Shown: positions 1 through 64,000 of the stretch, one piece after another
Position numbering within the stretch: position 1 is the first letter of the stretch
Layout: every line of letters begins with the position of its first letter
Source of the DNA: Phycicoccus avicenniae
Lineage (GTDB): Bacteria; Actinomycetota; Actinomycetes; Actinomycetales; Dermatophilaceae
Direction: 5' to 3'
Assembly: GCF_018139485.1 (NCBI RefSeq)
Contig: NZ_JAGSNF010000012.1
Coordinates: 1 to 64,000 of the forward strand
DNA length: 64,000 bases
Position numbers and translations under genes: made by a program
Notes under the pieces: generated by a model
Database searches by the model: none
Seen by the model: the letters and a program-made list of their open reading frames with translations, nothing else
Told to the model about the DNA's origin: nothing

Positions 1-486
1 CCCAAGGACATCGACGGGCGCACCGTGCCCGGGCACTGGGAAGGAGACCTGGTCATCGGCAAGAACGGCCGCTCCGCCATCGGGACACTGGTCGAGCGCA
101 CCACCCGCTTCGTGATCCTGCTGCACCTGCCAGGCCGGCACGACGCCGAAGCCGTCGCCGACGCGATCGCCACACAGATCACCCGCCTTCCCGAGCACCT
201 GGCCCGGTCCCTGACCTGGGACCAAGGCACCGAGCTGACCGCCTCCCACCGGCGCGTGCGCGCCGAAACAGGCCTGACCGTGTGGTTCTGTGACCCCGGC
301 GCTCCCTGGCAGCGCGGGACCAACGAGAACACCAACGGCCTCCTGCGCCAGTACTTCCCCAAAGGCACCGACCTGTCCAAGCACACCCAGGAAGACCTCG
401 ACACCGTCGCCGACGGCCTCAACAACCGCCCCCGGATGACCCTCGGCTGGCACACCCCCGCCGAAGCCCTCGCCGACGTAGCCTGA
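1..486 (+). CDS. IS30-family transposase, C-terminal part (cut by window edge)
   Basis: The reading frame is open from base 1, so the gene begins upstream of the window; an internal GTG at 25 is not a credible start. Visible is the DDE catalytic core of an IS30-type transposase, which cuts and joins element ends: the HWEGDL motif gives the first Asp (visible residue 16), LTWDQGTE the second (74) and GTNENTNGLLRQ the Glu (109), with 34 residues between second Asp and Glu as expected for IS30. The tail (LNNRPRMTLGWHTPAEAL) is also typical. The helix-turn-helix N-terminus is outside the window. No frameshift is seen, so it may be an intact copy. Confidence 0.9.
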   Translation, partial: PKDIDGRTVPGHWEGDLVIGKNGRSAIGTLVERTTRFVILLHLPGRHDAEAVADAIATQITRLPEHLARSLTWDQGTELTASHRRVRAETGLTVWFCDPGAPWQRGTNENTNGLLRQYFPKGTDLSKHTQEDLDTVADGLNNRPRMTLGWHTPAEALADVA

Positions 487-516
487 AACCCCCCGTTGCA
501 CTCACCGATTGAATCC
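1..516 (+). mobile_element. 3' end of an IS30-type insertion sequence
   Basis: The transposase stops at 486. About 10-30 bases later comes GTTGCACTCACCGATTGAATCC (approx. 495-516), a less GC-rich stretch placed where the right terminal inverted repeat should lie. The left end and target duplication are not visible, so the exact boundary is a guess. The element ends about 75 bp before the AIM24-like gene. Confidence 0.5.
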
Positions 517-591
517 GCCCGCCGTTTCCCTGCGTGTCGCCCGATCTCGAGGGCGTGCGCCCGGCCCACCCGTCGGTCTACCCTCGGCGAC

Positions 592-1266
592 ATGCGCGGA
601 GAGCTCCTCGACCGGTCCGAGCGCGAGGGCGAGCCCGGACGCTTCATGATGCAGAACCCCCGGATGCTCAAGGTGGACCTCGCCGGCACCGGCGGGTTCT
701 TCTACGCCGTCCAGGGCTCGATGGTCGCCTACCAGGGCGACGTCGACTTCGCCTACGAGGGCTCCGGAGGGATGTCGCGCTTCCTCAAGAAGGCGTTCAC
801 CGGTGAGGGCATGTCCCTCATGAAGGTCTCCGGCAGCGGCGACGTCTTCCTCGCCCAGGACGCCGACGAGGTCTTCGTCCTCGAGCTCGAGGACGAGTCG
901 GTCACCGTCGGCGGCAAGAACGTCCTCGCCTTCGAGAGCACGCTGACGTGGGACATCAACCGCGTCGAGGGCGCGTCGATGATGAGCGGCGGCCTCTTCA
1001 ACACGACGTTCACCGGGTCCGGGATGATCGCCGTCCTCGCGTACGGCAACCCCGTCGTCCTGCGGGTCGACGTGCCCACCTTCGTCGACATGCAGTCGGC
1101 CGTGCTGTGGTCCGGCGGGCTGCGGTCCTCGGTGCGCCGTACGGCGAAGCTCGGCGCCGTCGTCGGCCGCGGGTCCGGCGAGGCCTTCCAGCTCGCCCTC
1201 GAGGGCGAGGGCGTCGTCGTCGTGCAGGCCTCCGAGGGTCACCCCCCGCCGGCCACCGCCGGCTGA
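592..1266 (+). CDS. AIM24-like protein
   Basis: The 224-residue product resembles the AIM24 family, widespread beta-rich proteins of unclear bacterial function (the eukaryotic member is mitochondrial). Family-like features are many glycine/beta turns, FFYAVQGSMVAYQGDVDF near the start, and a conserved middle (GDVFLAQDADEVFVLELEDESVTVGGKNVLAFE). The ATG at 592 is chosen because homology-like sequence begins soon after; the frame is open to 496 but that stretch overlaps the IS end. No signal peptide or membrane segment is seen. It stands alone after the insertion element. Confidence 0.8.
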   Translation: MRGELLDRSEREGEPGRFMMQNPRMLKVDLAGTGGFFYAVQGSMVAYQGDVDFAYEGSGGMSRFLKKAFTGEGMSLMKVSGSGDVFLAQDADEVFVLELEDESVTVGGKNVLAFESTLTWDINRVEGASMMSGGLFNTTFTGSGMIAVLAYGNPVVLRVDVPTFVDMQSAVLWSGGLRSSVRRTAKLGAVVGRGSGEAFQLALEGEGVVVVQASEGHPPPATAG

Positions 1267-1317
1267 GCGTCCGTCCCGGGTCTCGACAGCGGGGGTCCCC
1301 CGGCGCACACTGGGTCG

Positions 1318-1560
1318 ATGGAGCGGCCCCGCGCGGTGGGTCGCCGCGGCGTCGTCACCGACGTCCGGGGCGACGGCCGGGCGCTGCGCGCGACGTGGCA
1401 CGACGACGCGGGGGTCCTCGTCCTCTCGGTCTGGCGCGACAACGTGTGCGTCGCGACGACGCGGGTGGCGCCCGCGGACGTCCCGGCCCTCGTCGAGGTC
1501 CTCGTCGGCGGGCTCGCGGACGTCGCCACCGCGTCCGGCGCGGAGCGCGACGCCGGCTGA
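1318..1560 (+). CDS. small hypothetical protein (80 aa)
   Basis: Unrecognised. The ORF begins 51 bp after the AIM24-like gene and encodes MERPRAVGRRGVVTDVRGDGRALRATWHDDAG and so on: a short beta-rich N-terminal half (LRATWHDDAGVLVLSVWRDNVCVATTRVAP) and an amphipathic helix (DVPALVEVLVGGLADVA). This layout is seen in small conserved actinobacterial proteins of unknown function. Third-position GC bias supports coding, and a strong hairpin follows the stop. Confidence 0.6.
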   Translation: MERPRAVGRRGVVTDVRGDGRALRATWHDDAGVLVLSVWRDNVCVATTRVAPADVPALVEVLVGGLADVATASGAERDAG

Positions 1561-1586
1561 GTCCGCCGGGAGCGCCCCCGGAGACC

Positions 1587-1624
1587 GGCCCCGGTCAAGG
1601 GCTACCGATGCGTAGCCCGGGGCC
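1587..1624 (+). terminator. hairpin after the 80-aa gene
   Basis: Two nested perfect stems: GGCCCCGG (1587-1594) with CCGGGGCC (1617-1624), and GGGCTAC (1599-1605) with GTAGCCC (1612-1618) around a 6-nt loop; the stems overlap by two bases, so they partly compete. There is no U-tract, common for high-GC terminators. It lies 26 bp after a stop codon and 92 bp before the next gene, so termination is the simplest reading. Confidence 0.5.
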
Positions 1625-1716
1625 GGGTCAAGTGCCGGTCAGGATTGCCCCAGAACCGGCGTCCCCCGCGTGCCGGAGCCCCCGTCCGAGGGCGCCCGTC
1701 CCTACGGTCGAGCCGC

Positions 1717-2763
1717 ATGGGACACCTCCGACGCACCGCCATCGCCGCCCTCGCGGCCGCCCCGCTCGTCCTCGCCCCGGCGCTACCCGCCGCGCAGGCC
1801 GTGGGCAACGGGCCGAACTACGACGGCCACGGCCAGATCACGACGAGCAGCCTCACGACGTACGACGAGCTCGCCGACTTCCTCCGGAAGCAGGACGCCA
1901 GGCAGGACGCCATGGAGCTCGACGTCATCGGGCAGAGCGTCAAGGGCCGCGACCTCTACCTCGCCTCCTGGGTCAGCGACCCGGACAACCCGACGATCCT
2001 CTACCTCACCCAGCAGCACGGCAACGAGCAGCTGACGACCGAGGGCGCGATGCAGTTCATCAAGCACCTGGGGACGGGCAAGGGCTCCGGCGTCCTGGAC
2101 GGCGTCAACGTCCTCGTCGTGCCGATGCTCAACCCCGACGGCGCGATGGGCGACGTCGACTTCGACCTGTCGGGCTACATCGCCAAGGGCGACCGCCACC
2201 TCACCCGGTACAACGCCAACGAGGTCGACCTCAACCGCGACCACGTCGTCCGTGAGCAGCCGGAGACCCAGGCGCTGCACGAGAACGTCCTGCAGGCCTA
2301 CGACATCGACTACATGATCGACCTGCACCACCAGGGCGCGTACAGCGCGATCGACGAGGGCTTCGTGTCCGGCTCGATCCTGCACCCGACGACCCCGAAC
2401 GTCGACGCCGACGTCCTCGAGGGCTCCAAGCGGCTCGGCTCGGTCGTGTACGACGCGGTCGACAGCAAGGGCTGGGGCCTGCTCGGCAAGTACAGCGGCG
2501 GCAGCGCCGAGACCATCAGCCGCAACGGACTGGCCGTCGAGTACGGCATCTCCACCCTGCTGTTCGAGATGCGCGGGATGGCCGACCACGCCGCCGAGAA
2601 CGGCGACTACGTCCTCGGTGCCCGCAGCAGCGGCTACCTCGTCCAGCAGACCGTCGTCACGCTGTCCGAGACCGCGGCGGCCATCGCCGACGGATCGATC
2701 GAGACCGCCGACACCTCGTTCTGGGACACCCTGCAGACCCAGTACTGGAACGAGCCGAACTGA
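1717..2763 (+). CDS. secreted M14-family zinc carboxypeptidase
   Basis: The 348-residue protein starts with a signal peptide (MGHLRRTAIAALAAAPLVLAPALPA, cleavage near AQA 28). The M14 zinc set is visible: HGNE gives His101 and Glu104, IDLHH gives His204, VDLNR gives the substrate-binding Asn173-Arg174, and LLFEMRG gives the general base Glu284. It should release C-terminal residues from peptides, or act on muropeptides, outside the cell. The ATG at 1717 is chosen over upstream in-frame starts because it begins the signal peptide. No partner genes are adjacent; the next bases after the stop run into a homopolymer block. Confidence 0.88.
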   Translation: MGHLRRTAIAALAAAPLVLAPALPAAQAVGNGPNYDGHGQITTSSLTTYDELADFLRKQDARQDAMELDVIGQSVKGRDLYLASWVSDPDNPTILYLTQQHGNEQLTTEGAMQFIKHLGTGKGSGVLDGVNVLVVPMLNPDGAMGDVDFDLSGYIAKGDRHLTRYNANEVDLNRDHVVREQPETQALHENVLQAYDIDYMIDLHHQGAYSAIDEGFVSGSILHPTTPNVDADVLEGSKRLGSVVYDAVDSKGWGLLGKYSGGSAETISRNGLAVEYGISTLLFEMRGMADHAAENGDYVLGARSSGYLVQQTVVTLSETAAAIADGSIETADTSFWDTLQTQYWNEPN

Positions 2764-2787
2764 CCGCAGGCTCCGTCGTCCTCCCCG

Positions 2788-2884
2788 GCGCGGCCCCCCC
2801 CCCCCCCCGGGGGGGGGGGCGGCCCCCCCGGCCCCCCCCCCCCGCCCCCCCCCCCCCCCCGCCGGCCCCGCCCCCCCCCGGCGC
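2788..2884. repeat. abnormal C/G homopolymer block
   Basis: Runs of up to about 17 C and 11 G follow each other with hardly any other base, just after the carboxypeptidase stop. Two similar blocks occur at 11963-12004 and 37376-37546. Real high-GC intergenic DNA seldom looks like this, so a sequencing or assembly failure at a strong G/C hairpin is likely. Short open frames crossing it encode only Pro/Gly/Arg and are not genes. Confidence 0.85.
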
Positions 2885-2927
2885 GGCGGCACTGGTGGCG
2901 CGCCGGCCTCGGCGGCACACTCCCTCC

Positions 2928-3317
2928 ATGCAGCTCTCCCCGCTCGGTGTGCGCGCCACTGCAGGCACGCTTCTTGCGCCCTCGGGCATCGTGCTCCGAC
3001 ACCAGTGGACCGACGACGGCCTGACCGTCTCCCAGGTGTCCAACGGGGCGCACGTCCTCCACCTCGCGGTTGCGGTGTGCGTCCTGAACGACACCTACCG
3101 TGAGGCGGAACGGCTCGGCATCGTCGTGGAGGGGGTCGCGGTCGACGCGGACGGTGGCTTCGACGATGACTGGAGGTCAACCGGCGTCGAGTACTCCGTG
3201 ACGGTCGACTCCTCGGCCTCGCCGGACTCGTTGGCGCTTCTCGCGTCGGTCGTCGACGACGCGGCGGAGATCCCGCGTGCCCTCAGGGCCGGCGTCCCCG
3301 TGGCACGAGCGACCTGA
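2928..3317 (+). CDS. OsmC-like protein
   Basis: This 129-residue protein has the OsmC/Ohr layout: an N-terminal beta part, a long central helix (NGAHVLHLAVAVCVLNDTYREAERLGI), a beta strand pair (VEYSVTVDSSAS) and a C-terminal helix (EIPRALRAGVPV). In classical OsmC/Ohr peroxidases two cysteines reduce hydroperoxides. Here one cysteine sits on the central helix (AVCVLN) and the second, usually in a C-P motif near the C-terminal helix, is replaced (AGVPVA). Peroxidase activity is therefore doubtful. The ATG at 2928 avoids the upstream low-complexity block. Confidence 0.65.
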   Translation: MQLSPLGVRATAGTLLAPSGIVLRHQWTDDGLTVSQVSNGAHVLHLAVAVCVLNDTYREAERLGIVVEGVAVDADGGFDDDWRSTGVEYSVTVDSSASPDSLALLASVVDDAAEIPRALRAGVPVARAT

Positions 3318-3355
3318 CCCAGAACGTCGAGCCCTCGGCAACGAGCCTCCTGTGG

Positions 3356-3406
3356 GCGCACGAGCCTGCTGAAGGAGGCTCGCCGCTCGGAAGGAGGCTC
3401 GTGCGC
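3356..3406. terminator. inverted repeat between convergent genes
   Basis: GCGCACGAGCCT (3356-3367) is perfectly complementary to AGGCTCGTGCGC (3395-3406) with a 27-base loop. The loop holds another copy of GAAGGAGGCTCG, which can also pair with CGAGCCTCC at 3342-3350. The alternative stems lie between two genes that end towards each other, fitting a bidirectional terminator. Confidence 0.55.
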
Positions 3407-3448
3407 GAGGTGCCTCCTCCGGGCAGGAGACCACGGGTCGCCGGGGGC

Positions 3449-4096
3449 TCAGGCGCGGCGGGCGAGGACGAAGGCCTGGCCGTGCTGCTCCCGTCCGAGC
3501 GGGTCGCGGACGAGGCGGGCCTCCCGCTCGAGCCCAGCGGCGGCCAGCGCGTCCATCATCTGCTTCGGGCCACGGTGGTACCGGACGAGGCGGACGTCGT
3601 GCCCGCGCTCGCGTAGCCGCCGACCGACGTCCCACTCCCCCGTGCCCGTCTGGAACGCGACGAGGACGAGCCCACCGGGGCGGAGCACCCGGGACACCTC
3701 CGCGAGGGCGCCCGGGAGCTCGTGGTCGGGCAGGTGGATGAGCGAGTACCACGCGAGGACCCCGTCGACGCAGGCGCCCGGCAGCGGGAGGGCCGTGAGG
3801 TCACCCTCCAGCACCTCGAGGTCCGGGTGGTCCCGACGGGCCGTCGCGAGCATCCCGGGCGAGAGGTCGACGCCGACGACGGAGCACCCCCGGTCGGTGA
3901 GGTAGCGGCCCATCCGACCCGTGCCGCAGCCCGCGTCGAGCACCCGCGTCCCCGGACCCGACCGGAGCCGGTCGACGAGGTGGTCGACCATCGCGAGGTC
4001 GACGGCCGCCTCGGGCTCGGTCGTCGGGAAGGCGGCGGCATAGTCCTCGGCGGTCGCGTCGTAGGCGTGCCGGACCTCGTCGCGCCCGCCGTCCAC
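3449..4096 (-). CDS. class I SAM-dependent methyltransferase
   Basis: A 215-residue Rossmann methyltransferase of the UbiE/Methyltransf_11 type. Motif I (VLDAGCGTG, residues 52-60) binds SAM, GVDLSPGM is motif post-I, GDLTALPLP precedes the acidic motif II, and VSRVLRPGGLVLVAFQ is motif III. The substrate cannot be told. It ends 4 bp short of dxs on the same strand and may be co-transcribed downstream of it, but such methyltransferases are not standard members of the MEP pathway. Confidence 0.85.
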   Translation of the reverse strand: MDGGRDEVRHAYDATAEDYAAAFPTTEPEAAVDLAMVDHLVDRLRSGPGTRVLDAGCGTGRMGRYLTDRGCSVVGVDLSPGMLATARRDHPDLEVLEGDLTALPLPGACVDGVLAWYSLIHLPDHELPGALAEVSRVLRPGGLVLVAFQTGTGEWDVGRRLRERGHDVRLVRYHRGPKQMMDALAAAGLEREARLVRDPLGREQHGQAFVLARRA

Positions 4097-4100
4097 GGGG

Positions 4101-5969
4101 TCAGGCCAGGCGGGCGCGGAGGCGGTCGGCGACGGCGTCCGGCGTGAGCCCGACGGCGTCGAGCACCTGCCCCCGCGAGGCGTGGTCGAGGAAGCGTTTC
4201 GGCAGACCCATCGTGTCGACGGGCACCTCGACGTCGGCCTCCCGCAGCGCGGCCGTGACCTGCGAGCCGATGCCCCCGGCGACGACGTTGTCCTCGACGA
4301 CGGCGACCCGCGACGCCGCCCGCGCCATCGTCACGACGGCGTCCGGCACCGGCAGCGCCCACACCGGGTCGACGACCCGGACCCGGTGACCCTCGGCGGC
4401 GAGCTTCTCGGCCGCCGTGAGGGCGGTCGCGGCCATGGAGCCGACGCCGACGAGGAGGACGTCGACGTCGCCCTCGTCCGGCTCGGCGAGGACGTCGACG
4501 CCGCCCTCGACCCGCACGGCCTCGATCGGCTCGGCGACGCTGCCCTTCGGGAAGCGGACGACCGACGGGGCGTCGTCGATCGCGACGGCCTCCCGGACCG
4601 CACGCGAGACCTGCTGTCCGTCCCGCGGGGCCGCGAGGTGCAGCCCGGGGACGACCCCGGTGATCGTCATGTCCCACATGCCGTGGTGCGACGCACCGTC
4701 CGGGCCGGTGACCCCGGACCGGTCGAGGACGATCGTCACGCCGGCCCCGTGCAGGGCGCAGTCCATGAGCAGCTGGTCGAAGGCGCGGTTGAGGAACGTC
4801 GCGTAGACGGCGACGACGGGGTGCAGCCCGGAGAACGCGAGCCCGGCGGCCATCGTCATCGCGTGCTGCTCGGCGATGCCGACGTCGAACGTGCGCTCCG
4901 GGTAGTTCGTGCAGAACGGCTGGAGCCCGACGGGGATCATCATCGCCGCGGTGATCGCGACGACGTCCTCCCGCTCGCGGCCGATGTCGACCATCGTGTC
5001 GGCGAACTCGTCGGTCCAGGACCGGCCGGCGATCTCGAGCGGCAGACCGGTCTCGGGGTTGATGACGCCGACGGCGTGGAACTGGTCGCCCTCGTCGTTG
5101 ACGGCGTGCTCGTACCCCCGGCCCTTCTGGGTGAGGACGTGGACCAGGACCGGTCCGCCGTACGAGCGGGCCCGGCGCAGCGCCACCTCGACCGCCTGCT
5201 CGTCGTGGCCGTCGACCGGCCCGACGTACTTGAGGCCGAGGTCCTCGAACATCCCCTGCGGCGCGACGATGTCCTTCAGGCCCTTCTTCATGCCGTGGAG
5301 CGTCTCGTACATCGCGCCACCGAAGACCGGGGCGCGCGACACCGTCGACTTGCCCCAGCCGAGGAAGCGCTCGTAGCCGCGGGTCGTGCGCAGGGTCGTG
5401 AGGTGGTCGGCGAGCCCGCCGCGGGTCGGGGCGTAGGAGCGCTCGTTGTCGTTGACGACGAGGACGAGCGGCAGGTCGTCCTCGGCGGCGATGTTGTTCA
5501 GGGCCTCCCAGGCCATCCCGCCGGTGAGTGCCCCGTCGCCGATGACGGCGACGGTGTGCCGGTCCCGCTCACCGCGCACGACCCGCCCGGCGGCGATGCC
5601 GTGCGCCCAGGACAGCGACGTCGAGGCGTGCGAGTTCTCGACGACGTCGTGCACGGACTCGGCGCGGCTGGGGTAGCCGGACAGGCCGCCCTCCTTGCGC
5701 AGGGCGGAGAAGTCGTGACGCCCGGTGAGCAGCTTGTGCACGTAGGACTGGTGACCGGTGTCGAAGACGATCGCGTCGCGCGGGCTGTCGAACACGCGGT
5801 GCAGTGCGATTGTCAGCTCGACGACGCCGAGGTTCGGCCCGAGGTGCCCGCCGGTCCGGGAGACCTCGTCGACGAGGAACCCGCGGATCTCCTCGGCGAG
5901 CTCCGGCAGCCGCGCCGCGGGCAGCGCCTTGAGGTCCGCGGGACCGCCGATCCCGTGCAGCAGGCCCAC
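4101..5969 (-). CDS. dxs: 1-deoxy-D-xylulose-5-phosphate synthase
   Basis: DXS condenses pyruvate and glyceraldehyde-3-phosphate using thiamine diphosphate, the first step of the MEP isoprenoid pathway, in the cytoplasm. From a GTG at 5969 the protein is 622 residues, the normal length. It starts [16 protein letters not shown] as in the family and has an AGGAGG ribosome site 5 bases upstream; an ATG at 6005 would add 12 atypical residues without a spaced ribosome site. Motifs: GHLGPNLG (41-48), thiamine-binding GDGALTGG (144-151), [17 protein letters not shown] with the catalytic Glu, and a complete C-terminal transketolase domain. Confidence 0.96.
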
Positions 5970-6157
5970 GCGGCCCTCCTCGTCGTCGTCTCCGGCAGCG
6001 TGCATCCCACCGATTCTAGGCGCCGCCCCACGGGTCGCGGCACTCCCCCGGCCCCCGGCAGGGCGATCTGCACAACACCTTCAGGGCGCTCTCACCCGTC
6101 GACCTGGAGGCCCCGCCCTGGCAGACTCCGTCCATCCACCCGGTCGAAGGAGCTCGG

Positions 6158-7498
6158 ATGCGACGGTCGATCCTGGCGGCGTGCGCCGCGACGGCACTGG
6201 TCCTCACGACGGCGGGCTCGGCGGTCTCCGCCCCCCGACCGACGTACGAGGTCGACGAGGAGGACCTCGCGGCGACCGTCGCCGAGGTCGAGCAGGCCAC
6301 CGGCGAGGACGCGACGTCCGGTGTCATCGCGGGCGCCGCCTGGGTGGCACAGGTGCCGGAAAACTGGAACGGCGACCTCGTCGTCTACGCCCACGGCTAC
6401 CGCGGCACCGGCACCGACCTCACCGTCGACCCGCCGCCCGCCTACCAGGCGCTCGTCGCCCAGGGGTACGCCTGGGCCGCGTCGAGCTACCGGCGCAACG
6501 ACTACGACCCCGGTGTGGGGATGCTCGACACGAAGAACCTCACCCAGCACATGCGCTCGGTGCTGGGGCGCCGGCTCGACAAGACCTACCTCGTCGGGTT
6601 CTCGATGGGCGGGCACGTCACGGCGGCCGCGATCGAGAAGTACCCCTCGCTCTACGACGGCGCGCTGCCGGCGTGCGGGGTGCTCGGCGACGTCGAGCTC
6701 TTCGACTACTTCCTCGACTACAACCTCGGCGCGGCGGACTTCGCCGGGCTCGACGCCGTCGACGTCGACTACCCGAGCGAGGACTGGCTGCAGGACACGG
6801 TCCCGGACATCCAGGCGGGGCTGTCCGTCGCCCCCGGGCCGACGTGGGCCTACGCCCTCACCCCGCAGGGGCAGGACTTCAAGGACTTCGTCGAGGTCGG
6901 CTCCGGCGGGGAGCGGGTCACCTTCGACACCGCGTGGCAGTACTGGCACGCCCCGCAGAACGAGGCCGGGAACTTCCTCTTCGGGCTCGGTGCGGGCGAC
7001 GGGACGATCGCGAACCGGTCCGGCGGCGTCGGGCAGAACAGCGACACCGACTACGGGCAGGAGTACGGCCCGCGGTTCGCCGGCCTCGACGACTCGGTCC
7101 TGCGGGTCGAGGCCGCGAACCGGGTGCGCCGCTCCCAGGGCGTGCAGCCCGCGCCGATCGTCGACGGCACGCCGTCGGTCCCGGTGCTGACCCTCCACAC
7201 GACGGGCGACCTCTTCGTCCCCATCGAGATGGAGCAGATCTACGCGGACGAGGTCCGGGCCAACGGGCTCGGGGACCTGCTCGTCCAGCGCGCCGTCCGC
7301 GACGTCGGGCACTGCACCTTCACCGGCGAGGAGATCGTCACCGCGTACACCGACCTCTTCCGCTGGGTCGAGACCGGCGTCCGGCCGGCCGGCGAGGACC
7401 TCGTCGCCGACATCTCCTCCCCGACCCTCGGCTGCGCCTTCACCCGCGGCACCGGCGGTAGCGGGCTACGGGCGGCCCTGGAGCCCTGCCCCCGGTGA
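6158..7498 (+). CDS. secreted alpha/beta hydrolase
   Basis: This 446-residue protein has a Sec signal peptide (MRRSILAACAATALVLTTAGSAVSA, about 25 residues) and an alpha/beta-hydrolase fold: oxyanion region AHGYRGTG (79-86), nucleophile elbow GFSMGG with Ser149, and a C-terminal catalytic His385 in DVGHCTF. It should cleave an ester or peptide-type bond outside the cell; the substrate is unknown. AAGGAG lies 6 bases before the ATG. It is a single transcription unit; the next gene is convergent. Confidence 0.8.
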   Translation: MRRSILAACAATALVLTTAGSAVSAPRPTYEVDEEDLAATVAEVEQATGEDATSGVIAGAAWVAQVPENWNGDLVVYAHGYRGTGTDLTVDPPPAYQALVAQGYAWAASSYRRNDYDPGVGMLDTKNLTQHMRSVLGRRLDKTYLVGFSMGGHVTAAAIEKYPSLYDGALPACGVLGDVELFDYFLDYNLGAADFAGLDAVDVDYPSEDWLQDTVPDIQAGLSVAPGPTWAYALTPQGQDFKDFVEVGSGGERVTFDTAWQYWHAPQNEAGNFLFGLGAGDGTIANRSGGVGQNSDTDYGQEYGPRFAGLDDSVLRVEAANRVRRSQGVQPAPIVDGTPSVPVLTLHTTGDLFVPIEMEQIYADEVRANGLGDLLVQRAVRDVGHCTFTGEEIVTAYTDLFRWVETGVRPAGEDLVADISSPTLGCAFTRGTGGSGLRAALEPCPR

Positions 7499-7548
7499 CA
7501 CCGCCGCCGGCGACGTCGCGCTGAGCACGTCCCGCTGACGACGCCCCG

Positions 7549-8016
7549 TCACAGTCGTGGGACGAACTCGAGCCCGCGGAGGGCGTCGAGCAGCAGCCCC
7601 GCGCCCCGGCGTGCCGCGACGAGCCGGACGCCCTCGCACTCGAGGTCGGCGAGGACCTGCGCGACCCCCTCGGGGCCGATGTCGTCGACGAGGGCGACCC
7701 GGATCTCGCGGTAGGAACCGCGCATCCCCTCGAGCTGGGCGTCGAGGTGGCGCACGGTGAGCCACGCGAGGGCGACGGGGTGGCGCCGCCACGCCGGGTA
7801 GAGCCGGTAGTCGGGCGGGCAGTGGTCGAGCAGCCAGCCGCTCGCCCGGTGCTCCCAGCCGCGCACCCCGGGGGGCGGCACGCCTTGCGGCCACCCGGGC
7901 GGACCCCCGGCCCCGGTGGCCCCCGCGCTCGACCGACGCCGGGCCGGCGCCGCCGGGGTGGGCCGCCGGAGCGGAGGCTCCACCGGGGCCGGATCGTCGA
8001 ACACGTGTTCGATCAT
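7549..8016 (-). CDS. conserved hypothetical protein, probably SOS-regulated
   Basis: Function unknown. The product (155 aa from ATG 8016; a GTG at 8031 would give 160) has a Pro/Ala/Arg-rich N-terminal third and a conserved-looking helical core (ASGWLLDHCPPDYRLYPAWRRHPVALAWLTVRHLDAQ). Similar core sequences recur, to my memory, in actinobacterial hypothetical proteins. A perfect LexA-type palindrome overlaps codons 2-7, so DNA-damage control is likely. The start is uncertain: neither upstream start has a ribosome site, and in-frame GTGs at 8004 and 7986 lie within or after the box. The neighbour sir gene is divergent. Confidence 0.6.
   Translation of the reverse strand: MIEHVFDDPAPVEPPLRRPTPAAPARRRSSAGATGAGGPPGWPQGVPPPGVRGWEHRASGWLLDHCPPDYRLYPAWRRHPVALAWLTVRHLDAQLEGMRGSYREIRVALVDDIGPEGVAQVLADLECEGVRLVAARRGAGLLLDALRGLEFVPRL
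7997..8012. promoter_or_regulatory. LexA-type SOS box
   Basis: TCGAACACGTGTTCGA is a perfect 16-bp palindrome containing the actinobacterial/Gram-positive LexA consensus CGAAC-N4-GTTCG with both flanking T and A. It overlaps the start of the minus-strand hypothetical gene and lies 100 bp upstream of sir on the plus strand, so the minus-strand gene is the likely target. Confidence 0.75.
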
Positions 8017-8053
8017 AGGGGGTCGGATCACATCGTGGACCGCGCCTCGGGGA

Positions 8054-8068
8054 ATAACCAGGAGTTAT
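8054..8068. promoter_or_regulatory. operator-like inverted repeat upstream of sir-cysH
   Basis: ATAAC (8054-8058) and GTTAT (8064-8068) form a perfect 5-5-5 inverted repeat in the only AT-rich part of the divergent region, 43 bp before the sir ATG. TATACAT (8066-8072) directly overlaps it and could be a -10 element. Placement suits a repressor of sulfur assimilation; the regulator is not in the window. Confidence 0.4.
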
Positions 8069-8111
8069 ACATTGCAGAATGTTCCGTGACTCCCAACGGA
8101 AGGCAGCACGC

Positions 8112-9818
8112 ATGACGACCTCCACCGCGTCCTCGCGGACCCTCCGCGCCCCACGAGGCGGCCGACCCAACGGCCAGTGGGCCGTGGACGGCCGCGCGCC
8201 GCTCAACGGCAACGAGGAGATGAAGCAGGCCGGCGACGGCCTCGAGGTCCGCGAGCGGATCGAGCAGGTGTACGCCAAGGAGGGCTTCGCCTCCATCCCG
8301 GACGACGACCTGCACGGGCGGATGCGGTGGTGGGGCCTGTACACCCAGCGCCGCCCCGGCATCGACGGCGGCCGCACGGCGACGCTCGAGCCGCACGAGC
8401 TGTCCGACGAGTACTTCATGCTCCGGGTCCGGCTCGACGGCGGGGCCCTGTCCCTCGCCCAGCTGCGCGTCCTCGCCGACATCTCGACCGAGTTCGCCCG
8501 CGGCACCGCCGACATCAGTGACCGGCAGAACATCCAGTACCACTGGATCCGCATCGAGGACGTCCCGGAGATCTGGCGCCGCCTGGAGTCCGTCGGGCTG
8601 CAGACGACGGACGCGTGCGGCGACACCCCGCGCGTCGTCCTCGGCAGCCCGCTCGCGGGCATCGCCGCCGACGAGGTCATCGACCCCACCCCCGTCATCG
8701 ACGAGATCGTCTCCCGCTTCGTCGGCGACCCCGAGCTGCAGAACCTGCCGCGCAAGTTCAAGTCGGCCGTCACCGGCCACCCGAGCCTCGACGTCGTCCA
8801 CGAGATCAACGACATCTCCCTCGTCGGCGTCGTCCACCCCGAGCACGGCCCCGGGTACGACCTGTGGGTCGGCGGCGGGCTGTCGACCGCCCCCCGGCTC
8901 GCGGAGCGGCTCGGCACCTTCGTGTCCGAGGAGCGCGCCGCCGAGGTGTGGCACGCCGTCGTGCGGATCTTCCGCGACTACGGCTACCGCCGGCTGCGGA
9001 CGAAGGCGCGGCTGAAGTTCCTCCTCTCCGAGTGGGGTGCCGCCGAGTTCCGCCGGGTCCTCGAGGAGGACTACCTCGGCTACGCACTGCCGGACGGCCC
9101 TCCCCCGCCGCGGGCGACCTCGCCCGGCGACCACGTCGGCGTCCACGCCCAGAAGGACGGCCACCGCTACGTCGGCGCCGCGCCGGTCGTCGGCCGGGTC
9201 AGCGGTGACGTCCTCACCGGGCTCGCCGACCTCATGGCCGCCGCCGGCAGCGACCGGATGCGCCTCACCCCGCACCAGAAGCTCGTCGTCCTCGACGTGC
9301 CGCAGGACCGGGTCGACACGCTCGTCGCCGGGCTCGAGGACCTCGACCTCTCGGTCACCCCGAGCCTCTTCCGGCGGCACACGATGGCGTGCACCGGCAT
9401 CGAGTACTGCAAGCTCGCCATCGTCGAGACGAAGGTGACCGCGGCCGAGGCCGTCGCCGAGCTCGAGCGCCGGCTCGCGGACGTCGCCCCGCAGCTGGAC
9501 ACCCCGATCAGTCTCCACGTCAACGGGTGCCCGAACTCCTGCGCCCGCATCCAGGTCGCCGACATCGGCCTCAAGGGCCAGATCATCACCGTCGACGGCG
9601 AGCAGCAGCCGGGCTTCCAGGTCCACCTCGGCGGTGGCCTGGCGTCCGCCGACCGCGACGAGGCCGGGCTGGGCCGGACCGTCCGCGGGCTCAAGGTCAC
9701 CGCGGCGGACCTCCCGGACTTCGTCGAGCGACTCGTGCGTCGGTTTATGGAATCCAGAACTCCCGGTGATACGTTCTCCAGTTGGGTCCACCGTGCCGAC
9801 GAGGAGGAGCTGCGATGA
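8112..9818 (+). CDS. ferredoxin-dependent sulfite/nitrite reductase
   Basis: The enzyme performs a six-electron reduction on coupled siroheme and [4Fe-4S]. The 568-residue protein has both half-domains, and the cluster ligands are visible: Cys427, Cys433 (ACTGIEYC) and Cys473, Cys477 (NGCPNSC). Sulfite is the probable substrate because APS reductase follows with a 4-bp overlap. Tyr77 (WWGLYTQR) and Cys169 (TDACGDTPR) match the residues reported to be covalently linked beside the siroheme in mycobacterial SirA/NirA. The ATG at 8112 follows GGAAGG; an in-frame ATG at 8079 lies too close to the putative promoter. Confidence 0.93.
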   Translation: MTTSTASSRTLRAPRGGRPNGQWAVDGRAPLNGNEEMKQAGDGLEVRERIEQVYAKEGFASIPDDDLHGRMRWWGLYTQRRPGIDGGRTATLEPHELSDEYFMLRVRLDGGALSLAQLRVLADISTEFARGTADISDRQNIQYHWIRIEDVPEIWRRLESVGLQTTDACGDTPRVVLGSPLAGIAADEVIDPTPVIDEIVSRFVGDPELQNLPRKFKSAVTGHPSLDVVHEINDISLVGVVHPEHGPGYDLWVGGGLSTAPRLAERLGTFVSEERAAEVWHAVVRIFRDYGYRRLRTKARLKFLLSEWGAAEFRRVLEEDYLGYALPDGPPPPRATSPGDHVGVHAQKDGHRYVGAAPVVGRVSGDVLTGLADLMAAAGSDRMRLTPHQKLVVLDVPQDRVDTLVAGLEDLDLSVTPSLFRRHTMACTGIEYCKLAIVETKVTAAEAVAELERRLADVAPQLDTPISLHVNGCPNSCARIQVADIGLKGQIITVDGEQQPGFQVHLGGGLASADRDEAGLGRTVRGLKVTAADLPDFVERLVRRFMESRTPGDTFSSWVHRADEEELR

Positions 9819-10531
9819 CCGCCGTGGCCACACGGACGCGCCGCACGCCCGACCAGCTGCGTGCGCTCGCCGAGGAGGGCGAGCGTCTCGTCGGCGACGG
9901 CACCGCCGACGAGATCGTCGCCTGGGTCGCCGAGACCTTCCCCGAGCGGATCGCCGTCGCGAGCAGCATGGAGACCGGCGTCCTCTGCCACCTCGTCTCC
10001 CAGCACGTGCCCGGCGTCGACGTCCTCTTCCTCGACACGGGATACCACTTCGCCGAGACCCTCGAGGCCCGCGCCGACGTCGAGGACCGGATCGACGTGA
10101 ACGTCGTCGACGTCAGGGCCCGGATGTCCGTCGCCGAGCAGGACGCCGCCTACGGGCCCCGCCTGCACGACCGCGACCCCGAGGCCTGCTGCCGGATGCG
10201 CAAGGTCGAGCCCCTGCGCGAGGCGCTCACCGGCTACGAGGTGTGGATGTCCGGCGTCCGCCGCGACGAGTCCCCCGACCGGGCCGACACCCCGGCGGTG
10301 ACGTTCGACGAGACGAACGGCATCGTCAAGGTCAACCCACTCGTCTCCTGGTCCCAGGACACGATGACCGGGTACGGACTGCGCCACCGGGTCCCGACGA
10401 ACCTGCTCCTGTCGCCGATGTACCCCTCGATCGGCTGCGAGCCGTGCACCTCCCCCGTCGCCCCGGGCGACGACCCGCGCTCGGGCCGCTGGGCCGGCCG
10501 CGGCAAGACGGAGTGCGGTATCCACCGCTGA
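9815..10531 (+). CDS. cysH: adenylyl-sulfate (APS) reductase
   Basis: CysH reduces activated sulfate to sulfite. The 238-residue protein has the nucleotide loop SSMETGVLCH and the four cluster cysteines that mark APS rather than PAPS preference: Cys125-Cys126 (CCRMRK) and Cys208/Cys211 (GCEPC). The catalytic Cys is in the terminal ECGIH motif. The start overlaps the reductase stop (ATGA), so the two are translationally coupled and together take APS to sulfide. No sulfate adenylyltransferase or permease genes follow here; they must lie elsewhere. Confidence 0.94.
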   Translation: MTAVATRTRRTPDQLRALAEEGERLVGDGTADEIVAWVAETFPERIAVASSMETGVLCHLVSQHVPGVDVLFLDTGYHFAETLEARADVEDRIDVNVVDVRARMSVAEQDAAYGPRLHDRDPEACCRMRKVEPLREALTGYEVWMSGVRRDESPDRADTPAVTFDETNGIVKVNPLVSWSQDTMTGYGLRHRVPTNLLLSPMYPSIGCEPCTSPVAPGDDPRSGRWAGRGKTECGIHR

Positions 10532-10570
10532 CGACGTCCCACCCGGCGTCGGCACCCGACGTCACGTCCG

Positions 10571-10603
10571 CACGGGCGGCCGGCTGCGCGCCGGCCGCCC
10601 GTG
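10571..10603. terminator. 14-bp perfect hairpin, bidirectional terminator
   Basis: CACGGGCGGCCGGC, a 5-base TGCGC loop, then GCCGGCCGCCCGTG. It sits between the convergent cysH and nucleoside transporter genes, 40 bp and 20 bp from their stops, and can end transcription from both sides. Confidence 0.8.
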
Positions 10604-10622
10604 ACGTGGTTCCGGGGGTCGG

Positions 10623-11894
10623 TCAGCCGACGAGGATGCCGGCGATGGCCGCGCTCATGAGGTTCGCCAGCGTCGCCGCGGCGATGGCCCGCACGCCGTA
10701 GCGCGCGATCTCGGGACGCCGCTCCGGGGCCAGCCCGCCGAGGCCGCCGAGGAGGATCGCGAGCGAGCCGAGGTTGGCGAAGCCGGTGAGGGCGAACGTC
10801 ACGACGGCCTGGGTCTTGGCGCTGAACTGGTCGGCGACCGGACCGAAGTTGCTGAAGGCGACGAACTCGTTGACGACCGTCTTCTGCCCGACGAAGCTGC
10901 CGGCCTGCACCGCCTCGGCCCACGGCACGCCGATGACGAACATCACCGGGGCGAAGACGTAGCCGAGGATCCGCTCGAAGGTGAGGTCCTCGAGCCCGAC
11001 CCAGCCTCCGGCGGTGCCGAGCAGCAGGTTGAGCAGGGCGATGAGCGAGATGAACGCGAGGAGCATCGCGCCGATGTTGGCGGCGAGCTTCAGGCCCTGC
11101 GCGGCGCCGTTCGCGGCGGCGTCGATGACGTTGACGTGCTGCTCCTCGTCGGGGACCTCGTCGCGCTCGTCGTCGGACGCCTCCTCGCCCTCCGTCGAGC
11201 CCTCGACCGCGGCGACCGGCACCCCGTCGGCGTCCACCTCGTCGGTCTCGGGCACGACGATCTTCGCCATGAGCAGCGCCCCCGGCGCGGCCATGAACGC
11301 CGCGGCGATGAGCTGGTCGAGCTCGGCGCCGAGCAGGGAGTAGCCGACGAGGACCGACCCGGCGACGGTCGCCAGGCCCCCGGTCATCACGGCGAAGAGG
11401 CTCGAGGTCGAGATCCGCCGCACGAACGGCTTGATGACGAGGGGGGACTCGGTCTGCCCGAGGAAGATGTTCGTCGCCGCGTTGACCGACTCCGCCCGGG
11501 AGGTGCCGAGCAGCACGTGCAGCCCGGCACCCAGGACGGCGACGACCCGCTGGAGCACCTTCCAGTGGTAGAGCACCGAGGTGAGCGCCGCGAAGAAGAC
11601 GATGATCGGCAGGACCTGGAGGGCGAAGATCACCCCGTCCTCGGGGACGAGGGAGCCGAAGAGGAACGAGATGCCCTCGGTCGAGGAGTCGATGACCGCC
11701 TGGACGCCCTCGGTCGCGGCACTCAGCGCGGCGCGCCCGGGCGGGACGTAGAGGACGAGCACCCCGAAGACGACCTGGAGCGCCAGCGCCGCCCCCACGG
11801 TGCGCAGCGCGATGGCCCGCCGGTCGGTGGAGATCGCCACCGCCGCGGCGAGCAGCACCGCCATGCCGCCGATGCCCCACAGGACGTCCAGCAC
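10623..11894 (-). CDS. NupC-type concentrative nucleoside transporter
   Basis: A membrane protein of 423 residues of the CNT/NupC family, importing nucleosides with Na+ or H+. Order: N-terminal helices (VLDVLWGIGGMAVLLAAAVAI), Gate-type and nucleoside-binding core (IFLGQTESPLVIKPFV, the conserved G-Q-T-E-S/A-P motif), and C-terminal pieces (VPWAEAVQAGSFVGQKTVVNEFVAFSNF; LTGFANLGSLAILLGGLGGLAPERR), all family hallmarks. A long acidic cytoplasmic insert (EVDADGVPVAAVEGSTEGEEASDDERDE region) separates two core parts. GTG at 11894 with GAGGAGG upstream is preferred over an ATG at 11951. Confidence 0.92.
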   Translation of the reverse strand: MLDVLWGIGGMAVLLAAAVAISTDRRAIALRTVGAALALQVVFGVLVLYVPPGRAALSAATEGVQAVIDSSTEGISFLFGSLVPEDGVIFALQVLPIIVFFAALTSVLYHWKVLQRVVAVLGAGLHVLLGTSRAESVNAATNIFLGQTESPLVIKPFVRRISTSSLFAVMTGGLATVAGSVLVGYSLLGAELDQLIAAAFMAAPGALLMAKIVVPETDEVDADGVPVAAVEGSTEGEEASDDERDEVPDEEQHVNVIDAAANGAAQGLKLAANIGAMLLAFISLIALLNLLLGTAGGWVGLEDLTFERILGYVFAPVMFVIGVPWAEAVQAGSFVGQKTVVNEFVAFSNFGPVADQFSAKTQAVVTFALTGFANLGSLAILLGGLGGLAPERRPEIARYGVRAIAAATLANLMSAAIAGILVG

Positions 11895-11962
11895 GTGAGC
11901 CTCCTCGCTCGGGAGGCGGCCGACCCTGACGTCGCCCGCCGGACCCGTCACGCTATCGGACG

Positions 11963-12004
11963 GGCGGGGGGGCGGCCCCCCCCCGGGGGGGGGGGGCCCC
12001 CCCG
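11963..12004. repeat. G/C homopolymer block
   Basis: Successive runs of G7, C9-10, G13 and C8 lie between the acnA stop and the nucleoside-transporter start. The order G-C-G-C suggests a real terminator hairpin of acnA whose exact sequence was lost, but base identity here should not be trusted. Confidence 0.8.
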
Positions 12005-12023
12005 CCGGCGCCTCGTGCGCGGG

Positions 12024-14807
<2,784 letters not shown>

Positions 14808-14855
14808 CGGGTCTCCTTCGTGTCTCGGGCGTCGTCGCGCCGATGTCCGGTCGAT

Positions 14856-14875
14856 ATATCTTGATGTCAAGATAT
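14856..14875. promoter_or_regulatory. palindromic operator overlapping the acn promoter
   Basis: ATATCTTGATGTCAAGATAT has perfect 9-bp arms around a 2-base centre, in a region that is otherwise GC-rich. On the minus strand it contains TTGACA (14870-14865), a consensus -35 box, so a protein bound here would block RNA polymerase at the aconitase promoter. The bound regulator is not identified. Confidence 0.7.
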
Positions 14876-14949
14876 CTAACCACACCGGCCGTTGCACCGT
14901 CGAGCCTATGCCCGTCGTCCGCGCGTCGCGAGGGGCCGGCGCCGTCCCG

Positions 14950-15798
14950 TCAGGAGGGGACCGGAGCGATCGCCTCGAGCACCTCGACGGTGCGTGTCCA
15001 TGCCGGGGTGTCGACGTCGACGAGGTCGAGGTGTCCGCCGTCGACCTCGACGAGGGTCGCCCGACCGCCGGCCGCGCCCGCCGCGTCGACGTACCGGACC
15101 GACTGCTCGAACGGGACGAGGTCGTCGCCGCTGCCGTGGACGCACCACACCGGCTGGTCCAGCGGGACGGCGGCGAGCGGGTCGGCCGCCGCGTAGGCGT
15201 CCGGGACCTCCTCGGGCGAGCCCCCGAGGAACTCCGTCGTGGCCCCGGCCCCGAGGCCCTCCTCGGCCGCGGCGACGAGGTCCAGGACGCCCGCCTGGGC
15301 GACGACGTGGGTCGGCAGGACCCGGGCCGCGGACCAGCGCTCGAGGCGGTCCCGGCCGGCCGCCCAGGCCGCGAGCTGCCCGCCGGCGGAGTGCCCGAGG
15401 GCGACGACCGGCCCCTCGAGGAGGTCGGTGCCGTCGAGGAGGTCGAAGGCCGCGGACACGTCGTCGAGGGTCGCGGGGAACCCGCCCCCGCCGCCGACCC
15501 GCCGGTACTCGACGGTGAGGGCGGCGAAGCCGCGGCCGACGAGGTCCTCGGCGAGCGGTCGCCCGAGCGACAGGTCGTAGGTCTCCAGCCAGAAGCCGCC
15601 GTGCAGCACGACGACGACGCCGCGCGGGGTGCCCGCCGGCCGGGTCAGCTCCGCGAAGCGGCTCGGTCCCTCGCCGTACTCCAGGCGTCGGGCGCCCTCG
15701 GGTGGGTCGGGATCCCGTCCGGGTGTGCCGCACGCGGCGAGGAGCGGCAGCCCGGCGAGGCCGAGCACCGCTCGGCGGGCAGGTCGGCCGGCGGTCAT
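14950..15798 (-). CDS. lipoprotein alpha/beta-hydrolase (esterase-like)
   Basis: 282 residues with a lipoprotein signal: basic start ([13 protein letters not shown]), hydrophobic stretch and lipobox LLAAC with Cys24. The mature part has the oxyanion HGGFW motif, nucleophile elbow GHSAGG, a late Asp in [10 protein letters not shown] and the catalytic His in VDGGHLDL, as in HSL/acetyl-esterase proteins. It is probably tethered outside the membrane; substrate unknown. Its start overlaps the stop of the upstream gene by 4 bp, making it the last of a four-gene chain. Confidence 0.85.
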
Positions 15799-16634
15799 CG
15801 GGACATCCGGTAGTGCAGCCGCATCGCGCGGGCCGGACCGATCCGCAGGTCGTGGTCGGTGCGCAGGACTCCCTCGTCGTCGACGAAGACGAAGAAGCGC
15901 TCGTGGACGGGAACCCGGGCGACGTGGTGCCCACCGCCCTCGTGGACGAGGACGTAGGCACCGGGAGCGCCGAACGGGCCCGGTCCGCTGTCGAGGACGA
16001 GCGCCCCGTCGGCGCGGGCGCTCGGGGCGAGGAACACCTGGACGTTGCCCTCCTCGAGCGGGAAGGCGACGTGGACGCTCGGCCGCCCCTCACCGGGCAG
16101 GGCCGTCGCCCGGTAGGCACCGCTGAAGACCGTGTCACCCGTGCTCCGGAGGCGACGCAGCCAGCCCGCCCAGCGCTGCTCCCCCGCGCCGTCCCTGACG
16201 GGCAGCACCCGGCTGTCGATGCCGCGGGAGACCTCGAGGGGACGGACCGGCAGGGCCAGCTGCTGCACCCGCCGGCCGAAGGCCCAAGCGATCGCCGCCC
16301 CGCCCGGGGCGAAGACCGGGGACCACTGCGACCAGGCGTCCATCCGCCAGCCCGCGGTGTGCTCGTAGAAGTCGCGGACGAGCGGGTGGAGGTCGGCGGC
16401 CACGAACCCGGGTCCGTCGAGCACCGACAGGTCCGGCAGCAGCCCGGCGTCCGGGTCGTCCCGCACGACGACACCGTCCAGTCGCCCGGCGACCGCCTCG
16501 AGCCACCCCTCGCCGACGGGTCCCGCGGTGTGCATGGGGGCATCGAGCCACGAGTCGACCGCGAGGTCGACCGGCCGTCCGAGCGCCCGCCACCCCACCC
16601 GGGTGCCGCGGTCGACGAGCGGCCAGAGCCTCAT
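15795..16634 (-). CDS. conserved hypothetical protein (279 aa)
   Basis: Not recognised. No signal peptide, membrane segment or known catalytic motif is visible. The protein looks like a mixed alpha/beta cytosolic protein with a Trp/aromatic-rich centre (HTAGWRMDAWSQWSPVFAPGGAAIAWAFGRR) and beta-rich C-terminal half ([33 protein letters not shown]). It overlaps by 4 bp both the RNA methyltransferase before it and the esterase after it, so it is a coupled member of the operon. The ATG at 16634 is fixed by that overlap. Confidence 0.75.
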   Translation of the reverse strand: MRLWPLVDRGTRVGWRALGRPVDLAVDSWLDAPMHTAGPVGEGWLEAVAGRLDGVVVRDDPDAGLLPDLSVLDGPGFVAADLHPLVRDFYEHTAGWRMDAWSQWSPVFAPGGAAIAWAFGRRVQQLALPVRPLEVSRGIDSRVLPVRDGAGEQRWAGWLRRLRSTGDTVFSGAYRATALPGEGRPSVHVAFPLEEGNVQVFLAPSARADGALVLDSGPGPFGAPGAYVLVHEGGGHHVARVPVHERFFVFVDDEGVLRTDHDLRIGPARAMRLHYRMSR

Positions 16635-17959
16635 GCGTCGGTCCGCTCGAACACGGCCACGCACTCGACGTGGTGGGTCATCGGGAAGACGTCGAACGCC
16701 CGGAGCGACGCGAGCCGGTAGCCCTGCTCGACGAGGGTCCGGGTGTCCCGGGCGAGGGCCGCGGGGTCGCACGCGACGTAGGCGACCGCTCGCGGCCGCA
16801 GGTCGGCGACGGCCCGCACGACCCCGGCCCCGGCGCCCGTACGGGGCGGGTCGAGGACGACGACGTCGGCGCTCGTCGGGACGAGCGGGGAGCGCGCCGG
16901 GCGGCGGGGTCGCCCCCGTCCGCGCCGGCCGCCCTTCGTGGGGCGGGCGACCCCGAAGGCGTCGTCGACGCGGGCCGCGACCGGCAGCACCCACGGCAGG
17001 TCGGCGAGGTTGTCGCGGGCGTGCTCGACGGCCCGGGCGTCGGCCTCGACGGCGACGACCTGCCCGCCCGGCCCGACCGCCTCGCCGAGTGCCGCGGCGA
17101 ACACCCCGACCCCGGCGTAGAGGTCGAGGGCCCGCTCGCCCGGCCGGACCGCGAGCCCGGCCATCGTCGCGCCGACGAGGGCGGCGACGGCCCCCGGGTG
17201 GACCTGCCAGAAGCCCCGGGCGGCGACCGTCATGTCCCGGGCGAGCGTGTGCGTCCCGTGGTCGTCGGACCACGTGGCCTCCAGCCGCTCCCGGACGTCG
17301 GGGTCGTCCTCGACGGAGCCCCGCTCCCCCACGGCGAGCGCGACCGGGTCCGACGCCGACGGGGTGACGGCGTCGACGGCCCGGGCACCGGGCCAGGTCG
17401 CGTCGGTGACGGCGAGGTCGCGCACCCCGGGGGCCGCGATCCGGCAGTCGTCGACGGGGACGACGTCGTGCGAGCGGTGCCGCCGCAGGCCGGGACGACC
17501 CGCGTCGTCGAGGGCGTACTCGACCCGGGTGCGCCAGCGCAGGCCGTCGTCGTCGCCGGGGACGGCCTCGACCTCGACGGCGACGTCGAGCCCGGCGAGC
17601 CGCCGGAGCTGCTCGCGGACGACCTCGGCCTTGAGCGAGCGCTGGCGCGGTGGGGCGACGTGCTGCAGGTCGCAGCCGCCGCACATTCCCGGGCCGCTCC
17701 ACGGGCACGGCGCGGTGACCCGGTCCGGGGACGCCTCGAGCACCTCGACGGCGTCGGCCCGCAGGAAGCGGCCTCCGGACCCGATCTCGGTGACCCGCAC
17801 GAGCGCCCGCTCCCCCGGGATCGCGTGGCGGACGAAGAGCACCCGGCCGTCGGAGCGGGCGACGCAGTGCCCGCCGTGCGCGACCGGTCCGACGTCGACG
17901 ACGACCTCGGAGCCGACGTCGAGCGCGTCCCCGTCGGGGCCTGCCGGGACGTCGGTCAT
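16631..17959 (-). CDS. TrmA/RumA-family RNA (uracil-C5) methyltransferase
   Basis: The 442-residue protein should methylate C5 of a uridine in tRNA or 23S rRNA. Order: N-terminal TRAM domain (1-60), an Fe-S cysteine set (Cys85, Cys93, Cys96 in CPWSGPGMCGGC, and Cys172), SAM fold (LDLYAGVGVFAAALG), catalytic motifs LDPPRTGAG and ACDPAALARDT with nucleophile Cys397. A lysine/arginine-rich insert (about 20 residues, TKGGRRGRGRPRRPAR) before the DPP motif is unusual and could add RNA contacts. Starts and ends overlap neighbours by 4 bp. Confidence 0.9.
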   Translation of the reverse strand: MTDVPAGPDGDALDVGSEVVVDVGPVAHGGHCVARSDGRVLFVRHAIPGERALVRVTEIGSGGRFLRADAVEVLEASPDRVTAPCPWSGPGMCGGCDLQHVAPPRQRSLKAEVVREQLRRLAGLDVAVEVEAVPGDDDGLRWRTRVEYALDDAGRPGLRRHRSHDVVPVDDCRIAAPGVRDLAVTDATWPGARAVDAVTPSASDPVALAVGERGSVEDDPDVRERLEATWSDDHGTHTLARDMTVAARGFWQVHPGAVAALVGATMAGLAVRPGERALDLYAGVGVFAAALGEAVGPGGQVVAVEADARAVEHARDNLADLPWVLPVAARVDDAFGVARPTKGGRRGRGRPRRPARSPLVPTSADVVVLDPPRTGAGAGVVRAVADLRPRAVAYVACDPAALARDTRTLVEQGYRLASLRAFDVFPMTHHVECVAVFERTDA

Positions 17960-19977
17960 CCGCGTCGCACGTCGCCGGCGACCGGCCCCTCGAACCGCTC
18001 CTCGGTCCCTGCCGACGACGCGAGCTGCCACGGCACCGACGCCACCATGACGCCGGGGGTGAAGAGCAGCCGGGTGCGCAGCCGCAGCGCGCTCTGGTTG
18101 TGCAGGACCTGCTCCCACCAGTGCCCGACGACGTACTGCGGGATGTAGACGACGACGAGGTCGCGGGGGCTGTCGGTGCGGATCGAGCGGACGTAGTCCA
18201 GGACCGGCCGGGTGATCTCGCGGTACGGGCTGTCGAGCGCCTTGAGCGGCACGGGGATGTCGCGGCGGTCCCACTCGTCCTGCAGGGCGCGGGTCTCGTC
18301 CGCGTCGACCGCCACGGTGACCGCCTCGAGGACCGAGGGCCGGGTGGCCCGCGCGTACGCGAGCGCCCGCAGGGTGGGCTTGTGGACCTTGGCGACGAGG
18401 ATGATGGCGTGCACCCGCGAGGGGAGCATCGAGGACCTGGTGTCGCCGGGCGCGACGTCGAGCTCGTCGCTCACGTGGTCGTAGTGCTTGCGGATCCCCG
18501 TCATGAGGAAGAACAGCAGGAGCATCGCGGCGACGGCGAAGCCGGCCCCGTGGACGAACTTCGTGACGAGCACGACGACGAGGACGAGCCCCGACATCGC
18601 GGCGCCGATGGCGTTGATGACCCGGCTGCGCATCATCCGGCCCCGCTCGGCCTGGTTCCGCTCGACCCGCAGGTGCCGGTTCCAGTGCCGGACCATTCCG
18701 ATCTGGGAGAGCGTGAACGACACGAACACCCCGACGATGTACAGCTGGATGAGGCTCGTGACCTTCGCGTCGTAGACGACGACGAGGAAGGCGGCGCCGC
18801 CGGCGAGGATGAGGATGCCGTTGGAGAAGGCGAGCCGGTCCCCGCGGGTGTGCAGCTGGCGGGGCAGGAAGCCGTCGCGGGCGAGGATCGAGCCGAGGAC
18901 GGGGAAGCCGTTGAAGGCGGTGTTCGCGGCGAGGACGAGGATGAGGCCGGTGACGATCGAGACGAGGACGACGCCGGGGTGGAACCCGTCGAAGACCGAC
19001 TTCGCGACCTGTCCCATGACGGTGTCCTGGACGTAGTCCTCCGGGACGAGCACCCCGTCACGGGCCAGCTGGAGGTGCGGGTCCTCGGCGTACTTCACGC
19101 CCGTCCACTGCGCGAGGGCGATCATCGACAGGAGCATCGTCACCGAGATCGTGCCCATGAGCAGCAGCGTCGTCGCGGCGTTCTGGCCCTTCGGCTTGCG
19201 GAAGGCGGGGACGCCGTTGCTGATCGCCTCGACCCCGGTGAGCGCCGCGCAGCCGGAGGAGAAGGCCCGCAGGAGGAGGAAGACCATCGCGAAGGAGCCG
19301 ATCGCCTCGTAGCCGGCCTCCGGCAGCAGCTCGAGCTCGGCGCTCTCGGCCTGCGGCAGCGTGCCGGTGATCTCGCGGAAGAAGCCGACGGCGGCCATCC
19401 CGATGATCGTCAGCATGAAGAGGTAGGTCGGGACCGCGAAGGCGCGTCCGGACTCGCGGACGCCCCGCAGGTTCATCGCGGTGAGCAGGACGATGATGCC
19501 GACCGCCCACACGGCCTCGTGGCCGCGGACGAAGGAGAAGGCGTTGGCGGCGTTCTGGACGCCCGCCGACACCGACACCGCGACCGTGAGGACGTAGTCG
19601 ACGAGCAGCGCGCTCGCGACGCCGAGCCCGGCCCTGGGCCCGATGTTGACGCTCGCGACCTCGTAGTCGCCGCCCCCGGACGGGTAGGCCCGGACGTTCT
19701 GGCGGTAGCTCGCGATGACGACGGCCATGACGACGACGACGGCGAGCGCGATCTCCCACGAGTGGGTCATCGCGAGCGCACCCCCGGCGAAGCCGAGGGT
19801 CAGGAGGATCTCGTCGGGTGCGTAGGCGACGGAGGACAGCGCGTCGCTGGCGAACACCGGGAGCGCGATCTTCTTGGGCAGCAACGTCTCACCGAGACGG
19901 TCGCTGCGCATCGCACGCCCCAGGAGCACGCGCTTGGCGAGACGACCCGGACTGGACACGGGGAACACTGTAGGCAT
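17956..19977 (-). CDS. KimA-like APC-family potassium transporter
   Basis: A 673-residue membrane protein of the APC superfamily. Its beginning (LPKKIALPVFASDALSSVAYAPDEILLTLG) is characteristic of the YdaO/KimA group, high-affinity K+/H+ importers inhibited by c-di-AMP in Bacillus. About 12 helices occupy residues 45-480, followed by a roughly 190-residue soluble C-terminal domain with VHAIILVAKVHKPTLRALAYARATRPSVLEAVTV, resembling the USP-like regulatory domain of KimA. It is divergent from two TrkA-type regulators, which supports potassium as substrate. The ATG at 19977 is preferred over a GTG at 19986. An amino-acid permease role is the alternative. Confidence 0.8.
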   Translation of the reverse strand: MPTVFPVSSPGRLAKRVLLGRAMRSDRLGETLLPKKIALPVFASDALSSVAYAPDEILLTLGFAGGALAMTHSWEIALAVVVVMAVVIASYRQNVRAYPSGGGDYEVASVNIGPRAGLGVASALLVDYVLTVAVSVSAGVQNAANAFSFVRGHEAVWAVGIIVLLTAMNLRGVRESGRAFAVPTYLFMLTIIGMAAVGFFREITGTLPQAESAELELLPEAGYEAIGSFAMVFLLLRAFSSGCAALTGVEAISNGVPAFRKPKGQNAATTLLLMGTISVTMLLSMIALAQWTGVKYAEDPHLQLARDGVLVPEDYVQDTVMGQVAKSVFDGFHPGVVLVSIVTGLILVLAANTAFNGFPVLGSILARDGFLPRQLHTRGDRLAFSNGILILAGGAAFLVVVYDAKVTSLIQLYIVGVFVSFTLSQIGMVRHWNRHLRVERNQAERGRMMRSRVINAIGAAMSGLVLVVVLVTKFVHGAGFAVAAMLLLFFLMTGIRKHYDHVSDELDVAPGDTRSSMLPSRVHAIILVAKVHKPTLRALAYARATRPSVLEAVTVAVDADETRALQDEWDRRDIPVPLKALDSPYREITRPVLDYVRSIRTDSPRDLVVVYIPQYVVGHWWEQVLHNQSALRLRTRLLFTPGVMVASVPWQLASSAGTEERFEGPVAGDVRRG

Positions 19978-20048
19978 GCGCGGCACCCCCGCGGTGCACC
20001 TTCCGGGCAGCGGCCCCCGCGGCCGCGCCGCGTAGTACCGTCGGCGCC

Positions 20049-20711
20049 GTGCACTTCGTGATCATGGGCTGCGGCCGCGTCGGTGCGTCGCTCGCCCGTG
20101 CCATCGAGGCCGCGGGCCACGAGGTCGCCGTCATCGACCAGGACGAGGGGTCCTTCCGCCGGCTCGGGGCCTCGTTCGACGGCCGGACCGTCCAGGGCGT
20201 CGGCTTCGACCGCGACACCCTGCGCCGGGCGGGCATCGAGGACGCCTACGCCTTCGCCGCGGTGTCCAGCGGCGACAACTCGAACATCCTCGCCGCGCGG
20301 GTGGCCCGCGAGAAGTACGGCATCGAGAACGTCGTGGCCCGGATCTACGACCCGGGCCGCGCGGAAATCTACCAGCGGCTCGGCATCCCCACCGTGGCGA
20401 CGGTGAAGTGGACGAGCGACCAGATGCTGCGCCGGCTGCTGCCCCAGGGTCACGTCCCCGAGTTCACCGACCCGTCCGGACGCGTCGTCATCGCCGAGAT
20501 GCCGGTGTCCTCCGGGTGGATCGGGCACCGGATCACCGACCTCGAGGCCGCCGTCGACGGCCGGGTCGCGTACCTCACCCGGCTCGGTGAGGGCCTGCTG
20601 CCCGGACGGGACACCGTCTACCAGGACGGCGACCTCGTCCACGTCGCCCTCGAGCGCGACCACCTCGCCACCGCGGAGCGGGTCCTCGACGCCCCGCCCC
20701 CGTCCTCCTGA
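20049..20711 (+). CDS. ceoB: TrkA-family potassium uptake regulator, first copy
   Basis: A 220-residue RCK protein: NAD-binding Rossmann domain (MGCGRVGASLARAIEAAGHEVAVIDQDE) and a C-terminal TrkA-C domain (from about 140, ITDLEAAVDGRVAYLTRLGEGLLPGRDTVYQDGDLVHVAL). Such proteins gate K+ transporters in response to nucleotide ligands. The GTG at 20049 directly begins the Rossmann strand. A second, different copy follows 19 bp later, the ceoB-ceoC arrangement common in actinobacteria. The permease controlled here is probably the divergent KimA-like protein, since no TrkH is adjacent. Confidence 0.9.
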   Translation: MHFVIMGCGRVGASLARAIEAAGHEVAVIDQDEGSFRRLGASFDGRTVQGVGFDRDTLRRAGIEDAYAFAAVSSGDNSNILAARVAREKYGIENVVARIYDPGRAEIYQRLGIPTVATVKWTSDQMLRRLLPQGHVPEFTDPSGRVVIAEMPVSSGWIGHRITDLEAAVDGRVAYLTRLGEGLLPGRDTVYQDGDLVHVALERDHLATAERVLDAPPPSS

Positions 20712-20730
20712 CCGAAAGGCCGCCGACCTC

Positions 20731-21426
20731 ATGCGCGTCGTCATCGCCGGAGCCGGCAGCGTGGGCCGTTCCATCGCCCGCGAGCTGCTGCGCAACGGGC
20801 ACTCCGTGCTCCTCGTCGACCGCGAGGCCGACGGCGAGCGCGTCTCGAAGGTCCCCGACGCGAGCTGGCTGCAGGCCGACGCGTGCGAGATCGAGGCGCT
20901 GTCCGAGGCCGGGCTCGCGGACTGCGACGTCGTCGTCGCCGCCACCGGGGACGACAAGGTCAACCTCGTCCTGTCGCTCCTGGCCAAGACCGAGTTCGGC
21001 GTGCCGCGCACGGTCGCCCGGGTCAACAACCCCAAGAACGAGTGGATGTTCGACGAGGCGTGGGGCGTCGACGTCGCCGTGTCGACGCCGCGCCTGATGA
21101 CGGCGCTCGTCGAGGAGGCCGTGAGCGTCGGCGACCTCGTGCGGATCTTCGAGTTCCAGCAGGGGCGGGCGATGATGGTCGAGATGACCCTGCCGGTCGG
21201 CAGCCCGCTGTCCGGGTCGCGGGTCGGCGACATCCCCTTCCCCGGTGACACCGTGCTCACGGGCATCATCCGCGACGGCTCCCCCATCGCCCCGAGCCGC
21301 GACGACGCGCTCGAGCCGCTCGACGAGCTGCTCTTCATCACGACGCCCGAGGCGGAGGCCGAGCTGGAGTCGATGCTCAGCCCCGGCCACCGCAGCCCCC
21401 GCGAGGACGACCTCGACGAGGGCTGA
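20731..21426 (+). CDS. ceoC: TrkA-family potassium uptake regulator, second copy
   Basis: 231 residues, the second RCK protein: Rossmann motif MRVVIAGAGSVGRSIARELLRNGHSVLLVDRE, then a TrkA-C domain near GSPLSGSRVGDIPFPGDTVLTGIIRDG. The Asp after the second strand (LLVDRE) indicates NAD(H) binding. The ATG at 20731 has GAAAGG upstream. It probably forms a hetero-oligomer with ceoB; the pair is co-transcribed. Confidence 0.9.
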   Translation: MRVVIAGAGSVGRSIARELLRNGHSVLLVDREADGERVSKVPDASWLQADACEIEALSEAGLADCDVVVAATGDDKVNLVLSLLAKTEFGVPRTVARVNNPKNEWMFDEAWGVDVAVSTPRLMTALVEEAVSVGDLVRIFEFQQGRAMMVEMTLPVGSPLSGSRVGDIPFPGDTVLTGIIRDGSPIAPSRDDALEPLDELLFITTPEAEAELESMLSPGHRSPREDDLDEG

Positions 21427-21455
21427 GACCTCCGGCGAGGGCCCGGACGCCCGGG

Positions 21456-22169
21456 TCAGCGCGAGGGCGGCACCGGCAGGTCGTCGACGTCGGCGCCCGG
21501 ACCCTCCCCCGGCTCGACGGGCGTGCGTCCCGAGACGAGCATCCAGCCCATGACGGCGATGCCGCCCACCCAGAGCGGCCAGCCGAGGGCGATCTTCGCC
21601 ACCCCCAGCCACGTGACCTCCGCGGCGAGGTAGAGCGGCACCATGACGACGAGCCGGACGGCGAAGACGGCGACGACGACCCACGTGAGCCGCGCGCAGA
21701 CCCGCACCATGCCCCGGTCCCGCCGCCAGGCGAACGGGTCCTCGGCGGCTCGCGGGTCGCCCGCCCCGACGAGGAACCCGACGAACGGCCACCGCGAGGC
21801 GATGGAGACGAGCGCGACGACGAGGTAGGCCCCGCTCGTGAGGATGCCCGGGAGGAACGCGTCCTCGGCACGCCCGGAGCGCAGCGCGAAGAACGCGGCG
21901 ACCCCGGTCGCGAGGACGGCGCCGAGCACGTGCTGGAGCGAGGAGCGCTGCACGACACGGACGGCGGCGAGGACGAGCGCCACGGCGATCGCGGCGATCG
22001 CGGCCGGCTGCACGTCGTTGCCGTTCGCCGTCCACACGACGACGAAGACGACGGTGGGGACGGCGGTCTCGAGCGAGCCGCGCCAGCCCCCGAGGGCCCG
22101 GGAGAGCCGCTCACGGATGAGGGCCTCGACCGTGCGGGCGGCCGGGGCCGCGGTCTGCTCGGCGCTCAC
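21456..22169 (-). CDS. DUF3159-family membrane protein
   Basis: 237 residues with five or six hydrophobic segments (for example TVVFVVVWTANGNDVQPAAIAAIAVALVLAAVRV and LTWVVVAVFAVRLVVMVPLYLA). The conserved GRAEDAFLPGILTSGAY and WPFVGFLVG stretches are those of DUF3159, an actinobacterial membrane family without known function. The start is a GTG overlapping the stop of the OB-fold gene (GTGA), as is usual for this conserved gene pair. It is the last gene of the minus-strand group beginning near dut. Confidence 0.85.
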   Translation of the reverse strand: MSAEQTAAPAARTVEALIRERLSRALGGWRGSLETAVPTVVFVVVWTANGNDVQPAAIAAIAVALVLAAVRVVQRSSLQHVLGAVLATGVAAFFALRSGRAEDAFLPGILTSGAYLVVALVSIASRWPFVGFLVGAGDPRAAEDPFAWRRDRGMVRVCARLTWVVVAVFAVRLVVMVPLYLAAEVTWLGVAKIALGWPLWVGGIAVMGWMLVSGRTPVEPGEGPGADVDDLPVPPSR

Positions 22170-22528
22170 TGCTTCGGGATGATCTCGTAGGAGGGGTTGA
22201 AGATCGTCGGGACGCCCTTGGTCACCGCGACCCGGCCCCGGGCCCGCACGAAGGTGCCGGGCTCGATGCCGCCGATCGCCCGCCGCCCGACCCACACGAG
22301 GTTGACGGTGCCCTTGCCGTCCCACACCTCGGCGACGAGCGCGGGGACGCTGCGCCGGGGCGGGAGGGTGACGGTCCGCACGGTGCCGCACACGCAGGCG
22401 GGGTGCCGGGGCGCCAGCGCCGTGAGGTCGTCGCCGCCCTCGTCGTGGGACTGCTCGCGCAGGTCGTCGGCCTGCTCCTCGATGGGGGTCCGCGCGAAGT
22501 CACGCAGCCGCTCGCGCAGCCCCATCAC
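22166..22528 (-). CDS. OB-fold nucleic-acid-binding protein
   Basis: 120 residues. A helical start (MGLRERLRDF) is followed by an OB-fold like that of tRNA-anti/RecG-type domains: VCGTVRTVTL, VPALVAEVWDGKGTVNLVWVGRRAIGGIEPGTFVRARGRVAV. The fold suggests single-stranded nucleic acid binding; no enzymatic motif is present. The position between DUF3710 and DUF3159 is conserved in actinobacteria. Start may be GTG 22528 (4-bp overlap with the upstream stop) or ATG 22525. Confidence 0.8.
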   Translation of the reverse strand: MMGLRERLRDFARTPIEEQADDLREQSHDEGGDDLTALAPRHPACVCGTVRTVTLPPRRSVPALVAEVWDGKGTVNLVWVGRRAIGGIEPGTFVRARGRVAVTKGVPTIFNPSYEIIPKQ

Positions 22529-23283
22529 CGGACCTCGGTGATCTCGGGGCCGCGCTCGAAGGGGTCGAGGTCGTCGCGGCGCTCGCCCGCGTCGTCACCC
22601 TCGGCGTCGTCCCCGCCGGGGCCGGAGCCCTCGGCCGCCCGGGCGTCCTGGGGCAGCTGCAGCGGGAGGAGCTCGCGGGGCGCCATCGGCTCGACGCCGC
22701 GGACGACGACGGTGCGCGCGAGGACGTCGAGCAGCGGTGCGGCCGCGTCGGCGTCGATCGCCCCGCGGCCGGAGAGGACGGCGCGCAGGAACCAGCGCGG
22801 CCCGTCGACGCCGACGAAGACGGCCGGGGCGAAGACGGTGCGGCCGTCCGGGCCGGCCGAGGGCATCCGCGTCCGCAGCTCGGGGCCGAAGCGGCCCTCG
22901 GCCTCCTCGACGGTCCCGCCCTGCTTCTCGACGGACGCGGAGATCTCCTCGCGGATGCCCTCCCACAGCCCGGAGGAGCGGGGGGCGGCGAAGGGCTGCA
23001 CCTGCAGCGCCGAGTCGCCGATGATCATCGTCACGGCCGTCACCTGCTGGGTGGACTGCTGGACCTCGAGACGCAGCTCCATCCCCGCGACCGGCGTGAC
23101 CCACAGGGCCCCGAGGTCGACCCGGCCGTCCCTGCCCTCGACGTCGGCGACGTCGTGCGGGCCGCCGTCCCGCGCGGTCGCGGGGGCGTCGTCGGCGGCC
23201 TGGTCCTGCTGCTCGGCCTCGGTGTCGGGGGTCGTCCCGGAGGGCTCGGTGGAGGCGTTCTGGCGCCTGCGGAAGATGCTCAC
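22525..23283 (-). CDS. DUF3710 protein
   Basis: 252 residues, cytosolic. An acidic, low-complexity N-terminus (about 1-45) precedes a conserved core (VDLGALWVTPVAGMELRLEVQQSTQQVTAVTMI; PRWFLRAVLSGRGA; LARTVVVRGVEPMAPRELLPLQLP) diagnostic of DUF3710, and an acidic tail follows. Function is unknown. The GTG at 23283 begins MSIFRRRQ, the usual start. It is placed directly after dut on the same strand, the normal actinobacterial order. Confidence 0.88.
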   Translation of the reverse strand: MSIFRRRQNASTEPSGTTPDTEAEQQDQAADDAPATARDGGPHDVADVEGRDGRVDLGALWVTPVAGMELRLEVQQSTQQVTAVTMIIGDSALQVQPFAAPRSSGLWEGIREEISASVEKQGGTVEEAEGRFGPELRTRMPSAGPDGRTVFAPAVFVGVDGPRWFLRAVLSGRGAIDADAAAPLLDVLARTVVVRGVEPMAPRELLPLQLPQDARAAEGSGPGGDDAEGDDAGERRDDLDPFERGPEITEVR

Positions 23284-23323
23284 TACGGCTCGGTCCTGAC
23301 GTGTCGGAGGAAGGGGCAGCGTC

Positions 23324-23794
23324 TCACACCGGGTCGGGAGCGCCGAAGCCCCCGGTGGACCCGTGCCCGCCGGTGCCCCGGACGCTGCCGGGGAGCTCGC
23401 CGACCTCGGTGAAGTCGCCGTGGAGGTACTCCTGGACGACGAGCTGGGCGATGCGCTCCCCCACCCGCACCGTGTACGTGGCCGCCGGGTCGAGGTTCAC
23501 GAGGTTGACGAGCACCTCGCCGCGGTAGCCCGAGTCGACGGTGCCGGGGGCGTTGACGACGCTGATCCCGTGCCGGGCCGCCAGGCCCGAGCGGGGGTGC
23601 ACGAGCCCGACGGTGCCGGGCGGCAGGGCCAGGGCGACCCCGGTGGGCACGAGGGCCCGCTCGCCGGGCCCGAGGACGACCTCGGCCACGGCCGTGAGGT
23701 CGGCCCCCGCGTCACCGTCGGTGCTGTAGGCCGGCAGCACCGCGTCGGGGTGCAGTCGGCGCACGGCCACGGCGACGCGGGCGGGGACGCTCAC
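23324..23794 (-). CDS. dut: deoxyuridine 5'-triphosphate nucleotidohydrolase
   Basis: dUTPase hydrolyses dUTP to dUMP and pyrophosphate, keeping uracil out of DNA. All five trimeric dUTPase motifs are present in 156 residues: GDAGADL (1), PRSGLA (2), [11 protein letters not shown] (3), GERIAQLVV (4) and [10 protein letters not shown] (5). The length is normal. The start is an in-frame GTG/ATG-equivalent at 23794 giving [14 protein letters not shown]. It ends 40 bp before the DUF3710 start. Confidence 0.95.
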
Positions 23795-23804
23795 CGGCCG
23801 GGGC

Positions 23805-24104
23805 TCAGGCCGCGCACTCGGTGCAGACGTAGACGCCGCCCTTGTCGCTGGCCAGCTGGCTCACGTGATGCACGAGGAAGCAGCGCGAGCACGTGAACTC
23901 GTCCTGCTGCCGGGGCAGCACGCGGACCGACAGCTCCTCGCCGGAGAGGTCCGCACCGGGGAGCTCGAAGCCCTCGGCCTGCTCGGTCTCGTCGACGTCG
24001 ACGCTCGACGCCCGCGAGTCCACGCGCCGCGTCTTCAGCTCCTCGATCGAGTCCTCGGAGGACTCGTCGTCGGTCTTGCGCGGTGCGTCGTAGTCGGTTG
24101 CCAT
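23805..24104 (-). CDS. DUF4193 zinc-ribbon protein
   Basis: 99 residues. The acidic N-terminal part starts [14 protein letters not shown], the family signature, and the C-terminus has two CxxC pairs (Cys72/75 and Cys94/97) that should bind one zinc ion. DUF4193 is a small, nearly universal actinobacterial family of unknown function, often highly expressed. AAGGGTGG lies before the ATG. The 158-bp upstream spacer up to the phosphatase gene is long for this region and probably holds its own promoter, though no clear -10/-35 pair can be picked. Confidence 0.92.
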
Positions 24105-24262
24105 GTGGTGTCCACCCTTCGTCGTGCTGGTCGGCCCGTGACAACGCACGACAACCCGAGAACATGCCCCGCTGCCGATCGTGCGAGGCATCGTGCGCGG
24201 CAGATTGTGCACCATCGCCGGACCCCCTCGCCACGCGGGTCCACGAGGCGGTGCCGGCGAGG

Positions 24263-25135
24263 TCAGGCGCGGCCGCTCGCGGGGATCCCGTGACGGGTCG
24301 TGAGGTCCCGGACGAGGTCGCCGAAGGCCCCGGCGACGCCGGGCGCGGCGGCCCACGCGAGGTCGCCGTCCGGCACGTCGGCGAGGCCGCCGAGCACGGC
24401 CCCCGCCTCCGCGGCGACGAGCTGACCGGCGGCCCGGTCCCACGGGTTGAGCCCCGTCTCGTAGTACGCGTCGAGCCGCCCGCACGCGACGGCGCACAGG
24501 TCGAGCGCCGCGCTGCCCATCCGGCGGATGTCGCGGACGTGCCCGAGGAGGTCCGCGACCGCCCGGCCCTGCCGGGTGCGGCGCTCGGCGACGTAGCCGA
24601 AGCCGGTGCCGACGAGGGTGAGGCCGAGGTCGTCGACGTCGGTGGTGCGTAGCGTCCGCGTCCCGTCGGCGGTCGTCAGCCGCGCGCCGCCGCCCTCGTG
24701 GGCGTGGAAGAGCTCGCCCCGGGCGGGCCCGAGAACGGCGCCGGCGACCGGACGCCCGTCGGGCCCGGCGGGGTCCCCGACGACCGCGGCGACCGACACG
24801 GAGTACTCGGGGATGCCGTAGAGGTAGTTGACCGTGCCGTCGATGGGGTCGACGACCCACGTGATGCCGCTCGTCCCGCTCGTGCCGCCCTCCTCCTCGC
24901 CGAGCACGGCGTCGTCCGGGCGCAGGGCCGCGAGCCGCTCGAGGATGAGCTCCTGGCTGCGCTGGTCCATCTCGGTGACGACGTCGGTGCGGCTCGACTT
25001 CACCGTCGTGCCGAGCTCCGCGGGACGCTCGTCGAGGACGAGCCGGCCGGCCGTCCCGGCGACCTCGCAGGCGACCCGCTCGAGGGCCGCGAGGTCGACG
25101 CCGTCGGGGACCGGGACGTGGGGGGTGCCCGCCAT
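24263..25135 (-). CDS. inositol-monophosphatase-family phosphatase
   Basis: A metal-dependent phosphatase of 290 residues. The Mg2+ site is visible as EEEGG (around 80-83), DPIDGT (Asp96, Asp99) and NPWDRAAG (Asp near 229). It may act on inositol-1-phosphate for mycothiol or phosphatidylinositol synthesis, or on a related sugar phosphate. A second family member lies at 44543. The ATG at 25135 shares its base with the hemH stop (TGATG), indicating coupling. Confidence 0.88.
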   Translation of the reverse strand: MAGTPHVPVPDGVDLAALERVACEVAGTAGRLVLDERPAELGTTVKSSRTDVVTEMDQRSQELILERLAALRPDDAVLGEEEGGTSGTSGITWVVDPIDGTVNYLYGIPEYSVSVAAVVGDPAGPDGRPVAGAVLGPARGELFHAHEGGGARLTTADGTRTLRTTDVDDLGLTLVGTGFGYVAERRTRQGRAVADLLGHVRDIRRMGSAALDLCAVACGRLDAYYETGLNPWDRAAGQLVAAEAGAVLGGLADVPDGDLAWAAAPGVAGAFGDLVRDLTTRHGIPASGRA

Positions 25136-26244
25136 CAGTCGCTCCCGCAGAGCGCGGGCTTGGCGACGCGCAGGTTGGGGCAGCAGCCGGGGGCGCACAC
25201 CGACGGGCGGACGTCCCCGGGCAGCCAGGTCTCGGGGGCGACGACCTCACCCCGGGCCTCCGCCGCCCGCTCGAGGAGCAGGTCGACGAGCCCCTCGACG
25301 AACCGGTCGGCGGCGTGCGGCGTCGGGACGCGCACGAACGGGACGCCGACCCGGGCGGCGGTCTCGGCCGCCTCGGTGTCGAGGTCGTGGACGACCTCCA
25401 TGTGGTCGGAGACGAAGCCGATCGGGGCGACGACGACGGGGTCGGTGCTCGACGCGCGGGCCAGCTCCTCGATCCGGTCGTTCACGTCCGGCTCGAGCCA
25501 CGGCACCGACGGCGGACCGGACCGGGAGCAGAAGACGAGCTCACCCTCGACCGAGGTGCCGAGCGCGGCGTTCACCTCGTCGGTGAGCCGCCGGCCGAGC
25601 CGCAGGTGCTGGTCGACGTAGAGGTTGCCCTCGCCGTCCCCGGGGCCCGAGGTGTCGTCCATCGCGTCGGGGATCGAGTGCGTGACGTAGAGGATGCGCG
25701 CCCGCCCTGGGTCCGGCAGGCCGCGCAGCGCCGCGAGCAGCGCGTCCCGCCAGGCGAGGCCGAGCGAGGGGTGGTGGACGTACTGGCGCACCTTGTCGAC
25801 GACGAGCCCGTCGGCGGCCGGGCCGACCTCCTCGTACGCGGCGGCGAGGTCCTCGCGGTACTGCCGGCACGAGGAGTAGCAGGAGTAGGCGCTCGTGAGG
25901 AGGGCGACGACCCGGGTCGCGCCCGCGTCGAGGCACTCGTGCAGGGCGCCCGCGAAGAAGGGCTCCGAGTTGCGGTTGCCCCACACGACCGGGACGTCGA
26001 GGTCGCGGCGTGCGAGCTCGGCCCGCAGCCGCTCGAGGAGGTCGCGGTTGAGGTCGTTGATGGGGCTGCGCCCGCTGCGGGCGTAGTAGTGCTCACCGAC
26101 CTCGACGAGACGCTCGTCGGGGATGTCGCGCCCGGCGGTGACCCGGCGCAGGAAGGGCATGACCTCGTCCTCGGTCTCCGGGCCGCCGAAGGACCCGAGG
26201 AGGACGGCGTCGTAGGGGGCGAGGTCCGCCGACGGGGTGCTCAT
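25135..26244 (-). CDS. hemH: ferrochelatase (probably coproporphyrin III type)
   Basis: HemH/CpfC inserts Fe2+ into the porphyrin ring. In actinobacteria the substrate is normally coproporphyrin III (family knowledge). The 369-residue protein has LLGSFGGPETEDEVMPFL at the start, VWGNRNSEPF, the catalytic His region (ILYVTHSIP) and the Glu region (GFVSDHMEVVHDLDTEA). The C-terminal extension carries Cys350, Cys354, Cys355 and Cys366, compatible with the [2Fe-2S] cluster known in some bacterial and animal ferrochelatases. The ATG at 26244 is the family start; divergent sepH begins 110 bp away. Confidence 0.93.
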   Translation of the reverse strand: MSTPSADLAPYDAVLLGSFGGPETEDEVMPFLRRVTAGRDIPDERLVEVGEHYYARSGRSPINDLNRDLLERLRAELARRDLDVPVVWGNRNSEPFFAGALHECLDAGATRVVALLTSAYSCYSSCRQYREDLAAAYEEVGPAADGLVVDKVRQYVHHPSLGLAWRDALLAALRGLPDPGRARILYVTHSIPDAMDDTSGPGDGEGNLYVDQHLRLGRRLTDEVNAALGTSVEGELVFCSRSGPPSVPWLEPDVNDRIEELARASSTDPVVVAPIGFVSDHMEVVHDLDTEAAETAARVGVPFVRVPTPHAADRFVEGLVDLLLERAAEARGEVVAPETWLPGDVRPSVCAPGCCPNLRVAKPALCGSD

Positions 26245-26354
26245 GCGCCCACGGTATCCGGGCAATCCGGCGCGTCCCGGCGTGGGCTGCACGGTGCGGG
26301 GCCCGGACGGTGGCATCGTCGTGGGACGACAGGACCGCGACCCGGGAGCCCACC

Positions 26355-27383
26355 ATGCAGGACCTGCGCCTCATCGGCGTCCACGAGGACGGCCGGCACC
26401 TCCTACTCGCGGACGCCGAGGGCGGGCGCTTCCGCCTCCCCCTCGACGAGCCGCTGCGCGCCGCCGCCCGGCGGGACCGGCCCCGGCTGGGCCAGCTGCA
26501 GATCGAGATCGACGGCGCGATGCGCCCGCGCGAGGTCCAGGCGCTCATCCGCCGCGGGATGAGCGCCGAGGAGGTCGCCGACCGTGCCGGATGGACCGTC
26601 GAGAAGGTCCGCCGCTTCGAGGGCCCGATCCTCGCCGAGCGCGAGCACGTCGCCCGCAAGGCCCGTGCGTGCGCGGTCGGCACCCGGGGCAGCGGCCCGC
26701 TCACCCTCGAGACCCGGGCCACCGAGCGCCTGCGGGACCGGGGCGTCGAGGCCGACGCGATCGAGTGGGACTCCTCGCGCGACGCCGACGGTGTCTGGCA
26801 GCTGACGCTCGTCTTCGCCGCCGGGGGCCGCCAGCGCACCGCGGCCTGGACGTACGAGCCGCTCGGCGGGTCGGTGTCCGCGACGAACGACGAGGCGCGG
26901 TGGCTCGGCGACGAGTCCTCCCCCGGTCTCCTCGAGGCACCGCACCGGGCCCCGTCCCCCGAGGACCACGACGTCTACGACGTCGACGCCGACGGGGGAA
27001 TCGAGCGGCCCGCCGCGCGCGGGGCCACCGAGCCGATCGACCTCATGGCGGCGATGCGCCAGCAGAGCGCCCGCGGCCGCCGCAGCCGGCGCCGGGTCTC
27101 CCCCACCGGCGTCCCCGGGGACGACAGCCCGCGCGAGGACGCGCTGCCCATCGAGGAGCTCGCCCTCGACCCCACGACGGTGCCCCCGCCGCCGGCCTCG
27201 CGCACCTGGCCGCAGGAGCAGCGGTCCGACGACGACTCCGGGACGGCGACGCCGGACGAGGGGTCGGACGACGGACCCGCCGAGGGCACCCGCCGGCGCT
27301 CCGGCGCGGCGCGCAAGGGGCGCCCGAGCGTGCCGAGCTGGGACGACATCGTCTTCGGCACCAAGGGCGGCGGCTCCGCCTGA
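26355..27383 (+). CDS. sepH: SepH-family cell-division protein
   Basis: SepH is the actinobacterial regulator that binds FtsZ and promotes its filaments at the division site. The 342-residue protein has the DUF3071 N-terminal half (MQDLRLIGVHEDGRHLLLADAEGGRFRLPLDE) with the helix-turn-helix-like AEEVADRAGWTVEKVRRFEGPILAEREHVARKA (about 77-109), which is the FtsZ-contacting element in Streptomyces. The C-terminal half is acidic, Pro/Arg-rich and probably disordered. ATG 26355 gives the conserved start. It stands alone, divergent from hemH. Confidence 0.92.
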   Translation: MQDLRLIGVHEDGRHLLLADAEGGRFRLPLDEPLRAAARRDRPRLGQLQIEIDGAMRPREVQALIRRGMSAEEVADRAGWTVEKVRRFEGPILAEREHVARKARACAVGTRGSGPLTLETRATERLRDRGVEADAIEWDSSRDADGVWQLTLVFAAGGRQRTAAWTYEPLGGSVSATNDEARWLGDESSPGLLEAPHRAPSPEDHDVYDVDADGGIERPAARGATEPIDLMAAMRQQSARGRRSRRRVSPTGVPGDDSPREDALPIEELALDPTTVPPPPASRTWPQEQRSDDDSGTATPDEGSDDGPAEGTRRRSGAARKGRPSVPSWDDIVFGTKGGGSA

Positions 27384-27398
27384 CGGCTCGCGCCGGGC

Positions 27399-28085
27399 TC
27401 AGAGGGGCGGCGGGACCGGGCAGGCGTCGAGGTCGAACGGCAGCGTGTCGGGCGTCGGTGACGCCGCCCGCGCCGCCGCGCTGTTCATCCGGCGCATGTG
27501 GTGGCGACGGCAGAGCACCTCGTACTCGACGAGCCCCTCGCGGGCGCTCGCGGTGTCCCCGACGACGACCTGCTCGCCCTCCACGACCATGACGCCGTCG
27601 ACGATCCGGGCGTTGTGGGTGGCCCGGCGGCCGCACCAGCACAGGGCCTCGACCTGCAGCACCTCGACCCGGTCGGCGAGCTCGATGAGCCGCCGGGAGC
27701 CGGGGAAGAGCGCGGTACGGAAGTCGGCGGTGATCCCGAAGGCGGTGACGTCGATGCGCAGCTCGTCGACGACCCGGGCGAGCTGCTCGACCTGGACCGG
27801 GGTGTAGAACTGCGCCTCGTCGCAGATGACGTAGTCGACCCGGGCGCCCTGGACGAGGCTGCCGGCGACGACGTCCCAGAAGTCGAGCGCGTCGTCGACC
27901 TCGACGGCGCGCGTCTCGAGACCGAGCCGCGAGGAGAGGACCGACTGCCCGGCGCGGTCGAGCTTGGTGAAGATGAGCCCGTGCCGGCCGCGGGCCCGCT
28001 GGTTGTGGTCGATCTGGAGCGCGAGGGTCGACTTCCCGCAGTCCATCGTGCCCGAGAAGAAGACCAGATCCGCCACGGCGGACAC
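27399..28085 (-). CDS. tdk: thymidine kinase
   Basis: Type II thymidine kinase phosphorylates thymidine in the salvage pathway. 228 residues: P-loop FFSGTMDCGKST (9-20), lid VDYVICDEAQF with the catalytic Glu, and a zinc site from CWCG and a later Cys-Arg-Arg-His (LCRRHH). The C-terminal 25 residues (AAARAASPTPDTLPFDLDACPVPPPL) extend beyond the core. The start is GTG 28085 or GTG 28076; the former lies 1 base after the stop of the upstream gene and implies reinitiation. Confidence 0.93.
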   Translation of the reverse strand: MSAVADLVFFSGTMDCGKSTLALQIDHNQRARGRHGLIFTKLDRAGQSVLSSRLGLETRAVEVDDALDFWDVVAGSLVQGARVDYVICDEAQFYTPVQVEQLARVVDELRIDVTAFGITADFRTALFPGSRRLIELADRVEVLQVEALCWCGRRATHNARIVDGVMVVEGEQVVVGDTASAREGLVEYEVLCRRHHMRRMNSAAARAASPTPDTLPFDLDACPVPPPL

Positions 28086-28086
28086 C

Positions 28087-29232
28087 CTAGGCGACGACCC
28101 GGGCGGGGACGTGGAGGACCGGCACCTCGAGCTCCTCGGCGGTGAGCGCGCCGTGCATCCCGAGGAGGGCGAGCAGCTGCGGGCGCATCCGGCGCGAGTC
28201 GACGATCGTGAAGTCCCCGCCCGCGACCGCGACGACGTCGCCGACCCGGGCGAGGTGCTCGGGGGCCACGCGGCCGAAGAGGCCCGCGCGCACCGCCTCG
28301 TCGCGGCCGACGACGTGGGCCCGGTCGCCGAGGACCTCGCGCCAGGCGTCCGCGACGTCGCCGGCGGCCCCCGGCTCGCAGTAGACGTGGGTGACCCGGG
28401 GCTCGCCGCCGAGGTGGCGCACGCCAGCGCGCAGGGCCGGCTCGTCGGCCACGTCGACCCGGCCGTCGTGCGGGCACGCGAGCATCCCGTGGTCGGCCGT
28501 CATCGTGAGCGAGGCGTCGTCCGGCAGGCCGGCCGCGAGCCGCGCGAGCTCGCGGTCGACGGCCTCGAGCTCGGCGGTCCACTCCAGCGACTCCGGGCCG
28601 TGGACGTGGCCGAGCTTGTCGACCTCGCCCCAGTAGAGGTAGACGAGGGTGCGCGGACCGGAGCGGACGGCGCGCAGGGCGGCGTCGACCCGGGCGGCGA
28701 GGAGGTCGGCGGCGAGGAAGCGCCCGCCGCGCAGTGCCGCCTGGGTCAGCCCGGAACCGTCGAAGAAGCCGGGCCCGATGCGGGCGACGTCGACGCCTTC
28801 GGCCTCGGCCCGCTCAAACCACGTCGGGCGGGGCTGCCAGCGCTCGGGGTCGGGGCCGCCCTCCCAGGACAGCTCGTTGAAGACCCGGTCCTCGTCCGGG
28901 ACGAGGACCTCGTAGCCGAGCATCCCGTGCTGCCCCGGCGTGAGGCCGGTGCCGAAGGTCCCCATCGACGTCGCCGTCGTCGACGGGAACCCGGCCGGGA
29001 CCGTGCGGGTGCGCTCGCGGTGGGCCCGCAGGAACGGGGCATGGCCGTAGCGGCGGGACAGCTGCCGGGCGCCGAGGCCGTCGACGAGGACGACGACCCC
29101 CCGCCGGGCGGGCGGCATCGCGAACGGCCCGTCGCCACCGGGACGTCCGGGCACCCCGAGGCTCGCCGCGACCGACGGGAGGACGTCGGCGAGGCTGCCG
29201 TCGGCGTAGCCCGGCGGACTCGGCAGGGGCAC
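28087..29232 (-). CDS. alkaline-phosphatase-superfamily phosphodiesterase
   Basis: A protein of the nucleotide pyrophosphatase/phosphodiesterase group (metal-dependent hydrolase). Visible metal and nucleophile elements: VVVLVDGLG (first Asp), GFPSTTATSMGTFGTG (nucleophile Thr/Ser), WGEVDKLGHVHGP (Asp, His) and TADHGM (Asp-His). From GTG 29232 the protein has 381 residues and begins 4 bases after the DUF5998 stop. An upstream ATG at 29304 would overlap DUF5998 by 68 bp with a Ser/Pro-rich tail, which looks non-coding. No signal peptide, so probably cytosolic; substrate unknown. Confidence 0.82.
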   Translation of the reverse strand: MPLPSPPGYADGSLADVLPSVAASLGVPGRPGGDGPFAMPPARRGVVVLVDGLGARQLSRRYGHAPFLRAHRERTRTVPAGFPSTTATSMGTFGTGLTPGQHGMLGYEVLVPDEDRVFNELSWEGGPDPERWQPRPTWFERAEAEGVDVARIGPGFFDGSGLTQAALRGGRFLAADLLAARVDAALRAVRSGPRTLVYLYWGEVDKLGHVHGPESLEWTAELEAVDRELARLAAGLPDDASLTMTADHGMLACPHDGRVDVADEPALRAGVRHLGGEPRVTHVYCEPGAAGDVADAWREVLGDRAHVVGRDEAVRAGLFGRVAPEHLARVGDVVAVAGGDFTIVDSRRMRPQLLALLGMHGALTAEELEVPVLHVPARVVA

Positions 29233-29236
29233 GGGG

Positions 29237-29827
29237 TCAGCCCTGGCCGATGGCGGTGGAGACGTCGTGGGCGAAGGCGAGGGCCCGGGCGAGCTTGTCG
29301 TCACCGTCGGCCGTGGCCGAGATCCGCAGCGCGATGTCGTCGCCGGTGATCGTGCCCTCGTAGCCGTGGTCGGCGTCGCAGTCCGGGTCGCTGCACGACG
29401 CCGGCAGCAGGTCGACCCGGGCGACGGTCCCCCAGCCGAGGGTGAGGGTGACCTCGCGGCCGAGGCTGCCCGGCACGTAGCGGTCCGGGGACTCCACGAC
29501 GTGGGTGAGCATCACGCCGCGGACGGCGGACAGGGGGATGGCCTCGGTCGTGGCCGTCGCGACCTCCTGCGGGGCCGGCGGGTCGTCGGCGTGATCGTCG
29601 GCGTGCGCGATGACCAGGCGGCTCCCCGTGAGGACGAGGACGGTGATGTGCCGCTTCACGGCGTCGTGGTCGAAGGTCGTCTCGAGGTGGACGAGGTGGT
29701 TCTCGACCCGCTCCCGGCCGAGGGCCGCCGCGACGACGTCCGCAACGAGGGCCGGGTAGTAGCCCGCCTGCTCGATCGAGGCGGTGAGGTCGTGCGGCAG
29801 CGGGGGTGCCTGGTGGGCGCGGGTCAT
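29237..29827 (-). CDS. DUF5998 protein
   Basis: 196 residues of unknown function. The conserved core (LTASIEQAGYYPALVADVVAAALGRERVENHLVHLETTFDHDAVKRHITVLVLTGSRLVIAHADDH) places it in DUF5998. A CSDPDCDADHGYEGT segment has Cys and Asp residues that could bind a metal, but only two cysteines are present. The ATG at 29827 is the only suitable start. It is co-directional with the phosphodiesterase 4 bp downstream, a pairing common in actinobacteria. Confidence 0.85.
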   Translation of the reverse strand: MTRAHQAPPLPHDLTASIEQAGYYPALVADVVAAALGRERVENHLVHLETTFDHDAVKRHITVLVLTGSRLVIAHADDHADDPPAPQEVATATTEAIPLSAVRGVMLTHVVESPDRYVPGSLGREVTLTLGWGTVARVDLLPASCSDPDCDADHGYEGTITGDDIALRISATADGDDKLARALAFAHDVSTAIGQG

Positions 29828-29861
29828 GGGGACATCATGCCGCGCGCCGGGGGCTCCCCGG

Positions 29862-32528
29862 TCACGGGAGGGCGCGGCGGCCCGGGTCCATCCGGCGGGA
29901 CGCCGGGGCAACGGTCACCTCGACGCCGAGGACCTCGACCCCGCTCGGGTGCGCGTTCACGGGGTTGAGGACGAGCGAGACGACCTCGGGCATGTCGTCG
30001 GCGAGGACCGAGACCCGGCCGACGAGGTCGGCGAGCGCCGCGCGGTGCACCGGGGTCCGCCCCCGGTAGCCGTGGAGGACCGGGGCGGCCTTGACCGACG
30101 ACAGCAGCTCGGAGACGGTGACGTCGGTGAGCGGCGGGATGCGGTGCGAGACGTCGCCGAGCAGCTCGGTCGGCAGACCGGCGACGGAGAAGCCGATGAC
30201 CGGCCCGAAGAGCGGGTCCTCGGTGCTCGTCACGACGCAGGCGACCCCCGTCGTCGCCATCCGCTGCACGACGAACCGGTCGGCGTGCAGCGGGGCGAGC
30301 ACGGCGCTCAGCGAGTCCCACGCGCGCCGAAGGGCGTCGGCGTCGCCGAGGTCGAGGCGGATGCCGCCGCTGCCGGACTGGTGGCGCACCATCGGGGCCG
30401 TGGACTTCAGGACGACGGGGTAGCCGAGCTCCTCGGCGGCGGCCACCGCGTCCTCGACGTCGGTCACCGACCGCGAGGGCCAGACCTCCACCCCGTAGGC
30501 CGCGAGCAGCGAGCGCGCCTCGTCGTGGGTGAGCCGGCGGCCGTCCGGCGACTCCCCGAGCACCGTCTGGACGACGTCCTCGGCGACCCGCCGGTTGATG
30601 CCGGCCGGGGCGACGGGGACGCCGTGGTCCCGCGAGCGCCACCGGCCGTACTTCGTCGCGGCCGCGAGGGCCCGCACGGCGTCCTCCGGCATCGCGTACA
30701 CCGGGATGGGCCGGGTCGCTCCCCCGGTCCCCGTCATCGCCCCGTGCCCGTCGTCGACCCCCCGCAGCTCGAGGAAGGTCGCGACGCACGGCTTGTCCGA
30801 GGCCGCCGCGGCGGCACGGACGGCGTCGGCCACCTCGGCGTCCCCCGTCGCGAGGGGCGGGATGAAGCACACGACGACGGAGTCGACGTCGTCGTCGGCG
30901 AAGGCGCGGTCGAGAGCGCCGCGGAAGTCCTCGGCGCTCGCCTCGCTCGGCAGGCTCACCGGTCCGTGGGTCACGGTGAGGTCCCACGAGGAGCACGCGT
31001 CGGCGGTGAGGGCCCCGAGGGCCCCGGAGTTCGCGACGACCGCCACCCGCGGCCCGCGAGGCAGCGGCTGGTGGACGACGAGCTGGGCGACGTCGAAGAG
31101 CTGGTGGACGTTCTCGACGCGGATGACGCCCGCCTGGCGCAGCATCGCCGAGAACACCTCGGGCCGCGCGTGGGTCTCCCGGACGGTGTGGCCGGGGACC
31201 GCCGCCTCGCTGGACACCCCGGACTTGACGACGATGACCGGCTTGGTGAGGGCGAGCTTGCGGGCGATCCGGGAGAACTTGCGCGGGTTGCCCATCGACT
31301 CGAGGTAGAGCCCGACGGCGTCGGTGTCGTCGTCGTCGATCCAGTACTGCATGAAGTCGTTGCCCGAGACGTCGGCCCGGTTGCCGGCGGACCCGAAGGT
31401 GGAGATGCCGAGGTTGCGGCGGGCCGCGGAGGCGAGGACGGCGATGGCCAGCGCCCCGGACTGGGAGAACAGCCCGAGCCGGCCGCTCGGCGGCAGCGTC
31501 GGGGCGACCGAGGCGTTGAGCCGGACCTGCGGGTCGTTGTTGATGAGCCCGAAGGAGTTCGGCCCGACGACCCGCATCCCCGCCGCGCGCGCCCGGCGGA
31601 CGAGCTCGGCCTGCCGTTCGGCGCCCTCGGGCCCCTCCTCGGCGAACCCGGCGGAGACGACGAGCAGGCCGCGCACCCCGGCCTCGGCGCACTCGTCGAC
31701 GACGTCGAGGACGGCGGCCGCCGGGACGGCGACGATCGCGAGGTCGACCCGGTCCGGGACGTCCCGCACCGAGTCGTGGGCCTTCAGCCCCCGGATCTTT
31801 GAGACGTTCGGGTTGACCGGGTGCACGGTGCCGGTGAAGCCGGCGTCGAGGAGGCGGGCGAGGAGACGTCCGCCGAAGGAGTCCTCGTCCCGGCTCGCCC
31901 CGACGACGGCGACGACGGACGGGTGGAGGAGCGCCCGCAGGCTGAGCGACTCGGCCCGGTGCTCGCGGGCGAGCTCGACGGCGCGGGAGCGGTCGGTGGG
32001 CTCGATGTCGAAGCCGACCTCGACGACCCCGTCCTCGACCCGGCGGGCCACCTCGTAGCCGGCGTCGGCGAAGACGGCGAGCATCTTGCGGTTCTGCGGC
32101 AGGACCTCGGCGGTGAACCGGGTGATCCCGAGGTCGCGGGCGATCGCGGCGAGGTGCTCGAGCAGCACCGACCCGATGCCCTTGCCCTGGTAGCCGTCGG
32201 CGATGTTGAAGGCGACCTCCGCGGAGTGCCGCTCGATCCGGTCGAAGCGGCCGATGCCGATGATCTCGTCCCGGGAGACGACGACGAGGGCGACCCGGTC
32301 GGTGTAGTCGACGTGCGTGAAGCGGTGCACGTCGGAGTCGCTGAGCCGGCGGAGGAAGGCGAAGAATCGCAGGTAGATGGACTCCTCGGACTGCGCCGCG
32401 TGGAAGCGGTGGATGCCCTCGGCGTCGTCCGGGCGGATCGGACGGACCCCCGCCACCGTGCCGTCGCGCAGGACGACGTCGGCCTCCCACTGCACCGGGT
32501 AGCCGGGCGGTCGTCCCTCGTCCACCAT
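29862..32528 (-). CDS. GNAT acetyltransferase fused to ADP-forming acyl-CoA synthetase
   Basis: 888 residues with an N-terminal GNAT domain (about 20-185; acetyl-CoA loop GYQGKGIGSVLLEHL) followed by the full ADP-forming acyl-CoA synthetase modules: CoA-binding (RALLHPSVVAVVGAS), succinyl-CoA-ligase-like (SQSGALA) and a C-terminal ATP-grasp domain (YPVVLKSTAPMVRHQSGSGGIRLDL). This is the Pat-like protein lysine acetyltransferase architecture with the GNAT domain first, opposite to Salmonella Pat. Near the expected phospho-histidine the sequence reads AVPGHTVRETHA, so a His remains and synthetase activity cannot be excluded. Start ATG 32528, 32537 or 32540. Confidence 0.9.
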   Translation of the reverse strand: MVDEGRPPGYPVQWEADVVLRDGTVAGVRPIRPDDAEGIHRFHAAQSEESIYLRFFAFLRRLSDSDVHRFTHVDYTDRVALVVVSRDEIIGIGRFDRIERHSAEVAFNIADGYQGKGIGSVLLEHLAAIARDLGITRFTAEVLPQNRKMLAVFADAGYEVARRVEDGVVEVGFDIEPTDRSRAVELAREHRAESLSLRALLHPSVVAVVGASRDEDSFGGRLLARLLDAGFTGTVHPVNPNVSKIRGLKAHDSVRDVPDRVDLAIVAVPAAAVLDVVDECAEAGVRGLLVVSAGFAEEGPEGAERQAELVRRARAAGMRVVGPNSFGLINNDPQVRLNASVAPTLPPSGRLGLFSQSGALAIAVLASAARRNLGISTFGSAGNRADVSGNDFMQYWIDDDDTDAVGLYLESMGNPRKFSRIARKLALTKPVIVVKSGVSSEAAVPGHTVRETHARPEVFSAMLRQAGVIRVENVHQLFDVAQLVVHQPLPRGPRVAVVANSGALGALTADACSSWDLTVTHGPVSLPSEASAEDFRGALDRAFADDDVDSVVVCFIPPLATGDAEVADAVRAAAAASDKPCVATFLELRGVDDGHGAMTGTGGATRPIPVYAMPEDAVRALAAATKYGRWRSRDHGVPVAPAGINRRVAEDVVQTVLGESPDGRRLTHDEARSLLAAYGVEVWPSRSVTDVEDAVAAAEELGYPVVLKSTAPMVRHQSGSGGIRLDLGDADALRRAWDSLSAVLAPLHADRFVVQRMATTGVACVVTSTEDPLFGPVIGFSVAGLPTELLGDVSHRIPPLTDVTVSELLSSVKAAPVLHGYRGRTPVHRAALADLVGRVSVLADDMPEVVSLVLNPVNAHPSGVEVLGVEVTVAPASRRMDPGRRALP

Positions 32529-32581
32529 GCGCCCCATCATCCCACCGCCGGGTGAACGGCAGGTGACGGCACACTGGGCCC

Positions 32582-33196
32582 GTGGAGCTACGCGACGCCG
32601 TGCGGCGCAGACGGATGGTCCGACGCTTCGACGCCGGCCGGCCGGTCCCGGAGGAGGTCGTCCGCGACCTCGTCGGCCTGGCCGTGCGCGCCCCGAGCGC
32701 GGGCTTCAGCCAGGGGTGGGACTTCGTCGCCCTCCTCGACGATGCCGAGCGCGACCGTTTCTGGGCCGCGGCGGCCGAGCCGGGACCGCCGGACGCCTGG
32801 CTCCGCGGGGTGTCGGCCGCGCCGGCGCTGCTCGTCTGCTGCTCGGACCCCGGCGCCTACCTCGACCGGTACGCCCGCCCGGACAAGGGCTGGACCGACC
32901 GCGACCCCGCCCGCTGGCCGGTGCCGTACTGGGACACCGACGTCGCGATGGCCGCGATGCTCGTGCTGCTGGGCGCCGAGGACGCGGGCCTCGGCGCGCT
33001 CTTCTTCGGGGTGCCCGCACCGCGGCACGACGACGTCGTGGCCGCCCTCGGCCTCCCCGACGGGCGGCGCGTCGTCGGCGTCGTCGCCCTCGGGCACGAG
33101 GCGCGGCGGGTGTCCGGGTCGGCCGCGACCCGGCGTCGCCGCCCGCTCGAGGAGGTCCTGCACCTCGGCCGGTACGGAGTGTCGGTTCGGCCCTGA
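32582..33196 (+). CDS. nitroreductase-family flavoprotein
   Basis: 204 residues. FMN-binding arginines in MELRDAVRRRRMVRRFDAGRPVP and the APSAGFSQGWDF motif are typical of nitroreductases. DTDVAMAAMLVLLGAEDAGLGALFFGVP is the conserved dimer helix and flavin loop, and the C-terminal RRRRPLEEVLHLGRYG is typical of related oxidoreductases. It should use NAD(P)H and FMN to reduce an unknown substrate. The GTG at 32582 is 41 bp from the divergent gene start, so the promoters overlap. Confidence 0.85.
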   Translation: MELRDAVRRRRMVRRFDAGRPVPEEVVRDLVGLAVRAPSAGFSQGWDFVALLDDAERDRFWAAAAEPGPPDAWLRGVSAAPALLVCCSDPGAYLDRYARPDKGWTDRDPARWPVPYWDTDVAMAAMLVLLGAEDAGLGALFFGVPAPRHDDVVAALGLPDGRRVVGVVALGHEARRVSGSAATRRRRPLEEVLHLGRYGVSVRP

Positions 33197-33274
33197 CGGG
33201 GTCCCTGTGGAGGATGGAGGCCGCCGGACGCCTGCCCGGCCCCGTCGACCGACCCGAGGACAGTCCCCGCCCCC

Positions 33275-35716
33275 ATGGCCACGCGCAACAGCCCCACCCC
33301 GCCCGAGGACGTCGCCGAGCGGATCGTCGACATCGACGTCGAGGACGAGATGCGCACGGCCTTCCTCGAGTACTCCTACAGCGTCATCTACTCGCGGGCG
33401 CTGCCGGACGCCCGGGACGGGCTGAAGCCGGTGCAGCGGCGGATCCTCTACGGGATGTCCGAGCTCGGGCTGCGCCCGGACCGCCCGCACGTGAAGTCCA
33501 GCCGTGTCGTCGGCGAGGTCATGGGCAAGTACCACCCGCACGGCGACGGCGCGATCTACGACGCCCTGGTCCGCCTCGCCCAGCCGTTCACGATGCGCCT
33601 GCCGCTCGTCGACGGGCACGGCAACTTCGGCTCCCTCGACGACGGCCCCGCCGCCTCCCGGTACACCGAGGCCCGGATGGCCCCGGCGGCGATCCCGATG
33701 GTGACGAGCCTCGACGAGGACACCGTCGACTTCGTCCCGAACTACGACGACTCCCTCACCCAGCCGGGCGTGCTGCCCGCGGCCTTCCCGAACCTCCTCG
33801 TCAACGGGGCGAGCGGCATCGCCGTCGGGATGGCGACGAACATGGCCCCGCACAACCTCGTCGAGGTCGTCGGCGCCGCCCGCCACCTCATCGACCACCC
33901 GGACTGCTCCCTCGACGAGCTCATGCGCTTCGTCCCCGGGCCCGACCTGCCCGGCGGCGGGCGGATCGTCGGCCTCGAGGGCATCCGCGACGCCTACCTC
34001 ACCGGCCGCGGCTCGTTCAGGACGCGCGCGACCGCCCGGGTCGAGAAGGTCACCGCCCGCAAGCAGGGCATCGTCGTCACCGAGATGCCCTACCTCGTCG
34101 GCCCCGAGAAGGTCATCGAGCGGATCAAGACGCTCGTCCAGGGCAAGAAGCTGCAGGGCATCTCCGACGTCAAGGACCTCACCGACCGCAAGAACGGCAT
34201 GCGCCTGGTCATCGAGGTCAAGAACGGGTTCAACCCCGAGGCCGTCCTCGAACGGCTCTACAAGCTGACCCCGCTCGAGGACTCCTTCGGCATCAACGCC
34301 GTCGCCCTCGTCGACGGCCAGCCGCAGACCCTCGGCCTCGAGGACCTCCTGCGGGTCTTCGTCGACTTCCGGATCGACGTGGTCCGCCGCCGCACCGAGC
34401 ACCGGCTGGCCAAGCGCAAGGACCGCCTCCACCTCGTCGAGGGCCTGCTCGTCGCGATCCTCGACATCGACGAGGTCATCCAGCTCATCCGCTCCAGCGA
34501 CGACGCCGCCGCCGCCAAGGAGCGCCTCACGACGGTCTTCGACCTCTCCAGCGCCCAGGCCGACTACATCCTCGAGCTCCAGCTGCGCCGCCTCACGAGG
34601 TTCTCCCGCATCGAGCTCGAGGGAGAGCGCGACGAGCTGCAGCGGATCATCGAGGAGCTCGAGGCGATCCTCGCCGACGAGGCCCTCCTGCGGAAGACGG
34701 TCTCCACCGAGCTCGCCGACGTCGCCAAGGCCCACGGCACGCCCCGGCGCACCGTCCTCCTGGAGTCCTCGGGCAGCCCGGCCACCCAGACCACCCCCCT
34801 CGAGGTCGCCGACGACCCGTGCTGGGTCCTGCTGTCCTCGACGGGCCTGCTCGCCCGCACCTCCGGCGACGAGCCGGTCCCCGCCGAGGGGCCCCGGGCC
34901 CGGCACGACGCCGTCGTCGGCGCCGTGCGCACGACGGCCCGCGGCGAGTTCGCGCTCGTCACCTCCCGCGGCCGGATGGTGCGGATGTCGGCGCTCGACC
35001 TGCCGGCCCTCCCTCCGCTCGGGGGTGCGCCGAGCCTGTCCGGGGGCGCCCCGCTCGCGGTGTTCGTCGACCTGCCCCGCGGCGAGGAGCCGCTGACGAT
35101 CGTCCCGCTCGATGCGGACGGTCCGGGCGTCGCGCTCGGCACCGCCAAGGGGGTCGTGAAGCGCGTGGCCACGGACTACCCGAACCGGCCCGAGTGGGAG
35201 GCGATCTCGCTCAAGGACGGCGACGAGGTCGTCGGGGCCGCGCTCGTGCGCGACGGCGGCGAGGACCTCGTCTTCGTCACGAGCGACGCCCGGCTGCTGC
35301 GCTTCCCCGCGTCCTCGGTCCGGCCCCAGGGCCGTGCGGCCGGCGGCATGGCGGGCGTGCGGCTCTCGGACGGGGCCCGGGTCACCTTCTTCGGTGCCGT
35401 CGACCCCGGCACCGACGCCGTCGTCGTCACCGCGTCGGGTTCTTCGCAGGCCCTTCCCGGGACGGAGGCCGGCTCGCTCAAGGTGACGCCGTACGCGGAG
35501 TACCCCGCCAAGGGCCGGGGCACCGGCGGGGTCCGCGCCCACCGCTTCCTCCGGGGCGAAGACGCCCTCGTCCTCGCGTGGGTCGGGGCCACCCCGGCGC
35601 GTGCCTCCGGGGCGGGCGGTGTCGCCCTCGACCTGCCGGAGGCCACCGGGCGCCGAGACGGGTCCGGCCAGCCGCACGGCGCCGTCGTCGCCGGGATCGG
35701 CGCCCCCGTCCGCTGA
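33275..35716 (+). CDS. parC: type IIA topoisomerase subunit A (ParC-like)
   Basis: The A subunit cuts and rejoins both DNA strands. 813 residues: winged-helix core ([21 protein letters not shown]), catalytic Tyr130 ([10 protein letters not shown]), tower and coiled-coil region (about 380-500) and six-bladed C-terminal repeats. The gyrase-defining GyrA box is absent (at that region [14 protein letters not shown]), which favours topoisomerase IV. In the quinolone-resistance region [10 protein letters not shown], Gly92 stands where Escherichia coli GyrA has Ser83, and Asp96 corresponds to Asp87. parE is not in the window. Confidence 0.9.
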
Positions 35717-35837
35717 CCCGGGCCCCCGGTGGCCGGGTGGCCCGGCGCCCAGGGGCGGAGCCCGGTGGACCGGTGGTCCCGGCGTCAGCGAGTGACCGCC
35801 AACAGCCCACGGACGGGACCGAGTTCCCGCCGCGACC

Positions 35838-35850
35838 TGCGTGTTACGCA
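35838..35850. promoter_or_regulatory. 13-bp inverted repeat upstream of the sugar-binding protein
   Basis: TGCGT-GTT-ACGCA, 5-bp arms around 3 bases, in the AT-enriched part of the 253-bp spacer before the binding-protein gene (35717-35969). TTACG repeats at 35844 and 35855. It may be a second operator or an activator site; evidence is weak. Confidence 0.3.
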
Positions 35851-35890
35851 ATCGTTACGGCTTCGTGGCGCGGGGGTGTTGTGCCGGTGC

Positions 35891-35904
35891 GTAAACGCTT
35901 TTAC
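35891..35904. promoter_or_regulatory. LacI-type operator
   Basis: GTAAACGCTTTTAC: half-sites GTAAA-CG and its complement GTAAA-AG form the near-palindrome with a central CG pair typical of LacI/GalR operators of sugar-uptake genes. It lies 66 bp before the ATG of the solute-binding lipoprotein, downstream of or at the likely promoter, so repression with sugar induction is expected. Confidence 0.6.
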
Positions 35905-35969
35905 CTTGAGACGCACCTCATCGCCGAGGCTCTCCCGCCTCGGCCGACCCAGGACTAGGAGGCGGGCAC

Positions 35970-37352
35970 ATGGCCCTCAGGAACTCGCGCCGCATGGCGG
36001 CGGTCGGCGGCGCACTCGCGGTGGTTCTCACCGCCGCGGCGTGCGGTTCGTCGGACGACGGCAGCGGTGGTGGCGGCGGCGGCGAAGACGTCGAGGCCAG
36101 CTCCATCGACTGCGCTCCCTACGAGGCCTTCGGGGACCTCGAGGGCACCGAGGTGTCGGTGTACACCTCGATCATCGCGCCCGAGGACGGGCCGCACATC
36201 GCGTCGTACCGCCCCTTCGAGGAGTGCACCGGCGTCACGATCAACTACGAGGGCTCGCGCGAGTTCGAGGCGCAGCTGCCGGTCCGCGTCCAGGGTGGCA
36301 ACGCCCCCGACATCGCGTACCTCCCGCAGCCGGGTCTGCTCCGGACGATGGTCGACACCGGCCAGGTCGTCGAGGCGCCGCCGGAGGTCGAGGCGAACGT
36401 CGACGAGAACATGCCCGACTTCAAGGAGTACGGCACCGTCGACGGCACCTTCTACGCCGCCCCGCTCGGTGCGAACGTCAAGTCGTTCGTGTGGTACTCC
36501 CCCACGTACTTCTCCGAGGGCGGCTACGAGATCCCGACGACGCTCGACGAGCTCAAGGCGCTCTCGGACCAGATCGTCGCGGACTACCCCGACGGCAGTG
36601 TCACCCCGTGGTGCGCCGGCATCGAGTCCGGTGACGCCACCGGCTGGACGGCGACGGACTGGATGGAGGACTTCATGCTCCGCACCGCGGGGCCGGAGGT
36701 CTACGACCAGTGGGTCAACCACGAGATCCCGTTCAACGACCCGCAGGTCGCCGAGGCCCTCGCCGCGGTCGGCGAGTACCTCAAAAACGACGACTACGTG
36801 AACGCGACGTTCGGTGACGTCCGCTCCATCGCGACGACGTCCTTCCAGGACGCCGGCCAGCCCGTCGTCGACGGCTCGTGCATGATGCACCGCCAGGCCT
36901 CGTTCTACGCGGCCAACTGGCCCGAGGGCACGAACGTCGCCGAGGACGGCGACGTCTGGGCCTTCTACCTCCCCGCGGAGACCGCGGACGAGCGTCCGGT
37001 GCTCGGCGCCGGCGAGTTCACCGCCGCCTTCGCGGACCGTCCCGAGGTCAAGGCCTTCCAGACCTACCTCTCCTCGGTCGAGTGGGCGAACGAGCGGGCG
37101 AAGACCTGCGGCACCGGTGGCTGCGTCACGGCGAACACGAACGCCGACCCGGAGCTGCTGACGAACCCGATCGACAAGCTCTCCGCCGAGCAGCTGACCG
37201 ACGAGAACGTCACCTTCCGCTTCGACGCCTCGGACCTCATGCCGGGTGCCGTCGGTGCCGGGACGTTCTGGCGGGGCATGACCGACTGGATCATCGGCCA
37301 GGGCGACCAGGAGACCCTCGACTTCATCGAGAACTCCTGGCCCACCTCCTGA
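35970..37352 (+). CDS. ABC transporter sugar-binding lipoprotein
   Basis: 460 residues with a lipoprotein signal (lipobox LTAAAC, Cys25) and a Ser/Gly-rich linker. The mature part is a cluster-1 solute-binding protein resembling alpha-glucoside or oligosaccharide binders: VSVYTSIIAPEDGPHIASYRPFEECTGVTINYEG, QGGNAPDIAYLPQPGLL, and a C-terminal lobe with GAGTFWRGMTDWI. AGGAGG precedes the ATG. A LacI-type operator lies upstream. The two permease genes that normally follow are missing; instead a 170-bp G/C block and an unrelated minus-strand gene follow. Confidence 0.9.
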   Translation: MALRNSRRMAAVGGALAVVLTAAACGSSDDGSGGGGGGEDVEASSIDCAPYEAFGDLEGTEVSVYTSIIAPEDGPHIASYRPFEECTGVTINYEGSREFEAQLPVRVQGGNAPDIAYLPQPGLLRTMVDTGQVVEAPPEVEANVDENMPDFKEYGTVDGTFYAAPLGANVKSFVWYSPTYFSEGGYEIPTTLDELKALSDQIVADYPDGSVTPWCAGIESGDATGWTATDWMEDFMLRTAGPEVYDQWVNHEIPFNDPQVAEALAAVGEYLKNDDYVNATFGDVRSIATTSFQDAGQPVVDGSCMMHRQASFYAANWPEGTNVAEDGDVWAFYLPAETADERPVLGAGEFTAAFADRPEVKAFQTYLSSVEWANERAKTCGTGGCVTANTNADPELLTNPIDKLSAEQLTDENVTFRFDASDLMPGAVGAGTFWRGMTDWIIGQGDQETLDFIENSWPTS

Positions 37353-37375
37353 CCTGACCCCAGGTCCACCGAGCC

Positions 37376-37546
37376 GGGGGGGGGGGGGGGGGCCCCCCCC
37401 CCCCCCCCCCCCCCCGGGCACCCCCCCCCCAAAGTGGCGCCAATAAGGCCCGCGGCGCCCGGGCCGGCTGGGGCGGGGGCGGGCGGGCCGCCGGCGGGGC
37501 GGGCGGGGGGGGCCCCCCCCCGGGGGGGGGGGGGGGGGCCCCCCCA
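37376..37546. repeat. G/C homopolymer block, probable assembly break
   Basis: Runs of up to 17 G and about 23 C alternate, interrupted once by a foreign-looking AAAGTGGCGCCAATAAGG (37431-37448). It replaces the place where ABC permease genes would start. The remainder of the spacer (37547-37622) contains no gene. Small Pro/Gly frames through it are meaningless. Confidence 0.85.
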
Positions 37547-37622
37547 CGGAGCAGGGCAAGCGCGCAGAGCGGGCGACGTGCGCAGGCGGGCGAGCGGGTG
37601 GACGGGTGTGGCGGTCGGGTGG

Positions 37623-38588
37623 TCAGCGGCCGCGGGTGGGCAGGTGCGTCGGCGTCGACATCCGCGGCCCGCGCCGGGGCCGGTGGTGGCCGCCGAGCTC
37701 GAGGAGCCGCTGCACCCGGTACCGGTGCCCCACCCACGGCTCGAGCAGCGCGGCGAGGGCGTCGTCGTCGGCCGGGGTCCCGGTGAGGGCCCACGTCATG
37801 TCCTTCGCCACGTGGTAGTCCCCGAAGCTCACCTCGTCGGCGAGCCCCAGGGCCCGCTGCGCGACCTCCGCCCACGTCCAGCGCCCGACGCCCGGCAGCG
37901 CCGTGAGCCGAGCACGCGCGGCGTCCGCGGACATCGAGACGCACTCCTCGAGCCGGCCGGCCCGCCGCACCGCCTGGACGACCGTGCGCGACCGCGCGCC
38001 GTCGACCCCCGCCGCGAGCCACTCCCACGACGGCACGGCCGCCCATCCCGCCGGGCTCGGCGGGACGGCGAGGTGCAGCGCCTCGCCCGGCCCGGGCGCC
38101 GGCTCTCCGAACCGCCGCACGAGCCGCCGGTAGCCCGCGAAGGCCTCCTTGCCGGTGACCTTCTGCTCGATGACCGACGCGACGAGCGCCTGCGTCACGA
38201 GACCGGTCCGCGGCACCCGCCAGCCGGGCCGGCGCCGCCACTCGTCCCGGACGAGCGGGTGCAGCGCGGGCTCGAACCCCGACGGGTCGTCGTGCTCACC
38301 GAGCAGGCCCGGCACCTGCTCGAGCGCCCACCCGGCCCCCACGCCCCACGCGCTCGCGCGGACGACCTCGGACACCCCGCCGGGCGCCTCGAGCCGCAGC
38401 GTCGCCGGTCCGTCGGGGGTGCGCCACCCGAACCACCAGCCGCGCTCGTCACGGCGGCTCGTCGGGTCGCCCGCGCCCCGGCGGAGGATGCCGACGACGG
38501 CACCGAGCGGCACCGGCCGGGAGCAGCGCACCTCCCGGACCCGCGGCTCCCCCGCTCCCGTGCCCGCGCCCGCGCCCGCGCTCGCCAT
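37623..38588 (-). CDS. AlkA-like DNA-3-methyladenine glycosylase
   Basis: 321 residues of the HhH-GPD superfamily. The helix-hairpin-helix LPGVGRWTWAEVAQRALG and the catalytic Asp257 in SFGDYHVAKD are seen; AlkA-type enzymes remove alkylated purines from DNA. An N-terminal beta part (WWFGWRTPDGPATLRLEAPGG) matches the TBP-like domain of this family. No iron-sulfur cysteines are present. The C-terminal 20 residues are basic. It ends next to the G/C block and lies downstream of a methyltransferase on the same strand. Confidence 0.85.
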   Translation of the reverse strand: MASAGAGAGTGAGEPRVREVRCSRPVPLGAVVGILRRGAGDPTSRRDERGWWFGWRTPDGPATLRLEAPGGVSEVVRASAWGVGAGWALEQVPGLLGEHDDPSGFEPALHPLVRDEWRRRPGWRVPRTGLVTQALVASVIEQKVTGKEAFAGYRRLVRRFGEPAPGPGEALHLAVPPSPAGWAAVPSWEWLAAGVDGARSRTVVQAVRRAGRLEECVSMSADAARARLTALPGVGRWTWAEVAQRALGLADEVSFGDYHVAKDMTWALTGTPADDDALAALLEPWVGHRYRVQRLLELGGHHRPRRGPRMSTPTHLPTRGR

Positions 38589-38590
38589 CG

Positions 38591-39469
38591 TCAGACGAGG
38601 TGCCGCGGGGCGACCTTCAACGGCGGACCGGCCGGGGTCGACGCGCCCTTGAAGGCGGCCCACACGTACGTCGGGACGAGGGGCAGCGCGGCCGCGAGCA
38701 CCCGCTCGGGCACCCGCTCGGCCCACGCGGGCACGGTGTCGCCCGCCGCGAACGCTCCCGGGTCGGCCAGCACCGGCAGCGTGTAGTCCCACACGTCGTA
38801 GGCCGCGAAGAGCCGGCGCAGACCGCCGGGGGTGTAGTACCGCTCGTAGTACTCCTCGCCCTTGCGGGTGAGCCGCATGTACCGGTCGGCCGCCGGCCGC
38901 GGCAGCCAGGACAGGAACGGCAGCCGGTGGTGCGGCTCGACGACCTGCCAGCGGTGCCCCACCCCGAGGTAGAGCAGGCCGCCCGGCCGCAGCACCCGGT
39001 GGATGTCGGCGACGACGGCCTCGGGGTCGACGACGTGCTCGTAGATGTGGTTGAGGACGACGACGTCGGCCGAGCCGTCCGGCAGCGGCAGGTCCTCGCC
39101 GCGGGCGACCCGGAAGTCGACCCGCTCGCCGAACCGGGCGCGGGCCTTCTCGAGGCCCGGCTCGTCGATGTCGACCCCGGTCGTGCGCGCCCCGGCGAGG
39201 GCGAGCTCGTCGGCGATGAACCCCGCCGAGCACCCGACGTCGACGGCGGCGAGCCCGGAGAGGTCGTCGACCCCGAGCGCGTGCCGCACGACGGCGACGA
39301 TCTTCGCCGCCTTCTGCCGGCGCCCGGTCTCGTCGAGCATCTTCGCCATCGAGTCGGAGTACGCGAGCTGCTCGGCCCGGCCGCTCGCCGGAGCGGCGTC
39401 CTCGGGCCGCACGGGCTCGTCAGGTTGCACGGGATGGCCCGGCTGCACCGGCTCGCTCGGGTCGCTCAT
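38591..39469 (-). CDS. class I SAM-dependent methyltransferase, glycan-cluster type
   Basis: 292 residues. SAM-binding motif VDVGCSAGF (76-84), GVDIDEPGL, and VLNHIYEHVVDPEAVVADIHRVLRPGGLLYLG are Methyltransf_11/23-like. A Pro/Glu/Asp-rich N-terminus (1-32) precedes the fold. The C-terminal helical tail (YYERYYTPGGLRRLFAAYDVWDYTLPV) resembles methyltransferases in polysaccharide loci. The start overlaps the stop of the flippase-like gene (ATGA) so it belongs to the glycan operon that begins at 43398. Confidence 0.85.
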   Translation of the reverse strand: MSDPSEPVQPGHPVQPDEPVRPEDAAPASGRAEQLAYSDSMAKMLDETGRRQKAAKIVAVVRHALGVDDLSGLAAVDVGCSAGFIADELALAGARTTGVDIDEPGLEKARARFGERVDFRVARGEDLPLPDGSADVVVLNHIYEHVVDPEAVVADIHRVLRPGGLLYLGVGHRWQVVEPHHRLPFLSWLPRPAADRYMRLTRKGEEYYERYYTPGGLRRLFAAYDVWDYTLPVLADPGAFAAGDTVPAWAERVPERVLAAALPLVPTYVWAAFKGASTPAGPPLKVAPRHLV

Positions 39470-40410
39470 CCCCCGGATCCTAGGAGGTGGTGCCGACGAC
39501 CCCACAGCCATCCGCCCCCGGCGACGAGCAGGTCCGCCACGACGGCGAGGAACCGGGCGACGACGACGACCGCCGTCGCGGCGCCGAACGGCATGAACGT
39601 CACGAGCAGCAGGGCGAGCACCCCGTCGCGCACCCCCACCCCCGCGGGGACGAGCACGGACAGCTGGCCGACCGCCGACGCGAGCGCGAACCCGCACACC
39701 GCCGCGACGGCGAGGTCGGCGACGGGGGCGTCGGGCTGCACGGAGCGGACGAGGACGGCGACCCCGAGCCCCGCCGACACCCAGGCGCCGGTGAACCAGG
39801 CGCAGGTGAGCGCCACGGCGCGGCCGCCGAGGGCGTGCTCGAGCGGCTCGCGGCGCAGCACCCGCAGGCCGAGGCCGACGAGCCGGTTGAGCAGCGGCGG
39901 CCACAGCAGCACCGCCCCGACGGCGAGCGCCGCGACCACGGCCCACGCCGTGACGGGCGAGCTGCCGCGGGCGAGCAGCCGGGGCAGGGCGACGACGCCG
40001 AGCAGCCCCCCGCAGAGGATCGCGAGACCGATCGACAGCAGACCGGTGACCGCCATCCGGCGCCGGGGGACCCCGAGCCGCGCCCCCATCTCGGCCTGCG
40101 CGAACACCGTCCACACCGACCCGGGGACGTACTTGCCGAGCTGGCCGACGAAGAAGACGCTCGCCGCCGGGGGCAGGGCGAGCGGGCTGCCGAGGTCGGC
40201 GAGCAGGACCCGCCAGCCGCCGAGGGTCAGCAGCGGCGCCCCCGCCGTGAGGACGAGACCGACGACGACGGCGACGGGGCTGATCCGGCCGAGCTCGCTC
40301 GAGACCTCCGACCAGTTCCGCGCGAGCGCCCACCCGACCGCGGCGAGGATGACGACGAGCAGCCCGAAGCGGACGACGTCGACGACGCGGGAGCGGGACA
40401 CCGGCGTCAC
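39466..40410 (-). CDS. flippase-like membrane protein (UPF0104/LPG_synthase_TM)
   Basis: 314 residues and about 8 transmembrane helices. Hallmarks are FFVGQLGKYVPGSVWTVFAQAEMGARLGVPRRRMAVTGLL and LVPAGVGVRDGVLALLL, the two conserved loops of the lysylphosphatidylglycerol-synthase transmembrane domain family, found alone next to glycosyltransferases where a lipid-linked glycan flippase role is suspected. The GTG at 40410 overlaps the previous stop by 4 bp; another GTG at 40401 is possible. Confidence 0.85.
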   Translation of the reverse strand: MTPVSRSRVVDVVRFGLLVVILAAVGWALARNWSEVSSELGRISPVAVVVGLVLTAGAPLLTLGGWRVLLADLGSPLALPPAASVFFVGQLGKYVPGSVWTVFAQAEMGARLGVPRRRMAVTGLLSIGLAILCGGLLGVVALPRLLARGSSPVTAWAVVAALAVGAVLLWPPLLNRLVGLGLRVLRREPLEHALGGRAVALTCAWFTGAWVSAGLGVAVLVRSVQPDAPVADLAVAAVCGFALASAVGQLSVLVPAGVGVRDGVLALLLVTFMPFGAATAVVVVARFLAVVADLLVAGGGWLWGRRHHLLGSGG

Positions 40411-42323
40411 TTCCGCCGGAAGGTGAGCCGCAGCACCGCGTACGCCGGGGACCCGCTGCCACCGAACGAGGACCGGGCCTGCGCCATCCGCCCGAGGACG
40501 TCGCCGTCGACGTCGCCGACGAGGGTCAGCCCGAGGTCGTCGGCCCGCGCGAGGATGCCGCGGACGTCGGCCGGGCGGACGGCGAACTCCGGGTCGTCGT
40601 CGCCGATCGGGACGGTGAGCAGCAGCAGCCCGCCGGTGCGCAGCGTCCACGACGCCTGCCCGACGACGAGGTCGACGTCGGACGCCGTGCACCCGCCGGG
40701 GTGCAGCCGGGCGACGACGTCGAGGCTCGCGGTGTCGACGTCGAGCACCTCGACGGCGGCGCGGCGGCCGGTGAGCTCGAGCTCGACGGGGGCGAAGCCG
40801 AGCGCGCGCGTCCAGCGCGAGAAGGGGCTGCCCGACCCGGACTCGTCGACGACGACGGCGGTCCGCGACCGGTCGTCGAGGACCCGCACGAGGGCCGCGA
40901 CCGCCCCGAGGGCAGCCCACGCGGCGACGGGGTCCTTGGCGCGCGGCAGCCCGAGGAGACGGGCGACCTCCTGGGCGTCGACGGCCTCGGCGTCGACGGT
41001 GAGCAGGTCGGTGGCCCGCAGCTCGTCGGGCAGGTCGACCGGGGACAGCTCGAGCACGGGGCCGCGACGGGCCCGCAGGCCGGCGACCGCGGCCCGCACC
41101 CGCGCCACCCGGCCGAGGGGCACGGCGGCCGGCTCGTCGTCGTCCCAGACGGTCGGCGCCGCGGCGAGGGCCTCGACGGCACCGACGTAGTTGGCCCAGG
41201 CCCGGTCGAGGTCGGGCTCGCGCACCCCGTCCGCGAGCGCCGCGACGGCACCCGGTCCCGTGAGACGGCGCAGCGCCGTGACGAGGGCGTCCCGGTCCCC
41301 CGGCGCCGCGAGCACCCCGTCGACGCCGTCGCGCACCTGGTCCGCGAAGGTCCCGACGCTCGTCGCGAGCACGGGCAACCCGTGCCGCTGCGCGAGGAGG
41401 ACGTTCTGCGACGCGGTCGCCGAGCGGTACGGCAGGGCGAGGACGTCGTGGCGGGCCATGAGCCCGGCGATCCGGTCGGCCGGCACGTAGCCGCCGTGCA
41501 CCTCGACCCGGCCCCGCAGCCGAGGGTCGGCGGCGAGGTCGCGGACGCGGCGACCGGCCTCCCCCCACAGCTCTCCGGCGACGGTGAGGGTCACGCCCTC
41601 GACCTCGCGGACCGCCTCGACGAGCAGGTCGAGCCCCTTGTAGTCGCGGACGATGCCGAGCGCGAGGAGGCGGACCGGGCCGTCGTGCGCGGGCCGGTCC
41701 ACACGTGGGCCTCCCGGCAGGTGCGGCGGCAGGTCGACCTCGCGCACCCGGCGCGCCCCGAGCTCCGCGGCCAGCCGGGCCTGCTCGCCCGAGTGGACGA
41801 CGACGGCGTCGGCCGCGGCGAGGAGCGCCCCCACGAGGCGCCGGTCCCCCGGGTGCGGCTCGTGCGGCAGGACGTTGTGCGCGACGACGACGACGGCGGG
41901 CCCGCGGCGGCCGTCCCGTCGACCGGCGCCGGCGGCCCGCAGCAGCGCGAGGTGCGCCGGGACGACGGCCGGGACGACGTGGACGAGGACGACGACGTCG
42001 ACGTCCCGCAGCCGGCGTCCGGTGCGGACCCAGGTGTCCGGGCGGGCCCAGGACAGCACCCGCATGCTCCGCGGGTAGGGGGTGACGTCGGGGCTGCCGC
42101 CGGGGACCGCCTGCTCGCCCGGGTAGAGGCGGGCCGGGTACAGGTGGCTCCAGGAGACGAGCGCGACGTCGTGGCCGGCCTCGGACAGCTCGTGGGCGAG
42201 GGTCGTCGTGTGGGCCGCGACCCCGCCCTTGTAGGGGTGGGTCGGGCCGACGAGCGCGACGGAGAGCGCGGCGTCGGACCCGGGGAGGTCGGACCCGGGG
42301 CCGTCCGGCCGGTCCTCAGACAC
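40407..42323 (-). CDS. GT4 glycosyltransferase fused to a C-terminal methyltransferase-like domain
   Basis: 638 residues. Residues 20-385 are a GT-B glycosyltransferase: VALVGPTHPYKGGVAAHTTTLAHELS at the start, LALGIVRDYKGLDLLVEAV, and donor-site SATASQNVLLAQRHGLPVLAT (301-321). After a linker near 390-420, residues 425-638 look like a degraded Rossmann methyltransferase half (LDVDTASLDVVARLHPGG; VGQASWTLRTGGLLLLTVPIGDDD) without an obvious GxGxG SAM loop. Sugar and acceptor are unknown. It overlaps GT2 by 8 bp and the flippase gene by 4 bp. Confidence 0.82.
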   Translation of the reverse strand: MSEDRPDGPGSDLPGSDAALSVALVGPTHPYKGGVAAHTTTLAHELSEAGHDVALVSWSHLYPARLYPGEQAVPGGSPDVTPYPRSMRVLSWARPDTWVRTGRRLRDVDVVVLVHVVPAVVPAHLALLRAAGAGRRDGRRGPAVVVVAHNVLPHEPHPGDRRLVGALLAAADAVVVHSGEQARLAAELGARRVREVDLPPHLPGGPRVDRPAHDGPVRLLALGIVRDYKGLDLLVEAVREVEGVTLTVAGELWGEAGRRVRDLAADPRLRGRVEVHGGYVPADRIAGLMARHDVLALPYRSATASQNVLLAQRHGLPVLATSVGTFADQVRDGVDGVLAAPGDRDALVTALRRLTGPGAVAALADGVREPDLDRAWANYVGAVEALAAAPTVWDDDEPAAVPLGRVARVRAAVAGLRARRGPVLELSPVDLPDELRATDLLTVDAEAVDAQEVARLLGLPRAKDPVAAWAALGAVAALVRVLDDRSRTAVVVDESGSGSPFSRWTRALGFAPVELELTGRRAAVEVLDVDTASLDVVARLHPGGCTASDVDLVVGQASWTLRTGGLLLLTVPIGDDDPEFAVRPADVRGILARADDLGLTLVGDVDGDVLGRMAQARSSFGGSGSPAYAVLRLTFRRK

Positions 42324-43398
42324 CGTCGCGGGACCGGACGACGAGGTCGGAGAGCAGGGCGAGCGAGGCGATCATGATGCCGCTGACGACGAGCAGGACG
42401 GTGCTCGCCGGGAAGTAGAACGGGTGGCGCACCATGTCGACGACCGCCTTGACGACGCCGATCGCGAGCATCCACAGCGCCGGCGGCATGAGCACCTTGA
42501 GCGGCTCGAAGTACATGACCATCCGCAGCACCTGGAGGATGTAGCGGTAGGCGTCGCGGACGAAGTGGAACTTGCTGACCCCGGCGCGCTTGGCGTAGGT
42601 CGTCTCGACGTACTTGATGTCGTGCTGGTTGGACAGGAACGCGATCGTGATCGTCGTGACGCAGGAGAACCCCGCGGGCAGCAGCCGCAGGTAGGGCAGC
42701 GAGACGTCGCGCCGGAAGGCCCGTAGCCCGGAGTTCAGGTCGGGGATGCGGGTCTTGGTCAGCCACTCGGCGATCTTGCGGATGAGCCACTTCGCCGGGA
42801 CGCGGGCCCACTTGTGGGTGCCCTCCTCGGTCGTGCGGGCGCCGACGACCTGGTCGTACGTCGGGTCGTCGCGCAGGGTCCGGACGAGCTCGGGGATGCG
42901 CTCGTTCTCGTACGTCATGTCGGCGTCGGTCCACACGACGATCTCGCCGCGGGCCTGCTGGGTGCCGATCCGCCGGGCCGTCCCGGACCCCCCGTTGCGC
43001 CGGAAGGGCAGCACGCGCACGTGCGGGTAGCGGTCCTGGGCGGCGCGCAGGACGGCGAGCGTGTCGTCGGTCGAGGCGTCGTCGATGCACAGCAGCTCGT
43101 AGGTGAGCTCGCTGTCGTCGAGGACCGCCGAGATGCGGTCGATCTCCTCGAGGACGTGGGCACCCTCGTTGAAGCACGGCAGGACGACCGTGACGTACGG
43201 GACGGGTCCGGGGCCCTCGGGGCCGTCCTCGACGACGTAGCCGCCGCTCGTACGCGTCCGCTCGTTCGACGGCCGCGCCGAGGGGTCGTACCCGCGTCCG
43301 GCGAGCTCGCCGACGCGGACGTCGATGCGCTCGGTGGACGCGGCGTGGAGGGCGTCGTGGTCGGCGCCGGTGTCGCCGGCCTCGGGGTGCTCGTTCAT
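42316..43398 (-). CDS. GT2 glycosyltransferase with membrane anchor
   Basis: 360 residues. A polar N-terminus (1-65) leads into a GT-A domain: VTVVLPCFNEG (69-79), ELLCIDDASTDDT, DADMTYE metal site, and VRGARTTEEG-like region. Two C-terminal hydrophobic helices (LWMLAIGVVKAVVDMV; VLLVVSGIMIASLALLSDLVV) anchor it. The pattern is that of polyprenyl-phosphate sugar transferases such as dolichol-phosphate mannosyltransferase or GtrB. It is the first gene of the four-gene glycan operon, so it may supply polyprenyl-phosphate-sugar or begin assembly. Confidence 0.88.
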   Translation of the reverse strand: MNEHPEAGDTGADHDALHAASTERIDVRVGELAGRGYDPSARPSNERTRTSGGYVVEDGPEGPGPVPYVTVVLPCFNEGAHVLEEIDRISAVLDDSELTYELLCIDDASTDDTLAVLRAAQDRYPHVRVLPFRRNGGSGTARRIGTQQARGEIVVWTDADMTYENERIPELVRTLRDDPTYDQVVGARTTEEGTHKWARVPAKWLIRKIAEWLTKTRIPDLNSGLRAFRRDVSLPYLRLLPAGFSCVTTITIAFLSNQHDIKYVETTYAKRAGVSKFHFVRDAYRYILQVLRMVMYFEPLKVLMPPALWMLAIGVVKAVVDMVRHPFYFPASTVLLVVSGIMIASLALLSDLVVRSRDGV

Positions 43399-43435
43399 CG
43401 CCCGCGAGCCTACCGGCGCGCCCCCGGGCCGGGGC

Positions 43436-44440
43436 TCAGGCGCCGTCGACGAGCCGGGCGACGGCCTTCTCGACCGCGGCCTGCCGGCGGGTCTCGTCCG
43501 GGTACCGGCGCCGCAGGGTGCCGGCGATGGTCACCCCGTCCTCGTACCGGTCGAGCACCCGCGGGTCGATGTACGACGAGCGGGCGATCGTCGGGGTGTT
43601 GCCGAGGTATGCGGCGACCTCCTCGACCGCCGCCTTCTCCGCCTGCTTGCGCGAGGCCTTCGTGTCCCCCGGCTCGTCGGACTCCGCGAGCGCGACGGCG
43701 GCGAGGACGGTCGCGTGCCACGTCCGGAAGTCCTTCGCCGTGAGGTCCTCGGCGACCATCTGCGAGATGTAGTCGTTGACGGCGGCGGCGTCGAGGTCGG
43801 CCCAGCGGGCCGTGCCGCGGTAGGCGAGCAGCCGCTTGGAGCCCCCGCGGCGGCGGCGCATGTAGTTGAGCGACTCGATGACCGCCGGGTCGCTGATCGT
43901 GATCGAGTGCTCGACCCCGGACTTGCCGACGAACGAGAAGACGAGGTCCTCACCCCGACGCCGCACGTGGCGACGCTCGAGGGTCGTGAGGCCGAAGGAG
44001 CCGTTGGAGTCGGCGTAGGCGTCGGACCCGATCCGGAAGTAGCCGAGGTCGAGCAGCCGGGTCGCGGTCGCGGCGGCCCGGGCGAGCGGCATGCCCTCTC
44101 CCGCGAGGTCGGTGACGATGCGCTCGCGCGCCCGCGCCAGCCGGGCCCCCGCGAGGACGACCCGGTCGAACTTCAGCTCGTCCCGCTTGGCCCGCCACTC
44201 GGGGTGGTAGAGGTACTGGCGCCGGCCCGCGGCGTCGGTGCCGACCGCCTGGATGTGACCGGTGGGGTACGGGCAGATCCACACGTCCTCCCAGGCCGGG
44301 GGGATCGCGAGCGCCTTGACCCGGGCGACGTCCTCCGCCGGCAGCCGCTCCCCGCCCGCGTCCCGGTACGAGAAGTGCCTGCCGGCCCGGCGCCGGGTCC
44401 ACCCGGCCGACCGCGGGGACACCCGTCGCAACCTCGCCAT
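43436..44440 (-). CDS. type IB DNA topoisomerase
   Basis: 334 residues of the bacterial, poxvirus-like topoisomerase IB, which relaxes supercoils through a 3'-phosphotyrosine. The nucleophile is Tyr290 (ARSSYIDPRVL), with the Arg/Lys elements LGYFRIGSDAY and VFSFVGKSGVEH and a His in FRTWHATVL. Length and motif order are normal. It stands alone and divergent from the HisN-like gene. Confidence 0.92.
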   Translation of the reverse strand: MARLRRVSPRSAGWTRRRAGRHFSYRDAGGERLPAEDVARVKALAIPPAWEDVWICPYPTGHIQAVGTDAAGRRQYLYHPEWRAKRDELKFDRVVLAGARLARARERIVTDLAGEGMPLARAAATATRLLDLGYFRIGSDAYADSNGSFGLTTLERRHVRRRGEDLVFSFVGKSGVEHSITISDPAVIESLNYMRRRRGGSKRLLAYRGTARWADLDAAAVNDYISQMVAEDLTAKDFRTWHATVLAAVALAESDEPGDTKASRKQAEKAAVEEVAAYLGNTPTIARSSYIDPRVLDRYEDGVTIAGTLRRRYPDETRRQAAVEKAVARLVDGA

Positions 44441-44542
44441 GCCCGCACTCTAGACAGTGACCGGCGCCGTGACCTGCACGGACGCCGACCCTCGACGACC
44501 AGCGGGTTTGGTGCTGCTCGCCGCGTGTGGAAGCGTTGAGGC

Positions 44543-45340
44543 ATGTCCGGGCTCTCGACCGACACCGTCTCCGACCTGCTCCGCGAGGTCGCCGCCGCGG
44601 TCATCACCCCTCGATTCCGCTCGCTCGACGACGACGAGGTGATGGAGAAGAACCCCGGCGACCTCGTCACCGTCGCCGACCGCGAGGCCGAGGAGCTCAT
44701 CACCGGCCGCCTCCTCGCGGCCTACCCCGACGCCGTCGTCCTCGGCGAGGAGGCCTACGCCGCGGACCGCGGACTCATGGACCGCTACCTCGCGGCCGAG
44801 CACGCGTTCACCGTCGACCCCGTCGACGGGACGAAGAACTTCGTCAACGGCTCCCCCGACCACGCCGTCATGGTCGCCGAGGTCGTCGGCGGCGAGACCG
44901 TCCGCTCCTGGATCCACCAGCCCGCGCACGGGGTGACCTGGACCGCCGAGCGCGGCGCCGGCACCCGGCGGGACGGCGAGCCGGTGACGACTACCCCGGT
45001 CGACGCGGGCACCACCCCGCGCGGGGTCACCTCGGCCTGGGCCCTCAAGGGCCACACCCTCGACGGGCTCGCCCCGATGGGCCTGTCCTGGGTGTGCTGC
45101 GGGGTCGACTACCCCCGCCTGCTCGAGGGGGCGACCGACTACATCGTGTACTCCCGCTCCAACCCGTGGGACCACGCGCCGGGCACGCTCATGGTCACCG
45201 AGGCCGGCGGCTGCGTCGCGCACCCCGACGGCACGCGCTACTCGCCGCGCTCGCTGCGGCCCGGGCTCGTCGTCGGGGTCGACCCGCACACGTGCGGGGC
45301 GGTCCAGCGCCGCGTCGAGGAGCACTTCACCCGCGACTGA
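44543..45340 (+). CDS. HisN-like inositol-phosphatase-family enzyme
   Basis: 265 residues. The metal motifs GEEAY, DPVDGTKNF and NPWDHAPG identify an IMPase-fold phosphatase; the sequence around WDHAPGTLMVTEAGGCVAHPDG resembles HisN histidinol-phosphate phosphatases and related IMPases. Roles in histidine synthesis or sugar phosphate hydrolysis are both possible. It is a different paralogue from the one at 24263. The ATG at 44543 lies 102 bp from the divergent topoisomerase. Confidence 0.85.
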   Translation: MSGLSTDTVSDLLREVAAAVITPRFRSLDDDEVMEKNPGDLVTVADREAEELITGRLLAAYPDAVVLGEEAYAADRGLMDRYLAAEHAFTVDPVDGTKNFVNGSPDHAVMVAEVVGGETVRSWIHQPAHGVTWTAERGAGTRRDGEPVTTTPVDAGTTPRGVTSAWALKGHTLDGLAPMGLSWVCCGVDYPRLLEGATDYIVYSRSNPWDHAPGTLMVTEAGGCVAHPDGTRYSPRSLRPGLVVGVDPHTCGAVQRRVEEHFTRD

Positions 45341-45363
45341 CCCGGCCGGGTCGGCACCGTCGC

Positions 45364-47412
45364 TCAGCCGGCGGGGACGTCGGCGACCGACACCCGGATG
45401 CCGCCGACGTCGAACCGCCGCGGCGGCCGGTCGAGGGCGTGCTCCTCCTCGGGGAAGCGGATGTCGACGACCTCGCGCGGGTCGAGGCCGATCTCCTCGA
45501 CCGCCTCCGGACCGTCGGCGGCGAGGACGACGAGCGAGCGGCCCTGCGCCGCCGCCCCGCGCGCCACCTCGTCGACGACGGCGCGCAGCCGCTCGGGGTC
45601 CTCGCGCACCGGGGTCGTCGCGACCGCGAAGGGGGTCCCGCACATGCCGCGGACGACCTGCGGCCACTCCGAGGACGCCCGTCCGTCGATCCCGAGGACG
45701 ACGTCGTCCGGGTCGAGCACGGCGCAGACCTCGTCGACGGCGGCGAGCGAGCCGCGCTCGACCCCGACGCCGCGGAACGGCCACGACGCGAGCCCGGCCG
45801 GCACCCCGAGCCCGAGGACGACGACCGCGGCGACGAGCGGACGGGCCCACGGCCGGCCCTCGCGGGCGACCCGGTCGCCTGCCCACCGCCCGGCGACGAC
45901 GACGAGGAGGACGACGAACGGCAGCGCGACGAGCAGCCGCCGGTCCGCCCACGGGTGGTCGGGGGTGATGCCCGGGCGCAGCAGGGTGAGCAGAGTCGAG
46001 CCCGCGGCGAGCACGAGCGGCGCCGCCCACGGGACGAGGTCGCCGTCCGCGAGCCGCGTGAGCATCGCCCGCAGGACGAGGGCGAGCGCGAGCAGCGCGA
46101 CGACGAGGGCCGCCCAGCCGACGTACCACGACAGCCAGTCGACGGTGTGCTCGGCGTAGGTGCGTCCGCCGTCGACCGGCAGGCCCTGGCGCCGCTGCAT
46201 GCCGGCCACGTACCGCGCCCCGGGGTCGTCCGGGTCCTGCCGGACGGTGAGCCACCACGGCCGGGACCACAGGACGAGGCCCGCGAGCACGGTGAGCCCG
46301 GCGACGACGTCGGGGGCCCGGCGGACGAGCCCCGCGGGCAGGCGGCGGCCCCGCCGCCAGAGCCGCACCCCGGCCCCGGACACGGCCGCGACGACGACCA
46401 CCATCGCGACGAGCGGCAGGAGGCTCGCGTGGATGTCGCCGAGGTAGCGGAAGGACAGGCCCCAGCCCAGCCCGTACGCGACGACCGTGGAGGCCACGAG
46501 CCCGGCGAGGGCGGGCCGGGCCCACGCCCGGCCGAGCGCGACGGCGACCGCGAGGACCGGCAGCAGGAGCATCACCTCGCGCAGCGCGTCGACCCGCGCG
46601 ACGCCGGTCCCGCCGACGAGCAGGCCGCCCACGAGGGCGAGCCGTCCGGCCGTCCGGTCGCCGCCGTCCCGCCCGGCGGCGAGGACGAGCGCGAGGAGAC
46701 CCCCGACGAGCGTGAGCAGCGCCAGCTGCTCGGAGTACGTGCCGCGGGCGACGTTGAGGACCGGGAAGAGCAGCCCCGTGAGGCCTGCCGCGGCCACCCC
46801 CCACCACGGCCGGGTGAGGTGGGCCGCGAGCAGCCCGAGGAGCATGAGGACGAGGGCCATCGCCACGGCCGGCAGCAGCATCGCGGCCTCGGGGCCCCCG
46901 GCGAGGACGCCGTAGCCGTACACCGTCGCCGGCGCCATGAGGAACTGCGGCTGGATCGCCGGGTCCGCGGCCGACCCGACCTGGTAGAACGCGGCGCTCG
47001 CGAGGGTGAGGTCGCCCGAGCGCAGCAGGTCCGGGCCCCCGAACACCGAGACGTCGACCGGGACGACGCGCTCTCCGGTCGCCGCGAGGGACACCGCGGC
47101 CTGGAGGTTGCTCGCGGCGTCCCGCCGGGGCATCACGTGCTCGGAGTGGGTCGCCGCGGCGTACCCCGCGAACCCGAGGCAGACGACGACGAGGCCCGCG
47201 GCCGGCCCCCGACCGAGTGCGACCCCGGGCAGGCCGCGGACGGCGACGGCGGCCGCGACGAGGACGAGCAGGCCCACCGGCCAGGCCACCCACGGCGTCC
47301 ACCAGCCCACCCACGCCAGCAGCCCGGCGGCGACGCTCGTGCCGGCGAGCCAGAGCCCGGCAGCCAGACCCGTCCGGGTCAGCGGGGCGCCGACGCTCAC
47401 GGACCGGGTCAT
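45364..47412 (-). CDS. large polytopic membrane protein, glycosyltransferase-like
   Basis: 682 residues with 12 or more hydrophobic segments from residue 10 to about 520, then a soluble C-terminal part (GVGVERGSLAAVDEVCAVLDPDDVVLGIDGRASSEWPQVVRGMCGTPFAVAT). The layout (multispan, loop with RRDAASNLQAAVSLAATGERVVPVD after the second helix, extracytoplasmic C-terminal domain) is like GT-C polyprenyl-sugar mannosyl/arabinosyl-type transferases. No sequence motif proves it. ATG 47412 starts a signal-anchor; upstream open frame is shadow. Convergent with the HisN-like gene (23 bp apart). Confidence 0.6.
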   Translation of the reverse strand: MTRSVSVGAPLTRTGLAAGLWLAGTSVAAGLLAWVGWWTPWVAWPVGLLVLVAAAVAVRGLPGVALGRGPAAGLVVVCLGFAGYAAATHSEHVMPRRDAASNLQAAVSLAATGERVVPVDVSVFGGPDLLRSGDLTLASAAFYQVGSAADPAIQPQFLMAPATVYGYGVLAGGPEAAMLLPAVAMALVLMLLGLLAAHLTRPWWGVAAAGLTGLLFPVLNVARGTYSEQLALLTLVGGLLALVLAAGRDGGDRTAGRLALVGGLLVGGTGVARVDALREVMLLLPVLAVAVALGRAWARPALAGLVASTVVAYGLGWGLSFRYLGDIHASLLPLVAMVVVVAAVSGAGVRLWRRGRRLPAGLVRRAPDVVAGLTVLAGLVLWSRPWWLTVRQDPDDPGARYVAGMQRRQGLPVDGGRTYAEHTVDWLSWYVGWAALVVALLALALVLRAMLTRLADGDLVPWAAPLVLAAGSTLLTLLRPGITPDHPWADRRLLVALPFVVLLVVVAGRWAGDRVAREGRPWARPLVAAVVVLGLGVPAGLASWPFRGVGVERGSLAAVDEVCAVLDPDDVVLGIDGRASSEWPQVVRGMCGTPFAVATTPVREDPERLRAVVDEVARGAAAQGRSLVVLAADGPEAVEEIGLDPREVVDIRFPEEEHALDRPPRRFDVGGIRVSVADVPAG

Positions 47413-47449
47413 GGCGGCGAGCCTAGCCAGCCGGGGTACGGTGCGGACG

Positions 47450-48163
47450 ATGAGCCCCGAGACCCCCGCCGCCCTGCTCGCCCGTCTCGTCGAGTCCGAC
47501 CCGGGACGCCCGCGGATCACGACGTACGACGACACCGAGGGCCCCACCCGGGGCGAGCGCATCGAGCTGTCGGCGCGGGTCGTCGCGAACTGGGTCTCCA
47601 AGGCCGGCAACCTCCTGCAGGAGGACCTCGACGCCGCCCCCGGCACCCGGGTCCTCCTCGACCTGCCGGCGCACTGGCGCTCGGTCTACTGGGCGTTCGC
47701 CGTGTGGTCCGTCGGGGCCGAGGTCGTCCTGCCCGGAGCGGACGCCGACACCCCGGTCGACGTCGTCGTCACCGACGACCCCGAGCGCTGCGAGCAGGGC
47801 GAGGTCGCCGTGCTCGTGACGCTCGCCGCGCTCGCCCGGTCGGCGGACGGTCCCGTCCCGCCGGGCGCCGTCGACGAGGCGAAGGACCTCGCGACGCACG
47901 GCGACGTCTTCACCGCGTGGGACGAGCCGGACGCGGACGCCGTCGCGCTGCGGACCCCGGAGGGCGCCCTCACCTACGCGGGTCTCGTCCCGACCGGTGC
48001 CGGACCGGTCCGTGAGCACGTCGCGACCGGGGAGACCGCCACGCTGCTCGAGGTCGTCCTGCGCGCCTGGGCGGGCGACGGGTCGGTCGTGCTGACCCGC
48101 GGGGCCCCCGACGCGGACGTCCTCGCGGCCCGGCTCGCCACCGAGGGGGTCACCGGGGTCTGA
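47450..48163 (+). CDS. TIGR03089-family protein
   Basis: 237 residues. The family comprises short actinobacterial proteins that resemble the N-terminal part of AMP-forming acyl-CoA synthetases but lack catalysis; visible are TPAALLARLVESDPGRPRITTYDDTEGPTRGERIELSARVVANWVSKAGNLLQEDLDAAPGTRVLLDLPAHWRSVYW. No ATP-binding STTG-type motif is seen. Function unknown. The gene's final 14 bp overlap the convergent SnoaL-like gene. Confidence 0.85.
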   Translation: MSPETPAALLARLVESDPGRPRITTYDDTEGPTRGERIELSARVVANWVSKAGNLLQEDLDAAPGTRVLLDLPAHWRSVYWAFAVWSVGAEVVLPGADADTPVDVVVTDDPERCEQGEVAVLVTLAALARSADGPVPPGAVDEAKDLATHGDVFTAWDEPDADAVALRTPEGALTYAGLVPTGAGPVREHVATGETATLLEVVLRAWAGDGSVVLTRGAPDADVLAARLATEGVTGV

Positions 48164-48665
48164 CGCCCGGCCCCGACCCGTCACCGCCGACCGACCCCGA
48201 CCCGTCACCGCCGGCCGGCTCGGACCGCTCCTTGCGGAAGGCGTCCTTGCGCCGGATGAGGTCGCCCTCGAACGCGAGGACGTCGACCCCCCGGTAGCTC
48301 GACGGCACGCCGCCGTGCGGGGTCCCGTGGAAGGTCCACGTCGCGAGGCCCCACGAGCCGCCGACCCGGACGTCGACGTCCCGGTACGACGCGTCCGCGT
48401 ACCCGCCGAGGAAGGCCGCCATCCCGGCGCGGACCGCCTCGCGCCCCTCGAAGACGACGCCGTCGTCCGCGGGACCGCGTGAGCCGAGGTAGACGGCGTC
48501 GGCGGTGAAGAACGCCGCGATCGCGTCCGGGTCGCCGGCGGAGCACGCGTCGAAGAAGGCGAGCAGGCGCTCCTCGGTCATGAACAGGCGCTCCTCGGTC
48601 ATCGGGCCGGGACCCGGCGTCGCGGGGCGGGTGGCGGTCGTCGGCGTCGTGACGCTGCTCGGCAC
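48150..48665 (-). CDS. SnoaL/NTF2-like protein
   Basis: 171 residues from a GTG with GGAAGGA about 8 bases upstream. The conical NTF2-like fold is suggested by LLAFFDACSAGDPDAIAAFFTADAVYLGSRGP and AFLGGYADASYRDVDVRVGGSWGLATWTFHG, as in SgcJ/EcaC or ketosteroid-isomerase relatives; the reaction is unknown. Residues MTEERL are repeated (see the tandem repeat at 48561-48602). The C-terminal tail GGDGSGSVGGDGSGPG is repetitive and probably disordered. Convergent overlap of 14 bp with the TIGR03089 gene. Confidence 0.75.
   Translation of the reverse strand: MPSSVTTPTTATRPATPGPGPMTEERLFMTEERLLAFFDACSAGDPDAIAAFFTADAVYLGSRGPADDGVVFEGREAVRAGMAAFLGGYADASYRDVDVRVGGSWGLATWTFHGTPHGGVPSSYRGVDVLAFEGDLIRRKDAFRKERSEPAGGDGSGSVGGDGSGPGVRPR
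48561..48602 (-). repeat. 21-bp tandem duplication around a second ATG
   Basis: Two adjacent 21-bp copies with one mismatch each encode MTEERLF and MTEERLL. Each begins with ATG, so the duplication also doubles a potential start codon of the SnoaL-like protein. Confidence 0.9.
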
Positions 48666-48763
48666 GGGAGGGTCCTTCCGGGGAGGGGCGGGGCCCCCAG
48701 CCTCGCCCGGTCGTGACCTCGACGACCAGTGGCACGGGTGACCAGTGCCCGTAAGATCGCGCC

Positions 48764-49744
48764 ATGACCGCACCGGAGCGTCCCCGGGTCGTCGCCGTCG
48801 CCTACGACGGCCTCTGCACCTTCGAGTTCGGCATCGTCGCGGAGGTCTTCGGCCTGCCCCGCCCGGAGCTCTCCCTCCCCTGGTACTCCTTCGAGGTCGC
48901 CGCCGCGGAGCCCGGGCCGCTGCGGGGGCTCGGCGGGCTCGTGCTCGACGGCGCCCGCGGTCTCGACGCCCTGGCCGGAGCGCACACGGTCGTCGTCCCG
49001 GGCTGGCGGGACCCCGACGAGACCCCGCCCGCCGCCCTGCTCGAGGCGCTGCGGGCGGCGCACCGCGACGGCTCCCGGGTCGTGTCGGTCTGCTCCGGGG
49101 CGTTCGTGCTGGCCGCGGCCGGGCTGCTCGACGGCCGCCGGGCGACGACGCACTGGCGCTACGTCGAGCGCCTGGCCCGCGCCCGACCCGCGGTCACCGT
49201 CACCCCCGACGTCCTCTACGTCGACGAGGGCGACGTCGTCACCTCCGCGGGCAGCGCCGCCGGCATCGACATGTGCCTGCACCTCGTGCGGACCGACCAC
49301 GGCGCCGACGTCGCCGCGTCCGTCGCGCGGCGGCTCGTCGTCCCCCCGCACCGCTCCGGTGGGCAGGCGCAGTACGTCCCGCGGCCGATGGGTCCGGCGC
49401 GGCCGGACCGGGTCGGCGCCTCGGCGGTCATGGACTGGGCGCTCTCGCGGCTCGAGCAGCCGCTCGGGGTCGACGACCTCGCCCGGCACGCGGGGATGGC
49501 CCGGCGGACCTTCCTGCGCCGGTTCCGGGACGAGACCGGTGAGACCCCGCACCGGTGGCTCGTCCGGCAGCGCGTGCACGCGGCGCAGCACCTGCTCGAG
49601 ACGACGACCCTGCCGGTCGAGGCGGTCGGCCCACGGGTCGGCTTCGGGTCCGTCGAGACCTTCCGGCACCACTTCCGCGGGGTCGCCGGGACGACGCCGT
49701 CGGCCTACCGGGCGCAGTTCCGCACGGCGCCGTCGGACCGCTGA
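48764..49744 (+). CDS. GlxA/FtrA-type AraC-family transcriptional regulator
   Basis: 326 residues. The N-terminal half is a DJ-1/PfpI-like glutamine-amidotransferase domain (VVAVAYDGLCTFEFGIVAEVFGL; VVSVCSGAFVLAAAGLLDGRRATTHW, Cys112-type nucleophile elbow). The C-terminal third is an AraC helix-turn-helix pair (LGVDDLARHAGMARRTFLRRFRDETGETPHRWL; VGFGSVETFRHHFR). Such proteins activate amine or stress catabolism genes; its target is not known. Divergent from the SnoaL-like gene, which is a candidate target. Confidence 0.9.
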   Translation: MTAPERPRVVAVAYDGLCTFEFGIVAEVFGLPRPELSLPWYSFEVAAAEPGPLRGLGGLVLDGARGLDALAGAHTVVVPGWRDPDETPPAALLEALRAAHRDGSRVVSVCSGAFVLAAAGLLDGRRATTHWRYVERLARARPAVTVTPDVLYVDEGDVVTSAGSAAGIDMCLHLVRTDHGADVAASVARRLVVPPHRSGGQAQYVPRPMGPARPDRVGASAVMDWALSRLEQPLGVDDLARHAGMARRTFLRRFRDETGETPHRWLVRQRVHAAQHLLETTTLPVEAVGPRVGFGSVETFRHHFRGVAGTTPSAYRAQFRTAPSDR

Positions 49745-49771
49745 GGGCACCGGACGGGCGCCGGACGGACG

Positions 49772-49817
49772 CCGTGGGAGGGTCCACCCCGTCAGGGCGT
49801 GGTCGACCCTCCCACGG
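49772..49817. terminator. 13-bp stem between convergent genes
   Basis: CCGTGGGAGGGTC (49772-49784) pairs perfectly with GACCCTCCCACGG (49805-49817) around a 20-base loop. It lies between the regulator stop and the stop of the M15-like gene (49823), and can serve both strands. Confidence 0.8.
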
Positions 49818-49822
49818 AGGCG

Positions 49823-51700
49823 TCACATCTGGCGCTCGATCGCCTTCCACGTGACCCGGGCGACGACGCCCGTCTGCGCGATCCTCGCCCGCTTCTGGGC
49901 GGCCTTGACCGCGGCCTGGGTCTGCGGCCCGAAGGAGCCGTCCGCCGTGATGCCGAGCGCCCGCTGGAGCACCCGGACGGTCTCCCCGCGCGCCCCGCGC
50001 TTCAGGACGGTGTCGTAGTGCGCCGACAGCGGCGCGCTCCTGGCGAGCACGACCGTCCAGGTCCTGGCGTCGACGACACCGGTGACCCGCAGCCCGTTCG
50101 CCCGCTGGATGCTCTCGACACGGGTCTCGGTCCGGGGCCCGAAGCGGCCGTCGACGGTGAGCCCGCCGGCGGCCTGCTGGAACGCCCGCACGGCAGCGCC
50201 GGCCGAACCGCGACGCAGCGTCGTCGAGGCGTAGGACGAGGTCGAGGACCCCGTCCCGGAGCCCACCGAGCCCGCGGAGCCCGAGGAGGCGGACGACGCA
50301 CCCGACGACGCGCCGCCACCGGACCCGCCGGCCATGAGGGCCTTCCAGTCCTTGGCGTCGACGACACCGTCGGCGGCCAGGCCGACGCTCTTCTGCCACG
50401 CGACGACCCGCGACTGCGTCCGCGGTCCGAAGGAGCCGTCGACCGCGAGCCCGCCGACGGCCTTCTGCAGCGCCTTCACGGCCTCGCCGCGGCTCCAGAG
50501 CCGCAGGGTGACCCCGGAGTACTTCGCGAGGGGGTGCGCCGAGGACGAGGCCCCGGACCCGCCGGAGGACCGGCCCGCGAGGGCGTCCCACACGGCGCGG
50601 TCGACGACACCGGTCCGCGGCAGACCCTTCGAGCCCTGGTAGCTCTTGACCCGCGCCTCGGTCGCCGGGCCGAACGAGCCGTCGACGGCGATCCCGCCGA
50701 CCGCGCGCTGGAGGACGCGGACGGCCTCGCCGCGGGCGCCGCGTCGCAGGGTCGTCGAGGCGTAGCGGTCGATGTCGGCGGCCGAGGCCGACCCGGAGGA
50801 GCCGGAGGCCGACCCGGAGCCCGAGCCGGATCCGGACCCGGACGAGCCCGAGGACGCCCCGCGCAGCGCGTCCCACACGGCGCGGTCGGCGACACCGGTG
50901 CGCGGCAGACCCTTCGAGCCCTGGTAGGTCTTGACCCGTGCCTCGGTCGCCGGGCCGAAGGAGCCGTCGACGGAGAGCCCGCCGATGGCGCCCTGGAGCG
51001 CGCGCACGGCGGCCCCGGTCGAGCCGCGGCGCAGCGTCGTCGAGACGTAGCGGTCGAGGGACTCGGTGCCGCCGGTCTTCATCGGTCCGGTGAGGTAGTC
51101 CGTGCGGGCCCGGCCGGTCCACCACGAGTTGAGCGCGTACGCGCCGTCCCAGGTGAAGGAGATGTGGATGTGGTCGGTGTGCGGGGAGGAGCCGCTGTAG
51201 GCGGCCCATCCCTTGTCCGGGGCCCACGCCTTCCAGATCTTCCGGTTCCAGATCATGTAGTTGATCCCGAACCGGCGAGCCATGGCGCCGGGCCGGCCCT
51301 GGCTGTCCTTGGCGCTCAGCCAGCGGGTCAGGGTGTTGCCGACCTCGAGCTCGTCGGCCTTGCGCGCGTCGAGCATCCAGTCGAGCGCGCGGCCCTCCCC
51401 GTGCTCCTGGTCGCAGCCGCGCAGGATGCCGTAGGCGTGCTTGCCGTACGTCTGCTCGAGCAGCTTGGCGAAGGCGACCGGACCGGGCTGGTTCTCGCTG
51501 AGGCAGCGGAACCCGCCCTGGTACGGCGGGGCGACGTCGAGCGCGGAGGGCAGGGACCGGCTCGGCTGCGGCACCGGGACCGAGGCGGCCTGGGCCGCGG
51601 CGGCCCCGAGGGGCAGGGCGATGACGGAGGCCGAGACGGCGCCGATCGTGCGGGTGGGGACCCGACGCAGCGCCGGTCGGGCAGGGCGGGGCAGGGACAC
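49823..51700 (-). CDS. secreted M15-like protein with five peptidoglycan-binding repeats
   Basis: 625 residues from GTG 51700 (GGAG at 7 bases). A long signal region ends near AQAAS (40). Residues 65-185 contain DQEHGEGRALDWM (His100, Asp107) and PHTDHIHISF (His177/179), the metal set of M15-like D-Ala-D-Ala carboxypeptidases of the ARB_07466 type. Then five PG_binding_1 repeats (from about 205 to the end), each with LRRG..G.AVR.LQ and VDGSFGP.T; the first two are nearly identical. It should bind and trim wall peptides. It follows the SpoIID-like gene by 235 bp and has its own leader. Confidence 0.85.
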   Translation of the reverse strand: MSLPRPARPALRRVPTRTIGAVSASVIALPLGAAAAQAASVPVPQPSRSLPSALDVAPPYQGGFRCLSENQPGPVAFAKLLEQTYGKHAYGILRGCDQEHGEGRALDWMLDARKADELEVGNTLTRWLSAKDSQGRPGAMARRFGINYMIWNRKIWKAWAPDKGWAAYSGSSPHTDHIHISFTWDGAYALNSWWTGRARTDYLTGPMKTGGTESLDRYVSTTLRRGSTGAAVRALQGAIGGLSVDGSFGPATEARVKTYQGSKGLPRTGVADRAVWDALRGASSGSSGSGSGSGSGSASGSSGSASAADIDRYASTTLRRGARGEAVRVLQRAVGGIAVDGSFGPATEARVKSYQGSKGLPRTGVVDRAVWDALAGRSSGGSGASSSAHPLAKYSGVTLRLWSRGEAVKALQKAVGGLAVDGSFGPRTQSRVVAWQKSVGLAADGVVDAKDWKALMAGGSGGGASSGASSASSGSAGSVGSGTGSSTSSYASTTLRRGSAGAAVRAFQQAAGGLTVDGRFGPRTETRVESIQRANGLRVTGVVDARTWTVVLARSAPLSAHYDTVLKRGARGETVRVLQRALGITADGSFGPQTQAAVKAAQKRARIAQTGVVARVTWKAIERQM

Positions 51701-51725
51701 GCGATGCTCCAAACGAGGCGAGACC

Positions 51726-51753
51726 TGCGTCCGGGGCAGGGGGTCCGGACGCA
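51726..51753 (-). promoter_or_regulatory. leader hairpin upstream of the M15-like gene
   Basis: TGCGTCCGG (51726-51734) and CCGGACGCA (51745-51753) make a 9-bp stem with a 10-base loop within the probable 5' leader, 26 bp before the GTG. It may be an attenuator, a terminator of upstream transcription, or a stability element. The rest of the spacer 51701-51935 has an AT-richer part (51800-51860) where a promoter is likely, but no clear -10/-35 or known riboswitch core. Confidence 0.4.
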
Positions 51754-51935
51754 CTCGGTCATCCGGTCCCATGAGTCACACGAGGCACATCGGATGTACG
51801 AGCACCACATTTGTTTCATGCGGTACCACACGCCGCAAGCAGATCGTGGGAATTACACGCCTGTTCTTCTCCGGCGCCGCGTCCGCGGGACCCGACCGGC
51901 TCGGCGCCGCCCCGCGTCCGCCCGAGCCGACCGGC

Positions 51936-54164
51936 TCAGCGTCGCGCCGCGCCGGTGCGCACGCCGCCGGAGACCGAGGCGGTCCCGCCCATGACGACGA
52001 CCCGCTCGAGGTCCCCGGACTCCTGGAGGACCCGGGTGCTCGCCTCGGGCAGCCGGGCCCGGGTCGTGAGGAGGGTCATCCGCGGCACGCTGCCGGCGGT
52101 GAGGGCGTCGGCGAGGGCCGCGTCGGCGCCGCTGGCGAGCGAGACGTGCGTCGCCGCCGCGAGCCGCGGACGGTAGAACGACGCGACGGCCGCCGCCACC
52201 TCGTACCGGTCGGCGCCGCCGATGCGGTCGGTCCGCGCGCCGGTGCCCTCCAGGGCACGGACGACCGCGCCGGACACCGACGCCTCGCCGCCGAGCACCC
52301 GGACCGAGGTCGCGCCCGTCGAGCGGAGCGCCGAGGCCGTCGCCCCGGGCAGGACGTCGGCGCGGGTGAGCAGCACCGGCTCGTGCTCCGCCCCCGCGGG
52401 CCCTCCGGCCCCGAGGGCGTCGGCGAGCGCCGTGCCGGAGGCGACGACGGCCGCCGTCACGCGGCCCCGCCCGGCGACGTCGAGGGCGACGTTGGCCGCG
52501 ACCCGGTAGCGGTCGGCGCCGCTGATCCGGCGCACCGTGAGCCCGCGGGCCTCGAGCTGCTCGACGACGTCCTGGGACACCGTGGCCTCGCCCCCGACGA
52601 CGACGGCCTCGCGCAGCGTCCCGGCCCGCCGGGCCAGCTCGGTGCGGGTCGCGCCCGGGAGCGCCGTCCCCGTCGAGAGCAGCAGCGGCGCGTCGAGCGA
52701 CTGGGCGAGGGGGCCGGCGACGGCGGCGTCGGCCCGCTTCTCGGTGGCGCCGCTCGCGACGACGACGGTGCGCGCGGACGAGGAGTGCGTCCGGGCGAGG
52801 GCGGCGGCCACGGCGTAGCGGGTGGAGCCGCCGAGCCGCGTCGTCGGCCGCTCGACGTACGTCGAGTTCAGCCGCAGCCGGGAGCGCAGGCTCTCGCCCG
52901 ACAGGGTCCGGGTGGCGCCGGTCGACGAGGTGGCCGTCGCCGACGCGACGGCACCGGAGACGTAGCGCTCGGACAGGTCGAGGCGCACGACGTCGCGCAG
53001 GTCGAAGGCCGAGGCGAGACCGCTGCGGCTCGGGGCCGCGGTCCAGTGCGCGCGTGGGTTGCTCGAGCGCTGGGCCCACCGGTCGTCGACGCTGCGCAGG
53101 TACGGCAGCTCGGCGGTCCAGACGTCCTCGCTGTTCTGGGTGCGCCCCCCGCTGGAGGAGGAGTAGTAGGCCTCGATGATCGAGCCGCGGTACGTCGCGA
53201 CGTACCCCTGGTCCGAGGACCCCGCCGCCCGCACGGCGTCGGTCCAGCCGGGCCAGTACCGCCGGTCGCCCGACGACGTCGGGTACCCGCCGAAGACCTG
53301 GCTGCGGGTGTCGTCGTAGACGTGGCAGTTGCACGAGGAGCTCACCCCGGCGGCGATGTTCCGCAGGACGTACCCGCGGGCCGCGGCGGCCTGGGCCTGC
53401 AGCGTCGCGGCCGGCCAGGACCACGGCACCTCGCGAATGTAGTCGAGGTACTCGTCGTGGACGCGGACGTACATCGCGGCCTCGAGGGTGGAGCCGCCGG
53501 GTGTGCGCGTGACGCGGAGCAGCCCGTCCCGGTAGGACCCGGCGCCGTCGACGACGAGCAGGGTGCGGTCGTCGTCGAAGCGGACCGTCGGCCGGGCCCC
53601 GGTCGCGCTGCGCGTCCCCGAGCACCCGGAGCACGACACCGCCATCGACCCGCCGGACGGCCGGACGGTGACGACGTCGCCCGCCCCGCCCCGGATGTCG
53701 ACGTCGCCGTCGCCCGTCGCGACGGTGACCCGGAAGGACCCTCCGCCGCTCGACAGGGCGCTCGTGCGAAGCGTCACCGAGGCCGCCCGGTTGCGGACGT
53801 TGACCCGGGCCGTGGCGTCGTCGTCGCGGCGCTCGTAGTCGGTCCCGGTGTAGTAGTGACCGAGGATGTCGGCCGCCGAGTACCCGTCCCGCGCCATCTC
53901 GTACGCGCCGTACTGGCTCATCCCGACGCCGTGACCCCACCCCGAGCCGGACAGGGTCCACGACGAGGACTCCGCGGCGGCCACGTCGGGCGCGGCCGCG
54001 AGCCCCTCCGCGACCTCCGCGGCCTCGGCAGGGTCCGCCCCCGGGACCGGACGCGGCAGGTCCACCCCCCACGTGCCGTCGTCGGCCGTGGCGGCCGGCG
54101 CGGCGAGGGCGAGCACCACCGCCGCGCCGACGGCGGCCCGGACCCAGCGACCGGACGAGGTCAT
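51936..54164 (-). CDS. secreted SpoIID-like protein with CWB2 cell-wall-binding repeats
   Basis: 742 residues. A signal peptide (1-27) is followed by GWGHGVGMSQYGA (75-87), the SpoIID signature split here into a 'GHGVGMSQ' start and later LQAQAAAARGYVL and CHVYDDTRSQVFGG segments; SpoIID-type enzymes cut denuded glycan strands. From about 445 three CWB2 repeats follow, each starting GGSTRY/SGADRY/GGADRY and carrying ASG-ADAL and GGEASVS motifs. CWB2 attaches proteins non-covalently to a wall polymer. The ATG overlaps the amidase stop by 4 bp, so the two are coupled. Confidence 0.9.
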   Translation of the reverse strand: MTSSGRWVRAAVGAAVVLALAAPAATADDGTWGVDLPRPVPGADPAEAAEVAEGLAAAPDVAAAESSSWTLSGSGWGHGVGMSQYGAYEMARDGYSAADILGHYYTGTDYERRDDDATARVNVRNRAASVTLRTSALSSGGGSFRVTVATGDGDVDIRGGAGDVVTVRPSGGSMAVSCSGCSGTRSATGARPTVRFDDDRTLLVVDGAGSYRDGLLRVTRTPGGSTLEAAMYVRVHDEYLDYIREVPWSWPAATLQAQAAAARGYVLRNIAAGVSSSCNCHVYDDTRSQVFGGYPTSSGDRRYWPGWTDAVRAAGSSDQGYVATYRGSIIEAYYSSSSGGRTQNSEDVWTAELPYLRSVDDRWAQRSSNPRAHWTAAPSRSGLASAFDLRDVVRLDLSERYVSGAVASATATSSTGATRTLSGESLRSRLRLNSTYVERPTTRLGGSTRYAVAAALARTHSSSARTVVVASGATEKRADAAVAGPLAQSLDAPLLLSTGTALPGATRTELARRAGTLREAVVVGGEATVSQDVVEQLEARGLTVRRISGADRYRVAANVALDVAGRGRVTAAVVASGTALADALGAGGPAGAEHEPVLLTRADVLPGATASALRSTGATSVRVLGGEASVSGAVVRALEGTGARTDRIGGADRYEVAAAVASFYRPRLAAATHVSLASGADAALADALTAGSVPRMTLLTTRARLPEASTRVLQESGDLERVVVMGGTASVSGGVRTGAARR

Positions 54165-56662
54165 CGGGTCACCGTGGCGAGGACCGCCCCACCGGTGACC
54201 ATCGACACGCTCGAGGTCCCGCCGAGGACGGTCACCTCGTCGGTCGCCGCACCGGCGAGCCACGTCCGCACCGCGCGGGGGTAGGCGTCGGCCCGGACGT
54301 AGAGGATGGGCCGGGCGAGCTGGCCGCCGCTGAGGGTGTCCGCGAGCGCGGCGTCGACCCCGGAGGAGACGAGGACGCCGGAGACGTCGACGCCCTGGCC
54401 GCGGGCCCACGACGCGACGGTCGCGCTCACCGCGTACCGAGAGGTCCCCGACAGCCGGGTGGCCCGGGGCAGGTCGGCGAGCACCTCGGCGGAGACGGTG
54501 GCGGTGCCACCGGCCACGACCGTGCGCCGGACGCCGAGCTCGGCGACGGCGGCGGCGGTGGCCTCGGGCACCTCGCCGCTGCGCAGCAGCAGGATGGGGC
54601 GCCCGAGCGCGGCCGCGGGGCCGGACAGGACGAGACCGTCGGCCATCCTGCCCTCCTGCCCGCTCGCGGCGACGACGTCGGTGACGGGGGCGCCACCGGC
54701 CATCCGACGGGCGACGTTCGCGGCCACCTCGTACCGGCTCTCGCCCTCGACCCGCTCGACCCGGGAGACCCCGGCCGAGCGCAGCTCGCGGACGACGGTC
54801 GAGGAGACCGACGCGGTCCCGCCGACGACGGTGACGTCGGTGACGCCACGACGCACGATCTCGCTGCGGGTCACCGCGGGCAGCGACCCCGCCCGGGTGA
54901 GGAGGAGGACGGCGTCGTCGGACCGGGCCAGGGGCCCGGCGACGAGCGCGTCGGCCATCTTCCCCGAGGCCCCGTTGACGAGGACGACCCGACGGGTGCG
55001 GGAGTCCTTCTCGACGGCCGCGGAGACGGCGACGGCGTAGCGGTCCCTCCCGGACAGCCGCGGTGGGCACAGGCTCGGCGGCGAGTCGCTGCGGGCGACG
55101 ACGTCGAGCGTCCAGCTGCTCGACAGGGCCGTCGCGCGTGTCCCGGTCCCGCTCGCTCCGGTGAGGGTCACGGTGTAGCGGCCCGGCGGGACGAAGGAGC
55201 CGTCGGCCCGTCGCCCGTTCCACGAGGCGGTGAAGGCGCCCGCGCCGGAGCGCTTGCCCGAGGACTCCGCGACCGGGCCGTCGGAGCAGGGGCTCGTGAC
55301 GGTCAGCCGCCAGGTGAGGGCGCGGCTCGCGGCCGTCGCGACCGTCACCCCCGCGCTGCCGTACCCGTACCGCGTCCGGTTGATCGACGGCTGGTAGAGC
55401 ATCGTGCCCTGGGCGGCGCGGGCGTCGGTGCGGATGCTCGGCAGCATCGCGTGGAGCCGGGCGCCCGGGCACGAGGTCTGGTTGACGTCACGGTGCCCGA
55501 TGACCGTCGGCGAGGTGCCCTCCCCCTCGAGGTAGGTCGTCCCCGCGGGGTCGATGCCCTTGAGGCCGAGGCGCCAGCCGATGACCCCGTCCAGCGCCGC
55601 CGGCACCGCCGCCGGGGGCGTGTACGACGTGAAGTCGCCGAGCACGCTGATGCCGAAGGAGCTGCTGTTGAACGGGGCGGCGTGCGCGCCGGAGATGTCC
55701 CGGGTCGTCCCGCCGTAGCGGCCCTCCCACACACCACCGAACTTGTCGACGAGGTAGTTGTAGCCGATGTCGTTCCAGCCGTTGCCCTTGACGTGGAAGG
55801 AGTAGATGCCGCGCAGGATCCCGGGGACCTGCGACTGCGAGTAGTTGTTCGAGCCCGCCGTGTGGTGGACGATCGCCGCCTTCACCTCGCCGGTCGACGG
55901 CGAGCCCCTCCGGATGCTCTCGTCGGCCCCCCACGCCGCACGGGAGTGGATCGTCGGACGCGACGCCGCCGCGGCGGCCCCGCCGCGCACGTCCGCCGTC
56001 ACGGCCTCGTCGGCCGCGGTGACCGTGGTGTCGACGACGTCGAGCCGCGCCGCCTCCCCGTCGCTCTCGTCGTCCCCGACGACCCGCACCTGGAGCGCGT
56101 CCGCGGTGGAGACCCACGGCATCGTGCCGGCCCGGGCCTGCTCGGCCTCCTCGGTGCCCGGGTCCGGGCCCTCCTCGGCCTCGACGTGGATCTCCTGCCA
56201 GGCCCCCCACTCGCCCTCGCGCTCCTCGCGGAGCTCGACGGTCGCGGTCTCGGAGACCTCGCCCTCGGGCCAGGTGACGCCGACGACGTGCGGGCGACCC
56301 TCGAGGTCGACGACGTCGGAGCGCACCTCCTCGTCGGAGCCGGACGCGTCCGACCCCTCGGGGTCGGACGGCCCGTGGTCGTGCCCGGCGTGGTCGTCGG
56401 ACGCGTGCTCCTCGGAGTCGTGGTCGGCGGACGCGTCGTCCGGCGCCTCGTCGGCGTCGTCGGGCGCGGTCGCCGCGTCGGGCTCGGCGGCGAGGGCGGA
56501 GACCTCGTCGACGGGCTCGAGCGGGTAGGACTCCAGGGCCGCGTCGACCGGGCGGGGCTCGGCGGCGGCACGGTCCGGACCGCTGAGCGCGACGGGCGTC
56601 GCGACGGCGAGGACGAGGGCGAGGAGGACGGCGGGAGCGCGCCGCAGGGCAAGCGAGGTCAT
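54161..56662 (-). CDS. N-acetylmuramoyl-L-alanine amidase with CWB2 repeats
   Basis: 833 residues. A signal peptide (about 1-34) is followed by an Asp/Glu/His-rich segment (60-115) that could bind metal or cations. The Amidase_2/PGRP domain (about 238-410) has zinc ligands His266 or 267 (VHHTAG), His390 (GHRDVN) and Cys398 (TSCPG) plus YNYLVDKFGGVWEGR. A FlgD-like Ig domain (NGRRADGSFVPPGRYTVTL) comes next, then three CWB2 repeats (530-833). It should cleave stem peptides from wall glycan. Chosen start ATG 56662; upstream frame is open but lacks a signal peptide start. First gene of the pair with SpoIID. Confidence 0.9.
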   Translation of the reverse strand: MTSLALRRAPAVLLALVLAVATPVALSGPDRAAAEPRPVDAALESYPLEPVDEVSALAAEPDAATAPDDADEAPDDASADHDSEEHASDDHAGHDHGPSDPEGSDASGSDEEVRSDVVDLEGRPHVVGVTWPEGEVSETATVELREEREGEWGAWQEIHVEAEEGPDPGTEEAEQARAGTMPWVSTADALQVRVVGDDESDGEAARLDVVDTTVTAADEAVTADVRGGAAAAASRPTIHSRAAWGADESIRRGSPSTGEVKAAIVHHTAGSNNYSQSQVPGILRGIYSFHVKGNGWNDIGYNYLVDKFGGVWEGRYGGTTRDISGAHAAPFNSSSFGISVLGDFTSYTPPAAVPAALDGVIGWRLGLKGIDPAGTTYLEGEGTSPTVIGHRDVNQTSCPGARLHAMLPSIRTDARAAQGTMLYQPSINRTRYGYGSAGVTVATAASRALTWRLTVTSPCSDGPVAESSGKRSGAGAFTASWNGRRADGSFVPPGRYTVTLTGASGTGTRATALSSSWTLDVVARSDSPPSLCPPRLSGRDRYAVAVSAAVEKDSRTRRVVLVNGASGKMADALVAGPLARSDDAVLLLTRAGSLPAVTRSEIVRRGVTDVTVVGGTASVSSTVVRELRSAGVSRVERVEGESRYEVAANVARRMAGGAPVTDVVAASGQEGRMADGLVLSGPAAALGRPILLLRSGEVPEATAAAVAELGVRRTVVAGGTATVSAEVLADLPRATRLSGTSRYAVSATVASWARGQGVDVSGVLVSSGVDAALADTLSGGQLARPILYVRADAYPRAVRTWLAGAATDEVTVLGGTSSVSMVTGGAVLATVTR

Positions 56663-56825
56663 GGGATGTCCAAGCAGGCAGGGATACAGGGACGCGAACA
56701 GGGTGACACAGAAGCCACGTGAGGGCACTGGAGTCACACGAGAACCTCGACGATCCTGAGGTCGTCTCAGCGACGACGGCCGCGCCGGACGATGGCGCCG
56801 GCGCACGGCTCGGCGGCGCAACGGT

Positions 56826-56838
56826 GTGGTCCGACCAC
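56826..56838. promoter_or_regulatory. GntR-like operator upstream of the CoA-transferase genes
   Basis: GTGGT-CCG-ACCAC (5-3-5 palindrome) contains TGGTCCGACCA, close to the TGGTNNGACCA consensus of FadR/GntR regulators. It lies 39 bp before the scoA-like ATG. The rest of the 214-bp divergent spacer (56663-56876) has a small CTGAG-GTCGT-CTCAG repeat around 56757 and no other recognisable element. Confidence 0.45.
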
Positions 56839-56876
56839 CCCGGGTCCGCCCGACCGGCGGCACTAGAGTGCCCGCC

Positions 56877-57656
56877 ATGGACAAAGTCGTCGCCACCGCT
56901 GCCGAGGCCGTGGCCGGGATCTCCGACGGGGCCACCCTCGCCGTCGGCGGGTTCGGGCTGTGCGGCATCCCCTCGGTCCTCATCGCCGAGCTCCATCGGG
57001 CCGGGGTGAGCGACCTCGAGGTCGTCTCCAACAACTGCGGGGTCGACGCGTGGGGCCTGGGGATCCTCCTCGGGGACCACCGCATCCGCCGCATCGTCGC
57101 GAGCTACGTCGGGGAGAACAAGGAGTTCGCCCGCCAGTACCTCGAGGGCGAGCTCGAGGTCGAGCTCACCCCGCAGGGCACCCTCGCCGAGCGGCTGCGC
57201 GCCGGCGGCGCCGGCATCCCCGCCTTCTTCACCCCGACCGGGGTCGGGTCCCAGGTCGCCGACGGCGGGCTGCCGTGGAGGTACGACGGCTCCGGCGGCG
57301 TCGCCCTCGCCTCCCCCGCGAAGGAGGTCCGGGTCTTCGAGAGAGACGGCGCCCGCCGCGAGTACGTCCTCGAGGAGGCGATCGTCGCCGACTACGGGCT
57401 CGTCCGGGCGTGGAAGGGCGACCGGCACGGCAACCTCGTCTTCAACAAGTCCAGCCGCAACTTCAACCCGCTCTGCGCGATGGCCGGCCGGGTCGGCGTC
57501 GCGGAGGTCGAGGAGCTCGTCGAGCCGGGCGAGATCGACCCCGACGAGGTGCACCTGCCCGGCATCTACGTCCAGCGGGTCCTGCCGCTCACCCCCGAGC
57601 AGGCCGCCGACAAGCACATCGAGAAGCGCACGGTCCGCTCGACCGAGGAGGCCTGA
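56877..57656 (+). CDS. 3-oxoacid CoA-transferase subunit A
   Basis: 259 residues, alpha subunit of a class I CoA transferase. [23 protein letters not shown] is the conserved N-terminal GGFG loop and [13 protein letters not shown] is typical of the SCOT/acetoacetyl-CoA group. It acts with the beta subunit that starts 1 bp after its stop. Together they swap CoA between succinyl-CoA (or acetyl-CoA) and acetoacetate. A fatty-acid or beta-ketoadipate CoA-transferase is the alternative. Preceded by a GntR-like site. Confidence 0.93.
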
Positions 57657-57657
57657 C

Positions 57658-58296
57658 ATGCCGCTCACCCGCCAGCAGATGGCCGCCCGCGCCGCCGCCG
57701 AGCTCGAGGACGGCTCCTACGTCAACCTCGGCATCGGCCTGCCCACCCTCGTGCCCAACTACGTCCCGGACGACGTCGAGATCGTCCTGCAGTCCGAGAA
57801 CGGCGTCCTCGGCGTCGGGGCCTACCCCGCCGAGGAGGACGTCGACCCCGACCTCATCAACGCCGGCAAGGAGACCGTCACCGTCCGCCGCGGCGCCTCC
57901 TACTTCGACTCCGCGACCTCCTTCGGGATGATCCGCGGTGGCAAGGTCGACGCCGCGATCCTCGGCGCCATGCAGGTCTCCGCGACCGGCGACATCGCGA
58001 ACTGGATGATCCCCGGGAAGATGGTCAAGGGCATGGGCGGCGCGATGGACCTCGTCCACGGCGCGAAGAAGGTCGTCGTCCTGATGGAGCACGTCGCCAA
58101 GGACGGCTCCCACAAGATCGTCCAGGAGTGCTCGTTGCCCCTGACCGGGAAGGCCGTCGTCCAGCGCATCATCACCGACCTCGCCGTCATCGACGTCACC
58201 GACAGCGGCCTCGTCCTGCGCGAGCTCGCCCCCGACGTCACCGAGGAGCAGGTCCGCGAGGCCACCGGCGCCCCGCTCACGGTCGACCTGGCATGA
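57658..58296 (+). CDS. 3-oxoacid CoA-transferase subunit B
   Basis: 212 residues, beta subunit. The catalytic Glu is in the SENGVLG motif (about 45-51), preceded by [12 protein letters not shown]; later [40 protein letters not shown] is highly conserved. Stop-start spacing (TGACATG) with the alpha gene shows translational coupling. No thiolase or hydroxybutyrate genes are nearby, so the acid metabolised cannot be fixed. It ends 25 bp before the convergent Wzt-like gene. Confidence 0.94.
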
Positions 58297-58321
58297 GACC
58301 GCTCGCGGCCACGCCGGCCCG

Positions 58322-60046
58322 CTAGAGGTCGACGTCCCCCTCGGACTCGCCCCGTCCCGGGCCGCCCTGCCGCAGGTAGCCGGCGAGGCTCTGCCGGACG
58401 GCGGGGGCGACCGCCATCTCGCCGCCGAGCAGCACGACGTGGCTCGGCGCGAGCCGTTCCAGCTGGGCGTGCGTCGCCGAGGGCACCTCGTCCCGGTCGA
58501 CGAGGAGGATCGGCGCGTTCGCGAGCGCCGCGACCGCCGCACCCGTCACCGCGTCGCCGACCGACTCCGGCTGCGAGGACGCGACGAAGACGACCCCGAC
58601 GGCCTCGGCGGCGAGACCGTCGGCGGCCTCCGCGGCCGCCTGCACCGGCGTCGGCGACAGCCAGCGCTCCACGCCCTCCGTCGCGAGCTCCCGCAGCGGT
58701 GCGAGGTCGGCCTCCGCGACGTCCTCGGCGTCGGCGACGACGACGACCCGTGCCGGCGCGATCCGGCGCAGGGCCTCGACGTGGGCGTCGCGCACCCCCT
58801 CGGGGCCGACGAGCAGCACCCGGTCCCGGCCCGGCCGCGCCGTGAGGACCGCGCTCAGGGCGGCCATCGGGTCCTCGCCCGGGACGAGGTAGACGGTGTC
58901 GACGCCGGAGGAGGCGTCGAGGTCGTCGAGCAGCGCGACGCTCACGGACTCGGCGTCGCCCTCCTCGACCCGCTCGACGGCGACCCCGCTCTCGCGCAGG
59001 GCGTCCGCGACGTCCTCGTCGACGACCCCGGCGTCCCCGAGGAGGACGACGCGGCGGGCGCCGAGCCGCTCGACCTCGGCGGCGGTGACCTTCATGAGGC
59101 GCTTCGAGGAGGTGAGCAGGACCGGGGCGCCGACCGTCGTCGCGGCCGGGACCGCGGACAGCGCGAGCGCGAGGTCGGCCCCCGAGGCGAGGACGACGGT
59201 GTCGCAGCGGTCCGGGGTTCCCTGGCGCGAGACGAGCGCCGAGGTGTGGAAGCGCGTCCGCCCCTTCCAGCGCTCGACGCCGGGCACCTCGGGCTCGACC
59301 GGCCCCCCGGCCCCGAGCGACCTCTCCGCGGCGGCGGCGTACGCGTCGACGACCTCGTCGACCGGACCGTCCATGACGAGCTCGCCCTGGTCGAGCCACA
59401 GCGCGCGGTCGCACATCGCGCGGATCGTCGCCGCGGAGTGCGAGACGAGGAAGACCGTGCCCGCCTGCCCGCGCAGCTTCTCGATCCGCTCCTGGCTGCG
59501 GGCGCGGAAGTGCGCGTCGCCGGTCGCGAGCGCCTCGTCGATGACGAGGACGGGTGGGGTCGCGGCGGTCGAGATCGCGAACCGCAGCCGGGCCGCCATG
59601 CCCGAGGAGTACGTCGACATCGGCAGGTGGATCGCGTCACCGATCTCGGAGAACTCGACGATCTCGTCGTAGATCTCGTCCACCTCGGCCTTGCTCAGCC
59701 CGAGGGCCTGCGCCCCGATGTAGATGTTCCGGGCGCCGGAGAGCTGCTTGACGAGCACCGCGTTGACCCCGAGCAGCGACGGCGTGCCGTCGGCCCACAC
59801 CTCGCCGGACGTCGGGGGGACGAGGCCGGCGACCGTGCGCAGGAGGGTCGACTTGCCGGAGCCGTTGCGCCCGATGACCCCGATGGACTCGCCGTGGTGG
59901 GCGACGAACGAGACGTCCTTGACAGCGTGCACCGTCCGCACGCCCCGCCGCTCGCCCGAGCCCCCGGAGCGCCCGCCCGCGTAGACCCGGTAGACGATGT
60001 CGACGTGCGAGACGACGACGGAGGGCCGGGGGTCAGCCGCGCCCAT
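58322..60046 (-). CDS. Wzt/TagH-like polysaccharide-export ATPase fused to CWB2-like repeats
   Basis: 574 residues. Residues 1-240 are an ABC-2 exporter ATPase: Walker A GRNGSGKST (59-67), YSSGM signature (146-150), Walker B VLVIDEAL (167-173), switch His203, and the Wzt-type VVDAYAAAAE end. Residues 265-558 are three CWB2-like repeats: GRTRFHTSALVS with VLASGADLALAL, APVLLTSS and RRVVLLGDAGVV; DTVYLVPGEDPMAALSA with RVLLVG; VVFVASSQPESVGDAV with APILLVDRDEVP and HVVLLGGEMAVAP. The aromatic DRY of the wall-bound copies is kept only once (Arg265-Phe266). There is no signal peptide, so the repeats face the cytoplasm. Overlaps the permease by 14 bp. Confidence 0.9.
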   Translation of the reverse strand: MGAADPRPSVVVSHVDIVYRVYAGGRSGGSGERRGVRTVHAVKDVSFVAHHGESIGVIGRNGSGKSTLLRTVAGLVPPTSGEVWADGTPSLLGVNAVLVKQLSGARNIYIGAQALGLSKAEVDEIYDEIVEFSEIGDAIHLPMSTYSSGMAARLRFAISTAATPPVLVIDEALATGDAHFRARSQERIEKLRGQAGTVFLVSHSAATIRAMCDRALWLDQGELVMDGPVDEVVDAYAAAAERSLGAGGPVEPEVPGVERWKGRTRFHTSALVSRQGTPDRCDTVVLASGADLALALSAVPAATTVGAPVLLTSSKRLMKVTAAEVERLGARRVVLLGDAGVVDEDVADALRESGVAVERVEEGDAESVSVALLDDLDASSGVDTVYLVPGEDPMAALSAVLTARPGRDRVLLVGPEGVRDAHVEALRRIAPARVVVVADAEDVAEADLAPLRELATEGVERWLSPTPVQAAAEAADGLAAEAVGVVFVASSQPESVGDAVTGAAVAALANAPILLVDRDEVPSATHAQLERLAPSHVVLLGGEMAVAPAVRQSLAGYLRQGGPGRGESEGDVDL

Positions 60047-60920
60047 AGGTCCCCTCCCCCCGCCAGAAGACGACGGTCCCCACGACGAGCAGCAGGACGG
60101 CCCAGCCGAGCGAGACGAGCCAGGACAGCGGGGTCACCGGGTGCTCCTCGAGCAACGCCTGCCGGCCGAGCTCCAGCTGGAGGGCGAACGGCTGGTAGGT
60201 GAGCACCTGCCCGACGAGCTCGGGGAAGCGGTCGGCGAACACGCTGATGCTGAAGAAGACGCCCGAGGTGTAGCGCATGAGGCGCACCGCGAGCGGGATG
60301 AAGTTCGCGAGGTCGCGGCTGGCGTTGACGAGCCGGGCGAGGACGAGGGCCAGCCCGGTGAGCTGGAGCATCTGCAGGAGCACGGCGACGGGGAAGAGCA
60401 GCCAGTGCCAGGAGAGCGCCTCGCCCGTCAACGGGGTGAGCAGGAGCAGCAGGGCGAACGCGGGCCACGAGGTGTAGAGCTCGGTGAGCGAGACCGACAC
60501 CGGCAGCGCCGCCCGCGGGAAGCGCAACGCCCGCACGAGCCCGAGGTTGTTCGAGATCGCCTTGGCCCCGCTCGTGAGCACCGACGCCGTCACCCCGAAG
60601 AGGACGACGCCGATGGACAGGAAGGCGATGAAGTTGTCGACGCCGCGGTCGGTGCGCAGGAGCAGCCCGAAGACGAGGAAGTAGCTGACGATGAGCAGCG
60701 CCGGGTTGAAGACCGCCCAGAGGTGGCCGAGCCGGTTCTTCTCGTACTGGGCGGCGCCCTGGGCCGCGGACAGCGTGAGGACGAACTGGCGACGACGCCA
60801 CAGCTCGGCGAGGTAGCGGCCGAGACCCGGGCGGGCCGACAGCGAGGTGAGCCCGTGCCGGCGCGCGAGGGCCCGTGCCTCCTCGACCGAGAGCGCCGGC
60901 CCCGGGGACACCGGCCTCAC
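60033..60920 (-). CDS. Wzm/TagG-like ABC-2 polysaccharide permease
   Basis: 295 residues with six transmembrane segments, the ABC2_membrane type used for teichoic acid or O-antigen export. Hallmarks: AQGAAQYEKNRLGHLWAVFNPALLIVSYFLVFG (N-terminal amphipathic entry), ISNNLGLVRALRFPRAALPVSVSLTELY, and RLMRYTSGVFFSISVFADRFP. The GTG at 60920 overlaps the dehydrogenase stop (GTGA). It pairs with the ATPase downstream to move an undecaprenyl-linked glycan outward. Confidence 0.92.
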   Translation of the reverse strand: MRPVSPGPALSVEEARALARRHGLTSLSARPGLGRYLAELWRRRQFVLTLSAAQGAAQYEKNRLGHLWAVFNPALLIVSYFLVFGLLLRTDRGVDNFIAFLSIGVVLFGVTASVLTSGAKAISNNLGLVRALRFPRAALPVSVSLTELYTSWPAFALLLLLTPLTGEALSWHWLLFPVAVLLQMLQLTGLALVLARLVNASRDLANFIPLAVRLMRYTSGVFFSISVFADRFPELVGQVLTYQPFALQLELGRQALLEEHPVTPLSWLVSLGWAVLLLVVGTVVFWRGEGTYGRG

Positions 60921-62179
60921 AAGCGGTGGACCCCGTCCCCGTCCGCGGCCTTGCCGCGGGTGTCGAAGAAGCGGGAGGCCTTCGCGGCGAGCGCGTCGAC
61001 GTCGTAGGACCGGTGGTTCTGGAGCAGGACGACGAGGTCGGCGTCGGCGATCGCGGCGTCGAGGTCGTCGACGCGCGGCACCCGGTCCCCGACCGCGGTC
61101 CACGTCTGCACGTGCGGGTCGTGGAAGACGAGGTCGGCGCCCTTGTCGAGCATGTGCTTGGCGACCGGCACGGCCGGCGACTCGCGCTGGTCGGCGATGT
61201 TCGGCTTGTACGTGACGCCGAGGAGGAGGACCCGAGCCCCGCGCAGCGCCTTGCCGTCCTCGTTGAGGATGTCCTGGGCGCGGGACACGACGTACGCCGG
61301 CATCGTCGAGTTGATCTCCTGGGCCAGCTCGACGAACCGGAACGGGTACCCGAGCTTGGCCCGGACGTTGTAGCTGAGGTAGTTCGGGTCGATCGGGATG
61401 CAGTGCCCGCCGACGCCCGGACCGGGGTAGAACGCCTGGAACCCGAACGGCTTCGTCGCCGCGGCGTCGATGACGTCCCAGAGGTCGATGTCGAGGTCGT
61501 GGCAGAACCGCGCCATCTCGTTGACCAGCGCGATGTTGATGTGCCGGTAGGTGTTCTCGAGCAGCTTGGCCGTCTCGGCCTCGCGGGTGCCCTTGGCGCG
61601 CACGACGGTGTCGACGAAGCGGCCGTAGAAGGCGGCGGCGCGGTCCCCGCACGCAGGGGTGAACCCGCCGACGACCTTCGGGGTGTTCTTCGCGCCGAAC
61701 TGCGCGTTCCCCGGGTCGATGCGCTCGGGCGAGAAGGCGAGGTGGAAGTCGGTCCCGGCGGTGAGCCCGCCCGCCTCGAGGATCGGGCGGACGACCTCGT
61801 CCGTCGTGCCCGGGTAGGTCGTCGACTCGAGGATGACGAGGGTGCCGGCGGTGAGGTTGCGGGCGATGGCCGCGACGGCGCCCTCGACGGCGCCGAGGTC
61901 GGGACCGCCGTCCTCGCCGAGCGGGGTGGGGACGCAGATGACGACGGTCTCGGCGTCGCGGATGACGTCCTCGCTCGTCGAGGCCTCGAAGCCGGCGTCG
62001 AGCAGCTCGCGCAGCTCGGCGTCGTCGATGTCGTCGATGTGCGACGTCCCTCCGTTGAGCCCGGCCACGACCCGCTCGCTGATGTCGAAGCCGCGCACCG
62101 TGAGACCGGCGCGGGTGGCTTCCTGGACCAGGGGCAGTCCGACGTAGCCGAGACCGATGACGGTGACGTCCACAGCCAT
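60917..62179 (-). CDS. UDP-sugar 6-dehydrogenase (UGD/WecC family)
   Basis: 420 residues. NAD-binding VIGLGYVGLPLV at the start, SPERIDPGNAQFGAKNTPKVVGG, and the catalytic Cys260 in GPGVGGHCIPIDP give a two-step oxidation of a UDP-sugar (hexose or N-acetylhexosamine) to the uronate. The ERIDPGN and NTPKVVGG sequence favours the WecC/UDP-GlcNAc or ManNAc branch over UDP-glucose. AAGGAG lies before the ATG. As first gene of the export operon it suggests that the exported polymer is acidic. Confidence 0.92.
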   Translation of the reverse strand: MAVDVTVIGLGYVGLPLVQEATRAGLTVRGFDISERVVAGLNGGTSHIDDIDDAELRELLDAGFEASTSEDVIRDAETVVICVPTPLGEDGGPDLGAVEGAVAAIARNLTAGTLVILESTTYPGTTDEVVRPILEAGGLTAGTDFHLAFSPERIDPGNAQFGAKNTPKVVGGFTPACGDRAAAFYGRFVDTVVRAKGTREAETAKLLENTYRHINIALVNEMARFCHDLDIDLWDVIDAAATKPFGFQAFYPGPGVGGHCIPIDPNYLSYNVRAKLGYPFRFVELAQEINSTMPAYVVSRAQDILNEDGKALRGARVLLLGVTYKPNIADQRESPAVPVAKHMLDKGADLVFHDPHVQTWTAVGDRVPRVDDLDAAIADADLVVLLQNHRSYDVDALAAKASRFFDTRGKAADGDGVHRL

Positions 62180-62304
62180 CTGACACTCCTTCGGGGTGGT
62201 GGCGTTGGGCCCGTCCAGGGCCTCGCGGAGTCTATCCCAGCGCCGCCGGACCCCCCGGGACGGACCCGCCCGGCGCCGGCCCCCGGGTCTGCTTGACTGG
62301 CGCC

Positions 62305-64000
62305 ATGTCCGCCCCAGACCGGCAGCCGGCGCCCGCCCGGGTCGTCGTGCTCGACACGCCGGGGTCCGCGGACGACCGGACGTGGGGCGCGGCGACGACG
62401 GAGACGGTGCGGGTGACATCCGGCGAGGGGTCCGGCGGGGCCGGGTCCCGGCTGCGGCGGGCGCTCGGGGGCGCCGTCCCCGCGCTCCGCTCGGCCCTGC
62501 GGGCCCGCTCCCACCCCGCCGCGACCGGCCGCTACCTCGCGGCCGGTGGCCCGTCCGGGCCCGTCGACGTCGTCGTGTCGACGACCGCCGCGACCGACGC
62601 GCTCGCCGCCGTCGCCGCCCGGATCACGGGTGCACCCGACGTCCTCGTCGGGACCGCGGCCCGGCGGGCCGTCGGCGCGCTCGAGGACTGGGAGCGGGCG
62701 CTCGACCGGGTGACGGCCGGCGTCGAGGACGGCCCGCGGGACCGGTTCCCCGAGGGGGCGGTCGTCGCCGACCTGCGCGCCCGGGCCGGGGACCTCCTCA
62801 CCGCGTGCCCGGACCTCCTCGTCCCCGTCGACGAGGTCGCCCGGCACGCCCGCGCCTGGGTGGCCCGGCTCGACCACGAGGTCGCCGCCCGGCTCGTCGA
62901 CGACGCGCTCGGCGGCCTCCCGTGGCCCGTGGGTCCGGCGGGGCGCAGCGGCCTCACGGCGCGGCTGCTGTGGGCGCGCACCTCGACCGACGCCGAGGGG
63001 GACCTCACCGGCCCGGACCTGCCGGCCGCCGCGCGGTCCGCGGTCGCGGGCTCGGAGGAGGCGTGGGCGGCCGGCGCGACCGACGTCGCGCTCGACCGCT
63101 GGTGCGACGCCTGGGAGCTGCTCTACCACCGCGACCTGCACGCCGACGTCGAGCGCTCCCCCCTCGTCGAGGACCCGGCCGGCTGGCTCGCGCCGCTCAC
63201 CGGGTCGAGCGTCCTCGCCGCCCTCACCGGCGCCGCCACCCCGGCGGCCGGGCGCCCCGTCCCGCCCCCGCGCGAGGACGGGCGCCGGCCGCGGGTGCTC
63301 GTCGGCACCGGGATGCTCGGCTCGTTCCACGCCGAGGTCGTCGGGGCCCTCGAGCCCGCGGCCGACGTCGAGGTGCTCGACGTCGTCGCCGAGTTCCCCC
63401 GGCTGCGCCGCCAGCGCCGCGCGAGCCGGGCCGCCCTCGGGGACGTCGCGGCGACGCGCGGGGTGACGAGCGACCGACGCCAGGACCGCCGCGCGGACCG
63501 TCTCCGGGCCCGGTGCGAGGGCCGCGACGTCGTCTTCTCCGACTGGGCCGACGCCTCGACCGTGTGGCTGGCGGCCGTCCTGCCACCGGGCCCCCGGTTC
63601 GTCGTGCGCGTCCACAGCGTCGACGCGCTCACCGCCTGGTTCCCCCTCGTCGACTGGCGGCGGGTCGACGAGGTCGTCGTCATCGCCCCCGCGCTGCGCT
63701 CCCTCGTCACCGACCTCCTCGCCGCCCTCGGGGTCACCGACCTGCCCGTCTCCTACCTCCCCGGGCTCGTCGCCGTCCACGCGATGCCGGCGGAGAAGGA
63801 GGACGGGGCCCGGCACACCCTCGGCATGATCGGCTGGGCCCGCCGTGTCAAGGACGTCGCCTGGGCGCTCGACCTGCTCGAGCGGGACCCCGCGTGGCGG
63901 CTCGTCCTCGTGGGCCCGCCGCTGGAGGCCTCTTCCGGGACCGCCCGGGCGCGGGCCTACGCCACCGCGGTGCTCGAGCGCCTCGACCGGCCCGACGTCC
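62305..64000 (+). CDS. glycosyltransferase, C-terminus beyond the window
   Basis: The frame is open from ATG 62305 to the last base (565 residues, no stop), so the 3' end is missing. The N-terminal 330 residues are an unidentified alpha-helical region (for example LLYHRDLHADVERSPLVEDPAGWL). From about 332 a GT-B fold begins (RPRVLVGTGMLGSFHAEVVGALEP), with DVVFSDWADASTVWLAAVLPPGPRFVVRVHSVDAL and LGMIGWARRVKDVAWALDLLERDPAWRLVLVGPP, the usual GT4 donor-side core. It is divergent from the export operon by 125 bp and probably belongs to the same polymer pathway. Confidence 0.85.
   Translation, partial: MSAPDRQPAPARVVVLDTPGSADDRTWGAATTETVRVTSGEGSGGAGSRLRRALGGAVPALRSALRARSHPAATGRYLAAGGPSGPVDVVVSTTAATDALAAVAARITGAPDVLVGTAARRAVGALEDWERALDRVTAGVEDGPRDRFPEGAVVADLRARAGDLLTACPDLLVPVDEVARHARAWVARLDHEVAARLVDDALGGLPWPVGPAGRSGLTARLLWARTSTDAEGDLTGPDLPAAARSAVAGSEEAWAAGATDVALDRWCDAWELLYHRDLHADVERSPLVEDPAGWLAPLTGSSVLAALTGAATPAAGRPVPPPREDGRRPRVLVGTGMLGSFHAEVVGALEPAADVEVLDVVAEFPRLRRQRRASRAALGDVAATRGVTSDRRQDRRADRLRARCEGRDVVFSDWADASTVWLAAVLPPGPRFVVRVHSVDALTAWFPLVDWRRVDEVVVIAPALRSLVTDLLAALGVTDLPVSYLPGLVAVHAMPAEKEDGARHTLGMIGWARRVKDVAWALDLLERDPAWRLVLVGPPLEASSGTARARAYATAVLERLDRPDV

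Follow-up and report, generated by a model that had tools for sequence, protein, structure and literature searches.

Why a motor protein of an export system should carry repeats of a cell-wall-binding type, and on which side of the membrane these repeats would work, is the question raised by a gene of Phycicoccus avicenniae that lies within the window, i.e., the 64,000-nucleotide stretch of DNA analysed in this study. The repeat concerned, CWB2 (PF04122), is usually treated as an extracellular anchor. The gene is a single frame of 574 codons at 58322-60046 on the minus strand, with an ATG start and no internal stop. Its parts and the neighbours that matter for its interpretation are as follows.

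58322..60046, minus strand: fusion gene (574 aa), TagH/Wzt-type export ATPase with a C-terminal CWB2 triple
59333..60046, minus strand: nucleotide-binding domain (residues 1-238), TagH and Wzt/RfbE being the nearest curated models
59279..59332, minus strand: linker (residues 239-256), without a hydrophobic segment, so that a membrane crossing is not expected
58991..59278, minus strand: CWB2 repeat 1 (residues 257-352), PVLL motif at 308-311
58691..58981, minus strand: CWB2 repeat 2 (residues 356-452), degenerate, RVLL replacing PILL
58376..58675, minus strand: CWB2 repeat 3 (residues 458-557), PILL motif at 512-515
60033..60911, minus strand: Wzm-type permease (292 aa), whose gene shares 14 bases with the start of the fusion
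60917..62173, minus strand: nucleotide-sugar dehydrogenase, above the NDP-sugDHase cut-off and below the UDP-ManNAc dehydrogenase cut-offs
54161..56662, minus strand: N-acetylmuramoyl-L-alanine amidase (Amidase_2) with three CWB2 repeats, secreted by appearance
51936..54164, minus strand: SpoIID/LytB protein with three CWB2 repeats, secreted by appearance

The ATPase part is matched by the Pfam model ABC_tran at residues 42-173 (E 6e-18), and among the NCBIfam models TagH and Wzt are nearest. The equivalog cut-offs of both are missed (169.6 vs. 320 bits for TagH, 163.6 vs. 400 bits for galactan Wzt), which places the ATPase, as judged from these scores, in the same superfamily as the two equivalogs and outside either of them. 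In a PDB sequence search its nearest relative was TagH of B. subtilis (7dd0, E 1.8e-53). Residue Y236, the hinge tyrosine, aligns with position 233 of Aquifex aeolicus Wzt, which is named in PMC9445017; because the same tyrosine is present in the 26 unfused ATPases that were read, and also in a fusion cut by a contig end (G046), it is uninformative about the tail and was rejected as evidence on it. The window's genome encodes a second TagH/Wzt-type ATPase, which is unfused (G000:C11:161901-162632).

The tail itself is recognised by PF04122 (CW_binding_2) well above the cut-off, with E 3.5e-19 and 69.6 bits vs. 24.9 bits for the whole protein, two stretches passing individually, and 73.3 bits when the tail is searched by itself. 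A single-repeat HMM, built on 21 other CWB2 repeats from the same genome, detects three repeats in the tail at 60.6, 20.0, and 43.5 bits, the middle one being weak. Shuffling 56 fused tails (1120 shuffles) gave no score above 11.1 bits, and this control together with the predicted fold rules out a chance resemblance to CWB2. An AlphaFold2 model from a 16-row alignment contains three alpha/beta repeats at approximately residues 257-352, 356-452, and 458-557 with block pLDDT values of 80-95, the ATPase part being less certain (several blocks below 50). The best Foldseek match in the PDB is Cwp8 of Clostridioides difficile (5j6q, E 6.7e-19), and the model superposes on Cwp6 (5j72_A) at 3.3 A over 310 columns. 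For a divergent relative from Janibacter melonis the same fold is predicted; its PDB matches are led by TagH structures, with Cwp6 at Foldseek rank 13 (3.8 A over 309 columns). The tail is therewith predicted to consist of three tandem repeats of the Cwp6/Cwp8 fold, the second of which is weak in sequence, and the beta-sandwich that ends Wzt-type proteins is absent from the model, which has the alpha/beta triple repeat in its place. A first-pass annotation of this DNA had read the protein as a Wzt/TagH-type ATPase joined to three CWB2-like repeats, and had named the PF04122 search and the superposition of a predicted fold on C. difficile CWB2 proteins as checks; this reading is borne out by the ABC_tran and PF04122 matches, the repeat HMM, and the predicted structure.

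On which side of the membrane the tail resides can be approached via the linker. Its most hydrophobic 19-residue window reaches a mean Kyte-Doolittle value (KD19) of 0.72 in the 26 full-length copies from the window's family and of 0.87 in 30 copies from a second, distant family (see below), so that no hydrophobic window is present in either set; for comparison, the permease reaches 2.43. Within the tail, hydrophobic peaks amount to 1.97 at most, a modest excess over secreted CWB2 modules, in which they reach 1.68. By eye, the N-terminus of the fusion shows no signal-peptide-like stretch either, in agreement with what had been noted earlier, and on both counts the protein does not look like a secreted wall protein. 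Without a membrane-spanning linker the tail should be cytosolic. Display outside the cell, as for the SH3b-like domain of B. subtilis TagH, has a precedent in the same ATPase family (PMC11466899, in the part cited here), yet the membrane helix that TagH has between its ATPase and its C-terminal domain is absent, and the linker is free of hydrophobic segments in all 26 and 30 copies; extracellular display was rejected on these grounds and is considered highly improbable. The place of the tail, after the ATPase and on the cytosolic side, corresponds to that at which Wzt carries its carbohydrate-binding domain, as had been proposed.

The genes around the fusion point to the kind of cargo that might be exported. 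The overlapping permease is nearest to NF050109, under the cut-off of that model. Further on the permease side of the window's genome, the genes within 15 kb include one for a cytidylyltransferase, one for an AT3-SGNH acyltransferase, and three for Glyphos_transf proteins; a CDP-alcohol phosphotransferase is encoded at 16-17 kb, and 19-22 kb away there are an LCP fragment and a second LCP protein. Judged by this gene content, a teichoic-type assembly and attachment locus stands beside the fusion in this genome. In a scan of ten neighbours, one Janibacter-like locus showed a Glyphos_transf and a Stealth protein, and a UDP-GlcNAc 2-epimerase was seen in one locus per family. PF04464 was found in 16 of the 33 fusion genomes searched (12/27 in the first family, 4/6 in the second), so that in some genomes the cargo may be something other than a classical teichoic acid, and the exact polymer class probably varies among fusion genomes. 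On the other side of the fusion, the two secreted CWB2 hydrolases lie at the 1.7 to 6.4 kb that had been reported for them, i.e., the Amidase_2 protein (54161-56662) and the SpoIID protein (51936-54164), separated from the fusion by two genes on the opposite strand that look CoA-transferase-like by eye. Next to the hydrolases, at 49823-51700, a secreted-looking protein is encoded with, by appearance, several peptidoglycan-binding-like repeats. Another contig of the same genome (C23:37474-40646 of G000, reaching almost to the end of C23) gives the same CWB2 and SpoIID scores as positions 51939-55111 of the window (C19); it is either redundant assembly or a true duplicate, and own-genome CWB2 counts are inflated by it.

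The fusion is not confined to one assembly. Full-length copies are present in 26 of the 186 genomes of the same family, all of them open frames of 554-614 aa, and a 27th (G046) is cut by a contig end within its first repeat. Named records of the fusion come from three Phycicoccus, one Nostocoides, and Janibacter melonis, and a frameshift or misassembly is ruled out by the 26 full-length open copies and these five public records. A Wzm-type permease adjoins the fusion in 26/26 full-length loci, and PF04122 matches 25 of the 26 copies at E 0.01. Many genomes of the family contain close ATPase relatives without a tail. In an ATPase tree that took in 27 of the 32 loci outside the fusion set (one being the cut fusion G046; five were left out), a single clade of fused proteins in this family was not rejected (p-AU 0.3); in the best tree the fused proteins do not form one clade, with one unfused long-branch row among them.

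A survey of 396 genomes of the phylum indicated where else such proteins occur. Outside the window's family, those among the matches listed that extended past model position 330 all belonged to one distant actinobacterial family (f42), probably Eggerthellaceae. Searching 138 genomes of this family yielded 44 full-length fusions and four partial ones. In the 30 loci that were taken further, the CWB2-model scores of the tails range from 22.7 to 78.4 bits (vs. the 11.1-bit maximum of the 1120 shuffles), 29/30 have a PF04122 match at E 0.01, and 29/30 are adjoined by a permease. Six ATPases of this family, included in the ATPase tree, sit on a very long branch away from the first set. In a tail tree of 16 of the 26 fused tails from the first family, 11 of the 30 from the second, and 28 secreted modules, each fused set forms a clade (support 100/98 and 99/98), and the second-family set groups with three secreted CWB2 modules from one genome of its own family (100/98). 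A joint clade of all fused tails was rejected, and with it one ancient fusion common to both families, at p-AU 0.03 and with a warning of odd letter make-up for 15 of the 55 rows. Given the separate clades and the rejection of a joint one, CWB2 seems to have been captured by an export ATPase at least twice, separately. In 9 of the 10 second-family genomes searched for other PF04122 proteins, none was found outside the fusion; the remaining one (G580:C1:1633593-1638239; L117, L210-L226) encodes three, 16-20 kb from the fusion.

Whether the tail is under selection bears on the reading that it is merely the tolerated relic of a chance fusion. For the 15 closest of the 325 pairs among the 26 first-family copies (tail dN below 0.3), omega is 0.25-0.54 in the tail (median 0.38) and 0.07-0.19 in the ATPase (median 0.10); for the 122 pairs with tail dN below 0.5, the medians are 0.59 and 0.18, the tail value exceeding that of the ATPase in 122/122. 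The tail is hence under purifying selection in the closest pairs and constrained, less so than the motor. This also applies to the pairs among G130, G138, G126, and G129 (tail omega 0.25-0.38), which have no detectable CWB2 wall protein. Rates at greater distance approach saturation, to which dN/dS values above 1 in distant pairs were put down, and these were left unused. A relic would agree with a tail far more divergent than its ATPase and with tail omega values of 0.5-0.9 in many mid-distance pairs; it is, however, hard to reconcile with 26 full-length open copies of 554-614 aa, with the low omega of the 15 closest pairs, with the PF04122 match retained in 25/26 and 29/30 copies, and with a second lineage having done the same, and it is the least credible of the readings weighed here. 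The higher omega of the tail would fit a specificity domain as well as weak constraint.

Motifs and surface charge allow the nature of this constraint to be considered further. Repeats 1 and 3 conserve the proline of the PILL-type motif (in 26/26 and 25/26 copies, respectively), and it is gone from repeat 2 in 24/26 copies (kept in 2/26). In C. difficile, anchoring is lost when PILL is replaced by AAAA in at least one repeat, a Pro-to-Ala change being tolerated (PMC4973711, in the part cited here), and the motif may be needed for the fold as well. Every fused tail examined is net acidic, with charges per 100 residues of -8.4 to -1.1 in the first family (26 tails) and -7.4 to -2.2 in the second (30 tails); the secreted modules of the first family are mostly neutral to basic (-2.4 to +7.4, 25 modules), and those of the second are acidic (-5.0 to -4.4, three modules from one genome). 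In the sections available of a study on SlpA (PMC8881574), it is suggested that the wall polymer PSII is contacted by positive patches at the base of the CWB2 tile, which faces the wall, and the CWB2-polymer contact is still called an open matter. An acidic tail surface suits an anionic ligand poorly and counts against the putative binding of such a polymer. It would suit a tail that contacts no glycan and acts as a structural or docking module, which might dimerise the ATPase, space its two heads, or hold a polymerase or glycosyltransferase near the channel. The degenerate second repeat, the fast divergence of the tail, and its persistence where no CWB2 wall protein is detectable in the genome also speak for such a module, as does the mutual packing of S-layer CWB2 tiles by charge (PMC8881574, same sections). 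Yet it would be a coincidence for a wall-polymer-binding fold to be taken up twice for a non-glycan task, and repeats 1 and 3 retain their PILL-type motifs, though perhaps for the fold alone. A structural role is therefore regarded as a serious but unlikely alternative.

The first-pass annotation had gone further, proposing that one and the same polymer is recognised by the tail and by the secreted CWB2 hydrolases, as a gate inside and an anchor outside, and that fusions should co-occur with CWB2 wall proteins. In five Phycicoccus-type genomes (G000, G009, G008, G003, and G011) the fusion and both hydrolase genes do share one neighbourhood, and a SpoIID orthologue is present in 22 of the 27 fusion genomes, in 17 of which the HMM detects a CWB2-like tail on it (an 18th, G127, was judged by a search match only). 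Seven SpoIID loci of genomes without the fusion were left out of this HMM check. The predicted co-occurrence was nevertheless not borne out: a family-wide search at E 0.001 gave PF04122 wall proteins other than the fusion in 13/27 fusion genomes vs. 69/159 others (Fisher p 0.68), and the count changes to 14/27 when matches seen only in a smaller search are added (p 0.53) and to 15/27 at E 0.01 (p 0.30). CWB2-rich genomes within genus g47 contain the ATPase without the tail, and in 11 genomes a SpoIID orthologue occurs without the fusion. Seven of the 27 fusion genomes (G048, G126, G129, G130, G138, G139, and G156, the completeness of G139 being only 79%) show no CWB2-like wall protein by PF04122 or by a check of the SpoIID tail, although wall CWB2 proteins are possibly undercounted since PF04122 misses very divergent repeats. 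In G126, G129, G130, and G138 the SpoIID protein is kept and its CWB2 tail is gone or unrecognisable, with the fused tail kept. Fusions in genomes that lack CWB2 wall proteins, named beforehand as an outcome contrary to the proposal, were thus encountered in part, i.e., in these 7/27 genomes and in 9/10 of the second family.

The scores of the fused tail and of the SpoIID tail are not significantly correlated either (rho 0.41, p 0.07 in 20 genomes, leaving out the cut fusion of G046 and the fragment of G127; rho -0.39, p 0.16 in the 15 genomes outside Phycicoccus). In fusion genomes outside Phycicoccus (L159-L162, i.e., G126, G130, G138, and G129; L132-L136; L151-L157) the catalytic part of SpoIID is kept and the CWB2 tail scores low. 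A 908-aa frame in L132 (G046:C213) combines amidase-like, SpoIID-like, and CWB2-like parts that are two genes in the window (enzyme parts by eye), and L135 (G157:C4) encodes a secreted-looking protein that bears three CWB2 repeats and resembles a hydrolase of the serine beta-lactamase type. Fused and secreted modules appear to be linked locally rather than in general. A ligand common to the tail and the hydrolases could hold in Phycicoccus; as a general account, one polymer read on both sides of the membrane is improbable. The CWB2 fold, the cytosolic position, the Wzt-like place, and the teichoic-type locus of the original interpretation stand, and its single polymer inside and outside is unsupported as stated.

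Observed, then, are the order of the domains, the predicted fold, the permease partner, a gene context of teichoic type in the window's genome, the selection in close pairs, and separate fusions in two lineages. With the Wzt layout, the CWB2 fold, and this gene context, a cytosolic reader of the exported polymer is the simplest account, and we give even chances to the tail being such a domain, an analogue of the Wzt carbohydrate-binding domain derived from another fold. Besides the acidic surface, the degenerate repeat 2, the existence of close ATPases without a tail, and the presence of PF04464 in only 16/33 genomes count against it. We infer that the polymer is bound by the tail and thereby gated or recruited for export. 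In such a polymer reader, the ATPase would power a Wzm/Wzt (TagGH) exporter whose cargo, going by the gene context, would be a lipid-linked anionic wall polymer of teichoic type; the cytosolic CWB2 triple would serve as the recognition domain of the exporter, capturing a chain that is complete or properly assembled next to the entrance of the channel, and binding of the chain would be coupled to ATP hydrolysis, as for the jelly-roll domain of Gram-negative Wzt. The broader proposition, that two distant actinobacterial lineages have each brought CWB2 into the cytosol to read the substrate of an exporter, choosing chains or chain ends, with the same polymer perhaps read outside by the Phycicoccus hydrolases, is put forward tentatively, at somewhat less than even chances.

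If true, these proteins would be Gram-positive counterparts of the Wzt carbohydrate-binding domain, deciding which chains or chain ends leave the cell. A cytosolic CWB2 triple on the exporter of its likely ligand would make cargo choice and timing, as well as the CWB2-polymer contact, directly testable, the recognition module being joined to a motor with a measurable activity. No paper on a CWB2-ATPase fusion was found in a search of the open-licence literature; the sequences are public, and the architecture may already be listed in domain databases. The variant described here combines an exporter of the Wzt/TagH type with a tail of the recognition type that has a different fold.

Among known systems, the tail resembles SlpA, Cwp6, and Cwp8 (PF04122) in its three tandem repeats, its predicted fold, and its PILL-type motifs; those proteins are secreted anchors, whereas the repeats of the fusion are attached to an ATPase whose start does not resemble a signal peptide, and would bind a polymer only putatively. 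TagH of B. subtilis and TarH provide the closest solved ATPase domain by sequence (7dd0) and share a teichoic-type locus. The TarGH exporter core is described in PMC7078476, and the ATPase of TagGH (named TagG in PMC11466899) has a membrane helix and an extracellular SH3b-like domain; the fusion, in contrast, has no helix and a C-terminal domain of another fold. In the parts of this literature covered here, a cytosolic glycan-reading domain is not described for Gram-positive TagGH/TarGH. A further close parallel is Wzt of the A. aeolicus and E. coli O9a type, with an export ATPase of the same family, a Wzm-type permease, and a glycan-binding-type domain after the ATPase in the cytosol. According to the sections of PMC9445017 cited here, the C-terminal domain of Wzt is essential for the export of capped O antigens in Gram-negatives; in A. 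aeolicus this domain binds the cap and has a modulating effect on ATPase activity. The known Wzt domain is a dimeric jelly-roll, in contrast to the CWB2 triple of the fusion, for which an anionic wall polymer is the likely cargo.
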